A stretch of DNA of 64,000 nucleotides, taken from the NCBI RefSeq assembly GCF_001430825.1, contig NZ_CP010535.1, positions 2,212,501-2,276,500 on the forward strand. Reading direction: 5' to 3'. Under the pieces are notes generated by a model. It made no database searches, was not told where the DNA came from, and saw nothing but the letters and a program-made list of their open reading frames with translations. Positions within the stretch are counted from its first letter, which is position 1, and each line of letters opens with the position of its first letter. Shown in pieces: positions 1 to 64,000 of this stretch. The position numbers and the translations under genes are program-made. The stretch comes from Sediminicola sp. YIK13. GTDB taxonomy: Bacteria > Bacteroidota > Bacteroidia > Flavobacteriales > Flavobacteriaceae.

Positions 1-369
1 ATAATAAAAGCCCACCACTTGTTGGAAAAACATACCTTGAGCAAGTGGCAGCAATTCCAGAAGGAACAGCAAGGAAATTTCTATGGAATGCTCCTACACG
101 AAGGAAATTATTTGGATGAGGTAATGAGAAATATTGAGGTGTTTCTAACCGATACACAGAAGAATGTTTCTGGTGACGTGTTTGTTAGCCTTCACCCTTA
201 CCGTTTTCAACTCAATGGAATTGACTCCAAGCACGACCTGATGAATGCCTCTTTCGGGAGCTATGGGGAAATGAACAAGGGTTGGACCGCGGACGATGCA
301 AAAGGGTTCATCAAAATACTTTCCAACGCCGGAAAAATATATAATCACGTCAACAATAGTTATGATTAA
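1..369 (+). CDS. argG: Argininosuccinate synthase, C-terminal part (cut by window edge)
   Basis: Only the last 122 codons are present; the reading frame is open from base 1. The enzyme joins citrulline and aspartate with ATP to give argininosuccinate, the penultimate step of arginine synthesis in the cytoplasm. The visible tail carries family hallmarks: an AHHLLEKHTL segment, YGMLLHEGNYLDEVMRNIE, a TQKNVSGDV strand and the WTADDAKGFIKI helix near the end. The stop codon (367-369) overlaps the ATG of argC by 8 bp, so the two are probably translationally coupled and this gene starts or continues the arginine operon from upstream. Nothing looks broken; the truncation is due to the window. Identification is confident from C-terminal motifs alone. 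Confidence 0.93.
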   Translation: MIKAHHLLEKHTLSKWQQFQKEQQGNFYGMLLHEGNYLDEVMRNIEVFLTDTQKNVSGDVFVSLHPYRFQLNGIDSKHDLMNASFGSYGEMNKGWTADDAKGFIKILSNAGKIYNHVNNSYD

Positions 370-1336
370 AGCAGGAATAATTGGAGGTTCAGGATATACC
401 GGGGGAGAACTGATACGAATTCTACTGAACCATTCCAAGGTAAGTATCGATTTTATATACAGTACAACCAGGGCAGGAAAAAAGGCATCAACGGCACATC
501 CCGATCTATTGGGGGTGACGGATATAAAGTTTACCGATGAGGTTAACTTAACGGTGGATGTGGTCTTTCTTTGTTTGGGCCATGGTAATTCTACCTCTTT
601 TTTGAATGAACACCAGTTTTCTGCCAATACGAAAATTATTGACCTGAGTAATGACTTCAGACTAGCAGCAGATGCCCAATTCAAAGGCAAGGATTTTGTC
701 TATGGGCTACCAGAACTGAACAAAGAAGCCATTAAAAAGGCAAATTATATTGCTAATCCAGGGTGTTTCGCAACTGCCATACAATTGGCACTATTGCCTT
801 TGGCGAAAGCTGGCGCCCTTGACAATCCTGTGCACATCAATGCTGTCACGGGCAGTACTGGAGCAGGTGTTGTTTTATCCGCGACTTCTCATTTTAGTTG
901 GAGAACCAACAACATTTCCTGGTACAAACCCTTTACCCACCAACATCTGGGAGAAATAAATGAAAGTTTACATTCCCTCCAATCCAATGCTGGGGAGCTA
1001 TTCTTTTTGCCCAGTCGTGGTAATTTCACCCGCGGCATCTTTGCCACAGCCTACACCAACTATAATGGGTCTTTAGAAGACGCTAAAAGCCTGTTTAAGG
1101 ACTTTTATGCCGATGCTAAATTTACGCAAGTCTCTGACGAGGAAATTTGTCTGAAACAGATAGTGAACACCAATCATTGCCATATCCATCTGCACAAGCA
1201 CAACGGAGTGTTGTTGGTCACCTCTGCCATAGATAATTTATTAAAAGGTGCGTCAGGGCAGGCCGTACAAAACATGAACCTGATGTTTAAGTTTGAGGAA
1301 ACGGAAGGACTACAATTAAAAGCAGGAGTATTTTAA
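362..1336 (+). CDS. argC: N-acetyl-gamma-glutamyl-phosphate reductase
   Basis: Reduces N-acyl-glutamyl phosphate to the semialdehyde with NADPH (third step of ornithine synthesis). I place the start at the ATG at 362, not at the longer open frame beginning at 296, because MIKAGIIGGSGYTGGELIR is the normal N-terminal Rossmann start and the upstream part is argG in another frame. The product is 324 residues, the usual size. The catalytic cysteine lies in the NPGCFATA motif at residue 135, and a GFSHGN-like segment is replaced by LGHGNS before it. The gene overlaps argG by 8 bp and is followed by proC after 49 bp. In Bacteroides the acyl group of this pathway is succinyl instead of acetyl; which one applies here cannot be read from ArgC itself. 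Confidence 0.95.
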   Translation: MIKAGIIGGSGYTGGELIRILLNHSKVSIDFIYSTTRAGKKASTAHPDLLGVTDIKFTDEVNLTVDVVFLCLGHGNSTSFLNEHQFSANTKIIDLSNDFRLAADAQFKGKDFVYGLPELNKEAIKKANYIANPGCFATAIQLALLPLAKAGALDNPVHINAVTGSTGAGVVLSATSHFSWRTNNISWYKPFTHQHLGEINESLHSLQSNAGELFFLPSRGNFTRGIFATAYTNYNGSLEDAKSLFKDFYADAKFTQVSDEEICLKQIVNTNHCHIHLHKHNGVLLVTSAIDNLLKGASGQAVQNMNLMFKFEETEGLQLKAGVF

Positions 1337-1385
1337 ATTATTGATCGTTGCCTTTTTGTGAACAATAACGAATAAACAAAACAAA

Positions 1386-2183
1386 ATGAAAATAGCCATA
1401 CTAGGGGCGGGAAACTTGGGTTTGTCCATAGCCAAAGGATTATTGAATACAAATGACGGGATCGCCTCCATATACCTCACCAAAAGAGATATAAGCCCGA
1501 TAAAAGCTCTGGAGTCGTATGGCAATGTCACTGTGACCATGGACAACAAGGAAGCACTTAAAAATTCGGATATTTTAATTTTTGCCGTGCAACCCGTACA
1601 TTTTGAAAACATTCTAGAACAGCTAAAAGACTATTTAGCGGACAACCATATCATTATTTCCACGATTACCGGATTTAGCATAGAACGAATAGAAAAAGTT
1701 ATAGGAAAGAATAACAACATTATCCGAAGCATGCCCAATACGGCAATTTCAGTAGGCCAGTCCATGACCTGCATCTGCGCCAATGAAAAGGGTCAGGGAA
1801 AAATTGAACTGGCCAGGACAATTTTCAATAAAATGGGCCATTCTATGATCATTCCGGAAAATCAAATGCAGGCAGCCACGGTCATTTGCGCCAGTGGGAT
1901 AGCCTTTTGGATGCGCCTTATCAGGGCTACCACCCAAGGTGCCATTCAACTTGGATTTGATGCCAAAGAAGCACAGGAACTGGCTATGCATACCTGCAAT
2001 GGGGCTGCCCAATTATTGATCGCCTCGGGCAATCATCCCGAAGAAGAAATTGATAAGGTGACCACCCCAAGAGGATGTACCATCCAAGGATTGAATGAAA
2101 TGGAACACCAAGGATTAAGCTCTTCCTTAATTCAGGGTATCGTGGCCTCCTATGAAAAGATCAATCAAATTAAAAAAGAATAA
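1386..2183 (+). CDS. proC: Pyrroline-5-carboxylate reductase
   Basis: Makes proline from pyrroline-5-carboxylate with NAD(P)H. The 265-residue product has the N-terminal Rossmann motif GAGNLG (residues 7-12), a helix-rich C-terminal dimer domain, and the family signature in the form TTPRGCTIQGLNEME near residues 225-240, where many homologues have TSPGGTT. It sits inside the arginine operon with only 2 bp to argD, a common flavobacterial arrangement linking proline and arginine synthesis, since both use glutamate semialdehyde chemistry. The ATG at 1386 is preceded by an A-rich stretch and no Shine-Dalgarno sequence, as usual in this phylum. The proA gene, expected to feed this enzyme, is not in this cluster. 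Confidence 0.93.
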   Translation: MKIAILGAGNLGLSIAKGLLNTNDGIASIYLTKRDISPIKALESYGNVTVTMDNKEALKNSDILIFAVQPVHFENILEQLKDYLADNHIIISTITGFSIERIEKVIGKNNNIIRSMPNTAISVGQSMTCICANEKGQGKIELARTIFNKMGHSMIIPENQMQAATVICASGIAFWMRLIRATTQGAIQLGFDAKEAQELAMHTCNGAAQLLIASGNHPEEEIDKVTTPRGCTIQGLNEMEHQGLSSSLIQGIVASYEKINQIKKE

Positions 2184-2185
2184 CA

Positions 2186-3310
2186 ATGAACCTATTTGAT
2201 GTATACCCATTATATAACGTAACCCCTGTTTCCGCTAAAGGTATTGTTGTCATCGATGATAAGGGTCAGAAATACCTTGACTTTTACGGAGGACACGCCG
2301 TTATATCTATTGGCCACTCCCATCCGCACTATGTTAGGCGTATTAAGGAGCAATTGGACCAAATTGGGTTTTATAGCAATGCGATCCAAAATCCGCTGCA
2401 ATGTGAATTGGCCGAAAAATTAGGGAAACTTTCAAATTGCGAGGATTACAATCTATTTTTATGCAATTCTGGGGCTGAAGCCAATGAAAATGCCCTAAAA
2501 TTAGCCTCCTTTCAAACTGGAAAGTCGAGGGTATTAGCATTCCAAAACAGCTTCCATGGGAGGACCTCAGCTGCAGTTGCAGCAACGGACGACTTAAAAA
2601 TCAATGCACCAATCAACCAACAACAGAAGGTCACTTTCCTTCCTTTTGACGACATAAAGGCCTTTACCAAGGAAATTGAAAAAGGGGACGTATGCGCCGT
2701 TATTTTGGAAGCCATTCAAGGTGTAGGGGGATTGGACGAGCCCTCTACTGAATTTTACCAAGAAATCGCCAAACTTTGTAAGGAACACCATGCACTGCTC
2801 ATTGCAGATGAGGTGCAGTCGGGGTATGGAAGAAGCGGTAAGTTCTTCGCCTTCCAGCATCACGACATCCATCCAGATATCATAACAATTGCAAAAGGCA
2901 TGGGCAACGGTTTTCCTATCGGTGGTGTTTTGATACACGATAGCATCAAAGCTTCCTATGGCTTGTTGGGCACTACCTTTGGAGGGAATCATTTGGCTTG
3001 TGCGGCAGCATTGGCGGTGTTGGAAGTTATTGAACAGGAATTCCTCATTGAAAATGCCAACAAACTATATGAATATTTCATTTCCAAGGCAGCAAAAATA
3101 CCAGAAGTAAGGCGGGTAAAGGGAAGAGGCCTTATGATAGGCTTGGAGTTCGATTTTGATGTTTCCGAACTGCGGAAGAAATTAATTTACAACCAACACT
3201 TATTTACGGGAGGAGCTAAGGATAAACGTGTTTTGAGAATTCTCCCTGCTTTGAACATTACTAAAAAACATATCGATCTATTTTTTGAAGCCCTTCAAAC
3301 GGAATTATAG
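2186..3310 (+). CDS. argD: N-acetyl/N-succinylornithine aminotransferase
   Basis: PLP-dependent class III aminotransferase, 374 residues, that converts N-acyl-glutamate semialdehyde to N-acyl-ornithine using glutamate. Visible features are the N-terminal FYGGHAVISIGHSHP substrate segment, the cofactor-binding NSGAEANENALKLA stretch, the ADEVQSGYGRSG region with the aspartate that contacts the pyridine ring, and the Schiff-base lysine in IAKGMGNGFPIGG (Lys237). It starts 2 bp after proC and is followed by a 63-bp gap before proB. Size and motifs agree with acylornithine rather than broad 4-aminobutyrate aminotransferases; the operon context makes the ArgD call firm. Acetyl versus succinyl preference is not visible here. 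Confidence 0.93.
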   Translation: MNLFDVYPLYNVTPVSAKGIVVIDDKGQKYLDFYGGHAVISIGHSHPHYVRRIKEQLDQIGFYSNAIQNPLQCELAEKLGKLSNCEDYNLFLCNSGAEANENALKLASFQTGKSRVLAFQNSFHGRTSAAVAATDDLKINAPINQQQKVTFLPFDDIKAFTKEIEKGDVCAVILEAIQGVGGLDEPSTEFYQEIAKLCKEHHALLIADEVQSGYGRSGKFFAFQHHDIHPDIITIAKGMGNGFPIGGVLIHDSIKASYGLLGTTFGGNHLACAAALAVLEVIEQEFLIENANKLYEYFISKAAKIPEVRRVKGRGLMIGLEFDFDVSELRKKLIYNQHLFTGGAKDKRVLRILPALNITKKHIDLFFEALQTEL

Positions 3311-3373
3311 GAATAGGTTTCCCCTGAACTGCCTTTTTAAACTAGCGCAGCTTTGGAGTACAGTTACAGCAAC

Positions 3374-4135
3374 ATGAATAAAAAACGCATCTTACTAAAA
3401 GTTGGCACCAATACCCTTACCAAGGAAACCGACCAGATTTCCAGAGGAAAAATTGAGGATATTGCCCGTCAGATTGCAACGTTAAAGGATAAATACGAAT
3501 TTATTATCGTAAGTTCTGGCGCCATTGCCGCTGCAAGACAGTTCGTGAAATTGGAGCATAATGGGGCCGAAATCAATGTAAAGCAGGCATTGGCCGCTAT
3601 AGGTCAACCTCATTTGATGCGTATTTTTCAGGAAAATTTTAGGGAATTGGGGTTATTGACCTCTCAATGCCTATTGTCATATTCAGATTTTGAAAAGGAG
3701 GCCTCCAAGGTAAATATATGCAATACCATTAATGTCCTAGTGGCCAACAACTTTATCCCAATCATTAATGAAAATGATACGGTAGCCACGGACGAAATAC
3801 AGTTTGGTGATAATGATAAGTTGGCAGCACTAACGGCTGCCCTCATAAAAGTGGACCTTCTCATTATAGCCACAAACACAGATGGCATTTATACAAAAGA
3901 GTCCATAGAAAACAACAATCCTGAAACGATAAAGACGGTACATAACCTTGAGGAACTACAATGGGAGGTAAGTGGCACCAAATCCTCCAGGGGAACAGGT
4001 GGCATGCAGTCAAAGATTGAAGCTGCCACGATCGCCAACGAGGCCAAAATAGAAACATGGGTCGTTAATGGCCTAAAAGATAATTTCATAATAGATGCTC
4101 TGAACAACCAGAGCAACTTTACCAAAATAAAATAA
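3374..4135 (+). CDS. proB: Glutamate 5-kinase without PUA domain
   Basis: Phosphorylates glutamate at the gamma-carboxyl, the first step to proline. The amino-acid-kinase fold is clear: KVGTNTLT at the N-terminus, VSSGAIAAAR, NENDTVATDE and FGDNDKLAALTA for substrate and nucleotide binding, and GTGGMQSKIEAA near residue 215. The ATG at 3374 (253 residues, MNKKRILLKVG) is preferred to the TTG at 3353, which would add seven residues without homology value. The protein ends after the kinase domain and lacks the C-terminal PUA domain of the E. coli enzyme, which is normal for many Bacteroidota. It follows argD by 63 bp and precedes argF' by 5 bp. In related operons I would expect proA beside it; it is absent here. 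Confidence 0.9.
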   Translation: MNKKRILLKVGTNTLTKETDQISRGKIEDIARQIATLKDKYEFIIVSSGAIAAARQFVKLEHNGAEINVKQALAAIGQPHLMRIFQENFRELGLLTSQCLLSYSDFEKEASKVNICNTINVLVANNFIPIINENDTVATDEIQFGDNDKLAALTAALIKVDLLIIATNTDGIYTKESIENNNPETIKTVHNLEELQWEVSGTKSSRGTGGMQSKIEAATIANEAKIETWVVNGLKDNFIIDALNNQSNFTKIK

Positions 4136-4140
4136 AAGAC

Positions 4141-5082
4141 ATGTTACATTACCTATCCTTAAAAGATATTGATTCCTTGCCCAATTGGGTAGAAGAAGCG
4201 AGATCCCTGAAAACAAATCCAAAACATCATAAAGGCTTGGGAAAAGATAAAACCTTAGGGTTACTATTTTTCAATAACAGCCTAAGGACACGTTTGAGCA
4301 CACAAAAAGCTGCTATGAATTTGGGAATGGAGGTTATTGTCATGAATTTTGGCAGTGAAGGTTGGGCTTTGGAATATGGAGATGGTACTATTATGGACCA
4401 AGGTTCCTCGGAACATGTTAAAGAAGCCGCCCAGGTTATTTCCCAATACTGTGATATCATCGGGATAAGAGCTTTTGCCTCCCTTACCGATAAAGAAGAA
4501 GACGAAGCCGAACTAGTCCTGGAATCATTTAAAAAATATGCCACAGTACCCATTCTAAATATGGAAAGCTCTGTAGGTCATCCTTTACAGGCCCTGGCAG
4601 ATGCCATAACATTGGCGGAGAACAATACCAAGTCCAAACCAAAAATTGTTCTTTCCTGGGCCCCTCATCCCAGGGCCCTGCCCCATGCGGTGGCCAATTC
4701 CTTTGTAGAAATGATGCAACGCCAAGAGGCAGATTTTGTGATCACACATCCTAAGGGGTATGAGCTGAGTGAAAATATCACAAAAGGTTGCACTATTGAG
4801 TACGATCAGGAGAAAGCCCTGGAAAATGCCGATTTTGTGTATGTAAAAAACTGGAGCAGCTATACCAATTATGGGCAAGTAATCAACAAGGATACCAACT
4901 GGACCATCACCTTAAAAAAATTGGGACAGGCTAAATTTATGCATTGTCTTCCCGTACGTAGAAATGTGGTGGTTGCAGACGAGGTGTTGGACAGTAGCCA
5001 ATCCTTGGTCATTGAACAGGCAAACAACAGAACCTATGCGGCACAAATAGCCCTAAAGAAAATATTGGAAAGCCTATCTTAA
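4141..5082 (+). CDS. argF': N-succinylornithine (N-acylornithine) carbamoyltransferase
   Basis: Transfers the carbamoyl group from carbamoyl phosphate to N-acylornithine, giving N-acylcitrulline. At 313 residues it belongs to the Bacteroides/Xanthomonas ArgF' branch: the phosphate loop reads NNSLRTR (residues 45-51) where ordinary OTCases have STRTR, and HCLPVRRNVVV replaces the usual HCLP-A-R ending. In this branch one residue just before an EH pair decides substrate choice: Glu in the Xanthomonas N-acetylornithine enzyme, Pro in the Bacteroides fragilis N-succinylornithine enzyme. By my unaided alignment that residue is Ser90 here (SSEHVKEAA), which fits succinyl specificity. It sits 5 bp after proB and 9 bp before argB, in the middle of the operon. 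The acyl preference is an inference; the family call is firm. Confidence 0.92.
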   Translation: MLHYLSLKDIDSLPNWVEEARSLKTNPKHHKGLGKDKTLGLLFFNNSLRTRLSTQKAAMNLGMEVIVMNFGSEGWALEYGDGTIMDQGSSEHVKEAAQVISQYCDIIGIRAFASLTDKEEDEAELVLESFKKYATVPILNMESSVGHPLQALADAITLAENNTKSKPKIVLSWAPHPRALPHAVANSFVEMMQRQEADFVITHPKGYELSENITKGCTIEYDQEKALENADFVYVKNWSSYTNYGQVINKDTNWTITLKKLGQAKFMHCLPVRRNVVVADEVLDSSQSLVIEQANNRTYAAQIALKKILESLS

Positions 5083-5091
5083 CCCAAATAC

Positions 5092-5871
5092 ATGAAACAA
5101 AAATTATCCATAATCAAAATAGGGGGCAACGTTATAGAAGATGAAAATCAGCTAGCCAAGTTTCTCAGCTCTTTTTCTAAAATGGAGGGTTTTAAAATCC
5201 TGGTACATGGTGGCGGAAAGCTCGCCACTCAATTGGCCGAAAAACTTGGAATACAGTCGCAATTGGTAGGCGGAAGACGAATCACGGACGAAGAAAGTTT
5301 AAAAGTAATCACCATGGTATATGGCGGCCTGACCAATAAGAATATTGTGGCCCAATTACAGGCCAACAATTGCAATGCCATAGGACTTAGTGGTGCCGAT
5401 GGCAATACCATTCAAGCCCATAAACGTCCGGTTAAAACCATAGATTACGGCTATGCTGGTGATGTAGACGGTATTAACGCCACCACTATAAATGCACTTC
5501 TTACCTCTGGACTTGTACCTGTTTTTTGTGCTATTACCCATAATGGGAAAGGACAATTATTGAACACAAATGCAGATACCATCGCTTCTGAAATAGCTAT
5601 TGGCATGAGTGGGCTCTATGAAACAACCTTGTACTACTGTTTTGAAAAAAAGGGTGTCTTGATGGATGTTGCGGAAGAAAATTCCGTCGTCAAACATATA
5701 AATAGTCAATCGTACCAGGAGCTTTTAGATCAAAACATAATTGCAGATGGCATGCTTCCGAAATTGGAGAATTGCTTTCACGCATTAAACAAAAAGGTCC
5801 ACAAGGTGTGCATAGGGGATATTTCCATGTTACAACCTACAAAGGCCCTATATACAACCATTACTTTATGA
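5092..5871 (+). CDS. argB: Acetylglutamate kinase (N-acylglutamate kinase)
   Basis: Phosphorylates N-acyl-glutamate, the second step of ornithine synthesis. The 259-residue product has the amino-acid-kinase motifs IKIGGN (residues 7-12), LVHGGGKLAT, VGGRRITD and LSGADGN, and the late NTNADTIASEIAI stretch that binds the nucleotide. It lacks the N-terminal helix typical of arginine-inhibited hexameric ArgB proteins, so feedback inhibition may differ, though this is inferred from length alone. The stop codon overlaps the argE start in an ATGA arrangement (5868-5871), which suggests translational coupling. Upstream spacing from argF' is 9 bp. Confidence 0.93.
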   Translation: MKQKLSIIKIGGNVIEDENQLAKFLSSFSKMEGFKILVHGGGKLATQLAEKLGIQSQLVGGRRITDEESLKVITMVYGGLTNKNIVAQLQANNCNAIGLSGADGNTIQAHKRPVKTIDYGYAGDVDGINATTINALLTSGLVPVFCAITHNGKGQLLNTNADTIASEIAIGMSGLYETTLYYCFEKKGVLMDVAEENSVVKHINSQSYQELLDQNIIADGMLPKLENCFHALNKKVHKVCIGDISMLQPTKALYTTITL

Positions 5872-6938
5872 CCTTAGATCAAAAACATCTTACAACAAAA
5901 GCAATTGCATTATTAAAGCAGTTGATCTCCATACAATCCTTTTCTTCGGAAGAGGATAAAACCGCTGATGCCATTGAAGCTTGGTTTGAGTCGTTTGATA
6001 TTCCTTTTAAAAGGGAAAAGAACAATGTATACGCTTTCAATAAATATTATGACGAAAGTAAGCCTACATTATTGCTCAACTCCCATCACGATACGGTAAA
6101 GCCAAATTCGGCCTATACCAAAGATCCCTTTCACCCTCATATTGAAGACGGAAAATTATATGGATTGGGAAGCAATGATGCAGGAGGTTGTTTGGTATCC
6201 TTGATAGCTACCTTTACCAGTTTTTATGAGGCCAAAGACCTCAACCACAACATTATTATAGTTGCATCAGCTGAAGAAGAGAGTTCTGGCCCTAACGGCC
6301 TTAACAGCATGCTCCTGATCTTGCCACATATAGATGTTGCCATTGTAGGAGAACCAACCTTGATGAACCTTGCCATTGCCGAAAAAGGATTGGTAGTTTT
6401 TGATGCCGAAGTAAAAGGAACCCCTTCCCATGCGGCACACCCGAACAATGATAATTCAATTTACAATACCATTGAAGTACTGAAGTGGTTTCAGACCTTT
6501 TCCTTTGAAAAGGTTTCCGAAGCCCTGGGGGAGGTGAAGCTAACAGTTACCCAGATTAACGCGGGCAGCCAACACAATGTAGTTCCCGCCAAGGTAGACC
6601 TGGTTGTGGATGTGCGGGTAAATGACCGTTATAGCAACAAAGAGATCGCCGATATCTTGGCCAAGGAAGCCCCTTGCCAAATAAAACCTCGATCTTTAAG
6701 ACTTAATTCATCTTCGATTGACAAAAATCACCCCTTGGTGCAATCGGGGATCAATTTGGGAAGGAGCACATATGGCTCCCCTACCCTTTCGGACCAGGCG
6801 GCATTGAGCTGTCAGTCCTTAAAATTAGGACCTGGGGACAGTACAAGATCCCATTCTGCAGATGAATATATTTACGTAAGGGAAATCGAGGAAGGCATAG
6901 ATTTGTATATTAAAATTGTAGACGGATTCCTGCACTGA
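5868..6938 (+). CDS. argE: Acetylornithine/succinylornithine-type M20 deacylase
   Basis: Zinc-dependent M20 family peptidase-like amidohydrolase of 356 residues. In pathways with ArgF' it removes the acyl group from N-acylcitrulline rather than from N-acylornithine. Metal ligands are in NSHHDTV (first histidine and aspartate), SNDAGG (bridging aspartate), the catalytic EEE of ASAEEESSGP, and GEPT; the dimerisation domain contains GTPSHAAHP. A longer open frame begins at 5772, but its first 32 codons overlap argB; the ATG at 5868 overlaps the argB stop by 4 bp and gives MTLDQKHLTTKAI, the natural start. argH follows after 61 bp. Confidence 0.9.
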   Translation: MTLDQKHLTTKAIALLKQLISIQSFSSEEDKTADAIEAWFESFDIPFKREKNNVYAFNKYYDESKPTLLLNSHHDTVKPNSAYTKDPFHPHIEDGKLYGLGSNDAGGCLVSLIATFTSFYEAKDLNHNIIIVASAEEESSGPNGLNSMLLILPHIDVAIVGEPTLMNLAIAEKGLVVFDAEVKGTPSHAAHPNNDNSIYNTIEVLKWFQTFSFEKVSEALGEVKLTVTQINAGSQHNVVPAKVDLVVDVRVNDRYSNKEIADILAKEAPCQIKPRSLRLNSSSIDKNHPLVQSGINLGRSTYGSPTLSDQAALSCQSLKLGPGDSTRSHSADEYIYVREIEEGIDLYIKIVDGFLH

Positions 6939-6999
6939 TAATGCAGCACCAATACTAACAGCTGGTTTAAGATTAATTAGAACTAGAAAATTAAAGCAT

Positions 7000-8271
7000 A
7001 TGAAACTCTGGGACAAAGGATTTAGCACGGATAAAAAAATTGATCATTTCACGGTAGGGAATGATAGGGAACTCGATTTGGTTTTGGCTAAATACGATGT
7101 CATCGCATCTAAGGCACATGCCAAAATGCTGGGCAAAATTGGATTGTTGACCAAGGAGGAAACCCAGGCCTTGTGTGCCGAATTGGATCAAATTACCAAA
7201 TCCATAAAAGAGGGCAAATTTATTATAGAGGACTCCTTTGAGGATATGCATTCCAAAATAGAATATGTGCTTACCGATAAGCTGGGAGATACGGGTAAAA
7301 AGATCCACACGGCCAGATCTAGAAATGATCAGGTCTTGGTGGCCATGCACCTCTATTTAAAAAATGAGCTTTCTGAAATAAAAGAAATGACACAATCGTT
7401 GTTCGATCTACTTTTAAAGTTGGCCGACCAGCACAAGGAAGTGTTACTCCCCGGATATACCCATTTACAGATAGCCATGCCTTCTTCGTTCGGACTATGG
7501 TTTTCTGCCTATGCAGAGAGTCTGGTGGACGACCTATATTTCATTGACGCTGCCTATAAGGTAGCAGACCAAAACCCCTTAGGGAGCGCGGCAGGCTATG
7601 GAAGCTCCTTTCCCATAGACAGAAGTTTCACTACTGAGGAAATGGGATTTGGAACTATGAAATACAACGTAGTTGCTGCCCAAATGGGACGGGGAAAGGT
7701 AGAAAAGGCGACGGCTTTTGGGATGAGCAGTATAGCCGCCACGCTATCTAAAATGGCAATGGACATCTGTTTATATATGAGCCAGAACTTTAATTTCATC
7801 TCCTTTCCCGATGAGCTTACCACAGGTTCTAGCATAATGCCCCATAAAAAGAATCCAGATGTTTTTGAATTGGTAAGAGGTAAATGCAATAAACTTCAGG
7901 CTGTACCCAATCAACTGATTTTAATCACCAATAATTTACCCAGTGGGTACCATAGGGATCTACAATTGGTAAAAGAGGTCATTGTCCCCGCCATACAGGA
8001 TTTAAAAGCGTGTCTGGAAATACTGACTTTCAGTTTAAAGGAAATTAAGGTAAACAAGGGCATTTTGGAGGACCCAAAATACGATTACCTATTTAGTGTG
8101 GATACCTTGAACGAACTGGTATTGGGCGGAATGCCGTTCAGGGATGCCTATAAGAAGATGGGAATGGAAATCAATGCAGGAAATTTTACGCCTAAACGAG
8201 ATATTAAACATACCCATGAAGGAAGTTTGGGCAATCTGTGTTTGGAGGAGATCAGAAATAAAATGAAGTAA
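7000..8271 (+). CDS. argH: Argininosuccinate lyase
   Basis: Splits argininosuccinate into arginine and fumarate, the last step of the pathway. The 423-residue product shows the superfamily motifs in order: THARSRNDQV-type HTARSRNDQ near residue 105, LPGYTHLQIAMP near residue 150, and the mobile signature loop GSSIMPHKKNPD near residue 280 with the catalytic serine. It is slightly shorter at the C-terminus than the E. coli enzyme, as is common in Bacteroidota. It is the last gene of the operon: 17 bp after its stop codon begins a perfect 16-bp hairpin terminator shared with the convergent rluB-type gene. The 61-bp gap to argE contains no recognisable promoter. Confidence 0.95.
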   Translation: MKLWDKGFSTDKKIDHFTVGNDRELDLVLAKYDVIASKAHAKMLGKIGLLTKEETQALCAELDQITKSIKEGKFIIEDSFEDMHSKIEYVLTDKLGDTGKKIHTARSRNDQVLVAMHLYLKNELSEIKEMTQSLFDLLLKLADQHKEVLLPGYTHLQIAMPSSFGLWFSAYAESLVDDLYFIDAAYKVADQNPLGSAAGYGSSFPIDRSFTTEEMGFGTMKYNVVAAQMGRGKVEKATAFGMSSIAATLSKMAMDICLYMSQNFNFISFPDELTTGSSIMPHKKNPDVFELVRGKCNKLQAVPNQLILITNNLPSGYHRDLQLVKEVIVPAIQDLKACLEILTFSLKEIKVNKGILEDPKYDYLFSVDTLNELVLGGMPFRDAYKKMGMEINAGNFTPKRDIKHTHEGSLGNLCLEEIRNKMK

Positions 8272-8288
8272 AATTTTTTGAATCAACG

Positions 8289-8324
8289 AAAAGGGGCCAA
8301 AAACTAATGTTTTTGGCCCCTTTT
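8289..8324. terminator. Bidirectional intrinsic terminator between argH and rluB-type gene
   Basis: A perfect 16-bp inverted repeat (8289-8304 with 8309-8324, arms AAAAGGGGCCAAAAAC and its complement) with a 4-nt TAAT loop. The A-run on one side and T-run on the other make it act in both directions, ending the arginine operon and the convergent pseudouridine synthase gene. Confidence 0.92.
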
Positions 8325-8345
8325 CTATTTCTTATGATGTATGAC

Positions 8346-9188
8346 CTATTTGATCATCCCCAAGTTAATCACTTCCTGCTCAGTAAGGTATCTCCAATGT
8401 CCTCTGGGCAAATCTTTCTTAGTAAGTCCGGCATAGACCACACGGTCCAACTTTTCCACTTCATAACCCAAGTGTTGAAATATTCTCTGAACAGCCTTAT
8501 TACGGGTACTGTGTATCTCTATCCCTACTTCGCGTTTGGGGGCATTCTCTATGTAACTTATTTCAGCAACCCTGATGACACTTTCCTCAATAGTTACTCC
8601 CTCTTCAATGGCCTTTAGGTCCTCGAACTTCAGATTTTTATCAAGTACCACATGGTAAATCTTCCTCAACCCGTTTTGTGGGCGGGCCAAACGTTTTGCC
8701 ATTTCACCATCATTGGTAAAAAGGATCAAACCGGTATCATCCTTATCCAAACGTCCGATAGGTGATATTTTTGATTTAGAGGCATTCAAAACCAATTGCA
8801 TTGCTGAACGTCTCCCTCTTGAATCAGTAGCTATGGTCACAAAGTCTTTGGGCTTGTTCAAAAGCACATATTCCTTTTTCTCTGGGCTCAACAATCTTCC
8901 ATCAAACTTTACCACGTCGGTAAGCTTTACCTTATAGCCCATTTCAGTAATCGGCTTTCCATTTACGGTAACATTTCCTGAGGCTATATAAATATCAGCA
9001 TCCCTTCTGGAACACACCCCTGAATTGGCCACGTATTTGTTTAAACGAATTACATTGGGATCAGAAGGTTTCTTGTCCCCTTCGGATTTTCTTTTTATAG
9101 GTGCATTTCCCCTAGCAAAGCTCTTTTTCTTAAAACCTTCTCCTCTTCCTGAAGCTTTCCCATCTCTATTGTCATCTGACCTTCCCAT
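8346..9188 (-). CDS. rluB: 23S rRNA pseudouridine synthase, RluB/RsuA family
   Basis: Converts a uridine in 23S rRNA to pseudouridine. The 280-residue protein begins with about 45 basic, disordered residues (Lys/Arg/Gly-rich), then an S4 RNA-binding domain (RLNKYVANSGVCSRRDAD, about residues 47-95), then the RsuA catalytic domain with the aspartate motif GRLDKDDTGLILFTND near residue 145. The late segment KAVQRIFQHLGYEVEKLDRV is typical of RluB/RluE/RluF proteins. The exact target uridine cannot be decided from sequence alone; RluB (position 2605 in E. coli numbering) is the most frequent assignment in this phylum. It has its own promoter candidate upstream and ends at the bidirectional terminator. 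Confidence 0.88.
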   Translation of the reverse strand: MGRSDDNRDGKASGRGEGFKKKSFARGNAPIKRKSEGDKKPSDPNVIRLNKYVANSGVCSRRDADIYIASGNVTVNGKPITEMGYKVKLTDVVKFDGRLLSPEKKEYVLLNKPKDFVTIATDSRGRRSAMQLVLNASKSKISPIGRLDKDDTGLILFTNDGEMAKRLARPQNGLRKIYHVVLDKNLKFEDLKAIEEGVTIEESVIRVAEISYIENAPKREVGIEIHSTRNKAVQRIFQHLGYEVEKLDRVVYAGLTKKDLPRGHWRYLTEQEVINLGMIK

Positions 9189-9214
9189 ACGTATTATCTA
9201 CAAAAATATTTGCA

Positions 9215-9247
9215 CAAAGGTACAAAGGAATTTCAGGATTATAGCAA
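9215..9247 (-). promoter_or_regulatory. Promoter candidate for the rluB-type gene
   Basis: On the minus strand a perfect Bacteroidota -7 box TACCTTTG (9215-9222) is preceded by TTG (9245-9247) with a 22-bp spacer. This fits the flavobacterial consensus TTG, 17-23 bp, TAnnTTTG. Transcription would begin near 9210, about 20 nt before the ATG at 9188. Confidence 0.6.
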
Positions 9248-9342
9248 TTACCTTTTATATAGTTGATTAAGGGGAGGGCAGTAGAATAAACCACGCTATT
9301 GAAAGAGAAGTAATCCCTTATAGAATTATGCCGTAAGAGTGT

Positions 9343-9365
9343 AAAAAGGGCATTGAAGTCATGCC
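9343..9365 (-). terminator. Weak intrinsic terminator candidate downstream of ubiA-family gene
   Basis: On the minus strand a 5-bp stem GGCAT/ATGCC (9361-9365 with 9349-9353) with a 7-nt loop is followed by a run of five T. It lies about 30 bp after the prenyltransferase stop codon and would separate that operon from the rluB-type gene. The stem is short, so this is tentative. The rest of 9248-9396 holds nothing I recognise. Confidence 0.4.
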
Positions 9366-9396
9366 GACGCGTATTTCTATGATTGCATGACAGAGC

Positions 9397-10302
9397 CTAC
9401 AATATTCTATTTAAGACCAACTGAACATCTATCAATAAAATACTAAAAACACCCACTATGATGATTAGTTTAAGGATATTATGGAGCCAAACATAGTGCT
9501 TCTTGCTCTTCGATTTCCATAACAGCACTAGAAAGAGCAGGAGCAACACAATGGCCAATATAAAATAGACATACATATAACCGACGTCAAAAGAGGTGAT
9601 CAATAAAAAGGAGGGCACCAAAGTAAGCGCTATCAATAAGCTGATTCCTGTCTTGGAAAAAACCTCACCATACAAAATAGGAATGGTCTTATAGTTTTGG
9701 GCCAAATCCCCCGCCATATTCTCCATATCCTTGATCATTTCCCTTGCAAGAATCAGTAGAAATAGAAAAATGGCATGCACGAATATTTGTGCTTCAAAAT
9801 TTTTGTAGTGGACAAAAACAATAAAGAAAGGGGTAATGGCTAAAATGGCCGATACTATATTACCAACAAAAGCCACTTTCTTCAGTTTATGAGAGTAAAA
9901 CCAGATTCCAAAAATGTATGCCGAAAAAAAGACCACTGCCTTAAATGAAACATAACTTGCCAAAAATACCGCTAAGAAATTGAGGACAAAATAGGTTGAT
10001 AATTTGGTGCGTTGGCTGACCAAACGATCCAGCATCGTCTTTCTGGGTTTGTTGATCAGATCTTTTTCGGCATCATAAAAGTTATTGATGATATAACCAC
10101 CCGCAATAACCAAGGCGGAAGCAGTGACCAAAACAAACAGATTGATATCGAGAATAACCCTTCTAAGGGGTAGATCTGGGGCCAAAATATATATAGAAGC
10201 TAAATATTGGGCCAATACAATCATTAGAATATTGTAACCCCGTACGACGGAAACAAGGCTCAAGAACTTTAATAAAAGGAGCTTGTTCTTTCTACTAAGC
10301 AT
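9397..10302 (-). CDS. UbiA-family prenyltransferase (possible geranylgeranylglycerol-phosphate geranylgeranyltransferase)
   Basis: Integral membrane prenyltransferase of 301 residues with about eight hydrophobic helices. The first aspartate-rich motif is NNFYDAEKD (near residue 73) and the second is in KDMENMAGD (near residue 195); both bind the prenyl diphosphate through magnesium. The gene starts 11 bp after the mevalonate kinase gene and belongs to the mevalonate operon, so it probably uses a polyprenyl diphosphate from that pathway. Flavobacterial homologues are often named geranylgeranylglycerol-phosphate geranylgeranyltransferase, an archaeal lipid enzyme, but menaquinone or heme prenyltransferases belong to the same superfamily and the acceptor cannot be read from the sequence. 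Confidence 0.82.
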   Translation of the reverse strand: MLSRKNKLLLLKFLSLVSVVRGYNILMIVLAQYLASIYILAPDLPLRRVILDINLFVLVTASALVIAGGYIINNFYDAEKDLINKPRKTMLDRLVSQRTKLSTYFVLNFLAVFLASYVSFKAVVFFSAYIFGIWFYSHKLKKVAFVGNIVSAILAITPFFIVFVHYKNFEAQIFVHAIFLFLLILAREMIKDMENMAGDLAQNYKTIPILYGEVFSKTGISLLIALTLVPSFLLITSFDVGYMYVYFILAIVLLLLFLVLLWKSKSKKHYVWLHNILKLIIIVGVFSILLIDVQLVLNRIL

Positions 10303-10313
10303 GGCTCAAAGCT

Positions 10314-11252
10314 TTAGAAGTTATAGACCACTTCTAAATTATAGCCTTTTAATGCTTTTTTTGCTTTATTGATGTCTTCGGTAAAACCTAAAATATAACC
10401 TCCACCCCCTGAGCCGCAAAGCTTCAGATAATAATCATTGGTTTCAATTCCATTTTTCCAAAGCTTGTGAAATTCTGCAGGAATCATGGGCTTAAAATTA
10501 TCCAAAACTACATTGGAAAGTTGTTTTAAATTCCCAAAAAGAGATTTCACATTCCCACTGATAAAATCTTCCACACAGGCATCGGTATGTTTTATAAACT
10601 GGTCTTTCAACATGTTTCTAAAACCGTCCTGCTTCATTTGTTCCATGAAAATCTGTACCATTGGGGCAGTTTCCCCGATGATGCCACTATCCAATAAAAA
10701 CACGGCTCCCGTGCCCTCTAGATTTTGGGATGGGATGCTGGTAGACTCAATATTATCCTTTGAATTTATTAAAATAGGTAGGCTTAAGTAACTGTTCAAC
10801 GGATCCAACCCAGATGATTTACCGTGAAAGAAGGACTCCATAGCACCAAAAATAGCCTTTAGAGTAAGTAATTTCTCCCTTGTAAGATTCTCTAAGACCG
10901 TAATCTTTTCAACGGCGTATTTATCGTAAATGGCCGCAACTAGGGCACCACTACTACCTACTCCATAACCTTGCGGTATGGAACTATCAAAATACATTCC
11001 ATTGGCAACGTCCTTTTTTAAAGATTCAAAGTCGAATGCCACCAATTCAGGATTCTCAAGCTGCATTTTTTCCAAATACACAGCGAATGCCCTAAGGCTT
11101 TCGTTGGACTTCTTTGCAGTTTCAGAAAGATTTTTGCTGGTTTTCAGGGCACCTTTGAAGAAATTATAGGGTATAGAAAGACCTTTAGAGTCTTTAATAA
11201 TCCCGTATTCTCCAAAAAGTAAAATTTTAGAGTAAAATAATGGTCCTTTCAT
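10314..11252 (-). CDS. GHMP-family kinase, probable mevalonate kinase
   Basis: Phosphorylates mevalonate (or phosphomevalonate) with ATP in isoprenoid synthesis. The 312-residue protein opens with YSKILLFGEYGII, the usual start of mevalonate and phosphomevalonate kinases, and has the ATP-binding GHMP motif QGYGVGSSGALVAA near residue 95; the third motif is CGSGGGGYILGF near residue 285. It lies between diphosphomevalonate decarboxylase (70 bp upstream) and the UbiA-family gene (11 bp downstream), so its pathway is clear. Only one GHMP kinase besides the decarboxylase is present in this operon, leaving open whether another kinase elsewhere does the second phosphorylation. Confidence 0.82.
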   Translation of the reverse strand: MKGPLFYSKILLFGEYGIIKDSKGLSIPYNFFKGALKTSKNLSETAKKSNESLRAFAVYLEKMQLENPELVAFDFESLKKDVANGMYFDSSIPQGYGVGSSGALVAAIYDKYAVEKITVLENLTREKLLTLKAIFGAMESFFHGKSSGLDPLNSYLSLPILINSKDNIESTSIPSQNLEGTGAVFLLDSGIIGETAPMVQIFMEQMKQDGFRNMLKDQFIKHTDACVEDFISGNVKSLFGNLKQLSNVVLDNFKPMIPAEFHKLWKNGIETNDYYLKLCGSGGGGYILGFTEDINKAKKALKGYNLEVVYNF

Positions 11253-11322
11253 AGCCTTTTTAAAATTGAATCCTAAAAGCGATATACAAATAACGCTTTA
11301 TTTCGCCAATAATGATATTAAA

Positions 11323-12405
11323 TTACATCTTTTTGGCCCCATATCCAATTACATCACAAATATACTGCCCGTTTTCACAATATGCAACCAACTCATTCTT
11401 AATAAATTGATAAACTATATCCTTTTCAGCCTCAGGGTACAACACATGAACATTGGCTCCTGCGTCCAGGGTAAAACAAACGTGGCTATTAGTACGCTCC
11501 CGAAAGCTCCATATTTTATTAATGATCTCCAGGGTATTGGGCTTCATCAATATAAAATAAGGCAAACTGGTCATCATCATTGCATGTAGGGTCAACGCCT
11601 CACTTTCCACAATTTTAATAAATCCGTCCAGATCCCCATTGGCAAAAACCGATCGCAATTTTGTGAGATTGGTATGGGCCTGTGAGAAACGTTGCTCCGC
11701 AAAGGGGTGACCATGCATCAAATCATGTCCAACTGTACTGCTGACCTGCTTTTGTCCTTTATCTACAAGTAAAATAGTATCCTGATAATTCTTAAAGACA
11801 TCGTGTACGGGATATGGATACTTAATAGCATATTCATTTGAACTTCCCTCTGTATCACCATGCAGTCCCCATTCCATAAGATCCCCTTCTATACTTCTAC
11901 AAGCACTTCCCGATCCGAGACGGGCGAGAAAAGATGCTTTTTTATTGAAATATTCCTCACTCATTTCTGGATGCAGTTCCTTCTCCAAACTCATCAAACA
12001 CAAGGATAGGGCACTCATTCCACTTGCGGAGGAAGCAATTCCACTACTGTGTGGGAAAGAATTAGACGTTTCTATGGTAAAATGATATAATTTTAGAAAT
12101 GGCAGGTACTTTTCTACCCTCTTGAAAAAAGTTAGAATTTTTGGCCTGAAGGATTCTTTTGGTTTTCCCTCAAATAGCAGGTCAAATGAGAAATCATTTC
12201 CCTCCTCTTCCAATTTGCGATATGATACGGTGGTGGTTGTAGCGCAGGTATCCAACGTAAAACTTACAGATGGATTAGCCGGAATCTGGTTCTCCTTTTT
12301 TCCCCAATACTTTACCAGCGCAATATTACTGGGCGATTTCCAAGTGATCTTTCCATTCGCTACATTATTTGAATATGCTAATGGCACAAAGTCTGTTCCC
12401 GTCAT
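11323..12405 (-). CDS. mvaD: Diphosphomevalonate decarboxylase
   Basis: Converts mevalonate 5-diphosphate to isopentenyl diphosphate with ATP. The 360-residue protein carries the residues expected for a true decarboxylase: the lysine of NIALVKYWGKKE, the phosphate-binding SSGIASSASGMSAL segment, the arginine in GSACRSIEGD, and the catalytic aspartate in LDAGANVHVL. This set argues against the related mevalonate-3-kinases that lost some of these residues. The ATG at 12405 is preceded by a good TTG/TAnnTTTG promoter. It heads an operon with the mevalonate kinase and UbiA-family genes and is divergent from tspO. Confidence 0.92.
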   Translation of the reverse strand: MTGTDFVPLAYSNNVANGKITWKSPSNIALVKYWGKKENQIPANPSVSFTLDTCATTTTVSYRKLEEEGNDFSFDLLFEGKPKESFRPKILTFFKRVEKYLPFLKLYHFTIETSNSFPHSSGIASSASGMSALSLCLMSLEKELHPEMSEEYFNKKASFLARLGSGSACRSIEGDLMEWGLHGDTEGSSNEYAIKYPYPVHDVFKNYQDTILLVDKGQKQVSSTVGHDLMHGHPFAEQRFSQAHTNLTKLRSVFANGDLDGFIKIVESEALTLHAMMMTSLPYFILMKPNTLEIINKIWSFRERTNSHVCFTLDAGANVHVLYPEAEKDIVYQFIKNELVAYCENGQYICDVIGYGAKKM

Positions 12406-12422
12406 TTAGTGAAATATTTTTG

Positions 12423-12450
12423 CAAAGATAGTTTTTAAGGGGTTTTACAA
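12423..12450 (-). promoter_or_regulatory. Promoter of the mvaD operon
   Basis: On the minus strand TTG (12448-12450) is followed after 17 bp by TATCTTTG (12423-12430), a full match to the flavobacterial consensus. The predicted start of transcription is near 12418, giving a leader of about 13 nt before the mvaD ATG. The divergent tspO side shows only a degenerate TACTTTAG (12474-12481). Confidence 0.7.
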
Positions 12451-12498
12451 TGGTCCCGATTAAAATAAATTACTACTTTAGAGTCTTACAGCCATATT

Positions 12499-12972
12499 TT
12501 GAAAAAAAGAATCTACTACATAACCATCTCCGTTGCAGTTTGTTTGCTAATTGGATTTCTATCCGGTTTTGCCACACAATCTTCTATTGACGATTGGTAT
12601 GTAACCTTGAACAAACCAAGTTTTAATCCCCCTAATTGGATCTTTGCCCCTGTTTGGACCGCACTGTACATAATGATGGGAATTGCAGCCGGGTTGGTCT
12701 GGGCGAGAGGATCCTATCATGTTTGGGTAAAAACTGCCCTTTATCATTTTGGCTTTCAACTCTTGCTCAACGCCCTATGGAGTATTGTTTTCTTTGGATT
12801 TCAAAACCCTTTGATGGCCCTATTTGTTATTATGGCTTTATTGGTATTGATTGTATTGACCATTAAATGGTTCAAAGTGGTCCATAAATTGGCCGCCTAT
12901 TTGATGATCCCTTATTTCCTGTGGGTATGTTTTGCAACGGTATTGAACTATAAGATCTGGGAATTAAATTAA
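12499..12972 (+). CDS. tspO: TspO/MBR family membrane protein
   Basis: Five-helix outer-membrane or cytoplasmic-membrane protein of 157 residues related to the mitochondrial translocator protein; bacterial members bind porphyrins and act in tetrapyrrole or stress signalling. Family signatures seen are the loop WYVTLNKPSFNPPNWIFAP (residues 34-52), PVWTALYIMMGIAAGLVW in helix two, and LNALWSIVFFGFQNP, plus a C-terminal TVLNYKIWELN. Translation must begin at a TTG at 12499 since no in-frame ATG precedes the conserved region, and a TTG start is plausible in this organism. It is divergent from mvaD with 93 bp between them and is probably monocistronic. Confidence 0.9.
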   Translation: MKKRIYYITISVAVCLLIGFLSGFATQSSIDDWYVTLNKPSFNPPNWIFAPVWTALYIMMGIAAGLVWARGSYHVWVKTALYHFGFQLLLNALWSIVFFGFQNPLMALFVIMALLVLIVLTIKWFKVVHKLAAYLMIPYFLWVCFATVLNYKIWELN

Positions 12973-13052
12973 ATGAATCCTGTTTGATTGCCTTGGATTT
13001 ATTTACACTTCAAAACCATGTAAGAATCCTGTAGGCTCTTTTATAATTTGGA

Positions 13053-14318
13053 TCAATTCGCTGCTATTGCCTTCGCTGCTATGAAGGCGCCTGTCCAGGC
13101 ATTTTGAAAATTAAAGCCTCCAGTTATGGCGTCTACATTCATGACTTCCCCTGCAAAATAGAGCCTAGGTACAATTTTACTTTCATAGGTCTTAAAATTG
13201 ATTTCCTTAAGATCAATACCGCCAGCAGTAACAAATTCCTCTTTAAAAGTACTCTTCCCATCTACCATGAATTCGGAACGCGTTAACTGATCTGTCAATT
13301 CTTGTAAGGAATTCTTGGAAACATCAGCCCATTTGGTACTGTCAGAAATTCCTGCAGCCTTAACCAAATTTACCCATAACCGTTTGGGGACATCAAAGGC
13401 ATTGGTGCGTAAGATGGTCTTTTTTGCCTCAATTTCCTTAATCTCCAATAATTGTTGAAAAACCCCACCTTCATGATAGGCGGGCAACCAATTTACCTGG
13501 ATTTTGAATTTGTACTTATAATCACTCAATACTCTGGCACCCCATGCTGATAATTTTAAAATTGCCGGCCCGCTCATTCCCCAATGGGTGATCAATAAAG
13601 GTCCTTCTGATTCAAGGATGGGTCGCTGCAAACCCTTACTCTTTAGTGCTATGCTTACCTTGGAATCAGTGCGAGTTTGCGGCAGTACTTCTACCGATGC
13701 ATGGGTACTTACCCCCGGTATCTCCGAAATACGGTCGTCTTTAATGTTAAAAGTAAAAAGTGAAGGAACGGGAGACACAATGGTATGACCTATATCTTCC
13801 AGCATCTTCCATATTTTTGGATTACTGCCCGTCGCTATCAATATTTTTCTAGCTTGATATTCCCTTTTAATGGATTGGACTATAAAGCCGTTATCTGATT
13901 TTTTAATTCCTGTGACAGAGCTATTCTTTATAACGGTGATACCCAATCTGTCCACCTCCCCCATAAAGCAATCGATGATAGTTTGGGAAGAATTTGAGAC
14001 AGGAAACATACGGCCATCCTCCTCAATTTTGAGTGGCACTCCCCTAGCTTCAAAAAAGGCGATAGTATCCCCACTGCAGAAGTTGTGAAAAGGCCCCAAC
14101 AATTCTTTCTCCCCTCTGGGATAATGATGGACCAATTCACTGGGATCAAACTCGGCATGGGTAACATTACATCTTCCTCCCCCGGATACTTTTACCTTGG
14201 TGAGCACTTCCTTTCCGCGTTCCAAAAGAACCACTTTTAATTTTGGGTTTTCCTCGGCTATATGAATGGCCGCAAAAAAGCCAGCAGCTCCGCCCCCGAT
14301 AATTACAACATCATCCAT
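13053..14318 (-). CDS. YhiN/HI0933-type NAD(P)/FAD-dependent oxidoreductase
   Basis: Flavoprotein of 421 residues of the HI0933-like family; the reaction of these proteins is not established. The FAD-binding Rossmann motif is at the very N-terminus (IIGGGAAGFFAAIH, residues 6-19), followed by the KVKVSGGGRCNVTH family signature near residue 43 and a C-terminal FAD-contact motif GEVMNVDAITGGFNFQNAW near residue 392. Its ATG shares one base with the stop codon of the upstream phosphodiesterase gene (TAATG), so the two are translated as a coupled pair. No functional link between the two is obvious. Confidence 0.85.
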   Translation of the reverse strand: MDDVVIIGGGAAGFFAAIHIAEENPKLKVVLLERGKEVLTKVKVSGGGRCNVTHAEFDPSELVHHYPRGEKELLGPFHNFCSGDTIAFFEARGVPLKIEEDGRMFPVSNSSQTIIDCFMGEVDRLGITVIKNSSVTGIKKSDNGFIVQSIKREYQARKILIATGSNPKIWKMLEDIGHTIVSPVPSLFTFNIKDDRISEIPGVSTHASVEVLPQTRTDSKVSIALKSKGLQRPILESEGPLLITHWGMSGPAILKLSAWGARVLSDYKYKFKIQVNWLPAYHEGGVFQQLLEIKEIEAKKTILRTNAFDVPKRLWVNLVKAAGISDSTKWADVSKNSLQELTDQLTRSEFMVDGKSTFKEEFVTAGGIDLKEINFKTYESKIVPRLYFAGEVMNVDAITGGFNFQNAWTGAFIAAKAIAAN

Positions 14319-15070
14319 TAACGTATACGTTCCGGAAAGTTCGTAAATATACCATCAACCCCTAAATCTTTTATTTTTTCAATATCTTCAGGTTCGTTTA
14401 CGGTATAGGTGTAGATTTTAAACCCTTCGCCTTTAATTTCCTCTATGTTTTCTTCCGTAAGCATTTTATAATGCGGATTAATGGCTACTGCTCCCAATTC
14501 CTTGGCCACTGGAATGGCCTCTATGGGGTTGCCATCGGTAAGAACTGCAATCGCGATATTTTTATTTAAGTTTCGCATATCCCTCAGTTCTTTCCAATTG
14601 AAACTTGAAATCAAAAAATCTTCCAATTTCCAGCCTCTTTCCTTAACATAATACTCTATGATAAAGTTTACACGATCCGCTGTCCCCGCACCTTTTAATT
14701 CAATATTCAAGGGTACTTTATGATCTATTAATTTCAATACATCCTGTAACATGGGTATTTTGTGGTTTCCATCCAAGGTCACCCGTTTCAAATCGAAAAT
14801 ATTATAATCTTCAATTCTTCCTCCTGCATTTGATAGCCGTTCCAACGTTTCGTCATGAAAAACAACAATTTCCCCACTATTCACCTTAAAAACATCAATC
14901 TCTATCATATCCACTCCGAGATCCAAAGCTTTTTGAACAGATGCCAAAGTATTCTCTGTTTCATGGCCCATGGCCCCTCTATGTCCAATAACCAAAGTCT
15001 CGTTCATTTTTTTACAATTTGATAAGATTAGCAAACAGGCCAAGCCTAAAAGAAAACTGTTTATTTTCAT
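14318..15070 (-). CDS. Glycerophosphodiester phosphodiesterase family lipoprotein
   Basis: Hydrolyses glycerophosphodiesters to glycerol 3-phosphate and an alcohol. The 250-residue protein has a lipoprotein signal peptide ending in LILSNC (Cys19), so it should be anchored in the outer or inner membrane facing the periplasm. The GDPD TIM-barrel motifs are visible: GHRG near residue 29, ENT, the metal-binding EIDV and the catalytic FHDETLERL, then a late VDGIFTNFPE. It is the first gene of a pair with the YhiN-type flavoprotein. A TATTTTTG on the minus strand at 15095-15102 matches the -7 consensus, but no TTG lies at the right distance. Confidence 0.88.
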   Translation of the reverse strand: MKINSFLLGLACLLILSNCKKMNETLVIGHRGAMGHETENTLASVQKALDLGVDMIEIDVFKVNSGEIVVFHDETLERLSNAGGRIEDYNIFDLKRVTLDGNHKIPMLQDVLKLIDHKVPLNIELKGAGTADRVNFIIEYYVKERGWKLEDFLISSFNWKELRDMRNLNKNIAIAVLTDGNPIEAIPVAKELGAVAINPHYKMLTEENIEEIKGEGFKIYTYTVNEPEDIEKIKDLGVDGIFTNFPERIR

Positions 15071-15270
15071 TTTTGATGTGTTTTAATGAGATTTCAAAAA
15101 TACAATTTGAAATGGAATTTACACTACTTGAATTTTAGGCACAATTTAGCATATCTTCAGTATTTAATCATATATCATCATATTCAATGCCTATAATGTT
15201 AAATTCTCGATGATAGTGAAATCAAGATTAATTATCTTTAAATGACCGTAACCAATTAAATCAATAAACT

Positions 15271-15684
15271 ATGTTTTCAAAAGCAAACGTATTGGCCACA
15301 ATTATTGGATTTGTGGTAATGTTCCTATTTGGCTATGCCATTTGGGGAATAGCCACGGCCGAATTTTTTGAAGCCCATGCCACCAACAGCATCATGAAGA
15401 ACCCACCTGATATGCTTTTTATAGCCTTGGGAAATTTGATAGGTACTTTCGCTATTAGTACCATTTATGGCAAATGGGCCGCAGGGGCCTACGGTGCCGC
15501 CAATGGCTTCGCCTTTGGTATCTGGATTGGAATTTTTGTAGGCTTGGGAATGGGACTTCTTTGGTACGGAACTTCTGAACTAATGGATATGACGGGTCAC
15601 TTGGTAGAGGCCATTATAGACATCTTCTTTTATGGAATCGTCGGTGCCGTAATTGGATTTGTATATCAAAAAACATCAGCCTAA
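15271..15684 (+). CDS. Small four-helix membrane protein of unknown function
   Basis: I do not recognise a named family. The 137-residue protein has about four hydrophobic segments (near residues 8-27, 47-66, 75-100 and 112-132), many of them glycine- and alanine-rich, with no cleavable signal peptide apparent and no catalytic motif. It stands alone between the divergent phosphodiesterase gene and the convergent amylase gene, and is followed by a clear hairpin terminator, so it is probably a single-gene transcript. A TATCTTTA at 15233-15240 resembles a -7 box with one mismatch. Its frame, start and terminator make it likely to be a true gene. Confidence 0.75.
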   Translation: MFSKANVLATIIGFVVMFLFGYAIWGIATAEFFEAHATNSIMKNPPDMLFIALGNLIGTFAISTIYGKWAAGAYGAANGFAFGIWIGIFVGLGMGLLWYGTSELMDMTGHLVEAIIDIFFYGIVGAVIGFVYQKTSA

Positions 15685-15692
15685 AAACACAA

Positions 15693-15728
15693 AAAGAACT
15701 GGGTAATTATAGGTTACGCCAGTTCTTT
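15693..15728. terminator. Bidirectional terminator between membrane-protein and GH13 genes
   Basis: A 10-bp perfect stem (15693-15702 AAAGAACTGG with 15719-15728) has an inner 4-bp pairing (GTAA/TTAC) and T-rich flanks on both strands. It lies between two convergent genes and can serve both. Confidence 0.8.
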
Positions 15729-15792
15729 CTTTTAAATATTATACAATGGGATTCTGGATAATTCTATCTGTACAACAACCAGTCCTATTCTC

Positions 15793-17673
15793 TTACTTTT
15801 CCAATCTAAAAATAAATGATTCCAAGGGTTGAATATCTACACGCATTCTGGCATTGCCATTCTTGACTTTTAGCACAGCCGTGGCTTCACCAAAAAGCTG
15901 ATCTGTCAACAAATAATCCCCATCCTTTAATTCCCATTTTTCAATAAGGTCGTGCGGAAGTCCGAGGCTAAAACCAAAGGTGTCATCGGCATCAAAATTG
16001 GAGACCACAACTAATTTTTCCGAATCTGACCATCTGGCAAAGGAAAATACCCGATGATTGTACCATTCTGTATGCTCCCTATTAAAGGAATGTATCTCTT
16101 GATAGTTCCCCATTAAAGCACTACTCTTAATGGAAAAGTTCAACAGCCTTTTATAAAAATCCCTTAATTCTTTTTCTTCAGGCCTTAAGGCGGCACCATC
16201 AAACTTTTTATTGTTTACCCATCGTTGCAAATGGGGGACCCCTATATAGTCGAAAATAGAGGTACGCCCAACACTGCCAAATCCAGGTTTTTCTAGCGCA
16301 GGCTCTCCCACCTCCTGTCCAAAATAGATCATGGTGGGGGACGTACTAATCGTTGTGGATACAACCATCGCCGGCTTGCCCTTCTCGGCATTTCCTGCAA
16401 ATTCTGGACTTGGAAGCCTTAGTTCATCATGATTTTCCAAAAAATGCAGCATATGGTGTTCAATATCCATCATGCTATTTTGCACTGTATTGATCTGGTC
16501 TGTCCACCCGTGACCTTGAATTATGGGCACTAAGGAATCATAGAGCCCTACCTTGTCATACAAGTAGTCCATTTTTCCCTTATGGATATAATCCCTGTAC
16601 AAGTTGGGTCTATATACTTCGGCCATCAAAAAGGCGTCCGGATTCTTCATTTTAACGGAGGAATTCATAAAACTCCAAAATTCAACGGGGACTATTTCAG
16701 CCATATCATATCTGAAACCATCCACTCCCATATCAATCCAATACAAGGCAATATCCCTAAATTTTTTCCAACTGTTGGGCACATCCTTATCTTTCCAAAA
16801 TTCGAAGTGCGCCTTGTAGTCTTTTTTGTCAAATCCTTCCGGCAGGGCATCAAACTCGTGCACGCCATCTGGGGTAATCCCATAGTTGATTTTGACGGTT
16901 TCGTACCAGTCATTGAAACCTGGCTGTGAGGTACGAGCCCCGTTACCTGTCCATTTTGCAGGGAATTCATCAAATTTTCCATCTGCCAATTTTGCCTTTT
17001 CCCCACCCAAAGGCAAATACCCGTGCTCCCATTTTGGCACTATAAATGGCTTTCCGGGATTATAATAAAAATTATTATCGCGCTTATAGGTTACTGAAGT
17101 ATCGTCCTCTGCACCAAAATCAACAACCCCTTTCGGATTGCTCTTTCCTTCATATCTTCTGGCAACATGGTTAGGAACGATATCGATGATCACTTTTAGG
17201 CCGTTTTTATGAGTGCGGTCTACTAGCTCTTTAAACTCTTCCAACCTTCTGGCCGGATCTGTGGCCAAATCAGGGTTCACGTTGTAATAATCCTTTACCG
17301 CATAGGGAGAACCAGCCCTACCTTTCACCACATCAGGATCATCTTCGGAAATACCATAAGCAGTATAATCATTAATTACGGCATGATGTGGGATTCCTGT
17401 AAACCAGATGTAGGTGACTCCAAGATCCTTGATCCCTTGCAGGGCCTCATCCGTAAAATCGGCAAATTTTCCAACCCCATTTTCCTCATGGGTTCCCCAA
17501 GGTTTATTGGTCGTATTTGTATTCCCAAATAATCGGGTAAAAACCTGATACACCACTTCTTTATGTTCTTCCGCCTTTTTCATTTTTAAATTTTCTTTTT
17601 TCTCTTGTCCACAACCCATCATTAAAAGGCATGTGCTGATTATACTAAAGATAATAAATGTAATTTTCTTCAT
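15793..17673 (-). CDS. GH13 alpha-amylase family lipoprotein
   Basis: Exported alpha-glucan hydrolase of 626 residues. A lipoprotein signal peptide ends in LLMMGC (Cys21), so the enzyme is anchored outside the cytoplasmic membrane. The four GH13 regions are intact: IDIVPNHV (I), GVDGFRYDMAE with the nucleophile aspartate (II), FLMAEVYR with the acid/base glutamate (III) and FLENHDE (IV). A beta-domain follows at about residues 530-626. It is the last gene of a minus-strand series pgmB, GH65, SusA-like GH13, this gene, with 60 bp to its neighbour. Exact specificity within GH13 is not decided; a role in breaking starch or maltodextrin for the maltose phosphorylase is inferred from context. Confidence 0.88.
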   Translation of the reverse strand: MKKITFIIFSIISTCLLMMGCGQEKKENLKMKKAEEHKEVVYQVFTRLFGNTNTTNKPWGTHEENGVGKFADFTDEALQGIKDLGVTYIWFTGIPHHAVINDYTAYGISEDDPDVVKGRAGSPYAVKDYYNVNPDLATDPARRLEEFKELVDRTHKNGLKVIIDIVPNHVARRYEGKSNPKGVVDFGAEDDTSVTYKRDNNFYYNPGKPFIVPKWEHGYLPLGGEKAKLADGKFDEFPAKWTGNGARTSQPGFNDWYETVKINYGITPDGVHEFDALPEGFDKKDYKAHFEFWKDKDVPNSWKKFRDIALYWIDMGVDGFRYDMAEIVPVEFWSFMNSSVKMKNPDAFLMAEVYRPNLYRDYIHKGKMDYLYDKVGLYDSLVPIIQGHGWTDQINTVQNSMMDIEHHMLHFLENHDELRLPSPEFAGNAEKGKPAMVVSTTISTSPTMIYFGQEVGEPALEKPGFGSVGRTSIFDYIGVPHLQRWVNNKKFDGAALRPEEKELRDFYKRLLNFSIKSSALMGNYQEIHSFNREHTEWYNHRVFSFARWSDSEKLVVVSNFDADDTFGFSLGLPHDLIEKWELKDGDYLLTDQLFGEATAVLKVKNGNARMRVDIQPLESFIFRLEK

Positions 17674-17733
17674 AGGGTAATAGCTCAGATATTGTAATGG
17701 CCAACAAACTCTCGTTTATGTTGAAATCGAAAG

Positions 17734-19581
17734 CTAATGAATATTATTTTCCAATTCAAGAATCATGCTTTTTTTGGGACCAATGGTGAGTTCATTGCCC
17801 AATTTTATTGTGGTGTCAGTCAACACTTCCTTCCCTTGTTGAAAACCCTTTAAGTTTTCGGCAAACCTATCCAAGGGTAGCTTTATTGATGTCTTATTGT
17901 TGTTCAAGATAACCATAACTGTTTCCTCTTCCGTAATTCTAAAATACGCATACACTTCCTGTTCTGGCACATATTGTATAGTTTTTCCCGTATGTATTAC
18001 ACTGGCGTTTTTTCTCCAATTAAACAGCTTTTTTGAGAAATTGAAATATTTGTTCTGCACCTCATTCCTTCCCTTGGCAGTGAAAGCCGTTCTGGAGTCG
18101 CCTTGCCAACCCCCAGGGAAATCCCTTCGGATATCCCCATCACCTTTGTCCTTATCTCCCCCCATTCCGATCTCGCTGCCATAATAAATTTGGGGAATAC
18201 CTCTTACGGTCGCGATCAGGGTCATGGCCAATTGGTAGTCCTCAAAATTGGGATACAGTTCATTGATCCTAGGCGTATCATGGTTTTCTGCAAATATTAG
18301 AATATTGTTGATATCGGGATAAAGGAAATCGTTCACAAAATTCTCGTACAACTGGATGATCCCTGTGTTCCATGTGGGGTTTTCCACCTTAAAAACTTCC
18401 ATAATAGCGTCGTGGAGCGTAAAATCCATGACTGTGGGCAGGTTGGAATTATAACCCTGAATGGCCCCTATCTTACTGTCCTTTTGCCAATAGGCCATCT
18501 GTGCCTGATCATGCATCCAAACTTCTCCCACAATATTGAAATTGGGATATTCAACGGTAATGGCCTTGGTCCATTTTGCTATCCCCTCCTTATCATTAAA
18601 GGAATAGGTATCTACCCTGAACCCATCCAAATCTGCATATTCTATCCACCAAATTGCATTTTGGGTAAGATAATTCAACACCAAAGGATTCTTTTGATTA
18701 AGATCGGGCATGGACTTTACAAACCAACCATCCATGCAGTACCTATAATCGTATTGTGACACATTAGGATCCATTTGAGTGGTTGTCCTATAATTGGTCT
18801 GTCCGTAACCTGGAAACTGATGGATCCAATCATAGGTAGGCAGGTCTTTCATCATCCAATGGGTAATGCCCCAGTGATTGGTGACATAATCAAAGATCAA
18901 TTTCATATCCCTCTTGTGAAGCTCAGAAGCCAAACGCCTATAATCTTCATTGGTACCAAATCTCGGATCAATCTTATAGACATCGCTCTGGGCATAGGTA
19001 TGGTAAGAATATTTTTCATCATTATCCTCACACATGGGGGTACTCCAAATGGCGGTTGCTCCCAATTCCTCTATATAATCCAAATGATCTATAATTCCTT
19101 GAATATCTCCACCATGACGGCCTCCATCCAATTTTCTATTGACTTTCTCAACAACATCGGGATGGGAATCTATTTTCGGATTTCCGTTGGCAAAACGATC
19201 CGGCATCAGTAAATAAACCAAATCTGAAGCATCATAACTTGCCCTGTCTGCCGAATTAGGCCTGCGCTCCTTAAATTCATAGGGAATGGCCTGTTTCAAA
19301 TTATCTCCATCTTTCAGCTGGATTTCAAATTTTCCCGCCTTTACACCATCGGTATTTAGGGTGATGAATAGGTAATTTGAATTCTCCGTGCGATGTACGT
19401 CCAAAATTTCCACACCACTAAGTTCAGGACTGTACTGTGCAATGTCCTTACCGTACAGCATGACCTGTACCTGAGGATTATTCATGCCAATCCACCAAAA
19501 TGGTGGCTCTACCCTATCTACTTGTGCCATAATGGGAACGCATAACAAGACCATGCATACCATTAAGAAAACTTCTTTCAT
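17734..19581 (-). CDS. SusA-like GH13 neopullulanase/cyclomaltodextrinase
   Basis: Secreted alpha-glucan hydrolase of 615 residues. A signal peptide (about residues 1-19, ending AMAQ-like PIMAQ) directs it to the periplasm. An N-terminal beta-sandwich of about 100 residues (cyclomaltodextrinase N-domain type) precedes the GH13 barrel with FDYVTNH (I), LDGFRVDTY with the nucleophile (II), IVGEVWM (III) and FAENHDT (IV), and a small C-terminal beta-domain. This layout matches SusA of the Bacteroides starch system. The gene lies 34 bp after the GH65 gene and 60 bp before the second GH13 gene; with the nearby SusC/SusD it would supply maltose and short maltodextrins. Confidence 0.9.
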   Translation of the reverse strand: MKEVFLMVCMVLLCVPIMAQVDRVEPPFWWIGMNNPQVQVMLYGKDIAQYSPELSGVEILDVHRTENSNYLFITLNTDGVKAGKFEIQLKDGDNLKQAIPYEFKERRPNSADRASYDASDLVYLLMPDRFANGNPKIDSHPDVVEKVNRKLDGGRHGGDIQGIIDHLDYIEELGATAIWSTPMCEDNDEKYSYHTYAQSDVYKIDPRFGTNEDYRRLASELHKRDMKLIFDYVTNHWGITHWMMKDLPTYDWIHQFPGYGQTNYRTTTQMDPNVSQYDYRYCMDGWFVKSMPDLNQKNPLVLNYLTQNAIWWIEYADLDGFRVDTYSFNDKEGIAKWTKAITVEYPNFNIVGEVWMHDQAQMAYWQKDSKIGAIQGYNSNLPTVMDFTLHDAIMEVFKVENPTWNTGIIQLYENFVNDFLYPDINNILIFAENHDTPRINELYPNFEDYQLAMTLIATVRGIPQIYYGSEIGMGGDKDKGDGDIRRDFPGGWQGDSRTAFTAKGRNEVQNKYFNFSKKLFNWRKNASVIHTGKTIQYVPEQEVYAYFRITEEETVMVILNNNKTSIKLPLDRFAENLKGFQQGKEVLTDTTIKLGNELTIGPKKSMILELENNIH

Positions 19582-19615
19582 GCATCTTGGATTATTTATA
19601 TCGTTTTTGATCTTA

Positions 19616-21928
19616 TTAAGATGAAGTAGATATAGTTTCTCCCGCTTTAAGTACCAGTCGCTTTCCTTTGACCCTTATGGACATTTCGTCTGTCCCTTCC
19701 AAATCAAAACTGGCTCCTGCTTCTGTTACCTTTACTTTAAGGATCCTATTTCTAAAATTTACCTTAAACGAATATGCCTTCCATTGTTTTGGAATCCTAG
19801 GAGTGAAGGACAACTTATCATCTACCACGCGCATTCCACCAAAACCTTCTACAATACTCATCCATGTTCCTGCCATGGAAGTAATGTGCAATCCTTCTTC
19901 CACTTCCTTGTTATAATCGTCCAAATCCAAACGGGAGGTACGTAAGTAAAATGTATATGCCTGATCCATCCTATTCAACTTGGCTGCCTGAATGCTGTGC
20001 ACACAAGGTGACAGGGAGGACTCATGAACGGTAAAAGGCTCATAGAAGTCAAAATGTTTCTCCAATTCCTCTAGGGAGAAGTGATCCTCAAACAGGTAGA
20101 AGCCCTGTAGTGTATCCGCTTGTTTGATATAAGGAGATCTCAATATTCGATCCCAACTCCATTTTTGGTTGATAGGGCGTTGGGTTCTGTCCAAATTGGC
20201 TACGGTGATCAATTCCTTATCCAAGAATCCATCTTGCTGTAAATTAATGCCCAACTCCTCTGAAAATGGGAAATACATATTATCTGCGACTTCCTTCCAA
20301 GACTCCATTTCGGCAGTCGTTAATTTGGTCATCCCTATGATTCTTTTATGATCATCGGAATACCCGTCTTTCACTTTGCCAATTTGTTCCAACGTATAGT
20401 TGATACACCATTTTGCAAGATAATTGGTATACCAGTTATTGTTTACATTGTTTTCATACTCGTTGGGTCCTGTTACACCCAAGATGACGAATTTGTTTTT
20501 TTGCTTCGAGAACGTTGCTCTTTGCTGCCAAAAACGAGAAATCGCAATCAGCACTTCCAGACCCATTTCAGGGATATAAGAGTAATCTCCCGTAAATCTG
20601 TAATAATTATATATGGCGAAGGCGATTGCACCATTACGATGGATTTCCTCAAAGGTGATTTCCCATTCGTTATGACATTCTTCCCCATTCATAGTTACCA
20701 TTGGATATAATGCCGCTCCATTGGAAAAACCAAGTTTTTTGGCATTTTCGATAGCTTTTTCCAAATGGTTATACCTGTATTTTAATAAATTCCTGGCAAC
20801 AAGTTGATCTTTGGTAGCCATATAAAATGGTATACAATACGCTTCGGTATCCCAATAGGTACTTCCTCCGTATTTTTCTCCCGTAAATCCTTTTGGTCCT
20901 ATATTCAATCTTGAATCCTTTCCTAAATAGGTTTGGTTCAACTGAAAAATATTGAAACGAATTCCTTGCTGGGCCTTAATATCCCCTTCAATGGTAATAT
21001 CGCTCATCTCCCAAATCTTTTCCCAAGCTTGCTTCTGTTTATCCAATAAAGCGTCGAAGCCCATAGTGGTCACTTTTTTCAAGACCGCCTTCGCGGCATT
21101 GACAAGTTCGGTGGCTTCATGATTTCGGGAAACTGTATACCCCCCAAATTTATGCAAGGTGGCCGATTCTCCTTTGTTCAGGGTCACTTTATAGGTAAAA
21201 CGTACCTTGTGTTCTTCTATATGCGCGTCGCTATTCAAAGCCACCTCTTTCCCATTGTGGAATACTTTGGATTCCATAAAAGTACAGGTCGCAAAATTCG
21301 TCTTCATGGTATGCGCTTCTATAAAACCTTGCTGACCTTGGGAAGAAACTTTTGTGGTATTCCAAAATTTGTCATCCCAGTTGGTATCTTCATTGGTAAT
21401 CCCACTGTCAACATACGGACTAAAGGAAACTTCCATATTTCCACTTAAAGCTTTTACCTCGTACTTAATGGCTCCTGCCTCATCAATGTCCAAACTCAAG
21501 AATCGGATTACTTTTACCTCAATTTCCTGATCGCTTGGCAGGGTTGCAACGAAGGTTCTTTGGTACCATCCTTCCTTCATATTAAGTTCCCTCTTGTACT
21601 GGGATACTTTCTTACAGGTGTTCAAATCCAAAGAGGCACCATCGATCTCTACATCTATCCCAATCCAATTAGGGGCATTTATGACCTTGGCAAAATATTC
21701 CGGATACCCATTTTTCCACCAACCAACACGAGTCTTGTCCGGGTAATAAACCCCAGCGATATAACTTCCCTGAAAAGTATGTCCCGAATACTGCTCTTCA
21801 AAATTGGCTCGTTGTCCCATGGCTCCGTTTCCAATACTGAAAAGGCTTTCAGAAGATTTAACTTTCTCCTTATCAAATCCTTCTTCTATGATCGACCAAA
21901 CATTTGGTATAATATAATCCTGGTTCAT
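19616..21928 (-). CDS. GH65 maltose phosphorylase (family)
   Basis: Cytoplasmic glycoside phosphorylase of 770 residues without signal peptide. GH65 enzymes split an alpha-linked disaccharide with phosphate, giving beta-glucose 1-phosphate and glucose. Visible are the N-terminal beta-sandwich, then an (alpha/alpha)6 barrel containing the catalytic-acid motif NEWEITFEEIHRNGA near residue 410, the substrate loop WDTEAYCIPFY near residue 345 and KQADTLQGFYLF. The next gene upstream, 1 bp away, is beta-phosphoglucomutase, which uses exactly the beta-glucose 1-phosphate product. Maltose is the likely substrate given the flanking GH13 genes; trehalose or kojibiose phosphorylase remain possible. Confidence 0.9.
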   Translation of the reverse strand: MNQDYIIPNVWSIIEEGFDKEKVKSSESLFSIGNGAMGQRANFEEQYSGHTFQGSYIAGVYYPDKTRVGWWKNGYPEYFAKVINAPNWIGIDVEIDGASLDLNTCKKVSQYKRELNMKEGWYQRTFVATLPSDQEIEVKVIRFLSLDIDEAGAIKYEVKALSGNMEVSFSPYVDSGITNEDTNWDDKFWNTTKVSSQGQQGFIEAHTMKTNFATCTFMESKVFHNGKEVALNSDAHIEEHKVRFTYKVTLNKGESATLHKFGGYTVSRNHEATELVNAAKAVLKKVTTMGFDALLDKQKQAWEKIWEMSDITIEGDIKAQQGIRFNIFQLNQTYLGKDSRLNIGPKGFTGEKYGGSTYWDTEAYCIPFYMATKDQLVARNLLKYRYNHLEKAIENAKKLGFSNGAALYPMVTMNGEECHNEWEITFEEIHRNGAIAFAIYNYYRFTGDYSYIPEMGLEVLIAISRFWQQRATFSKQKNKFVILGVTGPNEYENNVNNNWYTNYLAKWCINYTLEQIGKVKDGYSDDHKRIIGMTKLTTAEMESWKEVADNMYFPFSEELGINLQQDGFLDKELITVANLDRTQRPINQKWSWDRILRSPYIKQADTLQGFYLFEDHFSLEELEKHFDFYEPFTVHESSLSPCVHSIQAAKLNRMDQAYTFYLRTSRLDLDDYNKEVEEGLHITSMAGTWMSIVEGFGGMRVVDDKLSFTPRIPKQWKAYSFKVNFRNRILKVKVTEAGASFDLEGTDEMSIRVKGKRLVLKAGETISTSS

Positions 21929-21929
21929 G

Positions 21930-22586
21930 TTATAAAGTGGTTAATTGATTAATAAAATCTGTACTTATTTCCGTAAAATCATTGAAATTATATTGAGCTT
22001 CCGTCAATATTGTTTTATCTCCAATGCCTATGCTGGTCATCCCTGCAGAATTGGCCGCCTGTATCCCCGCAAGGGCATCCTCAAAGACCACACAATCTGT
22101 TGGTTCTACTCCAATATCTTTGGCCGCCAAAAGGAATACTTCAGGATCGGGTTTTGCTTTTGTAACGTTGTTACCGTCTACCACAACCTTGAAATAGGAG
22201 AGCAAACCTACCTTTTTTAATATGGGAATTGCATTTTTACTGGCAGAGCCCAAGGCCATGGGAATATTATTGGCTTTAAGAAAATCTAGGATTTTTGGGA
22301 CATCGGGAAGAATCTCAGACGCATCCATTTTCTCGATATAACTCAAATAATCTTCATTTTTTTCGATCATCCAGTTATCGAACTGTTCCTTTGTGGCATC
22401 CACTTCCCCAAGTTCCAATAAAATTTGTAAGCATCTTTTTCGACTGACCCCTTTGAACGCCTCATTCTGTTCTTCGGAAAATTCGAATCCCAATTCATTG
22501 GCCAATTTTTTCCAGGCCAAATAATGGTATTTCGCCGTATCGACTATGACACCATCTAAATCAAATATGAATCCTTTAATCACCAT
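21930..22586 (-). CDS. pgmB: Beta-phosphoglucomutase
   Basis: HAD-superfamily enzyme of 218 residues that turns beta-glucose 1-phosphate into glucose 6-phosphate. The nucleophile and acid/base aspartates are Asp9 and Asp11 in FIFDLDGVIVDTAKYH; later HAD motifs are ALGSASKN and KPDPEVFLLAA with FEDALAGI. I use the ATG at 22586 (MVIKGFIF) and not the extended frame from 22634, since the HAD motif normally begins within a few residues of the start. The stop lies 1 bp before the GH65 start, consistent with one transcript for the maltose pathway. Confidence 0.92.
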   Translation of the reverse strand: MVIKGFIFDLDGVIVDTAKYHYLAWKKLANELGFEFSEEQNEAFKGVSRKRCLQILLELGEVDATKEQFDNWMIEKNEDYLSYIEKMDASEILPDVPKILDFLKANNIPMALGSASKNAIPILKKVGLLSYFKVVVDGNNVTKAKPDPEVFLLAAKDIGVEPTDCVVFEDALAGIQAANSAGMTSIGIGDKTILTEAQYNFNDFTEISTDFINQLTTL

Positions 22587-22926
22587 GTATAAATTTAAGT
22601 TACAGCGCAGAGCTGATTGATTGCTGAAAATCATTTAAAACAACGACCTCCAACAATGGACTTTTAATTTCCAAAACTATCGGAATAAAAAAAACCTACT
22701 AAAGATTAGCAGTTCCAATAATAGTGGAGATTTGTTATCAATAAATAAAATGAGAAGTAGCAACAACTATTGACAACTTAACAAATATATAAATTTTTTC
22801 TACTTCTAATTTCCAACCATTGGCTTCTAAACGAGCCCAACGACCTATTTCTATTTGGCCCCTTATAAATCTTATTGAAAATTGATCTGACTAAAATTCA
22901 CTGTCATTCATTTTAATAAAACCCCT
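22587..22926 (-). promoter_or_regulatory. Intergenic region upstream of pgmB with -7 box candidates
   Basis: 340 bp without a gene. On the minus strand a perfect -7 box TATATTTG lies at 22782-22789 with TTG at 22814-22816 (24-bp spacer, slightly long), and another perfect box TAGTTTTG lies at 22672-22679 without a TTG at suitable distance. Either could drive pgmB-GH65-GH13-GH13. I see no copy of the LacI-type operator found upstream of susC and no clear terminator for the lacI-family gene. Confidence 0.4.
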
Positions 22927-23943
22927 CTAATTTATTGTGGACTCCCTTTCAATCAATGTGGAATCTAAGATTTCGGTTCGGTATATCTCCTCCTCTTCCT
23001 CATTTTCAACCTTATCGATCAACATTTTTGCAGCAATGGCACCCATGCTTTCCCCGTGTTGGGCTACGGCGCTAAGACTGGGATTGGCATATTTGGATAG
23101 GGGTCCGTCCGTAAAACCGATGAAAGAAACATCTTCAGGAATCTTCAATCCTTTTTTTTGCACCACCCGCATTCCATAAATGGCAAATATTTCGTTGACA
23201 CATAGGACCGCATCCATTGTGACCGTGTCAAAGAAATGTTGTATTGCTGCTTCATCTATGCTTTCAAAAGGAAGGGTCAACACCAAATCCTTATGTATGG
23301 GAATCCCTTCATCTTTTAAAGCTTGATAATAGCCCTCAGTTCTAGCTTTGCTGACACTTAGATTTTCTGTATTAATCAAAGCAATATTACGCCTTCCGCT
23401 ATCTATTAACTTCTTAACCGCTTTATAGGCACTGTCCCTATCATCAATGATGACCTTATCACATTCCACTTCATCGGTCACCCTATCGAACATGACCAAA
23501 GGGATACCCTGGCTGGTCACTTCCTTTATATGGTTATAATCGTTTCGGGCCTGTGTTTCCGTGGACAACGACATAATAAAGCCATCAATACTGCCATTTG
23601 CCAGCATCTCCATGTTGATCACCTCCTTGTCAAACGATTCATCTGAGAGGCAAACAATGACATTATAGCCTCTTTCATTCGCATACTTTTCTATACCTCT
23701 AACCACCGTCGTAAAAAAATGGTGGACTATATTGGGAATAATGACCCCGATGTTTTTTGTCCGTTTGTTCTTTAAGCTTATTGCTATATTGTTGGGCTTG
23801 TAATTGTAGAGTTTTGCGAAAGCCTGAATCCTTTCCTTTGTATCCCTACTAATTTCCTCGCTATTTTTCAAGGCCTTGGAAACTGTGGAAATGGATACTT
23901 CTAATTCTCTGGCGATGTGCTTAAGGGTTATTTTTCTTTTCAA
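22927..23943 (-). CDS. LacI-family transcriptional regulator of the maltose locus
   Basis: DNA-binding regulator of 338 residues. The N-terminal helix-turn-helix is typical (TLKHIARELEVSISTVSKALKN), followed by the hinge helix and a periplasmic-binding-protein-like sensor domain (IGVIIPNIVHHFFTTVVRGIE onward). A longer open frame reaches 24036, but both possible starts are TTG; homology of LacI proteins places the start just before KRKITLKHIA, so I use the TTG at 23943. It stands between the enzyme genes (same strand) and the divergent susC, upstream of which lies a near-perfect palindrome with a central CG, the usual operator shape for this family. It probably senses maltose or a derived sugar; this is inferred from position. 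Confidence 0.88.
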   Translation of the reverse strand: MKRKITLKHIARELEVSISTVSKALKNSEEISRDTKERIQAFAKLYNYKPNNIAISLKNKRTKNIGVIIPNIVHHFFTTVVRGIEKYANERGYNVIVCLSDESFDKEVINMEMLANGSIDGFIMSLSTETQARNDYNHIKEVTSQGIPLVMFDRVTDEVECDKVIIDDRDSAYKAVKKLIDSGRRNIALINTENLSVSKARTEGYYQALKDEGIPIHKDLVLTLPFESIDEAAIQHFFDTVTMDAVLCVNEIFAIYGMRVVQKKGLKIPEDVSFIGFTDGPLSKYANPSLSAVAQHGESMGAIAAKMLIDKVENEEEEEIYRTEILDSTLIERESTIN

Positions 23944-24092
23944 AATATACCAATAATTTAAGGCAACTGCTGTTGTCGGAGTTGAAAAATAGGCATTAAT
24001 ATAGCCCCAATTTGTAAAAGAAAGCTTTTTTTGCAAATAACAACCATAAAGTAATTAATCCATGGTTTCAGGAAGATAATTTTAACAAATAT

Positions 24093-24190
24093 TTGATTAA
24101 ATAAAAATTCATATATTTGTTATGCCTTGCCATTTAACTAACTTTTGATTAATAAATTGCGAATTGCATAATTTAGTACAACTAAGTTTA
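24093..24190 (+). promoter_or_regulatory. Two promoter candidates for susC-susD
   Basis: Candidate A: TTG (24093-24095), 16-bp spacer, perfect TATATTTG (24112-24119), far upstream of the ATG. Candidate B: TTG (24157-24159), 23-bp spacer, TAAGTTTA (24183-24190, one mismatch); its start of transcription would be near 24196, placing the LacI-type operator just downstream. The 386-bp region 23944-24329 contains no gene. Confidence 0.4.
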
Positions 24191-24220
24191 CGAGTATAAT
24201 TTTTTAACCTAAGTTATTAA

Positions 24221-24238
24221 CACGAAACCGTTTTCGTG
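24221..24238. promoter_or_regulatory. LacI-type operator upstream of susC
   Basis: The 18-bp sequence CACGAAACCGTTTTCGTG is symmetrical at 8 of 9 base pairs and has the central CG step typical of LacI-family operators. It lies 91 bp before the susC ATG and about 280 bp from the divergent lacI-family start. The obvious binding protein is that neighbouring regulator. Confidence 0.75.
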
Positions 24239-24329
24239 AAATTCTATTCAGTATTCTTAGTCATTTTAACAAAAAATTTACATAAGTTTAACCTGGAATT
24301 GAAATTAACTAAACTAAAATTACTTATTT

Positions 24330-27300
24330 ATGAAGATTACGCTACTAAAAAGCTTATTGCTTGTTGGGGCATTTTTATGCTTTGGACTTGCGAAAGCTCA
24401 GACGGTATCAGGTACTGTTTCTGATGCCAGCGGCCCTTTACCTGGGGCCAGTGTACTGGTAAAGGGAACTACCAACGGTACACAGACAGATTTTGATGGT
24501 AATTACACATTGAACAATGTGGGAAGCACAGCTACATTGGTTTTCAGCTATATCGGCTACAAACCATTAGAGGTTGCTGTGAACAGCAGAACTACTATTT
24601 CTGTAACACTTGAGGAAGATGCGCAGGCATTGGATGAAGTTGTTATTATTGGATATGGTACAACTACAGTTAAAGATGCAACAGGATCAGTAACATCTGT
24701 TACAGCGGAAGACTTTAATGGCGGTGTCATTGCTTCTCCAGAACAATTGATACAAGGTAAGACTGCCGGTGTCAATATTCAGCAGACTAGTGGTGAACCA
24801 GGAGCAGGAATCCAATTGAACATTCGTGGTTCCAACTCTGTAAGGGGTGACAACAGCCCATTGTTCGTTGTTGATGGTGTGCCATTGGCAGGAGGTAATA
24901 CTTCTCCAGGAGGTGATACTGGAGGCGGCGGAAGTGCTGTGAAAAACCCGTTGAATTTCTTGAACCCATCGGATATCGAAAGCATCAGTATTCTTAAGGA
25001 TGCTTCCGCAACTGCGATCTACGGTTCTAGAGGTGCGAATGGTGTTGTTATCATTACAACTAAAAGTGGTAAAGGAAGTGCAGGAGGAAAATTTGAATTC
25101 TCTTCCACACTAAGTATCGCTACACCTGCTAATAGTTATGACTTACTGGACAGAGATGAATATTTGAGCGCGGTTACCCAATTTGGTGGTGATGCATCTT
25201 CAGTTGATTTTGGCAACAATACAGACTGGCAAGAATTCTTAACAAGAACTGCTGCTTCTCAAAACCAAAACTTATCCTATTCCAACAACTACGGTAGTGG
25301 TAACATACGTGCTACTTTTGGATATGGAAAACAGTTTGGTGTTGTTGAAAAATCTAGCTTGGAACGTATTACTGGTAGATTGAATATTTCTCAAAGATTT
25401 TTGGATGACAAATTAACTTTAGGACTTCAAACCAGTATCTCACGTGTTAATGACGAGACGGCACCTTTATCTGGTGGCGCTGGTTTCCGTGGAGATATCT
25501 TAGGTGCTGGTTATTCGGCCAACCCAACATGGAGTACTGATCCTAACTTCTCAGATGGAGGTACCCAGATATTACCTGCTAACTATTTGGCCTATACCCA
25601 GAATGAAACATTTACCAACAGAGTTTTGGTAAACGGTTCCATAGATTACAAGTTTACTCCTGAACTTTCAGGTAAGTTGAACATGGGTTATGACAAATCG
25701 GAAGGTGAGAATACTTCAGTTATTTCTGGAGACGTTCAAAACTTTACCGGTATAGAAGGACAAGGATTTGGAGTGTTCAATACGCTTAATAGAGAAAACC
25801 ATTTATTGGAAGCCACACTGAACTACAAGAAAGAATTTGAAGATTCCAGTTTTGATGCATTGGTAGGTTATTCCTTTCAGGATTTCAATGTTAGCGGTAG
25901 AAATTCAGCTGCTAGAACATTCTCCACCACTGATTTAAATCAAATGGGTGCAGATTTAAGAGAAACTGTTAATGGCGCTGCAAATATTATTGATGGTTCT
26001 TACCAACAATACTACTACGGTACAAATACCAACGGTCTTCTTGTAAACAGACTACAGCCAAATGTTGTATCGGGAGAGAATGTTGGTCTAGGTTTTAACC
26101 GATTGGTAGATGCAATGACCGCAGACACTTTTAACAACACAGATGAATTACAGTCATTCTTTGCTCGTTTAAATTATACGATTTCCAATAAGTACTTATT
26201 TACTGGAACTGTTAGAGCTGATGGATCTTCTAGATTTGGTCCAGAAAATCAATATGGATATTTCCCTTCTGGAGCTTTTGCTTGGAAGATGAGTGAAGAA
26301 GATTTTGTCGGAGATGCTGTTTCTACCTTAAAACTAAGGCTAAGTGGTGGTATCACTGGTAACCAAGATGGATTAGGATACGGTAACTTTGTTGCAAGAC
26401 AACGTTTCGGAGACCTAGGTATCCAAAATGATAACGTAGTGAACCAAAACGGTCTGGCAATTGTTGCCACTGACGTTCCTGATTTGAAATGGGAATCAAC
26501 TTTAAACTTTAACGTAGGGTTGGATTTCGGATTTAACAATGACAGACTATCAGGTAGTTTAGATGTTTACCGTAGTGAAACAACAGATCTTATTTTAAGA
26601 ACTCCTCCTGCAGCACCTGCGGTGGATCCATTCCAGTTTGGTAATGTTGATGCTACTATCTTAAACCAGGGTATTGAATTTTCACTTGGATATGATTTTA
26701 TTCAATCTGCAAATACTACGTTCTCTGCTAACTTTAACATAGCATACAACCAAAACGAAGTACAAGATTTCGCTAGTGCAATAAATACTGGTGAGATTAA
26801 TGGACAAGGACTTTCTGGAGCCTTTGCACAGCGATTTGAAGCTGGTAGATCTTTGTTCTCTTATTACATGGCGATCTTTGAAGGATTTGACAGCAATGGC
26901 TTTCCAATCTACCAAGATGTAGATGGCAATGGAACAGGAGATCCTATCGCAGATCAAACATTTGTTGGTGAGGATGCCTTACCGGATGTTACTTCTGGAT
27001 TATCTTTAAACTTTAGAAGTGGAAACTGGGATGCATCGACTTATTTTTCAGGACAGTTCGGATTCTCGGTTTACAACAACACAGCTAACGGTTTCTTCAC
27101 AGGAGGTTCTATCGGCAACGCTAGGAATGTAACTCAGAACGTTGTTACTAGTGGCGAAGATGGTGGAGCATCTGCAGACGTTTCAACAAGATTCCTTGAA
27201 AAAGGTGATTTTGTAAGATTACAGAATGTGTCCATAGGATATAATGTGCCATTAACAGGTGAAGGCCTGTTCAAGAGTTTACGTTTATCCGTAACAGGAC

Positions 27301-27455
27301 AGAATTTATTCTTAATTACTGATTACAGCGGACTTGATCCTGAAGTTACAACGGCTACTGGTGATTTAGGTTCTGGTGTACCAACTAGAGGAATCGACTG
27401 GGCGGCGTATCCAAATCCAAGAACAATAACCTTTGGACTTAATGCATCCTTTTAA
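24330..27455 (+). CDS. SusC/RagA-family TonB-linked outer membrane transporter
   Basis: Outer-membrane barrel of 1,041 residues that imports oligosaccharides captured by its SusD partner, driven by TonB. A signal peptide ends near Ala22-Gln24 (GLAKAQ). Then come a carboxypeptidase-regulatory-like domain (VSGTVSDASGPLPGASVLVKGT, about 25-100), a TonB-contact stretch (LDEVVIIGYGT), the plug domain with NIRGSNS and PLFVVDGVP and the SusC signature GSRGANGVVIITTK near residue 230, and the barrel ending in an aromatic residue (NASF). By eye, codon use is biased to GGT, GTT and ACT, suggesting high expression. It lies downstream of a LacI operator and 17 bp before susD; maltodextrin is the probable substrate. 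Confidence 0.95.
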   Translation: MKITLLKSLLLVGAFLCFGLAKAQTVSGTVSDASGPLPGASVLVKGTTNGTQTDFDGNYTLNNVGSTATLVFSYIGYKPLEVAVNSRTTISVTLEEDAQALDEVVIIGYGTTTVKDATGSVTSVTAEDFNGGVIASPEQLIQGKTAGVNIQQTSGEPGAGIQLNIRGSNSVRGDNSPLFVVDGVPLAGGNTSPGGDTGGGGSAVKNPLNFLNPSDIESISILKDASATAIYGSRGANGVVIITTKSGKGSAGGKFEFSSTLSIATPANSYDLLDRDEYLSAVTQFGGDASSVDFGNNTDWQEFLTRTAASQNQNLSYSNNYGSGNIRATFGYGKQFGVVEKSSLERITGRLNISQRFLDDKLTLGLQTSISRVNDETAPLSGGAGFRGDILGAGYSANPTWSTDPNFSDGGTQILPANYLAYTQNETFTNRVLVNGSIDYKFTPELSGKLNMGYDKSEGENTSVISGDVQNFTGIEGQGFGVFNTLNRENHLLEATLNYKKEFEDSSFDALVGYSFQDFNVSGRNSAARTFSTTDLNQMGADLRETVNGAANIIDGSYQQYYYGTNTNGLLVNRLQPNVVSGENVGLGFNRLVDAMTADTFNNTDELQSFFARLNYTISNKYLFTGTVRADGSSRFGPENQYGYFPSGAFAWKMSEEDFVGDAVSTLKLRLSGGITGNQDGLGYGNFVARQRFGDLGIQNDNVVNQNGLAIVATDVPDLKWESTLNFNVGLDFGFNNDRLSGSLDVYRSETTDLILRTPPAAPAVDPFQFGNVDATILNQGIEFSLGYDFIQSANTTFSANFNIAYNQNEVQDFASAINTGEINGQGLSGAFAQRFEAGRSLFSYYMAIFEGFDSNGFPIYQDVDGNGTGDPIADQTFVGEDALPDVTSGLSLNFRSGNWDASTYFSGQFGFSVYNNTANGFFTGGSIGNARNVTQNVVTSGEDGGASADVSTRFLEKGDFVRLQNVSIGYNVPLTGEGLFKSLRLSVTGQNLFLITDYSGLDPEVTTATGDLGSGVPTRGIDWAAYPNPRTITFGLNASF

Positions 27456-27472
27456 TTAAAAAATTGAATATC

Positions 27473-29086
27473 ATGAAAAGAAATCAATTCAAAATATATT
27501 TTCTAACTATAGCGTCTGTGATAGGCCTCACCGCCTGTACCAACCTAGAAATTGAAGAAACCGACTCTATTATCAGTGAAGGTTTCCAAGGATTGGCAGA
27601 TCCAACTTCAACGGTTGACGAACTTTACAACCGCGTTGGTGGACAATATGGAGACCAAGCAAATTTCTTTGCACTCCAAGAAGTAACAACAGACGCAGCT
27701 CTAGTTCCTACAAGAGGAACTGACTGGGGTGATAATGGTTTATGGAGGGTACTTCATAACCATTCATGGAACGGGGAACATGCCTTTATCGGTACTGTTT
27801 GGAACCAGTTCAATGCAAACCAGTTAATTGCTTCCCAAGTATTGGACTCAAGAAGTAATCCAACTGCCAATAATATCGGTGATGCTAGTTTTATGAGAGC
27901 CTACAGCATGTGGGTTATCTTGGACAACTACGGACAGGTTCCTTTTAGGGATACATCCTTACCATCATCGGCTTTGCCAGAAGTATTGACTGGACAGGCC
28001 GCTTTGGACATCATCTTGGCCGATCTTGATCAAGCCATTGCAAACTTACCAACTAAATCAGCTGGTACAGGTGCAGAACTAAATAGAGCCAGCAAAGCTG
28101 CAGCTCGTCATTTGAAGGCAAAAGTTCTTTTAAATAAGCACATCTACCTTGGTACTAGTCCTGATTCAGCAGACATGGCCCAAGTAATTTCTTTGGTCGA
28201 TGCGATTGCCGCAGATGGATTCGCTTTACAAGCTGGGTACTTTGACTTATTTAGACAAGAGGCAGATAATGAGACCATCTGGTCCTTGACATCTTTGGCC
28301 ACAGGTAACAGAATATTCAACGGATTACACTACAACTCCACAGCAATTGGTGGTGGTGGTTGGAACGGTTTCAGTACGTTGGCAGAATTCTACGACCTTT
28401 ATGAGGGAGATCCAAACAGCAACCGAGTTGATGTTAACGGAAATCCATTGGATGGCCAAGAAGAAAGACGTGGTGGTGTTCCTCCAGCAGGTAAGCCATT
28501 TACAGGTGAACCAGGTACTACAGACAATGGTGGTCTTGAAGATGGATCCAATGTTGGATTTGGATACTTGATAGGGCAACAATTTGCTTTGGATGGTACC
28601 CCTTTAAAAGACAGAGCTGGTGCTCCATTGACTTTCAAAAGAGATTTTGTTGATGGTACCGGTGCTCCAAGTTTTATCAACAATGATGAAACAACGGGAA
28701 TACGTGTTCAAAAATACAACGTAAGATACGGTGGAGGTTTTGTAGGTCACGAAATTGTCTTCCGTTATTCAGATGCCCACTTAATGAAGGCCGAAGCTAT
28801 GCTACGTAGTGGACAAGATCCTACTGCTATGGTGAACGAACTTCGTACATTAAGAGGCGCAAACCCACTTACATCCGTAGGAGAGTCACAACTTTTGGAT
28901 GAAAGAGGTCGTGAGCTTTACCAAGAAGTTTGGAGAAGAAACGATATGATCCGTTTCGGACAGTTCAACAGAGACTGGTTATTTAAAGAATCAAATGAAA
29001 TTGGAAACACAGCTCGTAACTTGTTCCCAATCCCTCCAACTCAATTGTTGGCTAACCCTAACTTGGTTCAGAATCCTGGATACTAA
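27473..29086 (+). CDS. SusD/RagB-family glycan-binding lipoprotein
   Basis: Surface lipoprotein of 537 residues that binds the oligosaccharide and acts as lid on SusC. The signal peptide ends in IGLTAC with Cys22. The SusD fold is recognised by the N-terminal segment GLADPTSTVDELYNRVGGQ, the TPR-like helices (KAAARHLKAKVLLNKHIYL), and the C-terminal part with DERGRELYQEVWRRNDMIRFGQF and LFPIPPTQLLANPNL. The ATG at 27473 is preferred to a TTG at 27464. The gene is followed by a strong terminator and no SusE/SusF gene follows, which is unusual for a starch-type locus. Confidence 0.94.
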   Translation: MKRNQFKIYFLTIASVIGLTACTNLEIEETDSIISEGFQGLADPTSTVDELYNRVGGQYGDQANFFALQEVTTDAALVPTRGTDWGDNGLWRVLHNHSWNGEHAFIGTVWNQFNANQLIASQVLDSRSNPTANNIGDASFMRAYSMWVILDNYGQVPFRDTSLPSSALPEVLTGQAALDIILADLDQAIANLPTKSAGTGAELNRASKAAARHLKAKVLLNKHIYLGTSPDSADMAQVISLVDAIAADGFALQAGYFDLFRQEADNETIWSLTSLATGNRIFNGLHYNSTAIGGGGWNGFSTLAEFYDLYEGDPNSNRVDVNGNPLDGQEERRGGVPPAGKPFTGEPGTTDNGGLEDGSNVGFGYLIGQQFALDGTPLKDRAGAPLTFKRDFVDGTGAPSFINNDETTGIRVQKYNVRYGGGFVGHEIVFRYSDAHLMKAEAMLRSGQDPTAMVNELRTLRGANPLTSVGESQLLDERGRELYQEVWRRNDMIRFGQFNRDWLFKESNEIGNTARNLFPIPPTQLLANPNLVQNPGY

Positions 29087-29108
29087 TCCAACATAACATA
29101 CTAAGTTT

Positions 29109-29141
29109 AAAAACCCTGACTAATTTAGTCAGGGTTTTTTT
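29109..29141 (+). terminator. Intrinsic terminator after susD
   Basis: A 13-bp stem (29109-29121 AAAAACCCTGACT with 29127-29139) and a T-run to 29141 close the susC-susD transcript 23 bp after the stop codon. It separates this pair from the FG-GAP operon; 29142-29312 contains only a degenerate -7-like TTTCTTTG (29190-29197). Confidence 0.9.
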
Positions 29142-29312
29142 ATACGCTAACATTTACAATAAATTAGAACTCAGTCAGAATACGCTCCATTTCTTTGTTT
29201 AGAACCCAGACAACAAATAACTATTTTAACAGAAACTAGTTAAAAAAATTATACTATTCATCTTCCATGCTTAAAGCAGATTAAGTATCTTGTCCTCCTC
29301 ATATGAAGAGTA

Positions 29313-32300
29313 ATGAACAGGATTTTTGGGCATTTAATTTTATTTACCATACTACTATCTGGATGCCAAAAAAATGAACTTAAGAGGTTTATTAAATTAG
29401 ACACCTCCAAAACAGGTATTTATTTCACTAATACCCTAAAAGAGACTCCGGAATTAAATATCCTGAACTACTTGTACTTTTACAATGGAGCAGGAATAGC
29501 AGCGGCCGATTTTAATAATGACGGCCTAATTGACCTCTATTTTACAGCCAATCAAGGTGAAGACCAAATCTATATGAACCTTGGTGAAATGAAATTCAAA
29601 AACACCACTACCATCTCCCAAATAAAAAATCAGGGGAATTGGACTACCGGGGTAACCCATGTTGATATCAATAATGACGGCCTACTGGATATCTACGTGT
29701 GTAAAGTAGGGGATTTTAATGGAATCACAGGCAAAAACCTACTATACGTTAATCAAGGAGTTAACTCTGAAGGCATTCCCGTGTTCAAGGAAGATGCAGC
29801 CAAATATGGACTTGATTTTGTTGGATTTTCCACCCAAGCCGCTTTTTTGGATTACGACCTAGATGGGGATCTTGACATGTTTCTAATGAACCATTCTGTA
29901 CATCCCAATAGCACCTACGGAAAGGGATCTCAAAGAGAATTTATGGATCCAAAATCAGGCGATCGTTTCTTTAAGAATGAAAATGGCAGCTTTATAGACG
30001 CTTCAGAAGAAGTCGGTATTTTTCAAGGCAGAATAGGTTATGGATTGGGACTGGGTGTCAGTGATCTCAATAATGATGGCTTTCCGGACATATACGTTGG
30101 TAACGATTTTTTTGAAAATGATTACGTATACATCAACCAGACCGATGGCACTTTTAAAGAACTCATCACTAAAAATAATTTAAGTTTAGGTCATACTACA
30201 CATTACTCCATGGGGAATGACATTGCTGACATTAATAATGACGGTCTAACAGATATTATGTCTTTGGATATGCTGCCTGAAGACTTGGAAACTTATAAAA
30301 CGTCTGGACTGGAATATGCTTATCCTACCTACCAATCGTATTTAAAAAATGGGTATTCCCCTCAATTTATGCAGAATACAATGCATCTAAATTTAGGTAA
30401 TAATACATTTAGCGAGATTGGACATTTGGCCGGAATAGCTGCAACAGAATGGTCTTGGGGCGTTTTATTGGCAGATTTTGACAATGATTCCTTTAAAGAC
30501 GCCTATATCTCCAATGGAATAAAAAAAGCGACCAATGATATGGATTTCATTAGTTTCATCGCAAATGAATCTATTCAGAAAAGACTGGACAAGGGAATGT
30601 CCGCTGCTGACATGGAGTTCATCAAAGACATCCCTCAAAAAAAGGTTGCCAATTATTTTTTCAAGAACAATGGTGATCTATCATTTCAGGACGTTTCATT
30701 GGATTGGTTTAACAAAGAACCTTCTTTCAGCAACGGATGTGTTTATGCCGACCTGGACAATGACGGCGATCTCGATATTATTGTGAACAACATTGATGAA
30801 GAAGCGTTTATACTAGAAAACCAAACCCATGCCAAGGATCAATCCAATTACTTGGAAGTAACCCTGCAAGGGGCATCTGACAATAAATTTGGCATAGGCA
30901 CTAAACTAATGGCCTACACTCCCAACGGAACCATCTACCAGGAACACTTTGTGACCAGGGGTTATCTATCTGCCGTACCTAACATTCAGCATATGGGTCT
31001 TGGAAGTATCACAAGCATTGATTCTCTTAGGGTAATTTGGCCTCAAGGAAAAACGCAAATGCTCTATGATATAAAAGCCAACAAAAGAATAACATTCATA
31101 GAGTCGGAGGCAACAAACACTTACGAATACGCTTCTTCCGAGAACACCAATTCCTATTTTTTCAATACGGAAAATATGATTTCCTTTATTCACAAAGATC
31201 CTTCAACATTAGAATTCAATAGGGACCCCCTCATTCCCTATGCCAACACTAATGAAGGGCCAGAAATATCAATTGGGGACATCAATAAGGACAATCGGCA
31301 GGACATTTTTGTCGGCGGTGCCAAAACACAGGCCTCTCAATTATTTATTCAGAATAAGGAAGGTGGCTTTAGTAGTGTACAGGACGATCTGTTTCTTCAA
31401 GACGCCGGTAGTGAAGATATTTCCCAAGTTTTCTTTGATGCAAACGGAGATTCCTGGGCAGACCTTCTTATTGTAAGCGGCGGAAATGAATTTGAAAGTG
31501 GCCCGAGGCTACGCCCAAGACTTTACCTTAACCAAAAAGGAACCTTTATAAAAGACACTCTTCAATTTCAAGATGTAGAGTTCAATGCCTCCAAAGTGAA
31601 GACAAAAGATATAGACCATGATGGCGACCTAGATGTCTTGATATCTTCAGATCAAATCCCCCTAAAATTTGGTGAATCGGCACGTCAATTCATTTTTCTG
31701 AATAACGGTAAAGGCACTTTTTCTCAACCTAAATCGGATAATTTTAAGAGTTTCACGGAGCTACCAAATGTGAAGGATTTTATATGGGCCGATATTGACA
31801 ACGACGGAAAGGAAGAGCTTATAAGTGTTGGCTATTGGGCACCTATATCTATATTGAAAAATGTAAATGGCAGATATGTTCCTTTTAATTCATCTCAATT
31901 GGAAAAGACCAACGGATGGTGGAACGTTGTTGTAGCCGAGGATTTTGACAAAGATGGCGACATAGATCTTGTGGCCGGCAATTGGGGATTAAACAGCAGG
32001 TTAAAAGCCTCAAAAGAAAAGCCCTTAACGTTATATAGATCAGATTTTGATGAGAATGGATCTATTGAACCTCTAGTAACCTATTATGAAGGTAACACAG
32101 AAACACCCTTCGCTTCAAAAGATGAACTAGTCAAACAAATGCCATTTCTGAACAAAGAATATTTGTCCTATAACCGATTTGCAAAAGCTACTTTAACGGA
32201 CCTTTTTACCAAACAAAAATTGGAAAATGCTCAAAAAATGCAAATCTTTGAATTGAAAAGTATGTATTTTGAAAATGATGGCTCAGGGAATTTTACTCCC

Positions 32301-32618
32301 AAAGAATTACCGTTAATAGCCCAGTCATCTACGACCCATGACATTTTAATAGATGATTTAAATTTGGATGGCTATAAAGACATGGTATTCGTTGGCAATA
32401 CCTTTGAAATAAGCACTCAATTAGGTAGGTTGGATGCATCACATGGCCTAGTTTTGATAAATGATAAAAAAGGGGGCTTTTATTGGGCTCGAAATCAAGA
32501 TTTCGATGTTTCAGGTCCCGCCAGAACGATACAAAAAATAATAATAAATAATAGGGAACATTATATTGTTGGAATGAACAATGCGTCTCCTGTATTCTTG
32601 ATCAAAAACAGGAAGTAA
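29313..32618 (+). CDS. FG-GAP/VCBS repeat, ASPIC-UnbV lipoprotein (first of three)
   Basis: Function unknown. The 1,101-residue protein has a lipoprotein signal peptide (LLSGC, Cys18) followed by QKNE, which resembles flavobacterial surface-export signals. Calcium-binding FG-GAP motifs recur through it: FNNDGLIDLY, INNDGLLDIY, YDLDGDLDMF, LNNDGFPDIY, INNDGLTDIM, LDNDGDLDII. An ASPIC/UnbV domain lies at about residues 512-580 (GIGTKLMAYTPNG, then SLRVIWPQGKTQ), and a second set of FG-GAP-type repeats follows to the end. The protein is probably a beta-propeller array on the cell surface. It opens a tight operon with two paralogues (5 bp to the next) and a haloperoxidase-like gene. Confidence 0.85.
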   Translation: MNRIFGHLILFTILLSGCQKNELKRFIKLDTSKTGIYFTNTLKETPELNILNYLYFYNGAGIAAADFNNDGLIDLYFTANQGEDQIYMNLGEMKFKNTTTISQIKNQGNWTTGVTHVDINNDGLLDIYVCKVGDFNGITGKNLLYVNQGVNSEGIPVFKEDAAKYGLDFVGFSTQAAFLDYDLDGDLDMFLMNHSVHPNSTYGKGSQREFMDPKSGDRFFKNENGSFIDASEEVGIFQGRIGYGLGLGVSDLNNDGFPDIYVGNDFFENDYVYINQTDGTFKELITKNNLSLGHTTHYSMGNDIADINNDGLTDIMSLDMLPEDLETYKTSGLEYAYPTYQSYLKNGYSPQFMQNTMHLNLGNNTFSEIGHLAGIAATEWSWGVLLADFDNDSFKDAYISNGIKKATNDMDFISFIANESIQKRLDKGMSAADMEFIKDIPQKKVANYFFKNNGDLSFQDVSLDWFNKEPSFSNGCVYADLDNDGDLDIIVNNIDEEAFILENQTHAKDQSNYLEVTLQGASDNKFGIGTKLMAYTPNGTIYQEHFVTRGYLSAVPNIQHMGLGSITSIDSLRVIWPQGKTQMLYDIKANKRITFIESEATNTYEYASSENTNSYFFNTENMISFIHKDPSTLEFNRDPLIPYANTNEGPEISIGDINKDNRQDIFVGGAKTQASQLFIQNKEGGFSSVQDDLFLQDAGSEDISQVFFDANGDSWADLLIVSGGNEFESGPRLRPRLYLNQKGTFIKDTLQFQDVEFNASKVKTKDIDHDGDLDVLISSDQIPLKFGESARQFIFLNNGKGTFSQPKSDNFKSFTELPNVKDFIWADIDNDGKEELISVGYWAPISILKNVNGRYVPFNSSQLEKTNGWWNVVVAEDFDKDGDIDLVAGNWGLNSRLKASKEKPLTLYRSDFDENGSIEPLVTYYEGNTETPFASKDELVKQMPFLNKEYLSYNRFAKATLTDLFTKQKLENAQKMQIFELKSMYFENDGSGNFTPKELPLIAQSSTTHDILIDDLNLDGYKDMVFVGNTFEISTQLGRLDASHGLVLINDKKGGFYWARNQDFDVSGPARTIQKIIINNREHYIVGMNNASPVFLIKNRK

Positions 32619-32623
32619 TCGAT

Positions 32624-35600
32624 ATGAAACGAAGCAATAAAACTATACTGGCAATCCTAATCGGGGTTTTAGGAATTTCTTTAAGTTGTACCTCCAAAAA
32701 GGAAGATAAGGCAAAGGAGGCCGATAAGACACCTACTCTATTTACACTTCTCGATCCCGAGCAAACGGGGATTGATTTTATCAACCATATTGAAAACAAA
32801 AAGAACTTCAATATTTTCAAATACCGTAACTTTTATAATGGAGGTGGTGTTGCCATTGGAGATGTAAACAACGACGGCTTGGTGGATATTTATATGACCG
32901 CCAATATGGGCCCCAACAAATTATACCTCAATAAGGGAAATATGAAATTTGAGGATATTTCTGCTGCCGCTGGGGTAGAAGGGAGTAAACCTTGGTCCAC
33001 AGGGGTCGTAATGGTAGATATCAATCAGGATGGGCTTTTAGATATATATGTCAGTAATGCTGGCAACATGGAGGGCAACAACCATGACAATGATCTATAC
33101 ATCAACAATGGAGACCTAACCTTCACCGAAAAAGCGGCAACATACAATCTGGCCAAGACAGGGTTTTCTACCCATGCCTCATTTTTCGACTATGACAAGG
33201 ATGGTGACCTAGATGCCTATATCCTAAATAACAGCAATATCCCGGTAAGCAGTTTGGGATATGCAGAACAACGCGATGTAAGAGCCCAGGATTGGGAAGG
33301 CGTTCCGGACATATTTAAAGGTGTGGGAGATATGCTTTTGCGCAATGATAATGGCGTGTTTGTTGATGTTAGCGAAAAATCGGGCATTTATGGCAGTCTT
33401 ATTGGGTTTGGATTGGGAGTCATGATTACCGATATCAACAAAGACCTTTATCCAGACATATATGTTTCCAACGACTTTTACGAAAGGGATTACCTATACA
33501 TCAACAATCAAGACGGTACTTTTACAGAGGACATAAAAGGATGGACCTCCCATTTATCACTTTCGGCTATGGGTGTGGATATGGCAGACATCAATAATGA
33601 TGGGAATGTTGAGATATTTATAACTGATATGTTGCCCGAGGCCGATGAAAGAGTAAAATCAGTTATGGAATTTGACGGGTACGATGTATTTAAGCTCAAG
33701 CAGGAAAAAGATTTTTATCAGCAGTACATTCAAAATACCCTTCAACTAAATAATGGGAACGGTTCCTTTTCTGAGATAGCCTATTTCAGTGGTGTTGACG
33801 CCACGGATTGGAGCTGGGCCGGTTTACTATTTGATATGGACAACGACGGTTTTAGGGATATTTATATTACCAACGGCATAAACCATGACCTGACGGATCT
33901 TGATTTTGTTGACTTTTTCGCCAATGAGATCATTCAAAAAATGGCGCTTACGGGCCGGAAAGAATCCATAGACTCCATCATAAATAAAATGCCCATTAAA
34001 CCACAGCCAAATTTCGCATACAAAAACAATAAGGACCTTACCTTCTCTAACGCCAACAAAGAATGGGGTTTTGAAATACCAAGTATGTCCAACGGAGCAG
34101 CCTATGGGGATTTAGATAACGATGGTGACCTGGACCTGGTGGTGAACAATGTAAATATGCCAGCCTTTGTTTATGAAAACCAAGCCAATACTCTTACAAA
34201 CAACCACTATATAAAATTAAAGTTCCAAGGAACGGATAGCAATAGATTTGCTGTAGGAACATCGGTAACGCTTTACCATGCTGGAAATGTTGTCTATCAG
34301 GAATTGATCCCCTCCAGGGGATTCCAGTCCTCTATGGATTACACCATGACAATGGGCTTGGGTGGTTCAAAAACCATAGACTCCCTTAGGATCATTTGGC
34401 CTGATGATATGACCCAAAAGATGGAAAATATTTCTGCCGACCAGACCATTACCTTTGATCATAAACAAGCAACTTCACGCTATAAGGTTCCCAATCCCAA
34501 GGCCATAAAACCTATGCTGGAGGAAATAAAGAACAACTCTCTTATAGCACACAAGGAGAACAGTTATAACGATTTCGTGTATGAAGGATTAATTTACAAA
34601 CTATTGTCCCAGGAAGGTCCAGCTCTAGCTGTTGGAGATATTAATGGAGATGGTCATGAGGATATCTTTATGGGTGGAGCCAAGGGACAAGCCGCAAGTA
34701 TTTATACACATTCAGGTAATGGGAAAATAACACCTGTTAGTCAAAGAGTTTTTGAGGAAGACGCAGAATATGAAGATACCGCTGCTGCCTTTCTGGATGT
34801 TGATGGCGACAAGGATTTGGATCTTATAGTAGGGTCAGGTGGCAATCAAGTGGGAGAGGAAATGACTTACCGCAGCCGCCTCTATATCAACAACGGTAAA
34901 GGGGTCTTTACAAGGTCAAAAGAATCACTCCCATCCACCTTTAAAAATATTTCCACCATTGCTCCAAATGATTTTGATGGAGATGGTGATATAGATGTGT
35001 TCATTGGCTCCAGGAGTGTTGTAGGCACCTATGGGGTGAACCCCGACCATTTGTTCCTTGAGAACAACGGGGATGGTACCTTTAAGAATTCTACGGAACG
35101 TCTGGCCTATGACCTTAAAGACGCCGGCATGATCACCAATGCTGTATGGGCAGATATGGATGGGGACAAGAAACAGGACCTTATAACAGTATCAGAATGG
35201 GGAACTCCAAACATATACAGAAATTCAGGTAGGCGCTTATCCAAATTACCCACCACCTTGGATAGTCTTCATGGGCTTTGGAATGTGGTAGAAGTAGCCG
35301 ATTTGGATAACGATGGTGACAATGATCTGGTTCTGGGTAATCAGGGAACAAATTTACATTATAGACCCACGCCCAATAATCCAATGAAAATGTGGGTCAA
35401 TGATTTTGATGGCAACGGCACTATAGAGCAGATTGTGACCTTGCAGGAAAATGGAAAAGATTATCCATTACACCAGAAAAAGGAGTTGACCAATCAGATG
35501 GTTTCCTTGAAGAAAAAAAACCTAAAAGCTTCTGAATACGCAAAGAAGACCATTGATGAATTATTTCCTAAAGAAGTATTTAATAACTCTATAATGAAAC

Positions 35601-35983
35601 AATCGGCTATTGCCGAATCGGTCATTGCAATTAATGAAGGAGGTGGGAAATTTACGATTAAAGTACTTCCTACAAGGGTGCAATTGTCCTGCGTGTGCGG
35701 CATATCCTGTGCAGACATCAACCAAGACGGCTACTTAGATCTTATCATGGGTGGGAATAATTTTGAGTTTAAACCACAATACTCCAGACAGGATGCCAAT
35801 TTTGGCAATGTATTATTAGGAAACAAAGACCTGAATTTTACATGGCAAGATTATAACAAAAGTGGCTTTTTCATCAGGGAAGAAATTAAACACCTAAAAC
35901 AGTTTAAGGACCGCAATGGCAATACCTACTTAATTGCGGCAATAAACAATACTCAACCCAAGATATACAGGCTAAATGAATAA
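32624..35983 (+). CDS. FG-GAP/VCBS repeat, ASPIC-UnbV lipoprotein (second of three)
   Basis: Paralogue of its neighbours, 1,119 residues, function unknown. Lipoprotein signal peptide with Cys22 (ISLSC), then a charged linker (KKEDKAKEADK). The order of parts is the same: FG-GAP repeats (VNNDGLVDIY, INQDGLLDIY, YDKDGDLDAY, INNDGNVEIF), ASPIC/UnbV at about residues 528-595 (AVGTSVTLYH, SLRIIWPDDMTQ), then more repeats (INGDGHEDIF, VDGDKDLDLI, FDGDGDIDVF, LDNDGDNDLV). Near the C-terminus it has a three-cysteine motif CVCGISC at residues 1023-1029 that is missing in both paralogues and could form a disulfide or bind metal. Starts 5 bp after the first paralogue and overlaps the third by 8 bp. Confidence 0.85.
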   Translation: MKRSNKTILAILIGVLGISLSCTSKKEDKAKEADKTPTLFTLLDPEQTGIDFINHIENKKNFNIFKYRNFYNGGGVAIGDVNNDGLVDIYMTANMGPNKLYLNKGNMKFEDISAAAGVEGSKPWSTGVVMVDINQDGLLDIYVSNAGNMEGNNHDNDLYINNGDLTFTEKAATYNLAKTGFSTHASFFDYDKDGDLDAYILNNSNIPVSSLGYAEQRDVRAQDWEGVPDIFKGVGDMLLRNDNGVFVDVSEKSGIYGSLIGFGLGVMITDINKDLYPDIYVSNDFYERDYLYINNQDGTFTEDIKGWTSHLSLSAMGVDMADINNDGNVEIFITDMLPEADERVKSVMEFDGYDVFKLKQEKDFYQQYIQNTLQLNNGNGSFSEIAYFSGVDATDWSWAGLLFDMDNDGFRDIYITNGINHDLTDLDFVDFFANEIIQKMALTGRKESIDSIINKMPIKPQPNFAYKNNKDLTFSNANKEWGFEIPSMSNGAAYGDLDNDGDLDLVVNNVNMPAFVYENQANTLTNNHYIKLKFQGTDSNRFAVGTSVTLYHAGNVVYQELIPSRGFQSSMDYTMTMGLGGSKTIDSLRIIWPDDMTQKMENISADQTITFDHKQATSRYKVPNPKAIKPMLEEIKNNSLIAHKENSYNDFVYEGLIYKLLSQEGPALAVGDINGDGHEDIFMGGAKGQAASIYTHSGNGKITPVSQRVFEEDAEYEDTAAAFLDVDGDKDLDLIVGSGGNQVGEEMTYRSRLYINNGKGVFTRSKESLPSTFKNISTIAPNDFDGDGDIDVFIGSRSVVGTYGVNPDHLFLENNGDGTFKNSTERLAYDLKDAGMITNAVWADMDGDKKQDLITVSEWGTPNIYRNSGRRLSKLPTTLDSLHGLWNVVEVADLDNDGDNDLVLGNQGTNLHYRPTPNNPMKMWVNDFDGNGTIEQIVTLQENGKDYPLHQKKELTNQMVSLKKKNLKASEYAKKTIDELFPKEVFNNSIMKQSAIAESVIAINEGGGKFTIKVLPTRVQLSCVCGISCADINQDGYLDLIMGGNNFEFKPQYSRQDANFGNVLLGNKDLNFTWQDYNKSGFFIREEIKHLKQFKDRNGNTYLIAAINNTQPKIYRLNE

Positions 35984-38900
35984 GAATATTGTCCTTTCCA
36001 TTTTTACGTTATTGCTATTAGGTTGTGGCAAGAAAGAGGGTGGGTTGTTCATGAACCCATCGCCTGAAGAAACCGGTATTACCTTTAGCAATACCCTAAC
36101 TGAAACCAATGACCTCAATATATTGGACTACCTCTATTTTTATAATGGTGGAGGGGTAGCCATTGGGGATATTAACGGGGATGGTCTTGCAGACATTTAT
36201 CTTTCTGGAAACCAGGTCAAGAATAAGCTATATATCAATAAAGGCAACCTTACTTTTGAGGATATCACGGATAAGGCTGGGGTAGCTGGCCAAAGCACTT
36301 GGAATACTGGAGCGGTAATGGGCGACGTCAATGGCGATGGCCTTTTGGATATTTATGTCTGTGCAGTAGTGGGAATAAACGGGTTTAACGGACACAACGA
36401 GTTATTTATCAATAACGGTAATGAAACCTTTACTGAGAGCGCTGCTACATATGGGCTCGATTTTGAATCCTTCAGCTCTAATGCCGCATTTTTAGATTAT
36501 GATCTGGATGGTGACCTGGACCTATACCTTCTTAACCATGCGGTTCATACGCAGAAATCTTTTGGCAAGGCAGATCTTCGGTTTCAACGCGACTTTCAAA
36601 CCGGGGACCGCCTTCTCAGAAATGACGGCAATACCTTTGTAGATGTAAGTGAGGAAGCCGGTATTTATGGTGGTATCAATGGCTATGGCCTAGGTGTTGC
36701 CATCAGTGATTTTAACCAAGATGGCTTTCCCGATATTTATGTTGGGAACGACTTTCATGAAGACGATTACTATTATCTAAATAACGGGGATGGCACATTC
36801 AATGAAAGTCTGAAAGATTACTTTGGACAGACCACTCGCTTTTCCATGGGTAATGATGTTACGGATATAAACCACGACGGTTGGCCAGATATCCTCTCTT
36901 TAGATATGTTGCCCGAAGATGAAACTGTGCTCAAATCTTCTGAAGGAGACGATGACGTACAAATTCAAAAGCTTCGAATAGAACAGTATGGGTACCATTA
37001 TCAATTTACCCGGAACATGCTTCACATTAATCAGCAAGGCGGGAAATTTAAGGAAACGGCCCTTTTAAGTGGTATTGCCGCAACGGATTGGAGTTGGAGC
37101 TCCCTTTTTGCCGATTACAATCAGGACGGAGAACAGGATATTTTTATTTCCAACGGGATTCCAAAACGTCCCAACGACCTGGATTTTATCAATTTTGCCT
37201 CTAACGACCAGATCAAAAAGAAAATAGACAATACCAAGTTGGTAGACCAGCAGGCACTGGATATGATGCCCTCTGGTAACATTCCCAACTATGTATTTGA
37301 AGGCAAAAAAGACCTACAGTTCATAAATAGGTCCAAAGACTGGATCCTACAGGACACCCTAATTTCAGGTGCAACGGCCATGGGCGATCTGGATAATGAT
37401 GGGGATTTGGATATTGTCACCAATAACATCAACCATACGGCTACACTTTATATAAACAAAACCGATAAAAAGGCGAACTACCTAAAGGTTAACTTAAAAT
37501 CCCCAGGGAAGAATCCATTTGCCATTGGCGCCAAAGTACTTTCGTACCATAGTGGCATTCTTCAATACAAGGAAATGTACACTGTAAGGGGTTTTCAGTC
37601 CTCTTCAGAACCCATGATCCATTTTGGTTATGGTAAGGAAACCAAGATAGATTCACTGCGTATAATTTGGCCTGATAGAACGACCCAGTTGCTAACGAAT
37701 ATAGCCGTTAACCAAACGCTGACCATAGAACCGGAAAATAAAACTCCCGTAACCTATCCATTGTTTACCAAAAAGAAAAAAGAAATTTTCCATAAAGTCG
37801 AAGGTAATCTTGGTATCGATTTTGTACATCAGGAAGATGCGTATTTCGATTTCAATAGACAGAAATTGATCCCGTATGAATTCTCTGATCGAGGTCCTGC
37901 CGTGGCTATCGGGGATTTGGACAACAATGGGAGCTCGGATATTTTCTTTGGAGGCTCTAAGTTTATTCCTTCCAAGGTCTATACCCAACATTCTGAAGGT
38001 TTTAGGGAAAAGAAGGTAACAGAAATCAAAAAAGACTCCATAAAAGAAGATGTAGAAGCAGTAATAGCCGATTTTAATGGCGATGGAAAAAATGATCTTT
38101 TTATAGGCTCAGGAGGTGCAGATTTTTTCAATCAAATGCCGCCACTTTCCGATAGTTTTTACGTTCAAAAGGATTCCACTTTTATTCCGGGAAAACTCCC
38201 AGCCACTTATCAAAATGCCTCGGTACTGGCTTCGGCCGACTTTGATTCCGATGGGGATATGGATCTCTTTGTAGGCAATCAGATGATCACCAATGATTTT
38301 GGCAAGATTCCACAGTCCTATCTTCTTGAGAACAAGAATGGTGCCTTTGAAATTGTAGAAAACAAGTCCTTATTACATATTGGCATGGTCACAGACGCTA
38401 TTTGGGACGATTACAACGGAGACGGTAAGCCTGACTTAATACTAGTTGGGGAATGGATGAATCCCGTGTTTTTCAAAAATAAGGACGGTAAATTGGAGAA
38501 GGACGATTTTAACCTAGCCTCCATCAAAGGTTTATGGCAAAGCATCATTCCCTTTGATATCGATAAGGACGGTGATACGGATTATTTGCTCGGCAATTGG
38601 GGTTTAAATTCAAAGTTTAAAGCCACCGAGCAAACCCCTATGAAAATGTATTATGCCGATTTTGATGATAATGGCAGTACTGAAACCATAGTCACCATTG
38701 AAAAGAATGGACAAGATTATCCTATTGAAGGATTAAAAGGGCTATCCGAACAATTAGTAAGTCTAAGAAAGAAATTTACGGCCTATAAAGATTTTGCCGG
38801 TAAGCCTATTGAGGGTATACTTTCAAAAGAACAACTGGAAAAGGCAACGGTATTTGAAGTAACCGAATTAAGTTCGGGTTACCTTGAGAACAAAGACGGA

Positions 38901-39236
38901 AAATTCAGTTTTACACCTTTCTCGGTGGACATGCAAGTGGCACCAATTATGACTTTCCTGAAGTATGATTTTGATGGTGACGGATCGGAAGAAGTACTTG
39001 CTGCAGGCAACTATTTTGGTGTAAAACCATATCATGGACGTTTGGGGTCTTTCTCCGGTGCTATGATAAAAGGGAAAAATAATGTAATTTTGGGTGATGA
39101 AATTGGATTGGATTTTTCACAGAAATCTATTCGCCATCTGAATATTATAAACTTTAACAACCGACCTTATTTAATAGCGACTTTCAATAATGAAAAGGTC
39201 CAAGTATATCAATTGATAAACAAAAATGACAAATGA
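35976..39236 (+). CDS. FG-GAP/VCBS repeat, ASPIC-UnbV lipoprotein (third of three)
   Basis: Third paralogue, 1,086 residues, function unknown. Lipoprotein signal peptide with Cys17 (LLLLGC) and following GKKEGG. FG-GAP repeats include INGDGLADIY, VNGDGLLDIY, YDLDGDLDLY, FNQDGFPDIY and LDNDGDLDIV; the ASPIC/UnbV domain is at about residues 501-570 (AIGAKVLSYHSG, SLRIIWPDRTTQ). The C-terminal half has FDSDGDMDLF and the shared segment ADFDDNGSTETIVT, also found in the other two. The start overlaps the second paralogue by 8 bp and its stop overlaps the next gene in an ATGA arrangement, so the proteins are made together. It is closer by eye to the first copy than to the second at the N-terminus (NILDYLYFYNGGG versus NILNYLYFYNGAG). 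Confidence 0.85.
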   Translation: MNKNIVLSIFTLLLLGCGKKEGGLFMNPSPEETGITFSNTLTETNDLNILDYLYFYNGGGVAIGDINGDGLADIYLSGNQVKNKLYINKGNLTFEDITDKAGVAGQSTWNTGAVMGDVNGDGLLDIYVCAVVGINGFNGHNELFINNGNETFTESAATYGLDFESFSSNAAFLDYDLDGDLDLYLLNHAVHTQKSFGKADLRFQRDFQTGDRLLRNDGNTFVDVSEEAGIYGGINGYGLGVAISDFNQDGFPDIYVGNDFHEDDYYYLNNGDGTFNESLKDYFGQTTRFSMGNDVTDINHDGWPDILSLDMLPEDETVLKSSEGDDDVQIQKLRIEQYGYHYQFTRNMLHINQQGGKFKETALLSGIAATDWSWSSLFADYNQDGEQDIFISNGIPKRPNDLDFINFASNDQIKKKIDNTKLVDQQALDMMPSGNIPNYVFEGKKDLQFINRSKDWILQDTLISGATAMGDLDNDGDLDIVTNNINHTATLYINKTDKKANYLKVNLKSPGKNPFAIGAKVLSYHSGILQYKEMYTVRGFQSSSEPMIHFGYGKETKIDSLRIIWPDRTTQLLTNIAVNQTLTIEPENKTPVTYPLFTKKKKEIFHKVEGNLGIDFVHQEDAYFDFNRQKLIPYEFSDRGPAVAIGDLDNNGSSDIFFGGSKFIPSKVYTQHSEGFREKKVTEIKKDSIKEDVEAVIADFNGDGKNDLFIGSGGADFFNQMPPLSDSFYVQKDSTFIPGKLPATYQNASVLASADFDSDGDMDLFVGNQMITNDFGKIPQSYLLENKNGAFEIVENKSLLHIGMVTDAIWDDYNGDGKPDLILVGEWMNPVFFKNKDGKLEKDDFNLASIKGLWQSIIPFDIDKDGDTDYLLGNWGLNSKFKATEQTPMKMYYADFDDNGSTETIVTIEKNGQDYPIEGLKGLSEQLVSLRKKFTAYKDFAGKPIEGILSKEQLEKATVFEVTELSSGYLENKDGKFSFTPFSVDMQVAPIMTFLKYDFDGDGSEEVLAAGNYFGVKPYHGRLGSFSGAMIKGKNNVILGDEIGLDFSQKSIRHLNIINFNNRPYLIATFNNEKVQVYQLINKNDK

Positions 39237-40582
39237 TGAAGAAGATAATCTTATTGGTATTAATAGTTGTTCTAGGCAGTTGTCAGAAAAAAGAAGAACC
39301 TATTATCATCTCTCCTAACCTGCTACATCAATCCATAGATAAGGTTACGGAAATAATGATTCACGATATATTTTCGCCTCCTGTAGCCAGTAGGATTTTT
39401 GCTTATCCGAATATTGCGGCTTATGAGATCATTGCCGTAAATAATGGGGAATACAAATCCTTGGTAGGTCAAGTTACCGATTTGACCCCTATTCCAAGTC
39501 CAAAAACTGATGCTTCTGTAAACGTGCATTTATCAGCTCTTATCGCTCATTTGGATATGAGCCGTAGGCTAATATTCAGCGAGGAAAAATTAACTGTTTT
39601 CAGGGATAGTCTTTACAATATATGGTCTTCACAAAACCCAACTGAATTTGAAGCTTCCAAAGAGTATGGTTTAGAAGTGGCCGAGCATATTAGTGCATGG
39701 ATGAATGAGGACAATTACAAACAAACCCGTACCATGCCAAAATTTACGGTAATGTCCGGTGAAGAATCGCGTTGGCAGCCTACACCACCCTCTTATATGG
39801 ATGGCATTGAGCCACATTGGAGTAAAATTCGTCCTTTTGTGATAGACTCCTCCGAACAATTTAAACCAGTACCTCCCCCAGATTATTCAATGGATGTTGA
39901 TTCCCCATTTTACAAAGAGCTAAAGGAAGTATATGATATCAGTAAGGAAATTACAGCCAAGGGAGATACTTCGGAAGAAATAGCTATGGCCAAATTTTGG
40001 GATTGTAACCCATATGTCTCAGTAACTTATGGACATTTAATGTTCGCGACAAAAAAAATAACACCGGGAGCACATTGGATTGGCATTACAAAAATTGCTG
40101 CCAAAAAAACAGATAGTGATTTTGACAAAACCCTTTACGCCTATACTAAAACGTCTATAGCCATGGCTGATGCCTTTATCAGTTGTTGGGATGAAAAATA
40201 CCGGAGTAATCTAATTAGACCTGAAACCCTTATCAACCAATATATTGACGAAAATTGGAAGCCAGTACTTCAAACACCGCCATTTCCAGAATACACGAGT
40301 GGACACAGTGTTGTTTCTGGAGCTGCTTCTACTGCCTTGACCAGTATTTTTGGGGAAAATTTTGCTTTCGAAGATGATACGGAAATTCCATATGGCCTAC
40401 CAATACGAAAATTTCCATCGTTTGCAAAGGCTGCTGATGAAGCTGCTATAAGCAGAATGTATGGCGGTATACATTATAGATCAGCGGTAGAAGTTGGGGT
40501 AAAACAAGGAAGAGATTTAGGAAAATTTGTTACGGACAACCTAAATATGAAACAAGAATCCCAATTAGCAACAACGGAATAG
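39233..40582 (+). CDS. Vanadium-dependent haloperoxidase/PAP2-type lipoprotein
   Basis: Lipoprotein of 449 residues (VVLGSC, Cys17, then QKKEE, a surface-export-like signal). The vanadate/phosphate pocket of the haloperoxidase-acid phosphatase superfamily is intact: K-x6-RP as Lys322 and Arg329, SGH as Ser356-Gly357-His358, and SRxxxGxH as Ser407-Arg408 to His414. Two positions differ from the textbook haloperoxidase consensus: Thr355 precedes SGH where Pro is usual, and Ala replaces the final Asp of the third motif. It may be a haloperoxidase or a phosphatase; the sequence cannot tell. It is translationally coupled to the third FG-GAP gene (ATGA overlap) and lies 4 bp before the GyrI-like gene. 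Confidence 0.85.
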   Translation: MMKKIILLVLIVVLGSCQKKEEPIIISPNLLHQSIDKVTEIMIHDIFSPPVASRIFAYPNIAAYEIIAVNNGEYKSLVGQVTDLTPIPSPKTDASVNVHLSALIAHLDMSRRLIFSEEKLTVFRDSLYNIWSSQNPTEFEASKEYGLEVAEHISAWMNEDNYKQTRTMPKFTVMSGEESRWQPTPPSYMDGIEPHWSKIRPFVIDSSEQFKPVPPPDYSMDVDSPFYKELKEVYDISKEITAKGDTSEEIAMAKFWDCNPYVSVTYGHLMFATKKITPGAHWIGITKIAAKKTDSDFDKTLYAYTKTSIAMADAFISCWDEKYRSNLIRPETLINQYIDENWKPVLQTPPFPEYTSGHSVVSGAASTALTSIFGENFAFEDDTEIPYGLPIRKFPSFAKAADEAAISRMYGGIHYRSAVEVGVKQGRDLGKFVTDNLNMKQESQLATTE

Positions 40583-40586
40583 TTTT

Positions 40587-41477
40587 ATGAAGAAGTTCTT
40601 ATTAATTCTCACAACCCTTTTTATTGTGGGAGCCATCGGTTATCTATTTTTCTATCCGTATGATTATTTAGTGACCATTGAGGCTAAAGCCAATGCAGGT
40701 ACGATCAACCAGACGATAAAACTTTGGGATTCCACGCTTGATAGCACCAAACTGACAAGTGACCTAGATTTACGCCATCTAGACCAATCTTTGAGTTTTA
40801 ATGACTCTACTCACATATATTCATGGGAGATAAGCGAAGAAAATGATTCGGTTTCAAAAATAAAGATCTTCGCCAAGGATAGTCAAAATAGTCTAATGAA
40901 CAAGATCCTAGTCCCATTCACGGATACGGATTTTGAAAAACGCACGATAAGGACCCTCTCAGATTTTAATGAAAATCTACATAACCATCTTAAGCGAATA
41001 CGCGTTAAAGTTGTTGGTGAAGACGAAATTGACTCCACCTATTACGCATATGTGAGCGTTAAATCTTCACAGTTTGACAAAGCCAAAGGCATGATGAGAA
41101 ACTTTCCTTTGCTCGACCCTTATTTGGTTAATAATGGTGCTGAACTCAAGGGGAAACCATTTATTGAAATTACCAAATGGGATAGGAAAAAGGATAGCAT
41201 TGAATATAATTTTGGGTACCCTGTGATACAATCTGATAGTTTACCCAACCATCCCGATCTTCAATACGGTTTTCGCAAAAAAAGCAAAGCCTTAAAGGCC
41301 ATTTACAATGGCAACTATATAACTTCGGACCGAGCGTGGTACGCCCTCTTGGATTACGCCAAAAAACATCATATTGATGTGACAGGACTTCCCATTGAAA
41401 TTTTTTATAACAATCCCAATTTGGGCGGTGACGAACTAAATTGGAAAGCAGAAGTGTATATGCCTTTGAGCGAATAA
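40587..41477 (+). CDS. Membrane-anchored protein with C-terminal GyrI-like domain
   Basis: Protein of 296 residues with one N-terminal transmembrane segment (about 4-24). The middle part resembles the polyketide cyclase/SRPBCC-type region that often precedes GyrI-like domains in this phylum, and the C-terminal part (ALKAIYNGNYITSDRAWYAL, then GLPIEIFYNNP and WKAEVYMPL) fits the AraC-effector/GyrI-like small-molecule-binding fold. No DNA-binding domain is present. It follows the haloperoxidase-like gene by 4 bp and precedes the DUF456 gene by 12 bp, so it belongs to the same operon, but its role there is unknown. Confidence 0.75.
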   Translation: MKKFLLILTTLFIVGAIGYLFFYPYDYLVTIEAKANAGTINQTIKLWDSTLDSTKLTSDLDLRHLDQSLSFNDSTHIYSWEISEENDSVSKIKIFAKDSQNSLMNKILVPFTDTDFEKRTIRTLSDFNENLHNHLKRIRVKVVGEDEIDSTYYAYVSVKSSQFDKAKGMMRNFPLLDPYLVNNGAELKGKPFIEITKWDRKKDSIEYNFGYPVIQSDSLPNHPDLQYGFRKKSKALKAIYNGNYITSDRAWYALLDYAKKHHIDVTGLPIEIFYNNPNLGGDELNWKAEVYMPLSE

Positions 41478-41489
41478 TAAGGTACTAAC

Positions 41490-42005
41490 ATGGATATTCT
41501 TTTGGTCATTCTAGGGTTTGTATTAATGCTCACGGGGATTCTAGGTAGTTTTCTCCCCGTATTACCGGGAACGCCTATCAGCTGGGTGGGTTTACTCCTA
41601 CTGCATCTTACCTCGGTTATTCCCATGGACTGGGCGTTTTTAGGGATCACCTTAGGTATTGCCCTTCTCGTTGTTGCCCTAGATTACATTATCCCGGTAA
41701 TAGGGACCAAAAGGTTTGGGGGAAGTAAAGCTGGTATGATAGGTACCACAGTTGGGCTTTTGATAGCCCTGTTATTTCCAATTCTGGGTATATTTGGTAT
41801 CATTATATGGCCCTTTATTGGAGCCTTGGTAGGAGAACTGATCAACAGGACAGATCATAAAACCGCATTGAAATCGGCCTTCGGTTCTTTTCTTGGATTT
41901 TTGACAGGTACCTTCATAAAGTTCGTGGTGGCCGCGGTTTATTTAGGACTTTTTATATCCATGGTCTGGGAATACAAAAGCATGCTATTCCCATTTTTTA
42001 ATTAA
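41490..42005 (+). CDS. DUF456 family membrane protein
   Basis: Integral membrane protein of 171 residues with about five hydrophobic helices and no known function. The family is recognised from the N-terminal helix pair with GSFLPVLPGTPISWVG, the DYIIPVIGTKRFGGSKAGMIG loop, and the glycine-rich GIIIWPFIGALVGELI helix. It appears to be the last gene of the FG-GAP operon (12 bp gap). Its stop codon overlaps the convergent lysR-type gene by 8 bp; no terminator is visible between them. Confidence 0.85.
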   Translation: MDILLVILGFVLMLTGILGSFLPVLPGTPISWVGLLLLHLTSVIPMDWAFLGITLGIALLVVALDYIIPVIGTKRFGGSKAGMIGTTVGLLIALLFPILGIFGIIIWPFIGALVGELINRTDHKTALKSAFGSFLGFLTGTFIKFVVAAVYLGLFISMVWEYKSMLFPFFN

Positions 42006-42897
42006 TGTTTTTTTGACTCATCAACAAATCCATGCAATGTTTTAAAGCGGGATTCCTATTATCCTTCTTCCATATCACCGAAAGAATGGCTCGCTGAGGA
42101 ATATTCTTAAGTTCCAAAAATTTTACGCGCATATGAAAACCATACTGGAGGGAAGTGGGCACAATGGCAATCCCTAGATTGTTCTCCACCAATTTAAATA
42201 TGGTTTGTGCATGTACCGATTTGTGGGACACCTTGGGTGTAAAGCCGGCATCCTCGCAAATACTCATGATGGTATCATAATACAACGGACTGTAATCTTG
42301 GGCGAAGAGCACAAAATTTTCACCCGATAGCTGATGTACTCCTTCAAACTCCCTTGACAAAATCGGATAAGCCTCAGGGAGTACCACAGAAAAGGTATCC
42401 TCAAATACAGGGTGAATATGAATGTCCTCAGGAACCCTCGCCAATCGCACAAATCCAATATCCAGTTTATCTTTCATAACGGCATCCAATTGGGCACTGT
42501 TAGACAGTTCTTCCAAACTAGTCCTCACCTTGGGATACTTCTCTTTTAATGCAATCAAAAGGTCGGGAATTACATTCTGCATGGCAGAACCTAAAAAACC
42601 AATACGCACCTCTCCAGAATCTCCATCTTTTAGAAGTTCCAAATGTTTGGTGGTCAGATCAAGGTGATTGAGAATATATTGAAGCTCCGCTCTTAAATAT
42701 GCCCCGGCAGGGGTGAGGGACACCTTTTTTTTACTTCGAACGAACAAAGGGGTATCCAAAATCTCCTCCATTTGTTTTATTTGCCTACTCAACCCAGGCT
42801 GGGAGATACAAAGCTTTTCAGCCGCCTTTCGATAATGCAATTCCTCAGCGACAGCTAAAAAATATTTAAAATGTCTAAGTTCTAATTGATAACCCAT
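41998..42897 (-). CDS. LysR-family regulator, divergent from hutH
   Basis: Transcription regulator of 299 residues: N-terminal winged helix-turn-helix (LRHFKYFLAVAEELHYRKAAEKLCISQPGLSRQI quoted in part: HYRKAAEKL, SQPGLSRQIKQ) and a C-terminal effector-binding domain (VRIGFLGSAMQNVIPDLL, GIAIVPTSL). The open frame extends to 43110, but that would overlap hutH on the other strand by over 130 bp, and LysR proteins begin within a few residues of LELRHF; the ATG at 42897 is chosen. With hutH 79 bp away in the opposite direction, it is the likely regulator of histidine degradation. The 3' end overlaps the DUF456 gene by 8 bp. Confidence 0.87.
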   Translation of the reverse strand: MGYQLELRHFKYFLAVAEELHYRKAAEKLCISQPGLSRQIKQMEEILDTPLFVRSKKKVSLTPAGAYLRAELQYILNHLDLTTKHLELLKDGDSGEVRIGFLGSAMQNVIPDLLIALKEKYPKVRTSLEELSNSAQLDAVMKDKLDIGFVRLARVPEDIHIHPVFEDTFSVVLPEAYPILSREFEGVHQLSGENFVLFAQDYSPLYYDTIMSICEDAGFTPKVSHKSVHAQTIFKLVENNLGIAIVPTSLQYGFHMRVKFLELKNIPQRAILSVIWKKDNRNPALKHCMDLLMSQKNIN

Positions 42898-42928
42898 AGC
42901 TATTGAATATTGACAAAATTGGTATTGG

Positions 42929-42947
42929 TGATTATCAAACTTAATCA
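42929..42947. promoter_or_regulatory. Palindrome in the lysR-hutH intergenic region
   Basis: TGATTA (42929-42934) and TAATCA (42942-42947) are perfect inverted copies with a 7-nt spacer, inside the 79-bp divergent region. LysR-type proteins bind interrupted dyads containing T-N11-A. A -7-like TAATTTTA (42949-42956, one mismatch) lies just downstream and would start hutH transcription near 42961, so the site would overlap the -33 region. Confidence 0.5.
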
Positions 42948-42976
42948 ATAATTTTATAGTATTAAAATTGTAATCT

Positions 42977-44557
42977 ATGATTCCCGCACCAAAGACATTT
43001 TCGTACGGAGAAGACCAACTCTCTGCCAGTATAGCACTATCCCTTGCCAATGGTAAAACCAGGGGCAGCATTTCACACGATACAAGAAAAAAGGTAATCC
43101 GGAGTCGCACAATTGTGGAAAATATCGTTGATAAAGGTCATGCTGTTTATGGAATCAATACTGGTTTTGGCCCTCTTTGTACCACCAAAATATCCAAGGC
43201 CGAGACAAAAATATTACAGACCAACATCCTTAAGAGCCACAGTGTTGGTGTAGGCACTCCTATTGCTTCTGAAATTGTAAAATTAATGATGATCCTTAAG
43301 GTCCAATCGCTCGCCAAGGGATATTCAGGAATTGCGGAAACAACCTTGGATCGAATTATTTGGCATATAGATAATGATGCCATTCCCCTAGTTCCATCTC
43401 AAGGATCCGTTGGAGCTTCTGGAGACCTTGCTCCCCTTTCCCATTTATTCCTACCCCTTATTGGTCTGGGTAAAGTCAGCTATAAAAATGAAGAAATAAC
43501 CACGGCACAACTTTATAAAAAAACAGGCCTTAAAGCCTTGGAATTAGGCCCAAAAGAAGGCTTGGCCTTGATCAACGGCACACAGTTTATTGCCGCCCAT
43601 GCCGTAAAGGTGGTCGAAAAACTGCACAGCTGTCTTTCCCAAGCTGATATCATAGGAACTATGATGATAGAGGGACTACAGGGCTCGATAAAACCCTTTT
43701 ATAGCGAACTGCATGCTCTACGACCTTATAAAGGCAATATTCATGTGGCTACAAGGATCAAATCCTTTTTGGAAGGTTCAGAGATTATGGAGGATCACAT
43801 TGATTGTGAGAGGGTCCAAGATCCTTACTCATTGCGTTGTATGCCACAGGTCCATGGTGCCTCCAGAAATGCGTGGCTCCATCTAAAGGAACTCTTGGAA
43901 ATTGAATTGAATTCAGTAACGGACAATCCCATTATCATTGATGAAGAACTGACCATCAGTGGGGGCAGTTTTCATGGTCAGCCCTTGGCAATGGCCTTGG
44001 ATTACGCTTGTTTGGCCGCTTCAGAAATAGGGAACATTTCGGATCGAAGGATTTATCTGGCCTTGGAAGGCAATAGCCCTGGAGTACCCAAATTATTGAT
44101 GAAGGACACCGGGATCAACTCGGGTTATATGATCCTACAATATACTACGGCTGCCTTGGCAAGTGAAAACAAAGGGTTGTGCTTCCCATCCAGTGCGGAT
44201 AGTATCCCTACTTCTTTGGGACAGGAAGACCACGTTAGCATGGGATCCATAAGTGGCAGAAAAGCGTTGCAAGTTTTGGAAAATGTTGAAAAGATTTTGG
44301 CCATAGAACTTTTAACGGCTGCCCAGGCCTTTGAATTTCGTAAACCCATGAAATCGGGCGTCCTCTTGGACGAAATCCATAAGAAAATAAGGACTAAAGT
44401 TGCTTTCGCAGATAAAGACCGGGTATTTGCCAATGATATAGAGGCCGGAATTGCCATGATCAAAGACAAAACCATCATAAAGGTTATAGACAGCGTAAGT
44501 AAACGGGAGAAATTAGATCTTTCTACCCAATATTCCAATGAATTTGAAAACTACTAA
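42977..44557 (+). CDS. hutH: Histidine ammonia-lyase
   Basis: Removes ammonia from histidine to give urocanate. The 526-residue protein forms the MIO cofactor from Ala147-Ser148-Gly149 in GSVGASGDLAPLSH, and has the upstream YGINTGFGPL motif with the catalytic tyrosine, NSVTDNP (Asn contacts), and QEDHVSMGS near residue 415. It is first of the hut genes on the plus strand, divergent from the LysR-type gene and 1 bp before hutI. The histidine-specific family (not phenylalanine or tyrosine lyase) is supported by hutI and hutU beside it. Confidence 0.94.
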   Translation: MIPAPKTFSYGEDQLSASIALSLANGKTRGSISHDTRKKVIRSRTIVENIVDKGHAVYGINTGFGPLCTTKISKAETKILQTNILKSHSVGVGTPIASEIVKLMMILKVQSLAKGYSGIAETTLDRIIWHIDNDAIPLVPSQGSVGASGDLAPLSHLFLPLIGLGKVSYKNEEITTAQLYKKTGLKALELGPKEGLALINGTQFIAAHAVKVVEKLHSCLSQADIIGTMMIEGLQGSIKPFYSELHALRPYKGNIHVATRIKSFLEGSEIMEDHIDCERVQDPYSLRCMPQVHGASRNAWLHLKELLEIELNSVTDNPIIIDEELTISGGSFHGQPLAMALDYACLAASEIGNISDRRIYLALEGNSPGVPKLLMKDTGINSGYMILQYTTAALASENKGLCFPSSADSIPTSLGQEDHVSMGSISGRKALQVLENVEKILAIELLTAAQAFEFRKPMKSGVLLDEIHKKIRTKVAFADKDRVFANDIEAGIAMIKDKTIIKVIDSVSKREKLDLSTQYSNEFENY

Positions 44558-44558
44558 T

Positions 44559-45815
44559 ATGCACAACTACCAACTTATAGGGCCTTTTGCCCAGATCCTG
44601 CCAATGACCCATTTAGACCTCAAAGGAGCTATATCCGATGAAGCGTTGTTGATCATAGAAGATGGTGGGATTCTTATAGAGAACGACAAAATATATGCCC
44701 TTGGAAAATTTACGGAAATGCTCCCAACGGCAAAAGATTTAGGTGCAAAAATCATCACCTTGGACGGTACCGATGTTTGCCTTCCAGGTTTTGTAGATGC
44801 ACATACCCATATTTGCTTTGGAGGCACAAGGGCCAATGATTATGCCATGCGCAATGCAGGGAAATCCTATTTGGAAATAGCCAAAAGCGGTGGAGGAATT
44901 TGGGATACGGTAACCCAGACTAGAAAGGCTTCCCAAACCGAATTGATTGATTTGATCATACAACGGGCCAATAAACATCTGGAAAATGGGATCACCACGA
45001 TAGAGGTCAAAAGTGGGTACGGCCTTTCTGTAAAGGAAGAACTCAAAATGTTATATGCTATAAAGGAAGCGAATCAAAAATTACCTGCAGATCTTATTGC
45101 CACCTGTTTGGCGGCACACATGGTCCCTAAGGATTATTCGGGAACATCGAGTGACTATTTGAAAGAAATCAGCACCGAACTTTTTCCCAAATTAAAGGAG
45201 GAAAAACTAAGTAACAGAATAGATGCCTTTATTGAGGAAAGTGCCTATACCAAAGATGATATAGTGCCCTACTTTACAAAAGCAAAAGCTATGGGCTATG
45301 ACATTACGGTTCATGCCGACCAGTTTTCTACTTCTGGAAGCGCAGTGGCCATAGCATTTGATGCGGTTAGTGCAGACCATTTAGAAGCGAGTACTTCCAA
45401 AGAGATAGAAGCATTGGCGAATAGCAATGTGATTGCCACGGCCCTCCCTGGAGCCTCTTTAGGGTTGGGATGTGCCTTTACCCCTGCCCGTGAACTTTTG
45501 GATGCAGGAGGGGCACTAGCGATTGCCAGTGATTGGAATCCCGGCTCTGCCCCAATGGGAGATTTATTGACCCAAGCGGCCATTCTGGGAACTTTCCAAA
45601 AACTCTCCAATGCAGAGGTATTGGCGGGTATCACTTTTAGGGCGGCTTTGGCCTTGAACTTAAAAGACAGGGGAAAAATGGAAGTGGGCTATTTGGCCGA
45701 TCTTGTTACTTTTCCCATCCACGATTACAAAGAAATCTTATACCAGCAAGGATCCCTAAAACCAAACAGAGTTTGGAAAAAAGGAAACTTGGTCATGGAC
45801 AAAAAGCACGATTAA
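44559..45815 (+). CDS. hutI: Imidazolonepropionase
   Basis: Opens the imidazolone ring to formiminoglutamate, third step of histidine degradation. The 418-residue amidohydrolase has metal ligands in DAHTHICFGG, the motifs EVKSGYGLSVKEEL, AAHMVPKDYSG, VHADQFS and the conserved SDWNPGSAPMGDL near residue 330. The open frame begins at 44538 inside hutH, but the ATG at 44559 (MHNYQLIGP), 1 bp after the hutH stop, is the sensible start. The gene ends 1 bp before hutU, so the three are one transcript. Confidence 0.93.
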   Translation: MHNYQLIGPFAQILPMTHLDLKGAISDEALLIIEDGGILIENDKIYALGKFTEMLPTAKDLGAKIITLDGTDVCLPGFVDAHTHICFGGTRANDYAMRNAGKSYLEIAKSGGGIWDTVTQTRKASQTELIDLIIQRANKHLENGITTIEVKSGYGLSVKEELKMLYAIKEANQKLPADLIATCLAAHMVPKDYSGTSSDYLKEISTELFPKLKEEKLSNRIDAFIEESAYTKDDIVPYFTKAKAMGYDITVHADQFSTSGSAVAIAFDAVSADHLEASTSKEIEALANSNVIATALPGASLGLGCAFTPARELLDAGGALAIASDWNPGSAPMGDLLTQAAILGTFQKLSNAEVLAGITFRAALALNLKDRGKMEVGYLADLVTFPIHDYKEILYQQGSLKPNRVWKKGNLVMDKKHD

Positions 45816-45816
45816 A

Positions 45817-47826
45817 ATGGATTTTAAAGCACAGATACTTCAGGGTATTCCCTCCGAAATGCCGGCAGCCAAAAAAATACCTTCCACCGTGAACAGGGCT
45901 CCAAAAAGAAAGGAAATCCTATCATTGGAAGAAAAAAAATTGGCGATACGAAATGCCCTTCGGTATTTCCTGGCGGCATGGCACAAAGTTCTTTCAGTTG
46001 AATTTGCTCAGGAACTGCAAGACTACGGGCGGATTTACATGTACAGGTTTAAACCTGACTACGAACTCAGGGCAAGAGCCATTCATGAATACCCGGCCGA
46101 AACATCCCAGGCAGCAGCTATCATGCTGATGATCCAGAACAATCTGGATCCGGCTGTGGCACAACATCCAGAGGAACTGATTACCTATGGGGGCAATGGG
46201 GCAGTTTTTCAGAATTGGGCACAGTATCTATTGACCATGAAATATTTGGCCACCATGACGGAAGAGCAGACCTTACATATCTATTCCGGGCATCCTATGG
46301 GGTTGTTTCCCTCTTCAAAGGAGGCACCGCGCGTGGTGGTTACAAACGGCATGATGATCCCAAACTATTCCAAACCAGATGATTGGGAAAAATATAATGC
46401 CTTGGGTGTTACCCAGTACGGTCAAATGACAGCAGGTTCTTATATGTATATTGGTCCGCAGGGAATTGTGCACGGCACGGCCATTACGGTGATGAATGCT
46501 TTTAGAAAAGTGTTGAATAAAGAAGAGGACTCCACTGGAAAAATATTTTTGACCGCGGGGCTCGGTGGTATGAGCGGAGCGCAACCAAAAGCAGGAAATA
46601 TAGCAGGATGCATAACCGTTTGTGCAGAAATAAATCCGGCAGCAGCTACGAAAAGACACGAACAGGGCTGGGTAGATGAACTTTTGGAAGACCTTGATCA
46701 ATTGACCAAAAGGGTACAAAAAGCCATCCAACAAAAGGAGGTAGTGTCCATTGCCTTTATTGGAAACATTGTGGATGTTTGGGAAAAATTCTATGAGGAG
46801 GAAGTATTTATCCATTTGGGATCGGACCAAACCTCCCTTCACAATCCTTGGTCTGGCGGATATTACCCCGTTGGATTGACTTTTGAAGAATCCAATAAAC
46901 TCATGAGTACTCAACCAGAAGCATTTAAAGAAAAGGTACAAGAATCATTGAGAAGACAGGTCACTGCTATTAATAAGCATACGGCTAATGGAACCTATTT
47001 TTTTGATTATGGCAACGCCTTTCTTCTAGAAGCTTCCCGAGCCGGTGCAGATGTAATGGCTGAAAATGAGATCGACTTTAGATATCCTTCCTATGTGCAA
47101 GATATTTTGGGGCCCATGTGTTTTGATTATGGCTTTGGACCCTTTAGATGGGTGTGTACTTCAGGGGATGCAGCGGATTTAAGAAAGACCGATGCTATTG
47201 CCTTAGGAGTAATGGAGGGCATTAAAGTCAATGCACCATCAGAAATTCAACAGCAGATGGCCGATAACATAAAGTGGATTCGTGAAGCCGAATCCAATAA
47301 ACTGGTCGTAGGTTCTCAAGCGAGAATTTTATATGCCGATGCCGAGGGCCGCGCCAAGATCGCAGAAGCATTCAACCAAGCCATTAAATCAAAAGAAATT
47401 ACTGCCCCCATTGTTCTGGGAAGGGACCACCATGATGTTAGCGGTACCGATTCACCCTTTAGGGAGACCAGTAATATTTATGACGGCAGTAAGTTTACGG
47501 CCGATATGGCCATCCATAATGTAATAGGGGATAGTTTTAGGGGAGCTACCTGGGTATCCATCCATAATGGTGGCGGCGTTGGATGGGGAGAAGTTATCAA
47601 TGGCGGCTTCGGCATGGTACTGGATGGTTCTGAAGAAGCGTCCAGGAAACTAAAAAATATGTTGTTCTATGATGTGAACAACGGTATTTCTAGAAGAAGT
47701 TGGGCCAGAAACAAGGAGGCATTATTTGCAATACAACGTGAGATGGACAGGACTCCTAATTTAAAAGTCACCCTTCCCAATCTAGTGGAGGATAATTTAT
47801 TGGAAGGATTATTCGATAAAAATTAG
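45817..47826 (+). CDS. hutU: Urocanate hydratase, long Bacteroidota form
   Basis: Adds water to urocanate to give imidazolonepropionate, using NAD+ as electrophile. At 669 residues it is about 100 longer than the classic enzyme; the extra length is mostly an N-terminal region (about residues 1-100) and internal insertions, as in other Bacteroidota. The nucleotide loop is GLGGMSGAQPKAGNIAG near residue 250, and the active-site cysteine is in GFGPFRWVCTSGDAADLR near residue 450. The HNGGGVGWGEVINGGFGMV region near residue 590 is also typical. The start lies 1 bp after the hutI stop. A 196-bp gap follows. Confidence 0.93.
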   Translation: MDFKAQILQGIPSEMPAAKKIPSTVNRAPKRKEILSLEEKKLAIRNALRYFLAAWHKVLSVEFAQELQDYGRIYMYRFKPDYELRARAIHEYPAETSQAAAIMLMIQNNLDPAVAQHPEELITYGGNGAVFQNWAQYLLTMKYLATMTEEQTLHIYSGHPMGLFPSSKEAPRVVVTNGMMIPNYSKPDDWEKYNALGVTQYGQMTAGSYMYIGPQGIVHGTAITVMNAFRKVLNKEEDSTGKIFLTAGLGGMSGAQPKAGNIAGCITVCAEINPAAATKRHEQGWVDELLEDLDQLTKRVQKAIQQKEVVSIAFIGNIVDVWEKFYEEEVFIHLGSDQTSLHNPWSGGYYPVGLTFEESNKLMSTQPEAFKEKVQESLRRQVTAINKHTANGTYFFDYGNAFLLEASRAGADVMAENEIDFRYPSYVQDILGPMCFDYGFGPFRWVCTSGDAADLRKTDAIALGVMEGIKVNAPSEIQQQMADNIKWIREAESNKLVVGSQARILYADAEGRAKIAEAFNQAIKSKEITAPIVLGRDHHDVSGTDSPFRETSNIYDGSKFTADMAIHNVIGDSFRGATWVSIHNGGGVGWGEVINGGFGMVLDGSEEASRKLKNMLFYDVNNGISRRSWARNKEALFAIQREMDRTPNLKVTLPNLVEDNLLEGLFDKN

Positions 47827-47842
47827 CCTATTGTTATCTAAT

Positions 47843-47924
47843 TGAGGAAGGGGATCACCTCTAAGTTGAGTTTCATCTCCATTAAGTGGTTCCGTCTTTT
47901 GATTTGCCAATTTGACCTTCCTCA
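47843..47924. repeat. 9-bp inverted repeat in the hutU-MFS gap
   Basis: TGAGGAAGG (47843-47851) and CCTTCCTCA (47916-47924) are perfect complements 64 nt apart in the gap 47827-48022. They could pair in the transcript between hutU and the MFS gene. A TATCTTTA (47957-47964) downstream is a one-mismatch -7 box. The pairing may be chance. Confidence 0.3.
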
Positions 47925-48022
47925 GGCATCCCTACCATTTAAAAAATAAGATAATGTATCTTTAGAGTTGGATAAAATTTCAATTATTATAATCACCTCC
48001 CATTTAATACGGTAAGTGGCCC

Positions 48023-49342
48023 ATGAATACCAAAAATAAAAGTCTAAACCTTGAAAATATTTACGACTTCATCAATAATGAGGAAGACGCTAGAATATGT
48101 AAGGATATAGAGGAATCAGCATGTAGATCAACACCTAAAAACTATTTTCTTATTCTGATCAGTAACACTCTCACATCCTTGGGAGATACGCTGAGTAACC
48201 CTAAAACGGTTCTGGCTTGGCTGATGAGCTATGTAAACGCCCCCGTCTACCTGATCAGTTTTATTGTACCCATTCGCGAATCTGGCTCTATGTTGCCCCA
48301 AATTGTTATCGCGAGTTATGTTCGAAAAAAAGAAATTCGAAAATGGATTTGGGTCATAGGCTCTGTACTTCAATTTTTTTCCATTTCGGCCATAGGATTG
48401 ATCGCAATGTATTTTGAAGGAGCGGTGGCAGGTTGGTATATTGTTCTTTGTCTAGTGGCATTTAGTCTTTCCCGTGGACTTTGTTCCGTGGCTTCAAAGG
48501 ATGTTCTAGGCAAGACCATTCCTAAAACGAGACGCGGTAAACTAAAGGGCTATACCGCTTCTGTATCTGGCGTATTGGTCCTTTTGGCAGGATTGTTTAT
48601 GATCTATAAATCCAAAGAGGATCAGGATGTACTCTTTTATAGTTATATTATTTTCTTTGCAGGGAGTCTATGGTTGATGGCTGCCCTAGTTTATGCCAAT
48701 ATCAAAGAATTTCCTGGAGAAACCTCGGGCGGAAAAAATGGCTTGAAGGAGGCACTGGCGAAAATGAGCTTGGTTAAAACGGACAAACCTTTCAGGAATT
48801 TCATTATCTCCAGATCCCTTTTGCTCTGCTCTGCCCTAACAGCCCCTTATTATGTGCTATTGGCGCAGACCTATTTGGGGAAGGAAAGCTACCTCTTGGG
48901 TCTCTTTATCATTGCCAACGGCCTAGCTTCCATCATTAGTGCTCCATTCTGGGGAGCTATGGCGGACAAATCCAGTAAGAATGTTATGGTTAGGAGCGGT
49001 TTAATTGCCGCCCTGCTGGGTATTGCCATTTTTGTTATCATAACATGGATGGACAGTTTAAGAGAAAATTACTGGTTATATCCTTTAGCTTTTTTCTTGC
49101 TTGGTATAGCTCATAGCGGGGTTAGGTTAGGTAGAAAAACCTATATTGTAGATATGGCAGGGGGCAACAAAAGAACTGACTACGTTGCCGTTAGCAATAC
49201 ACTTATTGGGATCATACTTTTGATCACCGGAGGAATAAGTGCTTTAGCATCCATATTTTCGGTTGAGGGGATAATACTAGTCCTGTCGCTATTTGGAATC
49301 GCAGGAGCTTACACCAGTTCCAGATTACCTGAGGTACAATAG
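48023..49342 (+). CDS. MFS transporter within the hut locus
   Basis: Major facilitator superfamily membrane protein of 439 residues. After about 38 soluble N-terminal residues there are about 10-12 hydrophobic helices; loops GKTIPKTRRGKLKGYT (between helices 4 and 5) and WGAMADKSSKNVMVRSG (between 8 and 9) have the charged pattern of MFS loops. Substrate is not evident from motifs. It lies between hutU (196 bp) and hutG (56 bp) on the same strand, so import of histidine or urocanate is a reasonable guess from position, but export or another substrate is equally compatible with the sequence. Confidence 0.82.
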   Translation: MNTKNKSLNLENIYDFINNEEDARICKDIEESACRSTPKNYFLILISNTLTSLGDTLSNPKTVLAWLMSYVNAPVYLISFIVPIRESGSMLPQIVIASYVRKKEIRKWIWVIGSVLQFFSISAIGLIAMYFEGAVAGWYIVLCLVAFSLSRGLCSVASKDVLGKTIPKTRRGKLKGYTASVSGVLVLLAGLFMIYKSKEDQDVLFYSYIIFFAGSLWLMAALVYANIKEFPGETSGGKNGLKEALAKMSLVKTDKPFRNFIISRSLLLCSALTAPYYVLLAQTYLGKESYLLGLFIIANGLASIISAPFWGAMADKSSKNVMVRSGLIAALLGIAIFVIITWMDSLRENYWLYPLAFFLLGIAHSGVRLGRKTYIVDMAGGNKRTDYVAVSNTLIGIILLITGGISALASIFSVEGIILVLSLFGIAGAYTSSRLPEVQ

Positions 49343-49398
49343 CCGTCAATTCAGTTGAGGAGCAATTAATATTGAACAAATAATCAAAACACGAATAA

Positions 49399-50385
49399 AT
49401 GGAAGCCTATTCCAAACCAAAACCTGAAAACTGGACCGGACGTGAGTCGGACCAGAACCTATATCTTCATCAAAAGATCAGATTCCTGGACATTGAATCT
49501 TTGGCTCAAGCACAGATCAAAAAATCGGACATTGTCTTTTTAGGTTACGCTTGCGATGAGGGGGTAAAAAGGAACAAGGGAAGGGAAGGTGCACGAATGG
49601 GTCCGGATGCCATTAGAATGCAATTGGGAAAACAACCCGAACATTTATCAGAGACCCAATCTATTTTTGATGCTGGCACAATTGATTGCAATGATGGCGA
49701 TTTAAAAAAAACACAGCGTCGATTAACGCAAACCGTCAAAACATTATTGGGAATGAATGTATTTCCTATTCTTTTAGGGGGTGGCCATGATATAGCCTAT
49801 GCCCATTATAATGGTATTAAGGAACATTTGAAATCCCAAGGAGGTAGCAAAACTATAGGCATAATAAATTTTGATGCCCATTTTGATCTGCGCTCCAATG
49901 AAGATGGCGCTAATTCTGGCACACCTTTTTATCAGATTGCCGAAGAATGTGAAGTGGAAGGAACAGCTTTCCGCTATATGTGCCTGGGCATAAGAAAAGA
50001 TGCCAATAGCAAGGTCCTCTTTGAAACTGCTGAAAACCGTGAAGTCACCTTTGTGGAAAACGAGCATTTTAGCATGCACTATTTGGCCCATGACCTTAAG
50101 ATTATCCAGCATTTTATTAAAGAGGTAGACGTAATCTATACGACCATAGATCTGGACGGATTTTCATCGGCATATGCCCCAGGGGTGAGTGCTCCGTCCC
50201 CATTGGGATTTGCTCCAGACATCGTTATGGAAGTTTTGAAAATAATTATTGACTCCGATAAATTAATAAGCTTGGACATAGCTGAGCTAAATCCAAGCTT
50301 AGACATAGATCATCAAACAGCCAAATTGGCTGCGGGATTAATTCATTTTATAATGCATAGATTGGATTACTCCAACCAAGACTGA
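49399..50385 (+). CDS. hutG: Formimidoylglutamase (ureohydrolase family)
   Basis: Hydrolyses formiminoglutamate to glutamate and formamide, completing histidine degradation. The 328-residue protein has all manganese-binding motifs of the arginase/agmatinase family: GGGHDIAYAHY (near residue 127), NFDAHFDLR (near 155) and TIDLDGFSSAYAPGVSAP (near 250). It is assigned to formiminoglutamate instead of arginine because of the hut neighbours. The 3' end overlaps the convergent hmgA by 19 bp, both genes ending inside each other's last codons. Confidence 0.9.
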   Translation: MEAYSKPKPENWTGRESDQNLYLHQKIRFLDIESLAQAQIKKSDIVFLGYACDEGVKRNKGREGARMGPDAIRMQLGKQPEHLSETQSIFDAGTIDCNDGDLKKTQRRLTQTVKTLLGMNVFPILLGGGHDIAYAHYNGIKEHLKSQGGSKTIGIINFDAHFDLRSNEDGANSGTPFYQIAEECEVEGTAFRYMCLGIRKDANSKVLFETAENREVTFVENEHFSMHYLAHDLKIIQHFIKEVDVIYTTIDLDGFSSAYAPGVSAPSPLGFAPDIVMEVLKIIIDSDKLISLDIAELNPSLDIDHQTAKLAAGLIHFIMHRLDYSNQD

Positions 50386-51524
50386 TAATAGGTTCCATCG
50401 TCAATGTCCAGTGCAGTCTGGGTAATTTGCAAGGGCTTAAATGTATCTATCATTACTGCCAATTCCTCGGTTTTTGTATGGCCAATACTTCGTTCATAGG
50501 CTCCGGGGTGCGGCCCATGGGGAATGCCTGCGGGGTGCAGGGAGATATATCCTTTGTCAATATTATTTCTACTCATAAAATCGCCATCCACATAATATAG
50601 CACCTCATCAGAATCTATATTACTGTGATTATAGGGTGCCGGAATGGATTCCGGATGGTAATCATACATCCTCGGACAGAAAGAGCAGACCACAAAGGCA
50701 CTTGTTTCAAAAGTCTGATGTACTGGTGGTGGTTGGTGTACCCTCCCGGTTATTGGTTCAAAATCATGAATGGAAAATGCATATGGGAAATTGTACCCAT
50801 CCCAACCAACAACATCAAAAGGATGGGAAGCATACGTTAAGTGATGTAATTGCCCTTGTTTTTTAACCTTGATCACAAAATCGCCCCATTCGTCATGTGC
50901 TTTTAAATCTTTAGGCAACTTAAAATCACGTTCACAAAAAGGGGAATGTTCCAAATGTTGGCCAAACCAGTTTCTATATCGCTTTGGAGTATATATAGGA
51001 TGATAGGATTCCGCAATTAACAATCGGTTATCCTCAGTATCAAATGTAATCTGGTAGATCATCCCCCTTGGGATAATAATATAATCGCCATATTCAAAAG
51101 GGATCTCTCCCAACATGGTCTTTAAAATGCCTGTTCCCTTATGGATAAAAAGCATCTCATCGGCATCGGTATTCTTATAAAAATAATCCGTCATGGATTT
51201 TTTTGGAGCGGCAAGACCCACATGCACATCGTTGTTGAAGAGCACAATTTTTCTACTCTCAAGAAAGTCATTTTCCGGCTTTACCTGGAACCCTTTCAAC
51301 AGCCTGGATTTTATGTTGTGTTCCACAGCCGCTTTTGGTCTCATATCAATACTCTTGCCCACTTCCTTGACCATGGTTGGTCGGTGCAAATGGTACATAA
51401 GGGATGACATTCCATCAAAACCTATGGTTCCGAATAATTGTTCATAATGCAAGGTTCCATCTTCCTTCTTAAAAATGGTGTGCCTTTTATGAGGTAGTTT
51501 ACCTAATTTATGATAAAGTGGCAT
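50367..51524 (-). CDS. hmgA: Homogentisate 1,2-dioxygenase
   Basis: Opens the ring of homogentisate in tyrosine and phenylalanine degradation. The 385-residue protein has the iron-binding cluster HPAGIPHGPHPGAYERSIG near residue 330 (His and Glu ligands) and NHSNIDSDEVLYYVDG just before it; the N-terminal half is a degenerate cupin domain. The shorter length relative to human HGD (445) is common in Bacteroidota. It is convergent with hutG, overlapping by 19 bp. The upstream 127 bp to the small-RNA terminator contains only AT-rich sequence with no perfect -7 box. Confidence 0.9.
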   Translation of the reverse strand: MPLYHKLGKLPHKRHTIFKKEDGTLHYEQLFGTIGFDGMSSLMYHLHRPTMVKEVGKSIDMRPKAAVEHNIKSRLLKGFQVKPENDFLESRKIVLFNNDVHVGLAAPKKSMTDYFYKNTDADEMLFIHKGTGILKTMLGEIPFEYGDYIIIPRGMIYQITFDTEDNRLLIAESYHPIYTPKRYRNWFGQHLEHSPFCERDFKLPKDLKAHDEWGDFVIKVKKQGQLHHLTYASHPFDVVGWDGYNFPYAFSIHDFEPITGRVHQPPPVHQTFETSAFVVCSFCPRMYDYHPESIPAPYNHSNIDSDEVLYYVDGDFMSRNNIDKGYISLHPAGIPHGPHPGAYERSIGHTKTEELAVMIDTFKPLQITQTALDIDDGTYYQSWLE

Positions 51525-51651
51525 GTGATTTATTCTTTATTATATCCTCAGTAAAAATACGATAAAATAAAGATTTTGTAAAATATTAATCCCCAAATGA
51601 ATAATAATTAAAGGAACTGCAAATACTGGAAATGGGTACTATCCCAGAAAC

Positions 51652-51681
51652 AAAAAAAGCCTCCCATATAGGAAAGCCTTT
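51652..51681 (-). terminator. Intrinsic terminator of the small RNA candidate
   Basis: On the minus strand AAAGGCTTTCC (51671-51681) pairs with GGGAGGCTTTT (51655-51665) across a 5-nt loop, 11 pairs including three G-U wobbles, followed by a run of T. The wobbles work only in the minus-strand transcript, which fixes the direction. Confidence 0.7.
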
Positions 51682-51745
51682 CATTGGTTGGACCGAACAA
51701 CAATTCGGTTTCCACAACCTTGGTCTCAAATGAGACACAACACAA
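51652..51745 (-). ncRNA. Candidate structured small RNA between ndh and hmgA
   Basis: Reading the minus strand, a perfect -7 box (51751-51758) is followed by about 95 nt of tightly packed structure. Hairpin 1 (51719-51750) pairs CTTGG with CCAAG and TCTCA with TGAGA. Hairpin 2 (51686-51719) pairs GGTTG with CAACC and ACCGAA with TTCGGT. Hairpin 3 is an 11-bp G-U-containing terminator stem with a T7 tail. The arrangement of promoter, two hairpins and terminator, without a start codon after the expected transcription start, suggests a stand-alone RNA. It could also be a terminated leader of hmgA. I do not know its class; flavobacterial 6S-like and Flavo-1 RNAs should be compared. Confidence 0.55.
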
Positions 51746-51750
51746 CCAAG

Positions 51751-51758
51751 CAAAGATA
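51751..51758 (-). promoter_or_regulatory. -7 box of the small RNA candidate
   Basis: TATCTTTG on the minus strand matches TAnnTTTG fully. No TTG lies 17-23 bp upstream; the best -33 remnant is a TG at 51781-51782. It is 66 bp downstream of the ndh stop codon, so the RNA has its own start signal. Confidence 0.5.
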
Positions 51759-51823
51759 GTAAAGGAAATTAATATGACTGCATCCCCTCCCTTCAATTTT
51801 TCATATCCATTTTGAAAAGAGCA

Positions 51824-53101
51824 TTACTTTTTATTGGAATATGGCCTTACAATTAATCGTGCCGCCTTGTCATAATTGATATAATTATATGCCCAGTTGA
51901 AAAAGACGATCACTTTGTTTCTAAAGCCCACCAAGGCCATAAGATGCACAAACATCCAAATGAACCAGGCTAAGAAACCTCCGAACTGTAATTTATGAAG
52001 ATCCACCACCGCCCTGTTGCGCCCCACTGTGGCCATGCTTCCCTTATCAAAGTAGGAAAATGGTTCCATGGTTTTCCCAGCTAAAATCCTTTCGAAATTA
52101 TTGGCCAAGTGCTGCCCTTGTTGAATGGCTGGCTGTGCCACTTGAGGGTGGCCCTTAGGGTACTCATCGGAATTCATGGAAGCGATATCCCCAATAGCAA
52201 AAATATGATCATAGCCCTCTATTTGATTAAAGGCGTTTACCTTATACCTATTTAACCGATCTACTAAAGTTTTATTTGAAAATCCTTCCAATAAGGCACC
52301 AGTTACTCCAGCCGCCCAAATGAAATTTTTGGTTTTCATCACCTCCCCGTTTTCCAAAGTCATTTTTTCCCCATCATAATCCTTCACTATGGTCTTTAAA
52401 TGAATACTCACTCCCAATTCCTCTAAAAATTGGGTTGCTTTCTCCGATGCTTTTTCACTCATAGGAGGCAATATTCTATCGGCGCCTTCAAACAAATGGA
52501 TCTCCATGTTATCGACGTTCAGATGTTTGTAATCCTTAGGGAACACATTTTTTTTGAGTTCAGCAAAGGCTCCGGATAGCTCTACTCCAGTTGGCCCCCC
52601 TCCTACAATGCAAAAGTTCATCAACATCTTTCGTTCTTCCAGGCTTACTGCATCATCTGCCTTTTCAAAATTCTGTAGCATAAGACTGCGTATGTTTAAC
52701 GCTTGAGGCACACTTTTCATGGGCATAGCGTGTTCTTGGATACTGGTATTCCCAAAAAAATTGGTTTTGGTGCCCGTGGCAATTACCAAGTAATCAAAGG
52801 TAAGCTTGCCTATATCAGTCACCACCTCTTTGGCCTCCACATTGATTTTTTGTACGGTTGCCAATCGAAAATAAAAATTGTTGAGACGGTTTAAAATTTT
52901 ACGGATGGGATAGGCTATAGAATCTGGCTCGAGACCACTTGTGGACACTTGGTACAATAAAGGTTGAAAAGTATGGTAATTGTGCTTATCGATGACCACA
53001 ACCTGCACATCCAAATTTTTAAGTTTTTTGGCCAAGGAGATTCCTCCAAATCCGGCTCCTATGATTACAATTCGCCTTTTACCTATATCCGGAAGGTTCA
53101 T
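51824..53101 (-). CDS. ndh: Type II NADH:quinone oxidoreductase
   Basis: Single-subunit, non-pumping NADH dehydrogenase of 425 residues that feeds electrons to menaquinone. FAD-binding motif VIIGAGFGGISLAKKL (about 11-27), NADH-binding motif CIVGGGPTGVELSGAFAE (about 165-182), the quinone-site segment AQPAIQQGQHLANN near residue 330, and a C-terminal amphipathic/hydrophobic segment (GGFLAWFIWMFVHLMAL) for membrane binding. No signal peptide. It lies 2.8 kb from the cbb3 oxidase cluster, on the other strand; both belong to the respiratory chain. The 157 bp upstream show no convincing promoter. Confidence 0.92.
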   Translation of the reverse strand: MNLPDIGKRRIVIIGAGFGGISLAKKLKNLDVQVVVIDKHNYHTFQPLLYQVSTSGLEPDSIAYPIRKILNRLNNFYFRLATVQKINVEAKEVVTDIGKLTFDYLVIATGTKTNFFGNTSIQEHAMPMKSVPQALNIRSLMLQNFEKADDAVSLEERKMLMNFCIVGGGPTGVELSGAFAELKKNVFPKDYKHLNVDNMEIHLFEGADRILPPMSEKASEKATQFLEELGVSIHLKTIVKDYDGEKMTLENGEVMKTKNFIWAAGVTGALLEGFSNKTLVDRLNRYKVNAFNQIEGYDHIFAIGDIASMNSDEYPKGHPQVAQPAIQQGQHLANNFERILAGKTMEPFSYFDKGSMATVGRNRAVVDLHKLQFGGFLAWFIWMFVHLMALVGFRNKVIVFFNWAYNYINYDKAARLIVRPYSNKK

Positions 53102-53258
53102 AATGTCTATTTCTTGATAAAATTACTGAATATTAAGCAGATAGGAAGTTATAATTGGGCAATTTATGTATGTGTATGAATCCGATGAACAGCACATAAA
53201 ATAGTTAAGAAAACGGCGTTAAGTAACTTAGCGGGATTTGTGACTGCTTGTCGTAAAC

Positions 53259-53292
53259 TTGAATAAAAAAGAATATATTCTCAATATATTTG
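53259..53292 (+). promoter_or_regulatory. Promoter of the alpha/alpha-barrel lipoprotein gene
   Basis: TTG (53259-53261), 23-bp spacer and perfect TATATTTG (53285-53292) match the flavobacterial consensus. Transcription would start near 53298, about 20 nt before the ATG at 53319. This shows that the TTG at 53259 is a -33 element and not a start codon. Confidence 0.7.
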
Positions 53293-53318
53293 TAGGGTTG
53301 ATACTACAAACCTACAGT

Positions 53319-54524
53319 ATGCAAAAATTTATACAAATCCCAGTCTTGTGTTGTTTCCTATTCATCACAACCCTTATTTCTTGTTCCAGTGAAAGCCTGG
53401 AAGTTAACGAAGAATTACAACTAGAAGAGTTTGATACCGAAACAATTACGGTGGTCAATCCAGAGAACAAAGAGGTCTCCAATGAAGTTTGGACAGAGAC
53501 GTCCAACTGGTTGGGAAAAATGCAACTGTCCAATGGCTTACTGGAAAGTACTGAAAATGGCGATTTTGTTTCCTTATACGATAATGCCCTGTCTGCCATA
53601 GCTTTTACGGCTTTGAAAAAATACGATAAGGCAGAGGCCATCTTTGACTATTTTGATGGACAAATAGAGAATGAACTTTTAAAAGGAAATGGCGGATTCT
53701 ACGCGACCAGAAACAAACAGGGAGATCATCATGACAGGATCTGGATGGGAGATAATGCTTGGTTGCTAATTGCACTGAACAATTACCACCAGGCCACGGG
53801 TTCAAATAAATACAATCGTTTGTCCAGTGAACTGGAATTATGGTTACGATCCTTACAAGATGAGGATGGCGGTCTCTTTGGAGGACAAAATGAGGATGGA
53901 ACATCTATTCATAAAGTAACTGAAGGCATAGTAACCGCTTTTAACGCTGTGAAGGGGTATGACGATTTTCATAAGAACATACTTCTTTATCTAAAAAACG
54001 AACGTTGGGATTCCAATGAGCAATTATTGGTGGCCTGGCCAGAGAATCCTGCCTACAAATACGCTTTGGACCTTCATACCTTGGGTTTCAATACCCTTGA
54101 AAACTTTCCTGTTACGGTCTTATACCAAGCCGAACGGTATAAAAACACACAGACCTCTACATTAACAGGGGAGGAAATAATTGGATATTGTTTTGATGAA
54201 GACCTAGATGTGATTTGGCTGGAAGGAACAGCGCAAATGGCAGTGGCATTTCAAAATGCAGGATTGGAGAGTGAGGCCAATGTACTTTTAGAGGAATTAG
54301 AGAAGACCTTCATTAAAAGTACAACTTTGGTAAATGCCAAAGGTATTCCCTATACTTCCAATTTTGGGACAACATATGGATCAGAGGATCTTTGGGACCA
54401 CGCGGATATTACTTCAACCATATCTTCAAGCGTATGGTACCTTTTTGCCAAATTAGAATTTAGTCCATTGGCATTAGGCAAAAATAAAAGTATCCCGTCG
54501 CAGGATAAGTTCTGGAACCAATAA
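53319..54524 (+). CDS. Lipoprotein with predicted six-hairpin (alpha/alpha) barrel
   Basis: I do not recognise a named family. The 401-residue protein has a lipoprotein signal peptide (TTLISC, Cys22) with an acidic region after it (SSESLEVNEELQLEE). The rest shows repeated helical hairpins with aromatic-Gly motifs typical of (alpha/alpha)6 glycosidase-like folds: DNALSAIAFTAL, WMGDNAWLLIALNNY, LQDEDGGLFGG, VTEGIVTAFNAV and VIWLEGTAQMAVAF. A polysaccharide-active role is a guess from fold only. The extended frame from 53259 is rejected because of the promoter there. The gene stands alone, 66 bp before the small membrane-protein gene. Confidence 0.75.
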   Translation: MQKFIQIPVLCCFLFITTLISCSSESLEVNEELQLEEFDTETITVVNPENKEVSNEVWTETSNWLGKMQLSNGLLESTENGDFVSLYDNALSAIAFTALKKYDKAEAIFDYFDGQIENELLKGNGGFYATRNKQGDHHDRIWMGDNAWLLIALNNYHQATGSNKYNRLSSELELWLRSLQDEDGGLFGGQNEDGTSIHKVTEGIVTAFNAVKGYDDFHKNILLYLKNERWDSNEQLLVAWPENPAYKYALDLHTLGFNTLENFPVTVLYQAERYKNTQTSTLTGEEIIGYCFDEDLDVIWLEGTAQMAVAFQNAGLESEANVLLEELEKTFIKSTTLVNAKGIPYTSNFGTTYGSEDLWDHADITSTISSSVWYLFAKLEFSPLALGKNKSIPSQDKFWNQ

Positions 54525-54590
54525 ATCCAAATAGAATTATCACTTTGTTAACACCTCAAATATATGATATGTAGTAACTTAACAATAAAA

Positions 54591-54821
54591 ATGAAAGTTT
54601 CTACAATGGGTACGGTAGCCATAACCACTATTGCCCTCCTACTTTTAACTATTATGGCAGCACTAGATTACCCCTTTAATTGGGTATTCTATTTGACCGT
54701 TTTGGGCCAAGCCCTTCTGATATACATGGTGTATAGGGTATTGGTGGACGACTATAAAACCTATAAGACATTTGAGGACTTCTATGAGGACCATCCCATA
54801 GGAAAGGAATCTAACCGGTAA
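54591..54821 (+). CDS. Small two-helix membrane protein, unknown function
   Basis: A 76-residue protein with two hydrophobic helices (about residues 6-26 and 30-50) and a charged C-terminal tail (DDYKTYKTFEDFYEDHPIGKE). The ATG at 54591 is chosen over the ATG at 54564 because it gives a compact start before the first helix. It overlaps the convergent uspA-type gene by 11 bp at the 3' end. Similar small proteins are found near cbb3 oxidase genes in Flavobacteriaceae, but I cannot assign a function. Confidence 0.7.
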   Translation: MKVSTMGTVAITTIALLLLTIMAALDYPFNWVFYLTVLGQALLIYMVYRVLVDDYKTYKTFEDFYEDHPIGKESNR

Positions 54822-55713
54822 AGTGGATTTCCGAATGTTTTTTGGATCCCGATGAGGCACCCATCCCCAATTCAGGGATGACGAGTAATGGTACGTGTGA
54901 ATGAAAAACCAAACGATTTACAATGGGTTCCTTTGTTAGATTTTCTATAAGGCTGTGTTGGTAATTGAGCATGGCCAACAAATGTATATCCATCTCGTCC
55001 GTAAAGGCCTCCAATGTTTTAGAAACAGAGTTTAATTCTGAAACAGTATGTATACTGTGTTCCACACCCTTTAAATATTTACAAAGCATATCTAAATTGA
55101 ACTGTTGGATTTCCGTCAGTTCCTTTTTTTTATATTGCACATGAACGATACGAATGGATGCTTTAAAAGCTTTTGCCATTTCTAAAAGGGGTTGCAATTC
55201 CGAAATTGTATAAAACCGGTTAAAATCTGTAGCGAAGGCAATTTCAGAAAGTGCAGAAAACTGAAAATCCTTTGGAATGGCAAGTACCGGACAATTTTTA
55301 ATGCTTTTGATGATACGGACCGTATTACTTCCCATAAATACCTCTTCCAAACCAGTTGCTCCCTTTGCCCCTGTTACTATTAGATCTATTTTTTCCTGAT
55401 TGACTATAGCCTTGATCTTATTAACCAATAAGTTAAAGGAGGAAATGGTCTTATACCTATGGTTTGGATACTTACAAGTTTCATCTATTTTCTTTACCAC
55501 CTTTTTTAATGCATTCTCTGAATTCGTTTTAATGACATCTTCCAAATCATGTCCTGCCAGAGCCTCGGCCATAAAACTACTTGAAGCTTTTGCAGGCGTA
55601 TATGTATTTAATAAATAGAATATACAATCCGAATCCTTGTACATTTCAATGGCATATTTAGTCGCATTCCAAGCGTCTTCAGAAAAATCGGTAGCTATTA
55701 ATATTTTCTTCAA
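54811..55713 (-). CDS. Tandem universal stress protein (UspA family)
   Basis: Protein of 300 residues with two UspA domains (about 1-147 and 155-290). The first has the start MKKILIATDFSE and the nucleotide-binding loop GAKGATGLEEVFMGSNTVRII near residue 118; the second (ALSEIAFATDFNRFY) has lost that loop, so only the first is likely to bind ATP. It is divergent from ccoI, and its promoter carries the same FNR-like box with the same spacing, so it is probably induced together with the cbb3 oxidase when oxygen is low. The 3' end overlaps the small membrane-protein gene by 11 bp. Confidence 0.88.
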   Translation of the reverse strand: MKKILIATDFSEDAWNATKYAIEMYKDSDCIFYLLNTYTPAKASSSFMAEALAGHDLEDVIKTNSENALKKVVKKIDETCKYPNHRYKTISSFNLLVNKIKAIVNQEKIDLIVTGAKGATGLEEVFMGSNTVRIIKSIKNCPVLAIPKDFQFSALSEIAFATDFNRFYTISELQPLLEMAKAFKASIRIVHVQYKKKELTEIQQFNLDMLCKYLKGVEHSIHTVSELNSVSKTLEAFTDEMDIHLLAMLNYQHSLIENLTKEPIVNRLVFHSHVPLLVIPELGMGASSGSKKHSEIHFTG

Positions 55714-55760
55714 AGTACTATAAATAAAGATCCCTAACTCCCATTAATTAACGGGTAGGT

Positions 55761-55803
55761 CAAAATTATAGGAAGACCTAAATGGAAACTATGACTTTAA
55801 TCA
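55761..55803 (-). promoter_or_regulatory. uspA promoter with FNR/CRP-type box
   Basis: On the minus strand TGATTAAAGTCA (55792-55803) is followed by a perfect -7 box TAATTTTG (55761-55768). The box centre (55797.5) is 36.5 nt from the last base of the -7 box. Expected start of transcription is near 55756, 43 nt before the ATG. No TTG occupies the -33 position, as expected for an activator-dependent promoter. Confidence 0.7.
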
Positions 55804-55836
55804 GGTTTCGAAAAAGCTACCTAATCTAACGAAAAC

Positions 55837-55879
55837 TGACAGATGTCATATTTTAAAGGTATATGGGACTTCACTTTTG
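55837..55879 (+). promoter_or_regulatory. ccoI promoter with FNR/CRP-type box
   Basis: TGACAGATGTCA (55837-55848, full dyad outside the central bases) is followed by CACTTTTG (55872-55879), a -7 box with one mismatch. The distance from box centre to the last base of the -7 box is 36.5 nt. Transcription near 55884 gives a 19-nt leader to the ATG at 55903. The box covers the ATG of the longest open frame (55843), arguing against that start. Confidence 0.7.
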
Positions 55880-55902
55880 TACCGGGTAAAATGAACAAAA
55901 AT

Positions 55903-58278
55903 ATGGGTACAGACACATGTTACCATTGTGGGGACAATTGCGTTCAAGATAACATTGTATATGATCAAAAAAACTTCTGTTGCCAAGGTTGCCGAACGGT
56001 TTACGAGATATTTTCGAGTAATGACCTCACCTATTACTATGACTTGCAAGCAGCTGCAGGAGCCTCTCCAAAAATTACTGAATGCAAATATGACTTTCTT
56101 TCGTCAGAGGCGATCACAGACAAATTAGTAGAGTTCCAAGATGACGACATGCAGATCATTTCGCTCTATATTCCCCATATCCATTGTAGTTCCTGTATTT
56201 GGATCTTGGAAAACCTTAATAAACTCCATAAATCCATTTTTAGCTCACAGGTAGATTTTCCAAAAAAAAGAATCAGAATAAGCTATAATTGGCAGACCAT
56301 CAGTCTAAAAGAGCTGGTTCTTTTACTGACCCGAATTGGATATGAGCCCAATATCTCCCTGGAGGATTACGACCAAAAAATAAATAAAAAAGAGTATACC
56401 CTGATCTACCAATTGGGAGTGGCGGGTTTCGCCTTTGGCAATATAATGTTCCTATCCTTTCCAGAATATTTTGAAGTTGGAGAGTTTTGGATAGAACAGT
56501 ATAAGCCCCTTTTCCGCTGGCTTATGTTCTTTTTTTCCCTTCCTGTTGTATTTTACGCAGCCCGGGATTATTTTATATCAGCCTATAAAGGTATCCGCTC
56601 CAATTTATTGAATCTAGATGTCCCCATAGCTTTGGGAATATCTGTCCTTTTTATTAGAAGTTCTCTGGAAATTATTTTCGATTGGGGATCTGGATTTTTT
56701 GATAGTTTGGCGGGATTGGTTTTCTTTTTATTATTGGGAAAGTTTTTCCAACAGCAAACCTATTCCTTTCTTTCCTTTGAGAGGGACTATAAATCTTATT
56801 TTCCCGTTGCCATCACCCGGATTTTAAATGATGGCACGGAAGATACCGTACCACTTCACCATATCAAAAAAGGAGATCGTCTTCTGATCAGAAACGAAGA
56901 ATTGATTCCTGTGGACGGACTGTTACTACTTGGCAATGCGAAGATCGATTATAGTTTTGTCAGTGGGGAATCTGCCCCTGTTTACAAAGAACCCGGTGAT
57001 AAAATTTATGCCGGGGGGAAACAGCTTTCGGGAGCGTTTGAAATGGAGGCTCTAAAATCTGTCCCACAAAGTTATCTGACCCGATTATGGGGAAATGCCA
57101 TTTTCCAAAAAGATCGCACCACTAGTTTTCGGACCCTAACAGATCGTATTGGAAAAAGGTTTACCATAGGGGTACTTACAATAGCATTCACTGCGGCCCT
57201 ATTTTGGTTATTTATAGACAGTGGTAGGTTGATTAATGTATTTACTGCAGTACTTATTATTGCATGTCCTTGTGCCATCGCCTTGGCAGCTCCCTTTACC
57301 TTGGGCAATATGCTTCGTATTTTTGGACACAAAAAATTCTATCTCAAAGACAGTCAGACCATTGAACGGCTAGCGCGGGTGAATATGGCCATATTTGACA
57401 AAACAGGAACCATTACCACTACAAAAAAAGAAACGGTTAGCTATCAAGGGATGGACCTTACATTAGCAGAAGAATCCCTCCTAAAAAATACACTTCGGGC
57501 CTCTAACCATCCCTTGAGTAGGGCACTTTACGACTTATTGGCCGAGCATGATATAGTCACACTGGATGAATATCAAGAACATATAGGCCATGGTATCCAA
57601 GGTGCTAAGGAAGACGGACAAATAAAAATTGGGTCTGCAACCTTTGTAGGCAATAAGAGCGGGTTGGCCAACCAAAATACGGCTGTACATATCAGTGCCA
57701 ACGATGAGTACAAAGGTTGCTTTGTATTTCATAATGAATATAGGGAAGGGATCTCTAATGTATTTAATAGCATGCAAAGTAATATGGAATTGGCCATTCT
57801 ATCTGGTGACAATGCCGGTGAAAAATCCAATTTGGAGGCATTGGTACCCTTGGGCACTCCGCTACACTTCAATCAAAAACCAGAAGATAAATTAGACTTT
57901 ATAGCCACCCAACAGCAAAAACATAAAAGGGTATTAATGGTGGGTGACGGACTCAATGATGCTGGCGCCCTGGCTCAAAGCGATGTGGGCATTGCCATCT
58001 CAGAAAATATAAATGTGTTTTCACCTGCCTGTGATGCTATTTTGGACGCCACAAAATTACCACAATTACCTTCCTACATATTAGCTTCAAAGCAAGCCAT
58101 GAAGGTTATCAAGTTGAGTTTTGTATTGTCCCTGCTCTATAATGTAATTGGATTGTTTTTTGCCGTTACCGGACAATTGGAACCAGTGATAGCTGCTATT
58201 TTAATGCCCTTGAGTTCCATTAGCATCGTAGCGTTTACAACGGTGGCAACCCATATAATTGGAAAAAAATTATCCTAA
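55903..58278 (+). CDS. ccoI: CcoI/FixI copper-transporting P-type ATPase
   Basis: Copper P1B-type ATPase needed to assemble cbb3 oxidase. With the ATG at 55903 it has 791 residues. Order of parts: a cysteine-rich N-terminal zinc-ribbon-like domain (TCYHCGDNC, then FCCQGCRTVYEI), a heavy-metal-associated domain with CSSC at 95-98, membrane helices, the actuator SGESAP, the ion-channel motif CPC at 455-457, the phosphorylated Asp499 in DKTGT, HPLSRALYD, and GDGLNDAGAL. The in-frame ATGs at 55843 and 55891 are less likely because the promoter box and -7 element lie there. It has its own promoter, and ccoS follows after 104 bp behind another. Confidence 0.92.
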   Translation: MGTDTCYHCGDNCVQDNIVYDQKNFCCQGCRTVYEIFSSNDLTYYYDLQAAAGASPKITECKYDFLSSEAITDKLVEFQDDDMQIISLYIPHIHCSSCIWILENLNKLHKSIFSSQVDFPKKRIRISYNWQTISLKELVLLLTRIGYEPNISLEDYDQKINKKEYTLIYQLGVAGFAFGNIMFLSFPEYFEVGEFWIEQYKPLFRWLMFFFSLPVVFYAARDYFISAYKGIRSNLLNLDVPIALGISVLFIRSSLEIIFDWGSGFFDSLAGLVFFLLLGKFFQQQTYSFLSFERDYKSYFPVAITRILNDGTEDTVPLHHIKKGDRLLIRNEELIPVDGLLLLGNAKIDYSFVSGESAPVYKEPGDKIYAGGKQLSGAFEMEALKSVPQSYLTRLWGNAIFQKDRTTSFRTLTDRIGKRFTIGVLTIAFTAALFWLFIDSGRLINVFTAVLIIACPCAIALAAPFTLGNMLRIFGHKKFYLKDSQTIERLARVNMAIFDKTGTITTTKKETVSYQGMDLTLAEESLLKNTLRASNHPLSRALYDLLAEHDIVTLDEYQEHIGHGIQGAKEDGQIKIGSATFVGNKSGLANQNTAVHISANDEYKGCFVFHNEYREGISNVFNSMQSNMELAILSGDNAGEKSNLEALVPLGTPLHFNQKPEDKLDFIATQQQKHKRVLMVGDGLNDAGALAQSDVGIAISENINVFSPACDAILDATKLPQLPSYILASKQAMKVIKLSFVLSLLYNVIGLFFAVTGQLEPVIAAILMPLSSISIVAFTTVATHIIGKKLS

Positions 58279-58320
58279 GGCATTGGCAACCAACAATATG
58301 AAAAACCAAAATCTAAAACC

Positions 58321-58363
58321 TGATAAATGTCATTTTTTGTCCTTTGCGGCAGACCTAGTTTTA
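58321..58363 (+). promoter_or_regulatory. ccoS-ccoNOQP promoter with FNR/CRP-type box
   Basis: TGATAAATGTCA (58321-58332) lies in the ccoI-ccoS gap and is followed by TAGTTTTA (58356-58363), a -7 box with one mismatch at the last base. The centre-to-end distance is again 36.5 nt, as at ccoI and uspA. Flanking bases also agree with the ccoI box (C before, T after). Transcription near 58368 leaves a leader of about 15 nt to the ccoS ATG. Confidence 0.65.
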
Positions 58364-58382
58364 CGCCAAAATTGGAATAGGT

Positions 58383-58586
58383 ATGAGTGTTATATATGTG
58401 TTGTTGACAATTAGTATCGTAGTTGCGGTAGTCTTTTTTACCGCATTTATTTTTTCCGTCAAAAATGGTCAATATGATGACACCTATACCCCTTCCGTGC
58501 GCATGCTCTTCGAAGATGAACTGGTCAAAGCCGCACCTGAACCAGAATCCAAAAAATTGAATCAACCAAAAGAGAATAATCAATAA
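58383..58586 (+). CDS. ccoS: cbb3 oxidase maturation protein CcoS
   Basis: Small protein of 67 residues with one N-terminal transmembrane helix (about 2-24) and a short soluble tail containing KNGQYDDTYTPSVRMLFED, the CcoS signature (FFFSVKNGQYDD-like). CcoS is needed for inserting heme and copper cofactors into CcoN. It lies 4 bp before the fused ccoNO gene and behind the FNR-type promoter, so it is the first gene of the structural operon. Confidence 0.92.
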   Translation: MSVIYVLLTISIVVAVVFFTAFIFSVKNGQYDDTYTPSVRMLFEDELVKAAPEPESKKLNQPKENNQ

Positions 58587-58590
58587 AATT

Positions 58591-60792
58591 ATGGAAGTAC
58601 AACAGTTTTATTACGATAACAAAATCGTAAAGAATTTCATTTATGCCACCTTATTCTGGGGAATTATAGGAATGACCGTTGGTCTCTTGTTGGCCTTTAT
58701 GTTTATTTTTCCCAATGTTACCGATGGTATCTCCTGGCTTAGTTTTGGTCGTTTAAGACCTTTACACACCAATGCCGTCATCTTTGCCTTCGTTGGAAAC
58801 GCCATTTTTGCGGGAGTGTATTACTCTACCCAGAGGTTATTAAAGGCGAGAATGTACAGTGATGCCTTGAGCAAATTTAATTTTTGGGGTTGGCAGGCCA
58901 TTATTGTTGCTGCTGCTATCACCTTGCCTTTAGGTTATTCCACTTCCAAGGAATACGCAGAATTGGAATGGCCCATAGATATTGCCATTGCCTTGGTATG
59001 GGTTGCTTTTGGCGCTAACCTTATCGGGACGATGATAAAAAGGAGACAACGTCATCTGTATGTGGCCATTTGGTTTTATCTCGCCACTTTTGTTACTGTT
59101 GCCGTGCTTCATATCTTCAATAGCTTGGAACTTCCAGTTAGTGCCTTAAAAAGCTATTCGGTTTACGCTGGAGTCCAAGATGCCTTGGTACAGTGGTGGT
59201 ATGGACACAATGCCGTGGCCTTTTTCCTGACCACCCCGTTTTTAGGGCTTATGTATTATTTTGTCCCCAAGGCTGCGAACAGGCCGGTGTACTCCTATAG
59301 GTTGTCCATTGTCCATTTTTGGTCCCTGATCTTTATCTATATATGGGCGGGGCCCCACCATTTGTTATACTCAACATTACCTGAATGGGCGCAGAATTTA
59401 GGAGTTGCCTTCTCCATTATGTTGATCGCACCTTCCTGGGGCGGAATGATCAATGGGTTGTTGACCCTAAGAGGAGCATGGGATAAAGTGAGAACGGATG
59501 CAACCTTGAAATTCATGGTAGTTGCCATTACCGGATATGGGATGGCCACCTTTGAAGGACCAATGTTATCCCTAAAAAATGTAAATGCCATTGCCCATTT
59601 CAGTGATTGGATCATTGCCCATGTCCATGTAGGGGCATTGGCCTGGAATGGTTTCTTAGCTTTTGGTATGATCTACTGGTTGGTTCCCAAAATGTTCAAA
59701 ACCAGTCTATATTCCAAGGGTCTGGCAAATTTTCATTTCTGGATAGGAACCTTGGGGATTATACTTTATGCCCTTCCCATGTATGTGGCAGGGTTTACCC
59801 AAGCTTTAATGTGGAAAGAATTTAATCCGGATGGAACGTTGGCCTATGGGAATTTCCTGGAAACAGTTACTGAAATTATGCCCATGTATTGGATGAGGGC
59901 AATAGGGGGCAGTCTATATATCATAGGAGCAATTGTAATGGTCTACAACATGGTTGCCACCATAAGAAAAGGTACCGAAGTAGCCGATGAATTGGCAGAA
60001 GCTCCGGCACTGACAAAAATATTGAAAAGGAGAATTGCGGGAGAGACATTCCATACCTGGTTGGAGCGTAAACCTGTACAATTGACCCTCCTTGCCACAG
60101 TGGCCATTTTAATTGGTGGGGTCATACAAATTGTTCCGACCATCTTGGTAAAATCCAACATACCTACCATCACAAGTGTAAAGCCATATACGCCTTTAGA
60201 ATTGGAGGGTAGGGATCTATATATACGTGAGGGATGTGTCGGTTGCCACTCACAAATGGTCCGCCCTTTTAGAAGTGAGGTGGAGCGCTATGGGGAATAT
60301 GCCAAAGCTGGGGAATTTGTGTATGACCACCCCTTTCTATGGGGCAGTAAAAGAACAGGCCCAGATTTACTTCGGGTAGGAGGTAAATACTCGGACAATT
60401 GGCACCTAAACCACATGTACGATCCCCAAAGCACCTCTTCAGGTTCAATTATGCCCGCCTATCAGTGGTTGGTTAGGGATAAGCTGGATAGGAGTGACAT
60501 TACAGGCAAATTGAAGGCCATGGTTGCCCTGGGCGTCCCTTATACCGAAGCGGATATTGCCAATGCCAACGAGAATATGGACGCTCAAGCATTAAAAATT
60601 GAACAGAACTTATACTCCGACCCTGATTTTGCTTCCAATTATGAAGCGGATAAGGCCTCTGCCAAGGAGAGCGGAGAGAATTTTGTAAACATGAGAGATC
60701 GAGAGATCGTAGCCCTTATTGCTTATTTACAACGTTTGGGTACCGATATTAAGATCAAAGAAACCAATGAAGTTATTTCACAAAACCAATAG
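58591..60792 (+). CDS. ccoNO: cbb3 cytochrome c oxidase, fused subunits I (CcoN) and II (CcoO)
   Basis: Fusion protein of 733 residues. The first about 475 residues are CcoN, the catalytic heme-copper subunit, with histidine ligands in RPLHTNAV, WWYGHNAVAFFL (copper site with cross-linked Tyr-His), AGPHHLLY and IAHVHVGALAWNG. After a linker, a membrane helix (LTLLATVAILIGGVIQ) leads into CcoO, a periplasmic mono-heme cytochrome c with CVGCH at residues 549-553, the axial methionine probably in SGSIMPAYQWL. Such fusions are common in Bacteroidota. The subunit reduces oxygen with high affinity and pumps protons. ccoQ follows after 3 bp. Confidence 0.95.
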   Translation: MEVQQFYYDNKIVKNFIYATLFWGIIGMTVGLLLAFMFIFPNVTDGISWLSFGRLRPLHTNAVIFAFVGNAIFAGVYYSTQRLLKARMYSDALSKFNFWGWQAIIVAAAITLPLGYSTSKEYAELEWPIDIAIALVWVAFGANLIGTMIKRRQRHLYVAIWFYLATFVTVAVLHIFNSLELPVSALKSYSVYAGVQDALVQWWYGHNAVAFFLTTPFLGLMYYFVPKAANRPVYSYRLSIVHFWSLIFIYIWAGPHHLLYSTLPEWAQNLGVAFSIMLIAPSWGGMINGLLTLRGAWDKVRTDATLKFMVVAITGYGMATFEGPMLSLKNVNAIAHFSDWIIAHVHVGALAWNGFLAFGMIYWLVPKMFKTSLYSKGLANFHFWIGTLGIILYALPMYVAGFTQALMWKEFNPDGTLAYGNFLETVTEIMPMYWMRAIGGSLYIIGAIVMVYNMVATIRKGTEVADELAEAPALTKILKRRIAGETFHTWLERKPVQLTLLATVAILIGGVIQIVPTILVKSNIPTITSVKPYTPLELEGRDLYIREGCVGCHSQMVRPFRSEVERYGEYAKAGEFVYDHPFLWGSKRTGPDLLRVGGKYSDNWHLNHMYDPQSTSSGSIMPAYQWLVRDKLDRSDITGKLKAMVALGVPYTEADIANANENMDAQALKIEQNLYSDPDFASNYEADKASAKESGENFVNMRDREIVALIAYLQRLGTDIKIKETNEVISQNQ

Positions 60793-60795
60793 ACC

Positions 60796-60990
60796 ATGCT
60801 GAAATTTGTAAAAAACTATATGGAGACCATAGATGGCGTTGCCACCTATCCCATGATATCACTTCTCATCTTTTTTGTCTTTTTTGCCATTCTTTTTTGG
60901 TGGGTATTTACGGCCTCAAAAGAGCATATCACAGAGGTAAGTAGAATACCTTTAGAAGAAGACACCAACCAAAACAAACAAACACTATGA
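60796..60990 (+). CDS. ccoQ: cbb3 oxidase small subunit CcoQ
   Basis: Membrane protein of 64 residues with one transmembrane helix (about 20-40, ISLLIFFVFFAILFWWVF) and a polar C-terminal tail. CcoQ stabilises the cbb3 complex. Assignment rests on size, topology and position: 3 bp after ccoNO and overlapping ccoP by an ATGA (60987-60990). Confidence 0.88.
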   Translation: MLKFVKNYMETIDGVATYPMISLLIFFVFFAILFWWVFTASKEHITEVSRIPLEEDTNQNKQTL

Positions 60991-61937
60991 AAAATATGTC
61001 GCCTTGGTGGATCCGCATCCCCCTGTTTTTCTTTATCATCTTCGGATTGATGGAGTATGTTATAGATTCTGGAGATCAACTAGCCATTATTGCCTATCCC
61101 ATCACACAGCTATTTTTGTTGTTGGTGTTAATGATTTTGATAGCCATGGAACTTATTTTACAATCTATAGAGAATGTAATGTTCCATACCCTTCCCGAAA
61201 AAGCAAAAGAGCGCTATCTGGCCACCCCATCCAAAACATGGGAATGGACATGGGCTAAAAAATGGTACCAAAAGCTTACGGGTAACAAACCCATTGAAGA
61301 GGAGGGGGAGATTATCCTGGACCATAATTATGATGGGATCAGAGAACTGGATAACGATATGCCACCTTGGTGGGTATATATGTTTTACGCGACCATTGTG
61401 TTCGGGGTAATTTACCTTGCCCGTTACCATGTTTTCAATGGCGTTGGACAAAACATGGAATATGAAATTGAAGTGGCAGAGGCCCAATTGGCCATAGACG
61501 AGTATAAAAAGAATGCAAAAGACCTCGTGGATATTAATACTGTCGAGTTTTTAGCTGATGCATCGGATCTTAAAGCTGGAAAAACCATCTTCAACAACAA
61601 TTGTGTAGCCTGTCATATGGCCGATGGAGGAGGCGGAATTGGCCCCAACCTAACAGACCCTTATTGGATATTGGGAGGCGGCATTAAAAATATCTTTCAA
61701 ACCATTTCTGAAGGAGGAAGGGACGGCAAAGGGATGATTGCATGGAAGCAGACCTTAAAACCATTGGAGATGGCACAGGTTTCCAGTTATGTATTGACCA
61801 TGGAAGGAAAAGAACCTGCCAATCCAAAAGAAGCCCAAGGTGAACTATGGATTGATGAAACCAAGCAGAAACAAAATGCCATTCTTGACGAAAACAAGGA
61901 ACAAGTAAAAGATACGGTGACCGTTGCAATGAACTGA
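60987..61937 (+). CDS. ccoP: cbb3 oxidase subunit III (CcoP), single-heme form
   Basis: Electron-entry subunit of 316 residues. Two N-terminal helices (about 8-28 and 35-57) are followed by a conserved region DHNYDGIRELDNDMPPWWVYMF (cited in part: DGIRELDNDMPPWW), which is the CcoP N-terminal domain with its own helix, and then one cytochrome c domain with CVACH at residues 206-210 and the axial-methionine segment GMIAWKQ. Proteobacterial CcoP has two hemes c; only one is present here, as usual in Bacteroidota, and there is no sign of truncation. The C-terminal tail after about 290 is charged. It overlaps ccoQ by 4 bp and precedes ccoG by 44 bp. Confidence 0.93.
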   Translation: MKNMSPWWIRIPLFFFIIFGLMEYVIDSGDQLAIIAYPITQLFLLLVLMILIAMELILQSIENVMFHTLPEKAKERYLATPSKTWEWTWAKKWYQKLTGNKPIEEEGEIILDHNYDGIRELDNDMPPWWVYMFYATIVFGVIYLARYHVFNGVGQNMEYEIEVAEAQLAIDEYKKNAKDLVDINTVEFLADASDLKAGKTIFNNNCVACHMADGGGGIGPNLTDPYWILGGGIKNIFQTISEGGRDGKGMIAWKQTLKPLEMAQVSSYVLTMEGKEPANPKEAQGELWIDETKQKQNAILDENKEQVKDTVTVAMN

Positions 61938-61981
61938 AAATCTTTCAGGCATAAATCATATCCAAAGGGAAATAAAAACGC

Positions 61982-63391
61982 ATGGACGATAATTTCAGGG
62001 ATTCAATAGGTACCATTAATAAGGAAGGGAAGCGCTCTTGGATTTTTCCCAAAAAACCTAGTGGCAGGTACTATACCTATCGGAAATGGGTAAGTTATGT
62101 TCTTTTATTGTTCCTGCTGTCGTCACCCTTTATAAAAATAAATGGGAATCAGTTCTTGATGTTCAATGTCTTAGAGCGCAGGTTCAATATTTTTGGATTT
62201 CCATTTTGGCCACAAGATTTTCATCTGTTCGTCATTTCCATGATCACCGGTGTTATTTTTGTCGCCCTCTTTACGGTTGCTTTCGGCCGTATTTTCTGTG
62301 GCTGGATATGCCCCCAAACTATTTTTATGGAGATGGTATTTCGCAGGATCGAGTTTTTAATTGACGGGGACAGGGGAGCACAGATAAAGTTGGACAAACA
62401 ATCGTGGAATGCGGAGAAAATCAGAAAAAGGGTTTTAAAATGGACTGTGTTCCTGATTATTTCCTTTCTGATCGCCAATGTATTTTTGGCTTACCTGATA
62501 GGGAGCGATAAATTATTTCAATACATCATTGATGGGCCCTTACAACACGTAAGCACCCTTATTTCCCTGATCATTTTTACAATGGTTTTCTATTTTGTAT
62601 TTGCTTGGTTCAGAGAACAAGTATGTATCATAGCCTGCCCTTATGGACGTATGCAAGGCGTTTTATTGGACAACAAATCCATTATTGTCGCCTATGACCA
62701 TAAAAGGGGGGAAAGAGAAAACGGAAGAAAGAAATTCAGAAAAAATGAAGACAGGGAAGCTTTGGGCCATGGAGACTGTATTGATTGTTTCCAATGTGTA
62801 AATGTGTGTCCTACTGGGATCGATATCCGTAATGGCACCCAATTGGAATGCGTCAATTGCACTGCCTGTATAGATGAATGCGATCATATCATGGAAAAGG
62901 TAAATCTTCCCAAAGGACTTATACGATATGCAAGTGAAGACAATATAGAACAAAAAGAAAAATTTAAGTTCACCCCTAGACTTAAAGGGTATTCGGCCAT
63001 TTTGGTCATATTGACTGGGGTCCTGATCGGCATGCTTTTTTTAAGAAATGACATAGAGGCCAATATCCTAAGACTACCAGGACAACTCTACGAGCATAAG
63101 GAAGGAAATATCATCAGCAATGTGTATACCTATAAATTACTGAATAAGACCACTTTGGACATAGCCGATGTACATTTTGAACTCATGTCGCACAAAGGCA
63201 ATATCAAGTTGGTAAGAAATCAGAACTTTAGTGTTCCAGCACAGCAATCATCAGAAGGCACTTTATTTATTGAAATAAATAATTCCGTGTTGAACGGGGA
63301 CAAGGACAAATTAAAAATAGGGATCTACAGCGGGAAAAATTTAATTGAATCAACTACCGCAAGATTCTTGGCACCTAGAAGTTATAAATAA
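61982..63391 (+). CDS. ccoG: CcoG/FixG-type iron-sulfur membrane protein
   Basis: Membrane protein of 469 residues needed for cbb3 biogenesis, thought to reduce copper for the oxidase. Several N-terminal helices (one with FGRIFCGWICPQTIFMEM, a conserved cysteine pair) precede a cytoplasmic ferredoxin domain with two [4Fe-4S] motifs: Cys266, 269, 272 and 276 (CIDCFQCVNVCP) and Cys290, 293, 296 and 300 (CVNCTACIDECD). A last helix (about 340-360) leads to a periplasmic immunoglobulin-like C-terminal domain. It follows ccoP by 44 bp and ccoH follows after 27 bp. Confidence 0.93.
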   Translation: MDDNFRDSIGTINKEGKRSWIFPKKPSGRYYTYRKWVSYVLLLFLLSSPFIKINGNQFLMFNVLERRFNIFGFPFWPQDFHLFVISMITGVIFVALFTVAFGRIFCGWICPQTIFMEMVFRRIEFLIDGDRGAQIKLDKQSWNAEKIRKRVLKWTVFLIISFLIANVFLAYLIGSDKLFQYIIDGPLQHVSTLISLIIFTMVFYFVFAWFREQVCIIACPYGRMQGVLLDNKSIIVAYDHKRGERENGRKKFRKNEDREALGHGDCIDCFQCVNVCPTGIDIRNGTQLECVNCTACIDECDHIMEKVNLPKGLIRYASEDNIEQKEKFKFTPRLKGYSAILVILTGVLIGMLFLRNDIEANILRLPGQLYEHKEGNIISNVYTYKLLNKTTLDIADVHFELMSHKGNIKLVRNQNFSVPAQQSSEGTLFIEINNSVLNGDKDKLKIGIYSGKNLIESTTARFLAPRSYK

Positions 63392-63418
63392 AGTGATTCA
63401 AATTAAAATACTATTATC

Positions 63419-63874
63419 ATGAAAATAAATTGGGGAACAGCAGTAGTCTTAGCCTTCATTGCCTTTATAAGCTTTATCCTATTTTTTGTGGTCAGGATGA
63501 CGATGGATAGTAACTCCAATCACGATCTGGTGACCGAAGGATATTATAAAGAAGAGCTGGGCTTTCAAAAAAAAATGGATGCCGAACACAATGCCAATAA
63601 TTTAAGCACAAAGATTAGCATTGAAAAGACCGATTTAGGTTGGGAAATAAGCTTTCCAGAAGCCATGGAACCACAAAAATTAATGGGAACAGTGTCCTTA
63701 TACAGACCATCTAATAAGCACTTGGATTTTGATTTACCTATCAATATATCCAATTCAAATTTGCTCATACCCGACAAACGCTTGTTGGATGGTCGATGGG
63801 ACATTACGATTTCCCTGGAATATGAAAACAAAAACTATTTACACAAGGAAAGCCTGACCTATATTAAAAATTAA
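63419..63874 (+). CDS. ccoH: cbb3 oxidase assembly protein CcoH/FixH
   Basis: Protein of 151 residues with one N-terminal helix (about 7-27) and a periplasmic domain; family features are NHDLVTEGYYKEELGFQKKMD just after the helix and the late LLDGRWDITISLEYENKNY. CcoH interacts with the oxidase during assembly. Position directly after ccoG and before the SafE-like gene agrees. Confidence 0.9.
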   Translation: MKINWGTAVVLAFIAFISFILFFVVRMTMDSNSNHDLVTEGYYKEELGFQKKMDAEHNANNLSTKISIEKTDLGWEISFPEAMEPQKLMGTVSLYRPSNKHLDFDLPINISNSNLLIPDKRLLDGRWDITISLEYENKNYLHKESLTYIKN

Positions 63875-63906
63875 TGAACAAAATTGCAAAAACCCTTTTC
63901 AAATAA

Positions 63907-64000
63907 ATGCTGATATCTGCTGTCATATTGGGACTCTTGGGCAGCTTGCACTGTGTAGGAATGTGCGGGCCCATTGCCTTTCTGTTGCCTGTGGATAGAA
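63907..64000 (+). CDS. TauE/SafE-type membrane protein, N-terminal part (cut by window edge)
   Basis: The first 31 codons are visible: MLISAVILGLLGSLHCVGMCG and then PIAFLLPVD. The GSLHCVGMCGPI motif with paired cysteines is characteristic of the sulfite-exporter TauE/SafE-like or UreH-like proteins encoded next to cbb3 oxidase genes, where a role in copper supply is suspected. It starts 32 bp after ccoH. The rest lies outside the window. Confidence 0.8.
   Translation, partial: MLISAVILGLLGSLHCVGMCGPIAFLLPVDR

Follow-up and report, generated by a model that had tools for sequence, protein, structure and literature searches.

A structured small RNA of the Flavobacteriaceae with conserved, co-varying complementarity to the pnp leader

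The window analysed here, a stretch of 64,000 nt from Sediminicola sp. YIK13, carries on its minus strand (51758–51652) the box TATCTTTG followed by the gene of an RNA, about 99 nt long, that contains two hairpins and ends in a terminator. Judged from conservation, RNA structure, complementarity in trans and co-change, its best reading is very probably that of a small RNA devoted to pnp, the gene of PNPase. We are confident, on these sequence comparisons, that it would act in trans by pairing with the pnp mRNA and controlling it. The RNA has its own promoter box and terminator in the window and its clade, and its complementarity to a distant mRNA is both conserved and co-varying. As to the sign of the control, whose direction and molecular effect we infer, repression is somewhat favoured.

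The features of the gene are collected in Table 1. A preliminary description of this DNA had proposed a perfect promoter-like box, two multi-part hairpins, a terminator with G-U pairs and a T-run, and a distance of 127 nt to the start of hmgA. The box, the terminator (with a stem of 12 bp) and the distance were all found as described. The two hairpins are also present, in a shorter form: the extra pairings of the longer extents first proposed occur in the fold of the single sequence and are absent from the consensus of relatives. By itself TATCTTTG is not rare: chance alone would give 3.8 copies in the window, and there are three. Its weight comes from its place in relatives, since 62 of 163 distinct gene copies have TAnnTTT(G/A) at 3–6 nt upstream of the RNA core. 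With a folding energy of −37 kcal/mol, the 99-nt RNA is more stable than its dinucleotide shuffles (−21.9 ± 3.2; z −4.8, none of 200 as stable), and it is the sole match at E ≤ 0.001 in its own genome of 3.57 Mb.

Table 1. Features of the small RNA gene, in positions of the window
Feature	Position	Strand	Remark
TATCTTTG	51751..51758	(-)	presumed -7 box of the Bacteroidetes-type promoter, TAnnTTTG
small RNA gene	51652..51750	(-)	5' end placed from the position of the box
pairing segment 1 GUUGUGUUG, unpaired	51738..51746	(-)	complementary to CAACACAAC of the pnp leader
hairpin 1 (GUCUC-AUUU-GAGAC)	51723..51736	(-)	variable, covarying spacer
pairing segment 2, GUUGUG linker	51713..51718	(-)	complementary to CACAAC of the pnp leader
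hairpin 2 (ACCGAA-UUGUUG-UUCGGU)	51692..51709	(-)	variable, covarying spacer
pairing segment 3 CCAAUGAAAGGC	51676..51687	(-)	complementary to GUUUUUCAUUGG of the pnp leader
intrinsic terminator stem GAAAGGCUUUCC-UAUAU-GGGAGGCUUUUU	51654..51682	(-)	12 bp with G-U pairs, then a T-run

The RNA is widespread in its family, taken as Flavobacteriaceae from the nearest named relatives of ndh. With blastn, relatives of 71–78% identity over most of the length were recovered together with many shorter matches, and 153 of 397 family genomes gave a match at E ≤ 0.01. A covariance model extended this (E ≤ 0.001) to 273 of the 397 genomes, 239 of the 330 of good quality and 182 of 237 genera. A second model with laxer filters, applied to 39 genomes among which the first had matched G130 alone, found the RNA in 27 at E ≤ 0.001 and in 34 at E ≤ 0.5; the other five gave no match even at the latter threshold. 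The RNA is present in 27 of the 28 genomes reached through named loci, which include Zobellia, Cellulophaga, Winogradskyella, Psychroserpens, Aquimarina, Mesonia, Salegentibacter and Psychroflexus. Among 296 genomes of the order, it was matched in 44 of the 50 listed as the same family, and outside the family just two marginal matches of about 32 bits appeared. General synteny with ndh was rejected: the model matches nothing in the ndh neighbourhoods L055–L112, and 23 of 24 such genomes searched have the RNA elsewhere. The lone miss is a metagenome-assembled genome labelled Saprospiraceae, where the search for rpsO also found nothing. Among phage records, blastn returned six with 34-nt matches, confined to the terminator part.

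A common frame is seen both in 48 relatives found by blast and in an alignment of 31 sequences (A1): the RNA begins with GUUGUGUUG, and this, a CCAAUG that is almost invariant and the arms of the terminator enclose two variable hairpins. GUUGUGUUG is identical in all 48. The sequences of A1 and of a further alignment (A2) were picked with a pattern demanding GTTGTGTTG and the terminator arms, so that invariance there is partly by construction; the 48 were extracted without the GTTGTGTTG pattern and have the same core, and copies whose core is altered came to light afterwards with the RNA models. The preliminary description had called for covariance among relatives, and both hairpins do covary. 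Changes on both sides were recorded in all seven model pairs of hairpin 1 and, for hairpin 2, in five of six pairs in A1 and six of six in A4. The covariation score of A1 is 0.295, against 0.152 ± 0.012 after shuffling (none of 500 as high); that of A4, an alignment fitted to the model, is 0.492 against 0.157.

Promoter box, covarying hairpins, terminator, wide presence and lack of coding conservation together bear out the earlier proposal of an independent small RNA. Coding conservation of an overlapping frame of 62 codons had been named as an observation that would speak against it; this frame is open in two of the 31 sequences, its own included. Two other frames are open in one and three of them, and RNA lengths fall in all three remainders modulo 3. 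A small protein gene was thus rejected for want of a conserved open frame in the 31 sequences. The suggestion of a 6S-like or Flavo-1 RNA did not hold: in the window, no family of Rfam 15 scores at or above its gathering threshold, sub-threshold matches lying far below, and none does so at the RNA in the loci of 16 relatives from several clades. This covers SraG, GcvB, the 6S families and Flavo-1 (RF01705) in the window, and SraG, 6S and Flavo-1 at the relatives' loci. A Flavo-1 RNA does occur at 289–444 of one locus (L198), near the small RNA and apart from it, in what is probably a Flavobacterium genome, to go by the inferred genus.

The pnp leader came into view through a search started from GUUGUGUUG as a possible seed. 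Its complement CAACACAAC has 15 sites in the genome, one being the RNA gene itself; of the other 14, one lies in sense in the rpsO–pnp gap, whose flanking genes were confirmed as those of S15 and polyribonucleotide nucleotidyltransferase. The RNA (G000:C1:2264153–2264251) and the pnp leader (C1:67510–67591) are far apart on the chromosome. In relatives, the leader follows a pattern of GUUUUUCAUUGG, an A/C-rich stretch ending in CAACACAAC, and then CCAUUGUUUAA. The three unpaired stretches of the RNA are complementary to this leader in antiparallel order. One of them, CCAAUGAAARGC, is the conserved stretch before and inside the terminator stem and is complementary to GUUUUUCAUUGG; a third contact, between the inter-hairpin linker and a leader stretch such as ACNAC, is added by RNAcofold.

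Among 77 genomes with both partners, the leaders of which were fetched by the position of rpsO and not by motif, CAACACAAC is present in 68 leaders, TTTTCATTGG in 64 and both in 58. All 12 positions of segment 3 pair, G-U allowed, in 42 of 57 genomes, the 12-mers having been chosen as those nearest the consensus of each side. Predicted interaction energies in eight genomes range from −12 to −16 kcal/mol, against means of −4 to −7 for shuffled leaders (0–1 of 100 shuffles equal), kinetics, proteins and the pnp transcription start being outside the scope of RNAcofold. A model of the leader, run on 23 family genomes, had its best match at pnp in 22 and placed the pnp site second and weak in G687, with no other site of like strength. 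As this model (R3) includes the leaders of at least 10 of the 23 genomes, the match at pnp is there by construction, and the informative result is the absence of other sites. The strongest match elsewhere, in G440 (L431, 31 bits), was read and judged to be chance. In 16 genomes of other families, the model found no match better than E = 0.09. The GTTTTTC of the leader may instead be a promoter box, a reading that looks less probable: it is inconsistent across genera and differs where the RNA differs (G173, G687 and G022). Part of GUUUUUC could lie upstream of the pnp transcription start.

The two RNAs change together. Across genera, linker and leader form the pairs GUAGU/ACUAC, GUUGU/ACAAC and GUGGU/ACCAC, and there are private combinations such as GAGGUC/GACCUC (G190), AAGUGUGGUA/UACCACACUU (G063), GUUUAGAAAA/UUUUCUAAAC (G173) and UCGUAGA/UCUACGA (G043). 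Over 47 genomes, the segment 2 duplex averages −7.93 with the own leader and −6.27 ± 0.27 with permuted ones, and the longest Watson-Crick run 6.26 against 4.89 ± 0.14; none of 10,000 permutations did as well in either case, kinship not entering the statistic. The result is again 0 of 10,000 with the 26 leaders without ACTAC alone. With the dimer taken as a whole (77 genomes), the mean for own pairs is −18.12 against −15.83 ± 0.21 for permuted ones, with 0 of 10,000 permutations equal and kinship again outside the statistic. Removal of six known same-genus repeats leaves 71 genomes, no two of which share both RNA and leader, with −18.16 against −15.64 ± 0.22 and the same 0 of 10,000.

Individual compensations, read by eye, include RNA UCAAGUUGUGUG with leader CACACAACUUGA (G010), CCAAUGG with CCAUUGG (G130 and G633) and GAAGUC with GACUUC (G173); those of segment 3 are found in G130 with G633, G687, G173 and G022. 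Segment 1 has changed together with the leader in G010, G020 and G052. In G010 all three segments are off consensus, with matching stretches in the leader, and the own partner comes first among the 77 whichever of the two is swapped. The contents of two leaders were predicted before fetching. Of the predicted stretches, CAACACACAAC was present, as an exact match in G052 and with a single U-G in G020. CATCAG was absent from both; they keep CATTGG, where wobbles maintain the pairing and GUUGC/GCAAC extends it.

Several results bound this evidence. Of the 57 genomes of the segment-pair survey, G674 and G685 (wrong anchors) were left out, as were G008 and G369, whose sites are imperfect and whose omission favours the pairing reading; the latter two are included in the 77-genome dimer test. 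For G173, G022 and G687 the anchors were placed manually. The linker test further dropped G279, of the same genus as G063, and five genomes with leader mid-sections shorter than 7 nt, giving the 47. The dimer test dropped G674 and G685 and excluded G052, G088 and G683, whose leaders did not fit the script. At least one position of segment 3 is unpaired in 15 of 57 genomes by automatic anchors, some of which are wrong; true mismatches number two in G063 and G279 and one in G091 and G009. The own leader is seldom the single best partner, with a median rank of 13 of 47 for the linker. Dimer ranks in the 71 genomes have a median of 14: the own leader is first in four genomes, within the best quarter in 41 and in the poorer half in 18. 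Poor ranks among the 77 of the swap test are those of G022 (row 28, column 73), G086 (21 and 19) and G180 (row 60). Segments 1 and 3 are nearly constant in most genomes, so most of the co-change comes from segment 2 and a minority of lineages. Two genomes (G068 and G087) have the leader pattern and no RNA match at E ≤ 0.5.

In the mechanism we propose, GUUGUGUUG, the inter-hairpin linker and CCAAUGAAARGC would zip onto CAACACAAC, the ACNAC-like stretch and GUUUUUCAUUGG of the leader, hairpins 1 and 2 bulging out of the duplex as spacers. As segment 3 overlaps the 5' arm of the terminator and shares bases with it, full use of this segment would open the terminator stem. In the free leader, CAUUGG may form a hairpin with a CCAUUG further downstream, the A/C-rich stretch then being exposed as its loop. 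This hairpin has modest support, two of its seven pairs covarying and RNAalifold predicting no consensus pair on the pnp leader. The RNA would land on the A/C-rich loop and displace the downstream CCAUUG arm. PNPase synthesis would then fall, the ACA-rich stretch upstream of the start codon being masked, the duplex being cut by RNase III, or both. That RNA and leader meet in the cell is itself inferred from their sequences. Pairing would have to work without Hfq, since a search for PF17209 found no match in the genome of YIK13, while five of 14 control genomes matched.

Repression is preferred because the A/C-rich stretch contains ACA, the enhancer motif silenced by GcvB: according to parts of PMC3879156, ACA-rich elements enhance translation in enterobacteria and GcvB silences them. 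The same pairing with the opposite sign is the less probable of the two, though to be taken seriously; the RNA would then protect or activate the pnp mRNA, and PNPase, by degrading the RNA or the duplex, would feed back on its own mRNA. SraG appears, from part of PMC3832800, to raise PNPase in Yersinia pseudotuberculosis, and the title of a paper in the reference list of PMC3997798 offers a precedent. The distance between the last CAACACAAC and the AUG also leans this way (median 56 nt, range 13–106 in 68 leaders), because in most genomes it puts the duplex too far ahead of the start codon for direct occlusion to be the obvious mode. Against these points stands the likeness of the A/C-rich stretch to the ACA motifs that GcvB silences, which argues for repression. 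We consider it improbable that the pnp leader is a sponge titrating an RNA whose more important mRNA targets lie elsewhere. In its favour, CAACACAAC recurs in the same genome, once where a small ORF starts (L251) and once 40 nt before a gene that we take to be of DUF1508 type (L243), and a possible homologue, Rfp18 of F. psychrophilum, has several predicted targets (PMC9723704). However, the pnp leader and all three unpaired segments have evolved in step, and across 23 family genomes the leader model gives no other site that is comparably strong.

The gene occurs in two main settings. In the clade of the window the RNA has its own box; hmgA is commonly the gene downstream of it and ndh often the one on the opposite side. 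Most copies outside this clade follow tRNA-Asp and are without a box at the spacing of 3–6 nt. Among the 163 copies, a count that takes those with the exact GUUGUGUUG core and in which one copy (L048) may figure twice, 82 have a tRNA-Asp 3' end at most 130 nt upstream, none has both this and the box, and 19 have neither. In part of these 19, a box stands at a greater distance and an additional 5' hairpin is present. In six loci (L203, L375, L382, L384, L386 and L390), a TAnnTTTG-like box stands about 25–30 nt before GUUGUGUUG with an apparent small extra hairpin between, which suggests a longer or processed 5' end in this sub-group. The gap between tRNA-Asp and GUUGUGUUG is only 9 nt in L145 and L147, so co-transcription is likely there. 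Many other copies linked to tRNA-Asp have a terminator-like hairpin between the two.

Some loci hold the RNA twice. In L143 (3036–3150 and 7287–7402) and L147 (2976–3090 and 7762–7876) each copy follows a tRNA-Asp 3' end, and in L150 and L156 the two copies are without a repeat of that end; in all four, 2–5 kb of other genes lie between. Those of L143 include a large protein gene and a fragment that we take to resemble an integrase. It seems that an element which enters at tRNA-Asp brings the tRNA end and the RNA along in a spare copy. In Psychroflexus planctonicus, two near-identical copies lie in tandem (L235, 1506 and 1679) at a distance of about 170 nt, and a degenerate tRNA-Asp end precedes the second. 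On the side of hmgA, the product of the gene so named in the window (50367–51524) is a distant member of the homogentisate dioxygenase family, at 71.8 bits against a cut-off of 510.75, and the adjoining gene (49399–50385) encodes formimidoylglutamase (HutG), at 306.5 bits against 229.15.

These settings bear on two readings that would give the RNA another nature. The preliminary description had raised a leader attenuating hmgA, a role suggested by the RNA lying 127 nt upstream on the same strand and by an order that is common in one clade. A strong terminator ends the RNA, though, and it is kept where hmgA is absent nearby and at tRNA-Asp in other lineages; as a general explanation the leader is ruled out by nine loci with a HutG-like gene and no hmgA within 1.5 kb beside the RNA (L005, L006, L011, L014, L015, L018, L020, L024 and L025). 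We regard it as highly improbable, and the RNA is neither an hmgA leader nor a coding gene, because it occurs without hmgA beside it and without a conserved frame. Hardly more credible is an attachment site or other feature of mobile elements instead of a regulator. The paired copies around a few kilobases and the repeated tRNA-Asp 3' end in L143 and L147 would fit it; the single match in most genomes, the covarying hairpins, the own promoter box of one clade and the co-change with pnp would not.

If the RNA is a pnp-pairing regulator, its place beside tRNA-Asp invites a speculative model, which we consider rather unlikely. In most Flavobacteriaceae the tRNA-Asp transcript would yield the RNA, freed by tRNA processing, and its amount would report the capacity for RNA processing. 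Pairing with the pnp leader would close a homeostatic loop between tRNA maturation and PNPase, and elements entering at tRNA-Asp would carry a spare copy, keeping the loop unbroken. In one clade, the RNA would have been cut loose with its own promoter.

Among the closest known systems, SraG is a family of Rfam, encoded at the pnp locus opposite the mRNA, and has reportedly been linked to PNPase homeostasis (by the title of a 2016 paper of Fontaine et al.). Like the present RNA it is a small RNA tied to the level of PNPase, in E. coli and Yersinia; here, in contrast, the RNA gene is far from pnp, with three short pairing segments, and belongs to a different phylum. GcvB works with Hfq, and its R1 is a G/U-rich single-stranded stretch; the likeness lies in a single-stranded stretch pairing with C/A-rich stretches upstream of start codons. 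GcvB has many targets, as part of PMC3879156 relates, whereas one conserved target was found here, in a genome without an Hfq match. A further parallel is the autocontrol of E. coli pnp by RNase III and PNPase, in which a leader duplex after rpsO is the control point (PMC9032294). That duplex is made in cis by the leader itself, whereas here a separate RNA would supply one strand. Decay of E. coli pnp starts with RNase III cleavage of this duplex, according to parts of PMC9032294.

Structured flavobacterial RNAs are also known in Flavo-1 and the 6S-type RNAs, neither of which has a match at the RNA of the window. Rfp18 of F. psychrophilum is likewise a structured small RNA, conserved in Flavobacterium and with at least three stem-loops, as given in part of PMC9723704. 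In a deletion mutant of Rfp18, the mRNAs of two metalloproteases were lower in stationary phase, and the main text of that paper, as far as it was available, does not mention pnp (PMC9723704). The RNA described here might be the same as Rfp18. Within the literature covered, mostly outside subscription journals, there was no report of this RNA, nor of a small RNA pairing with pnp, in flavobacteria.

Control of PNPase by a small RNA is already known from enterobacteria with SraG, and the RNA family described here is absent from Rfam 15; the newness of the RNA itself is not certain, given its possible identity with Rfp18. To our knowledge, few RNA regulators are known in the Bacteroidota, many of which lack Hfq, and it is rare for a base-pairing small RNA to keep one dedicated target throughout a bacterial family. 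The finding names a concrete partner, pnp, whose product is one of the main enzymes of RNA degradation. It would also offer a clear example from nature of co-evolution between molecules, with three short segments changing in step in two RNAs that are encoded apart. The proposed pairing would explain why the sequences of the two hairpins vary freely while the stretches between them are constrained.
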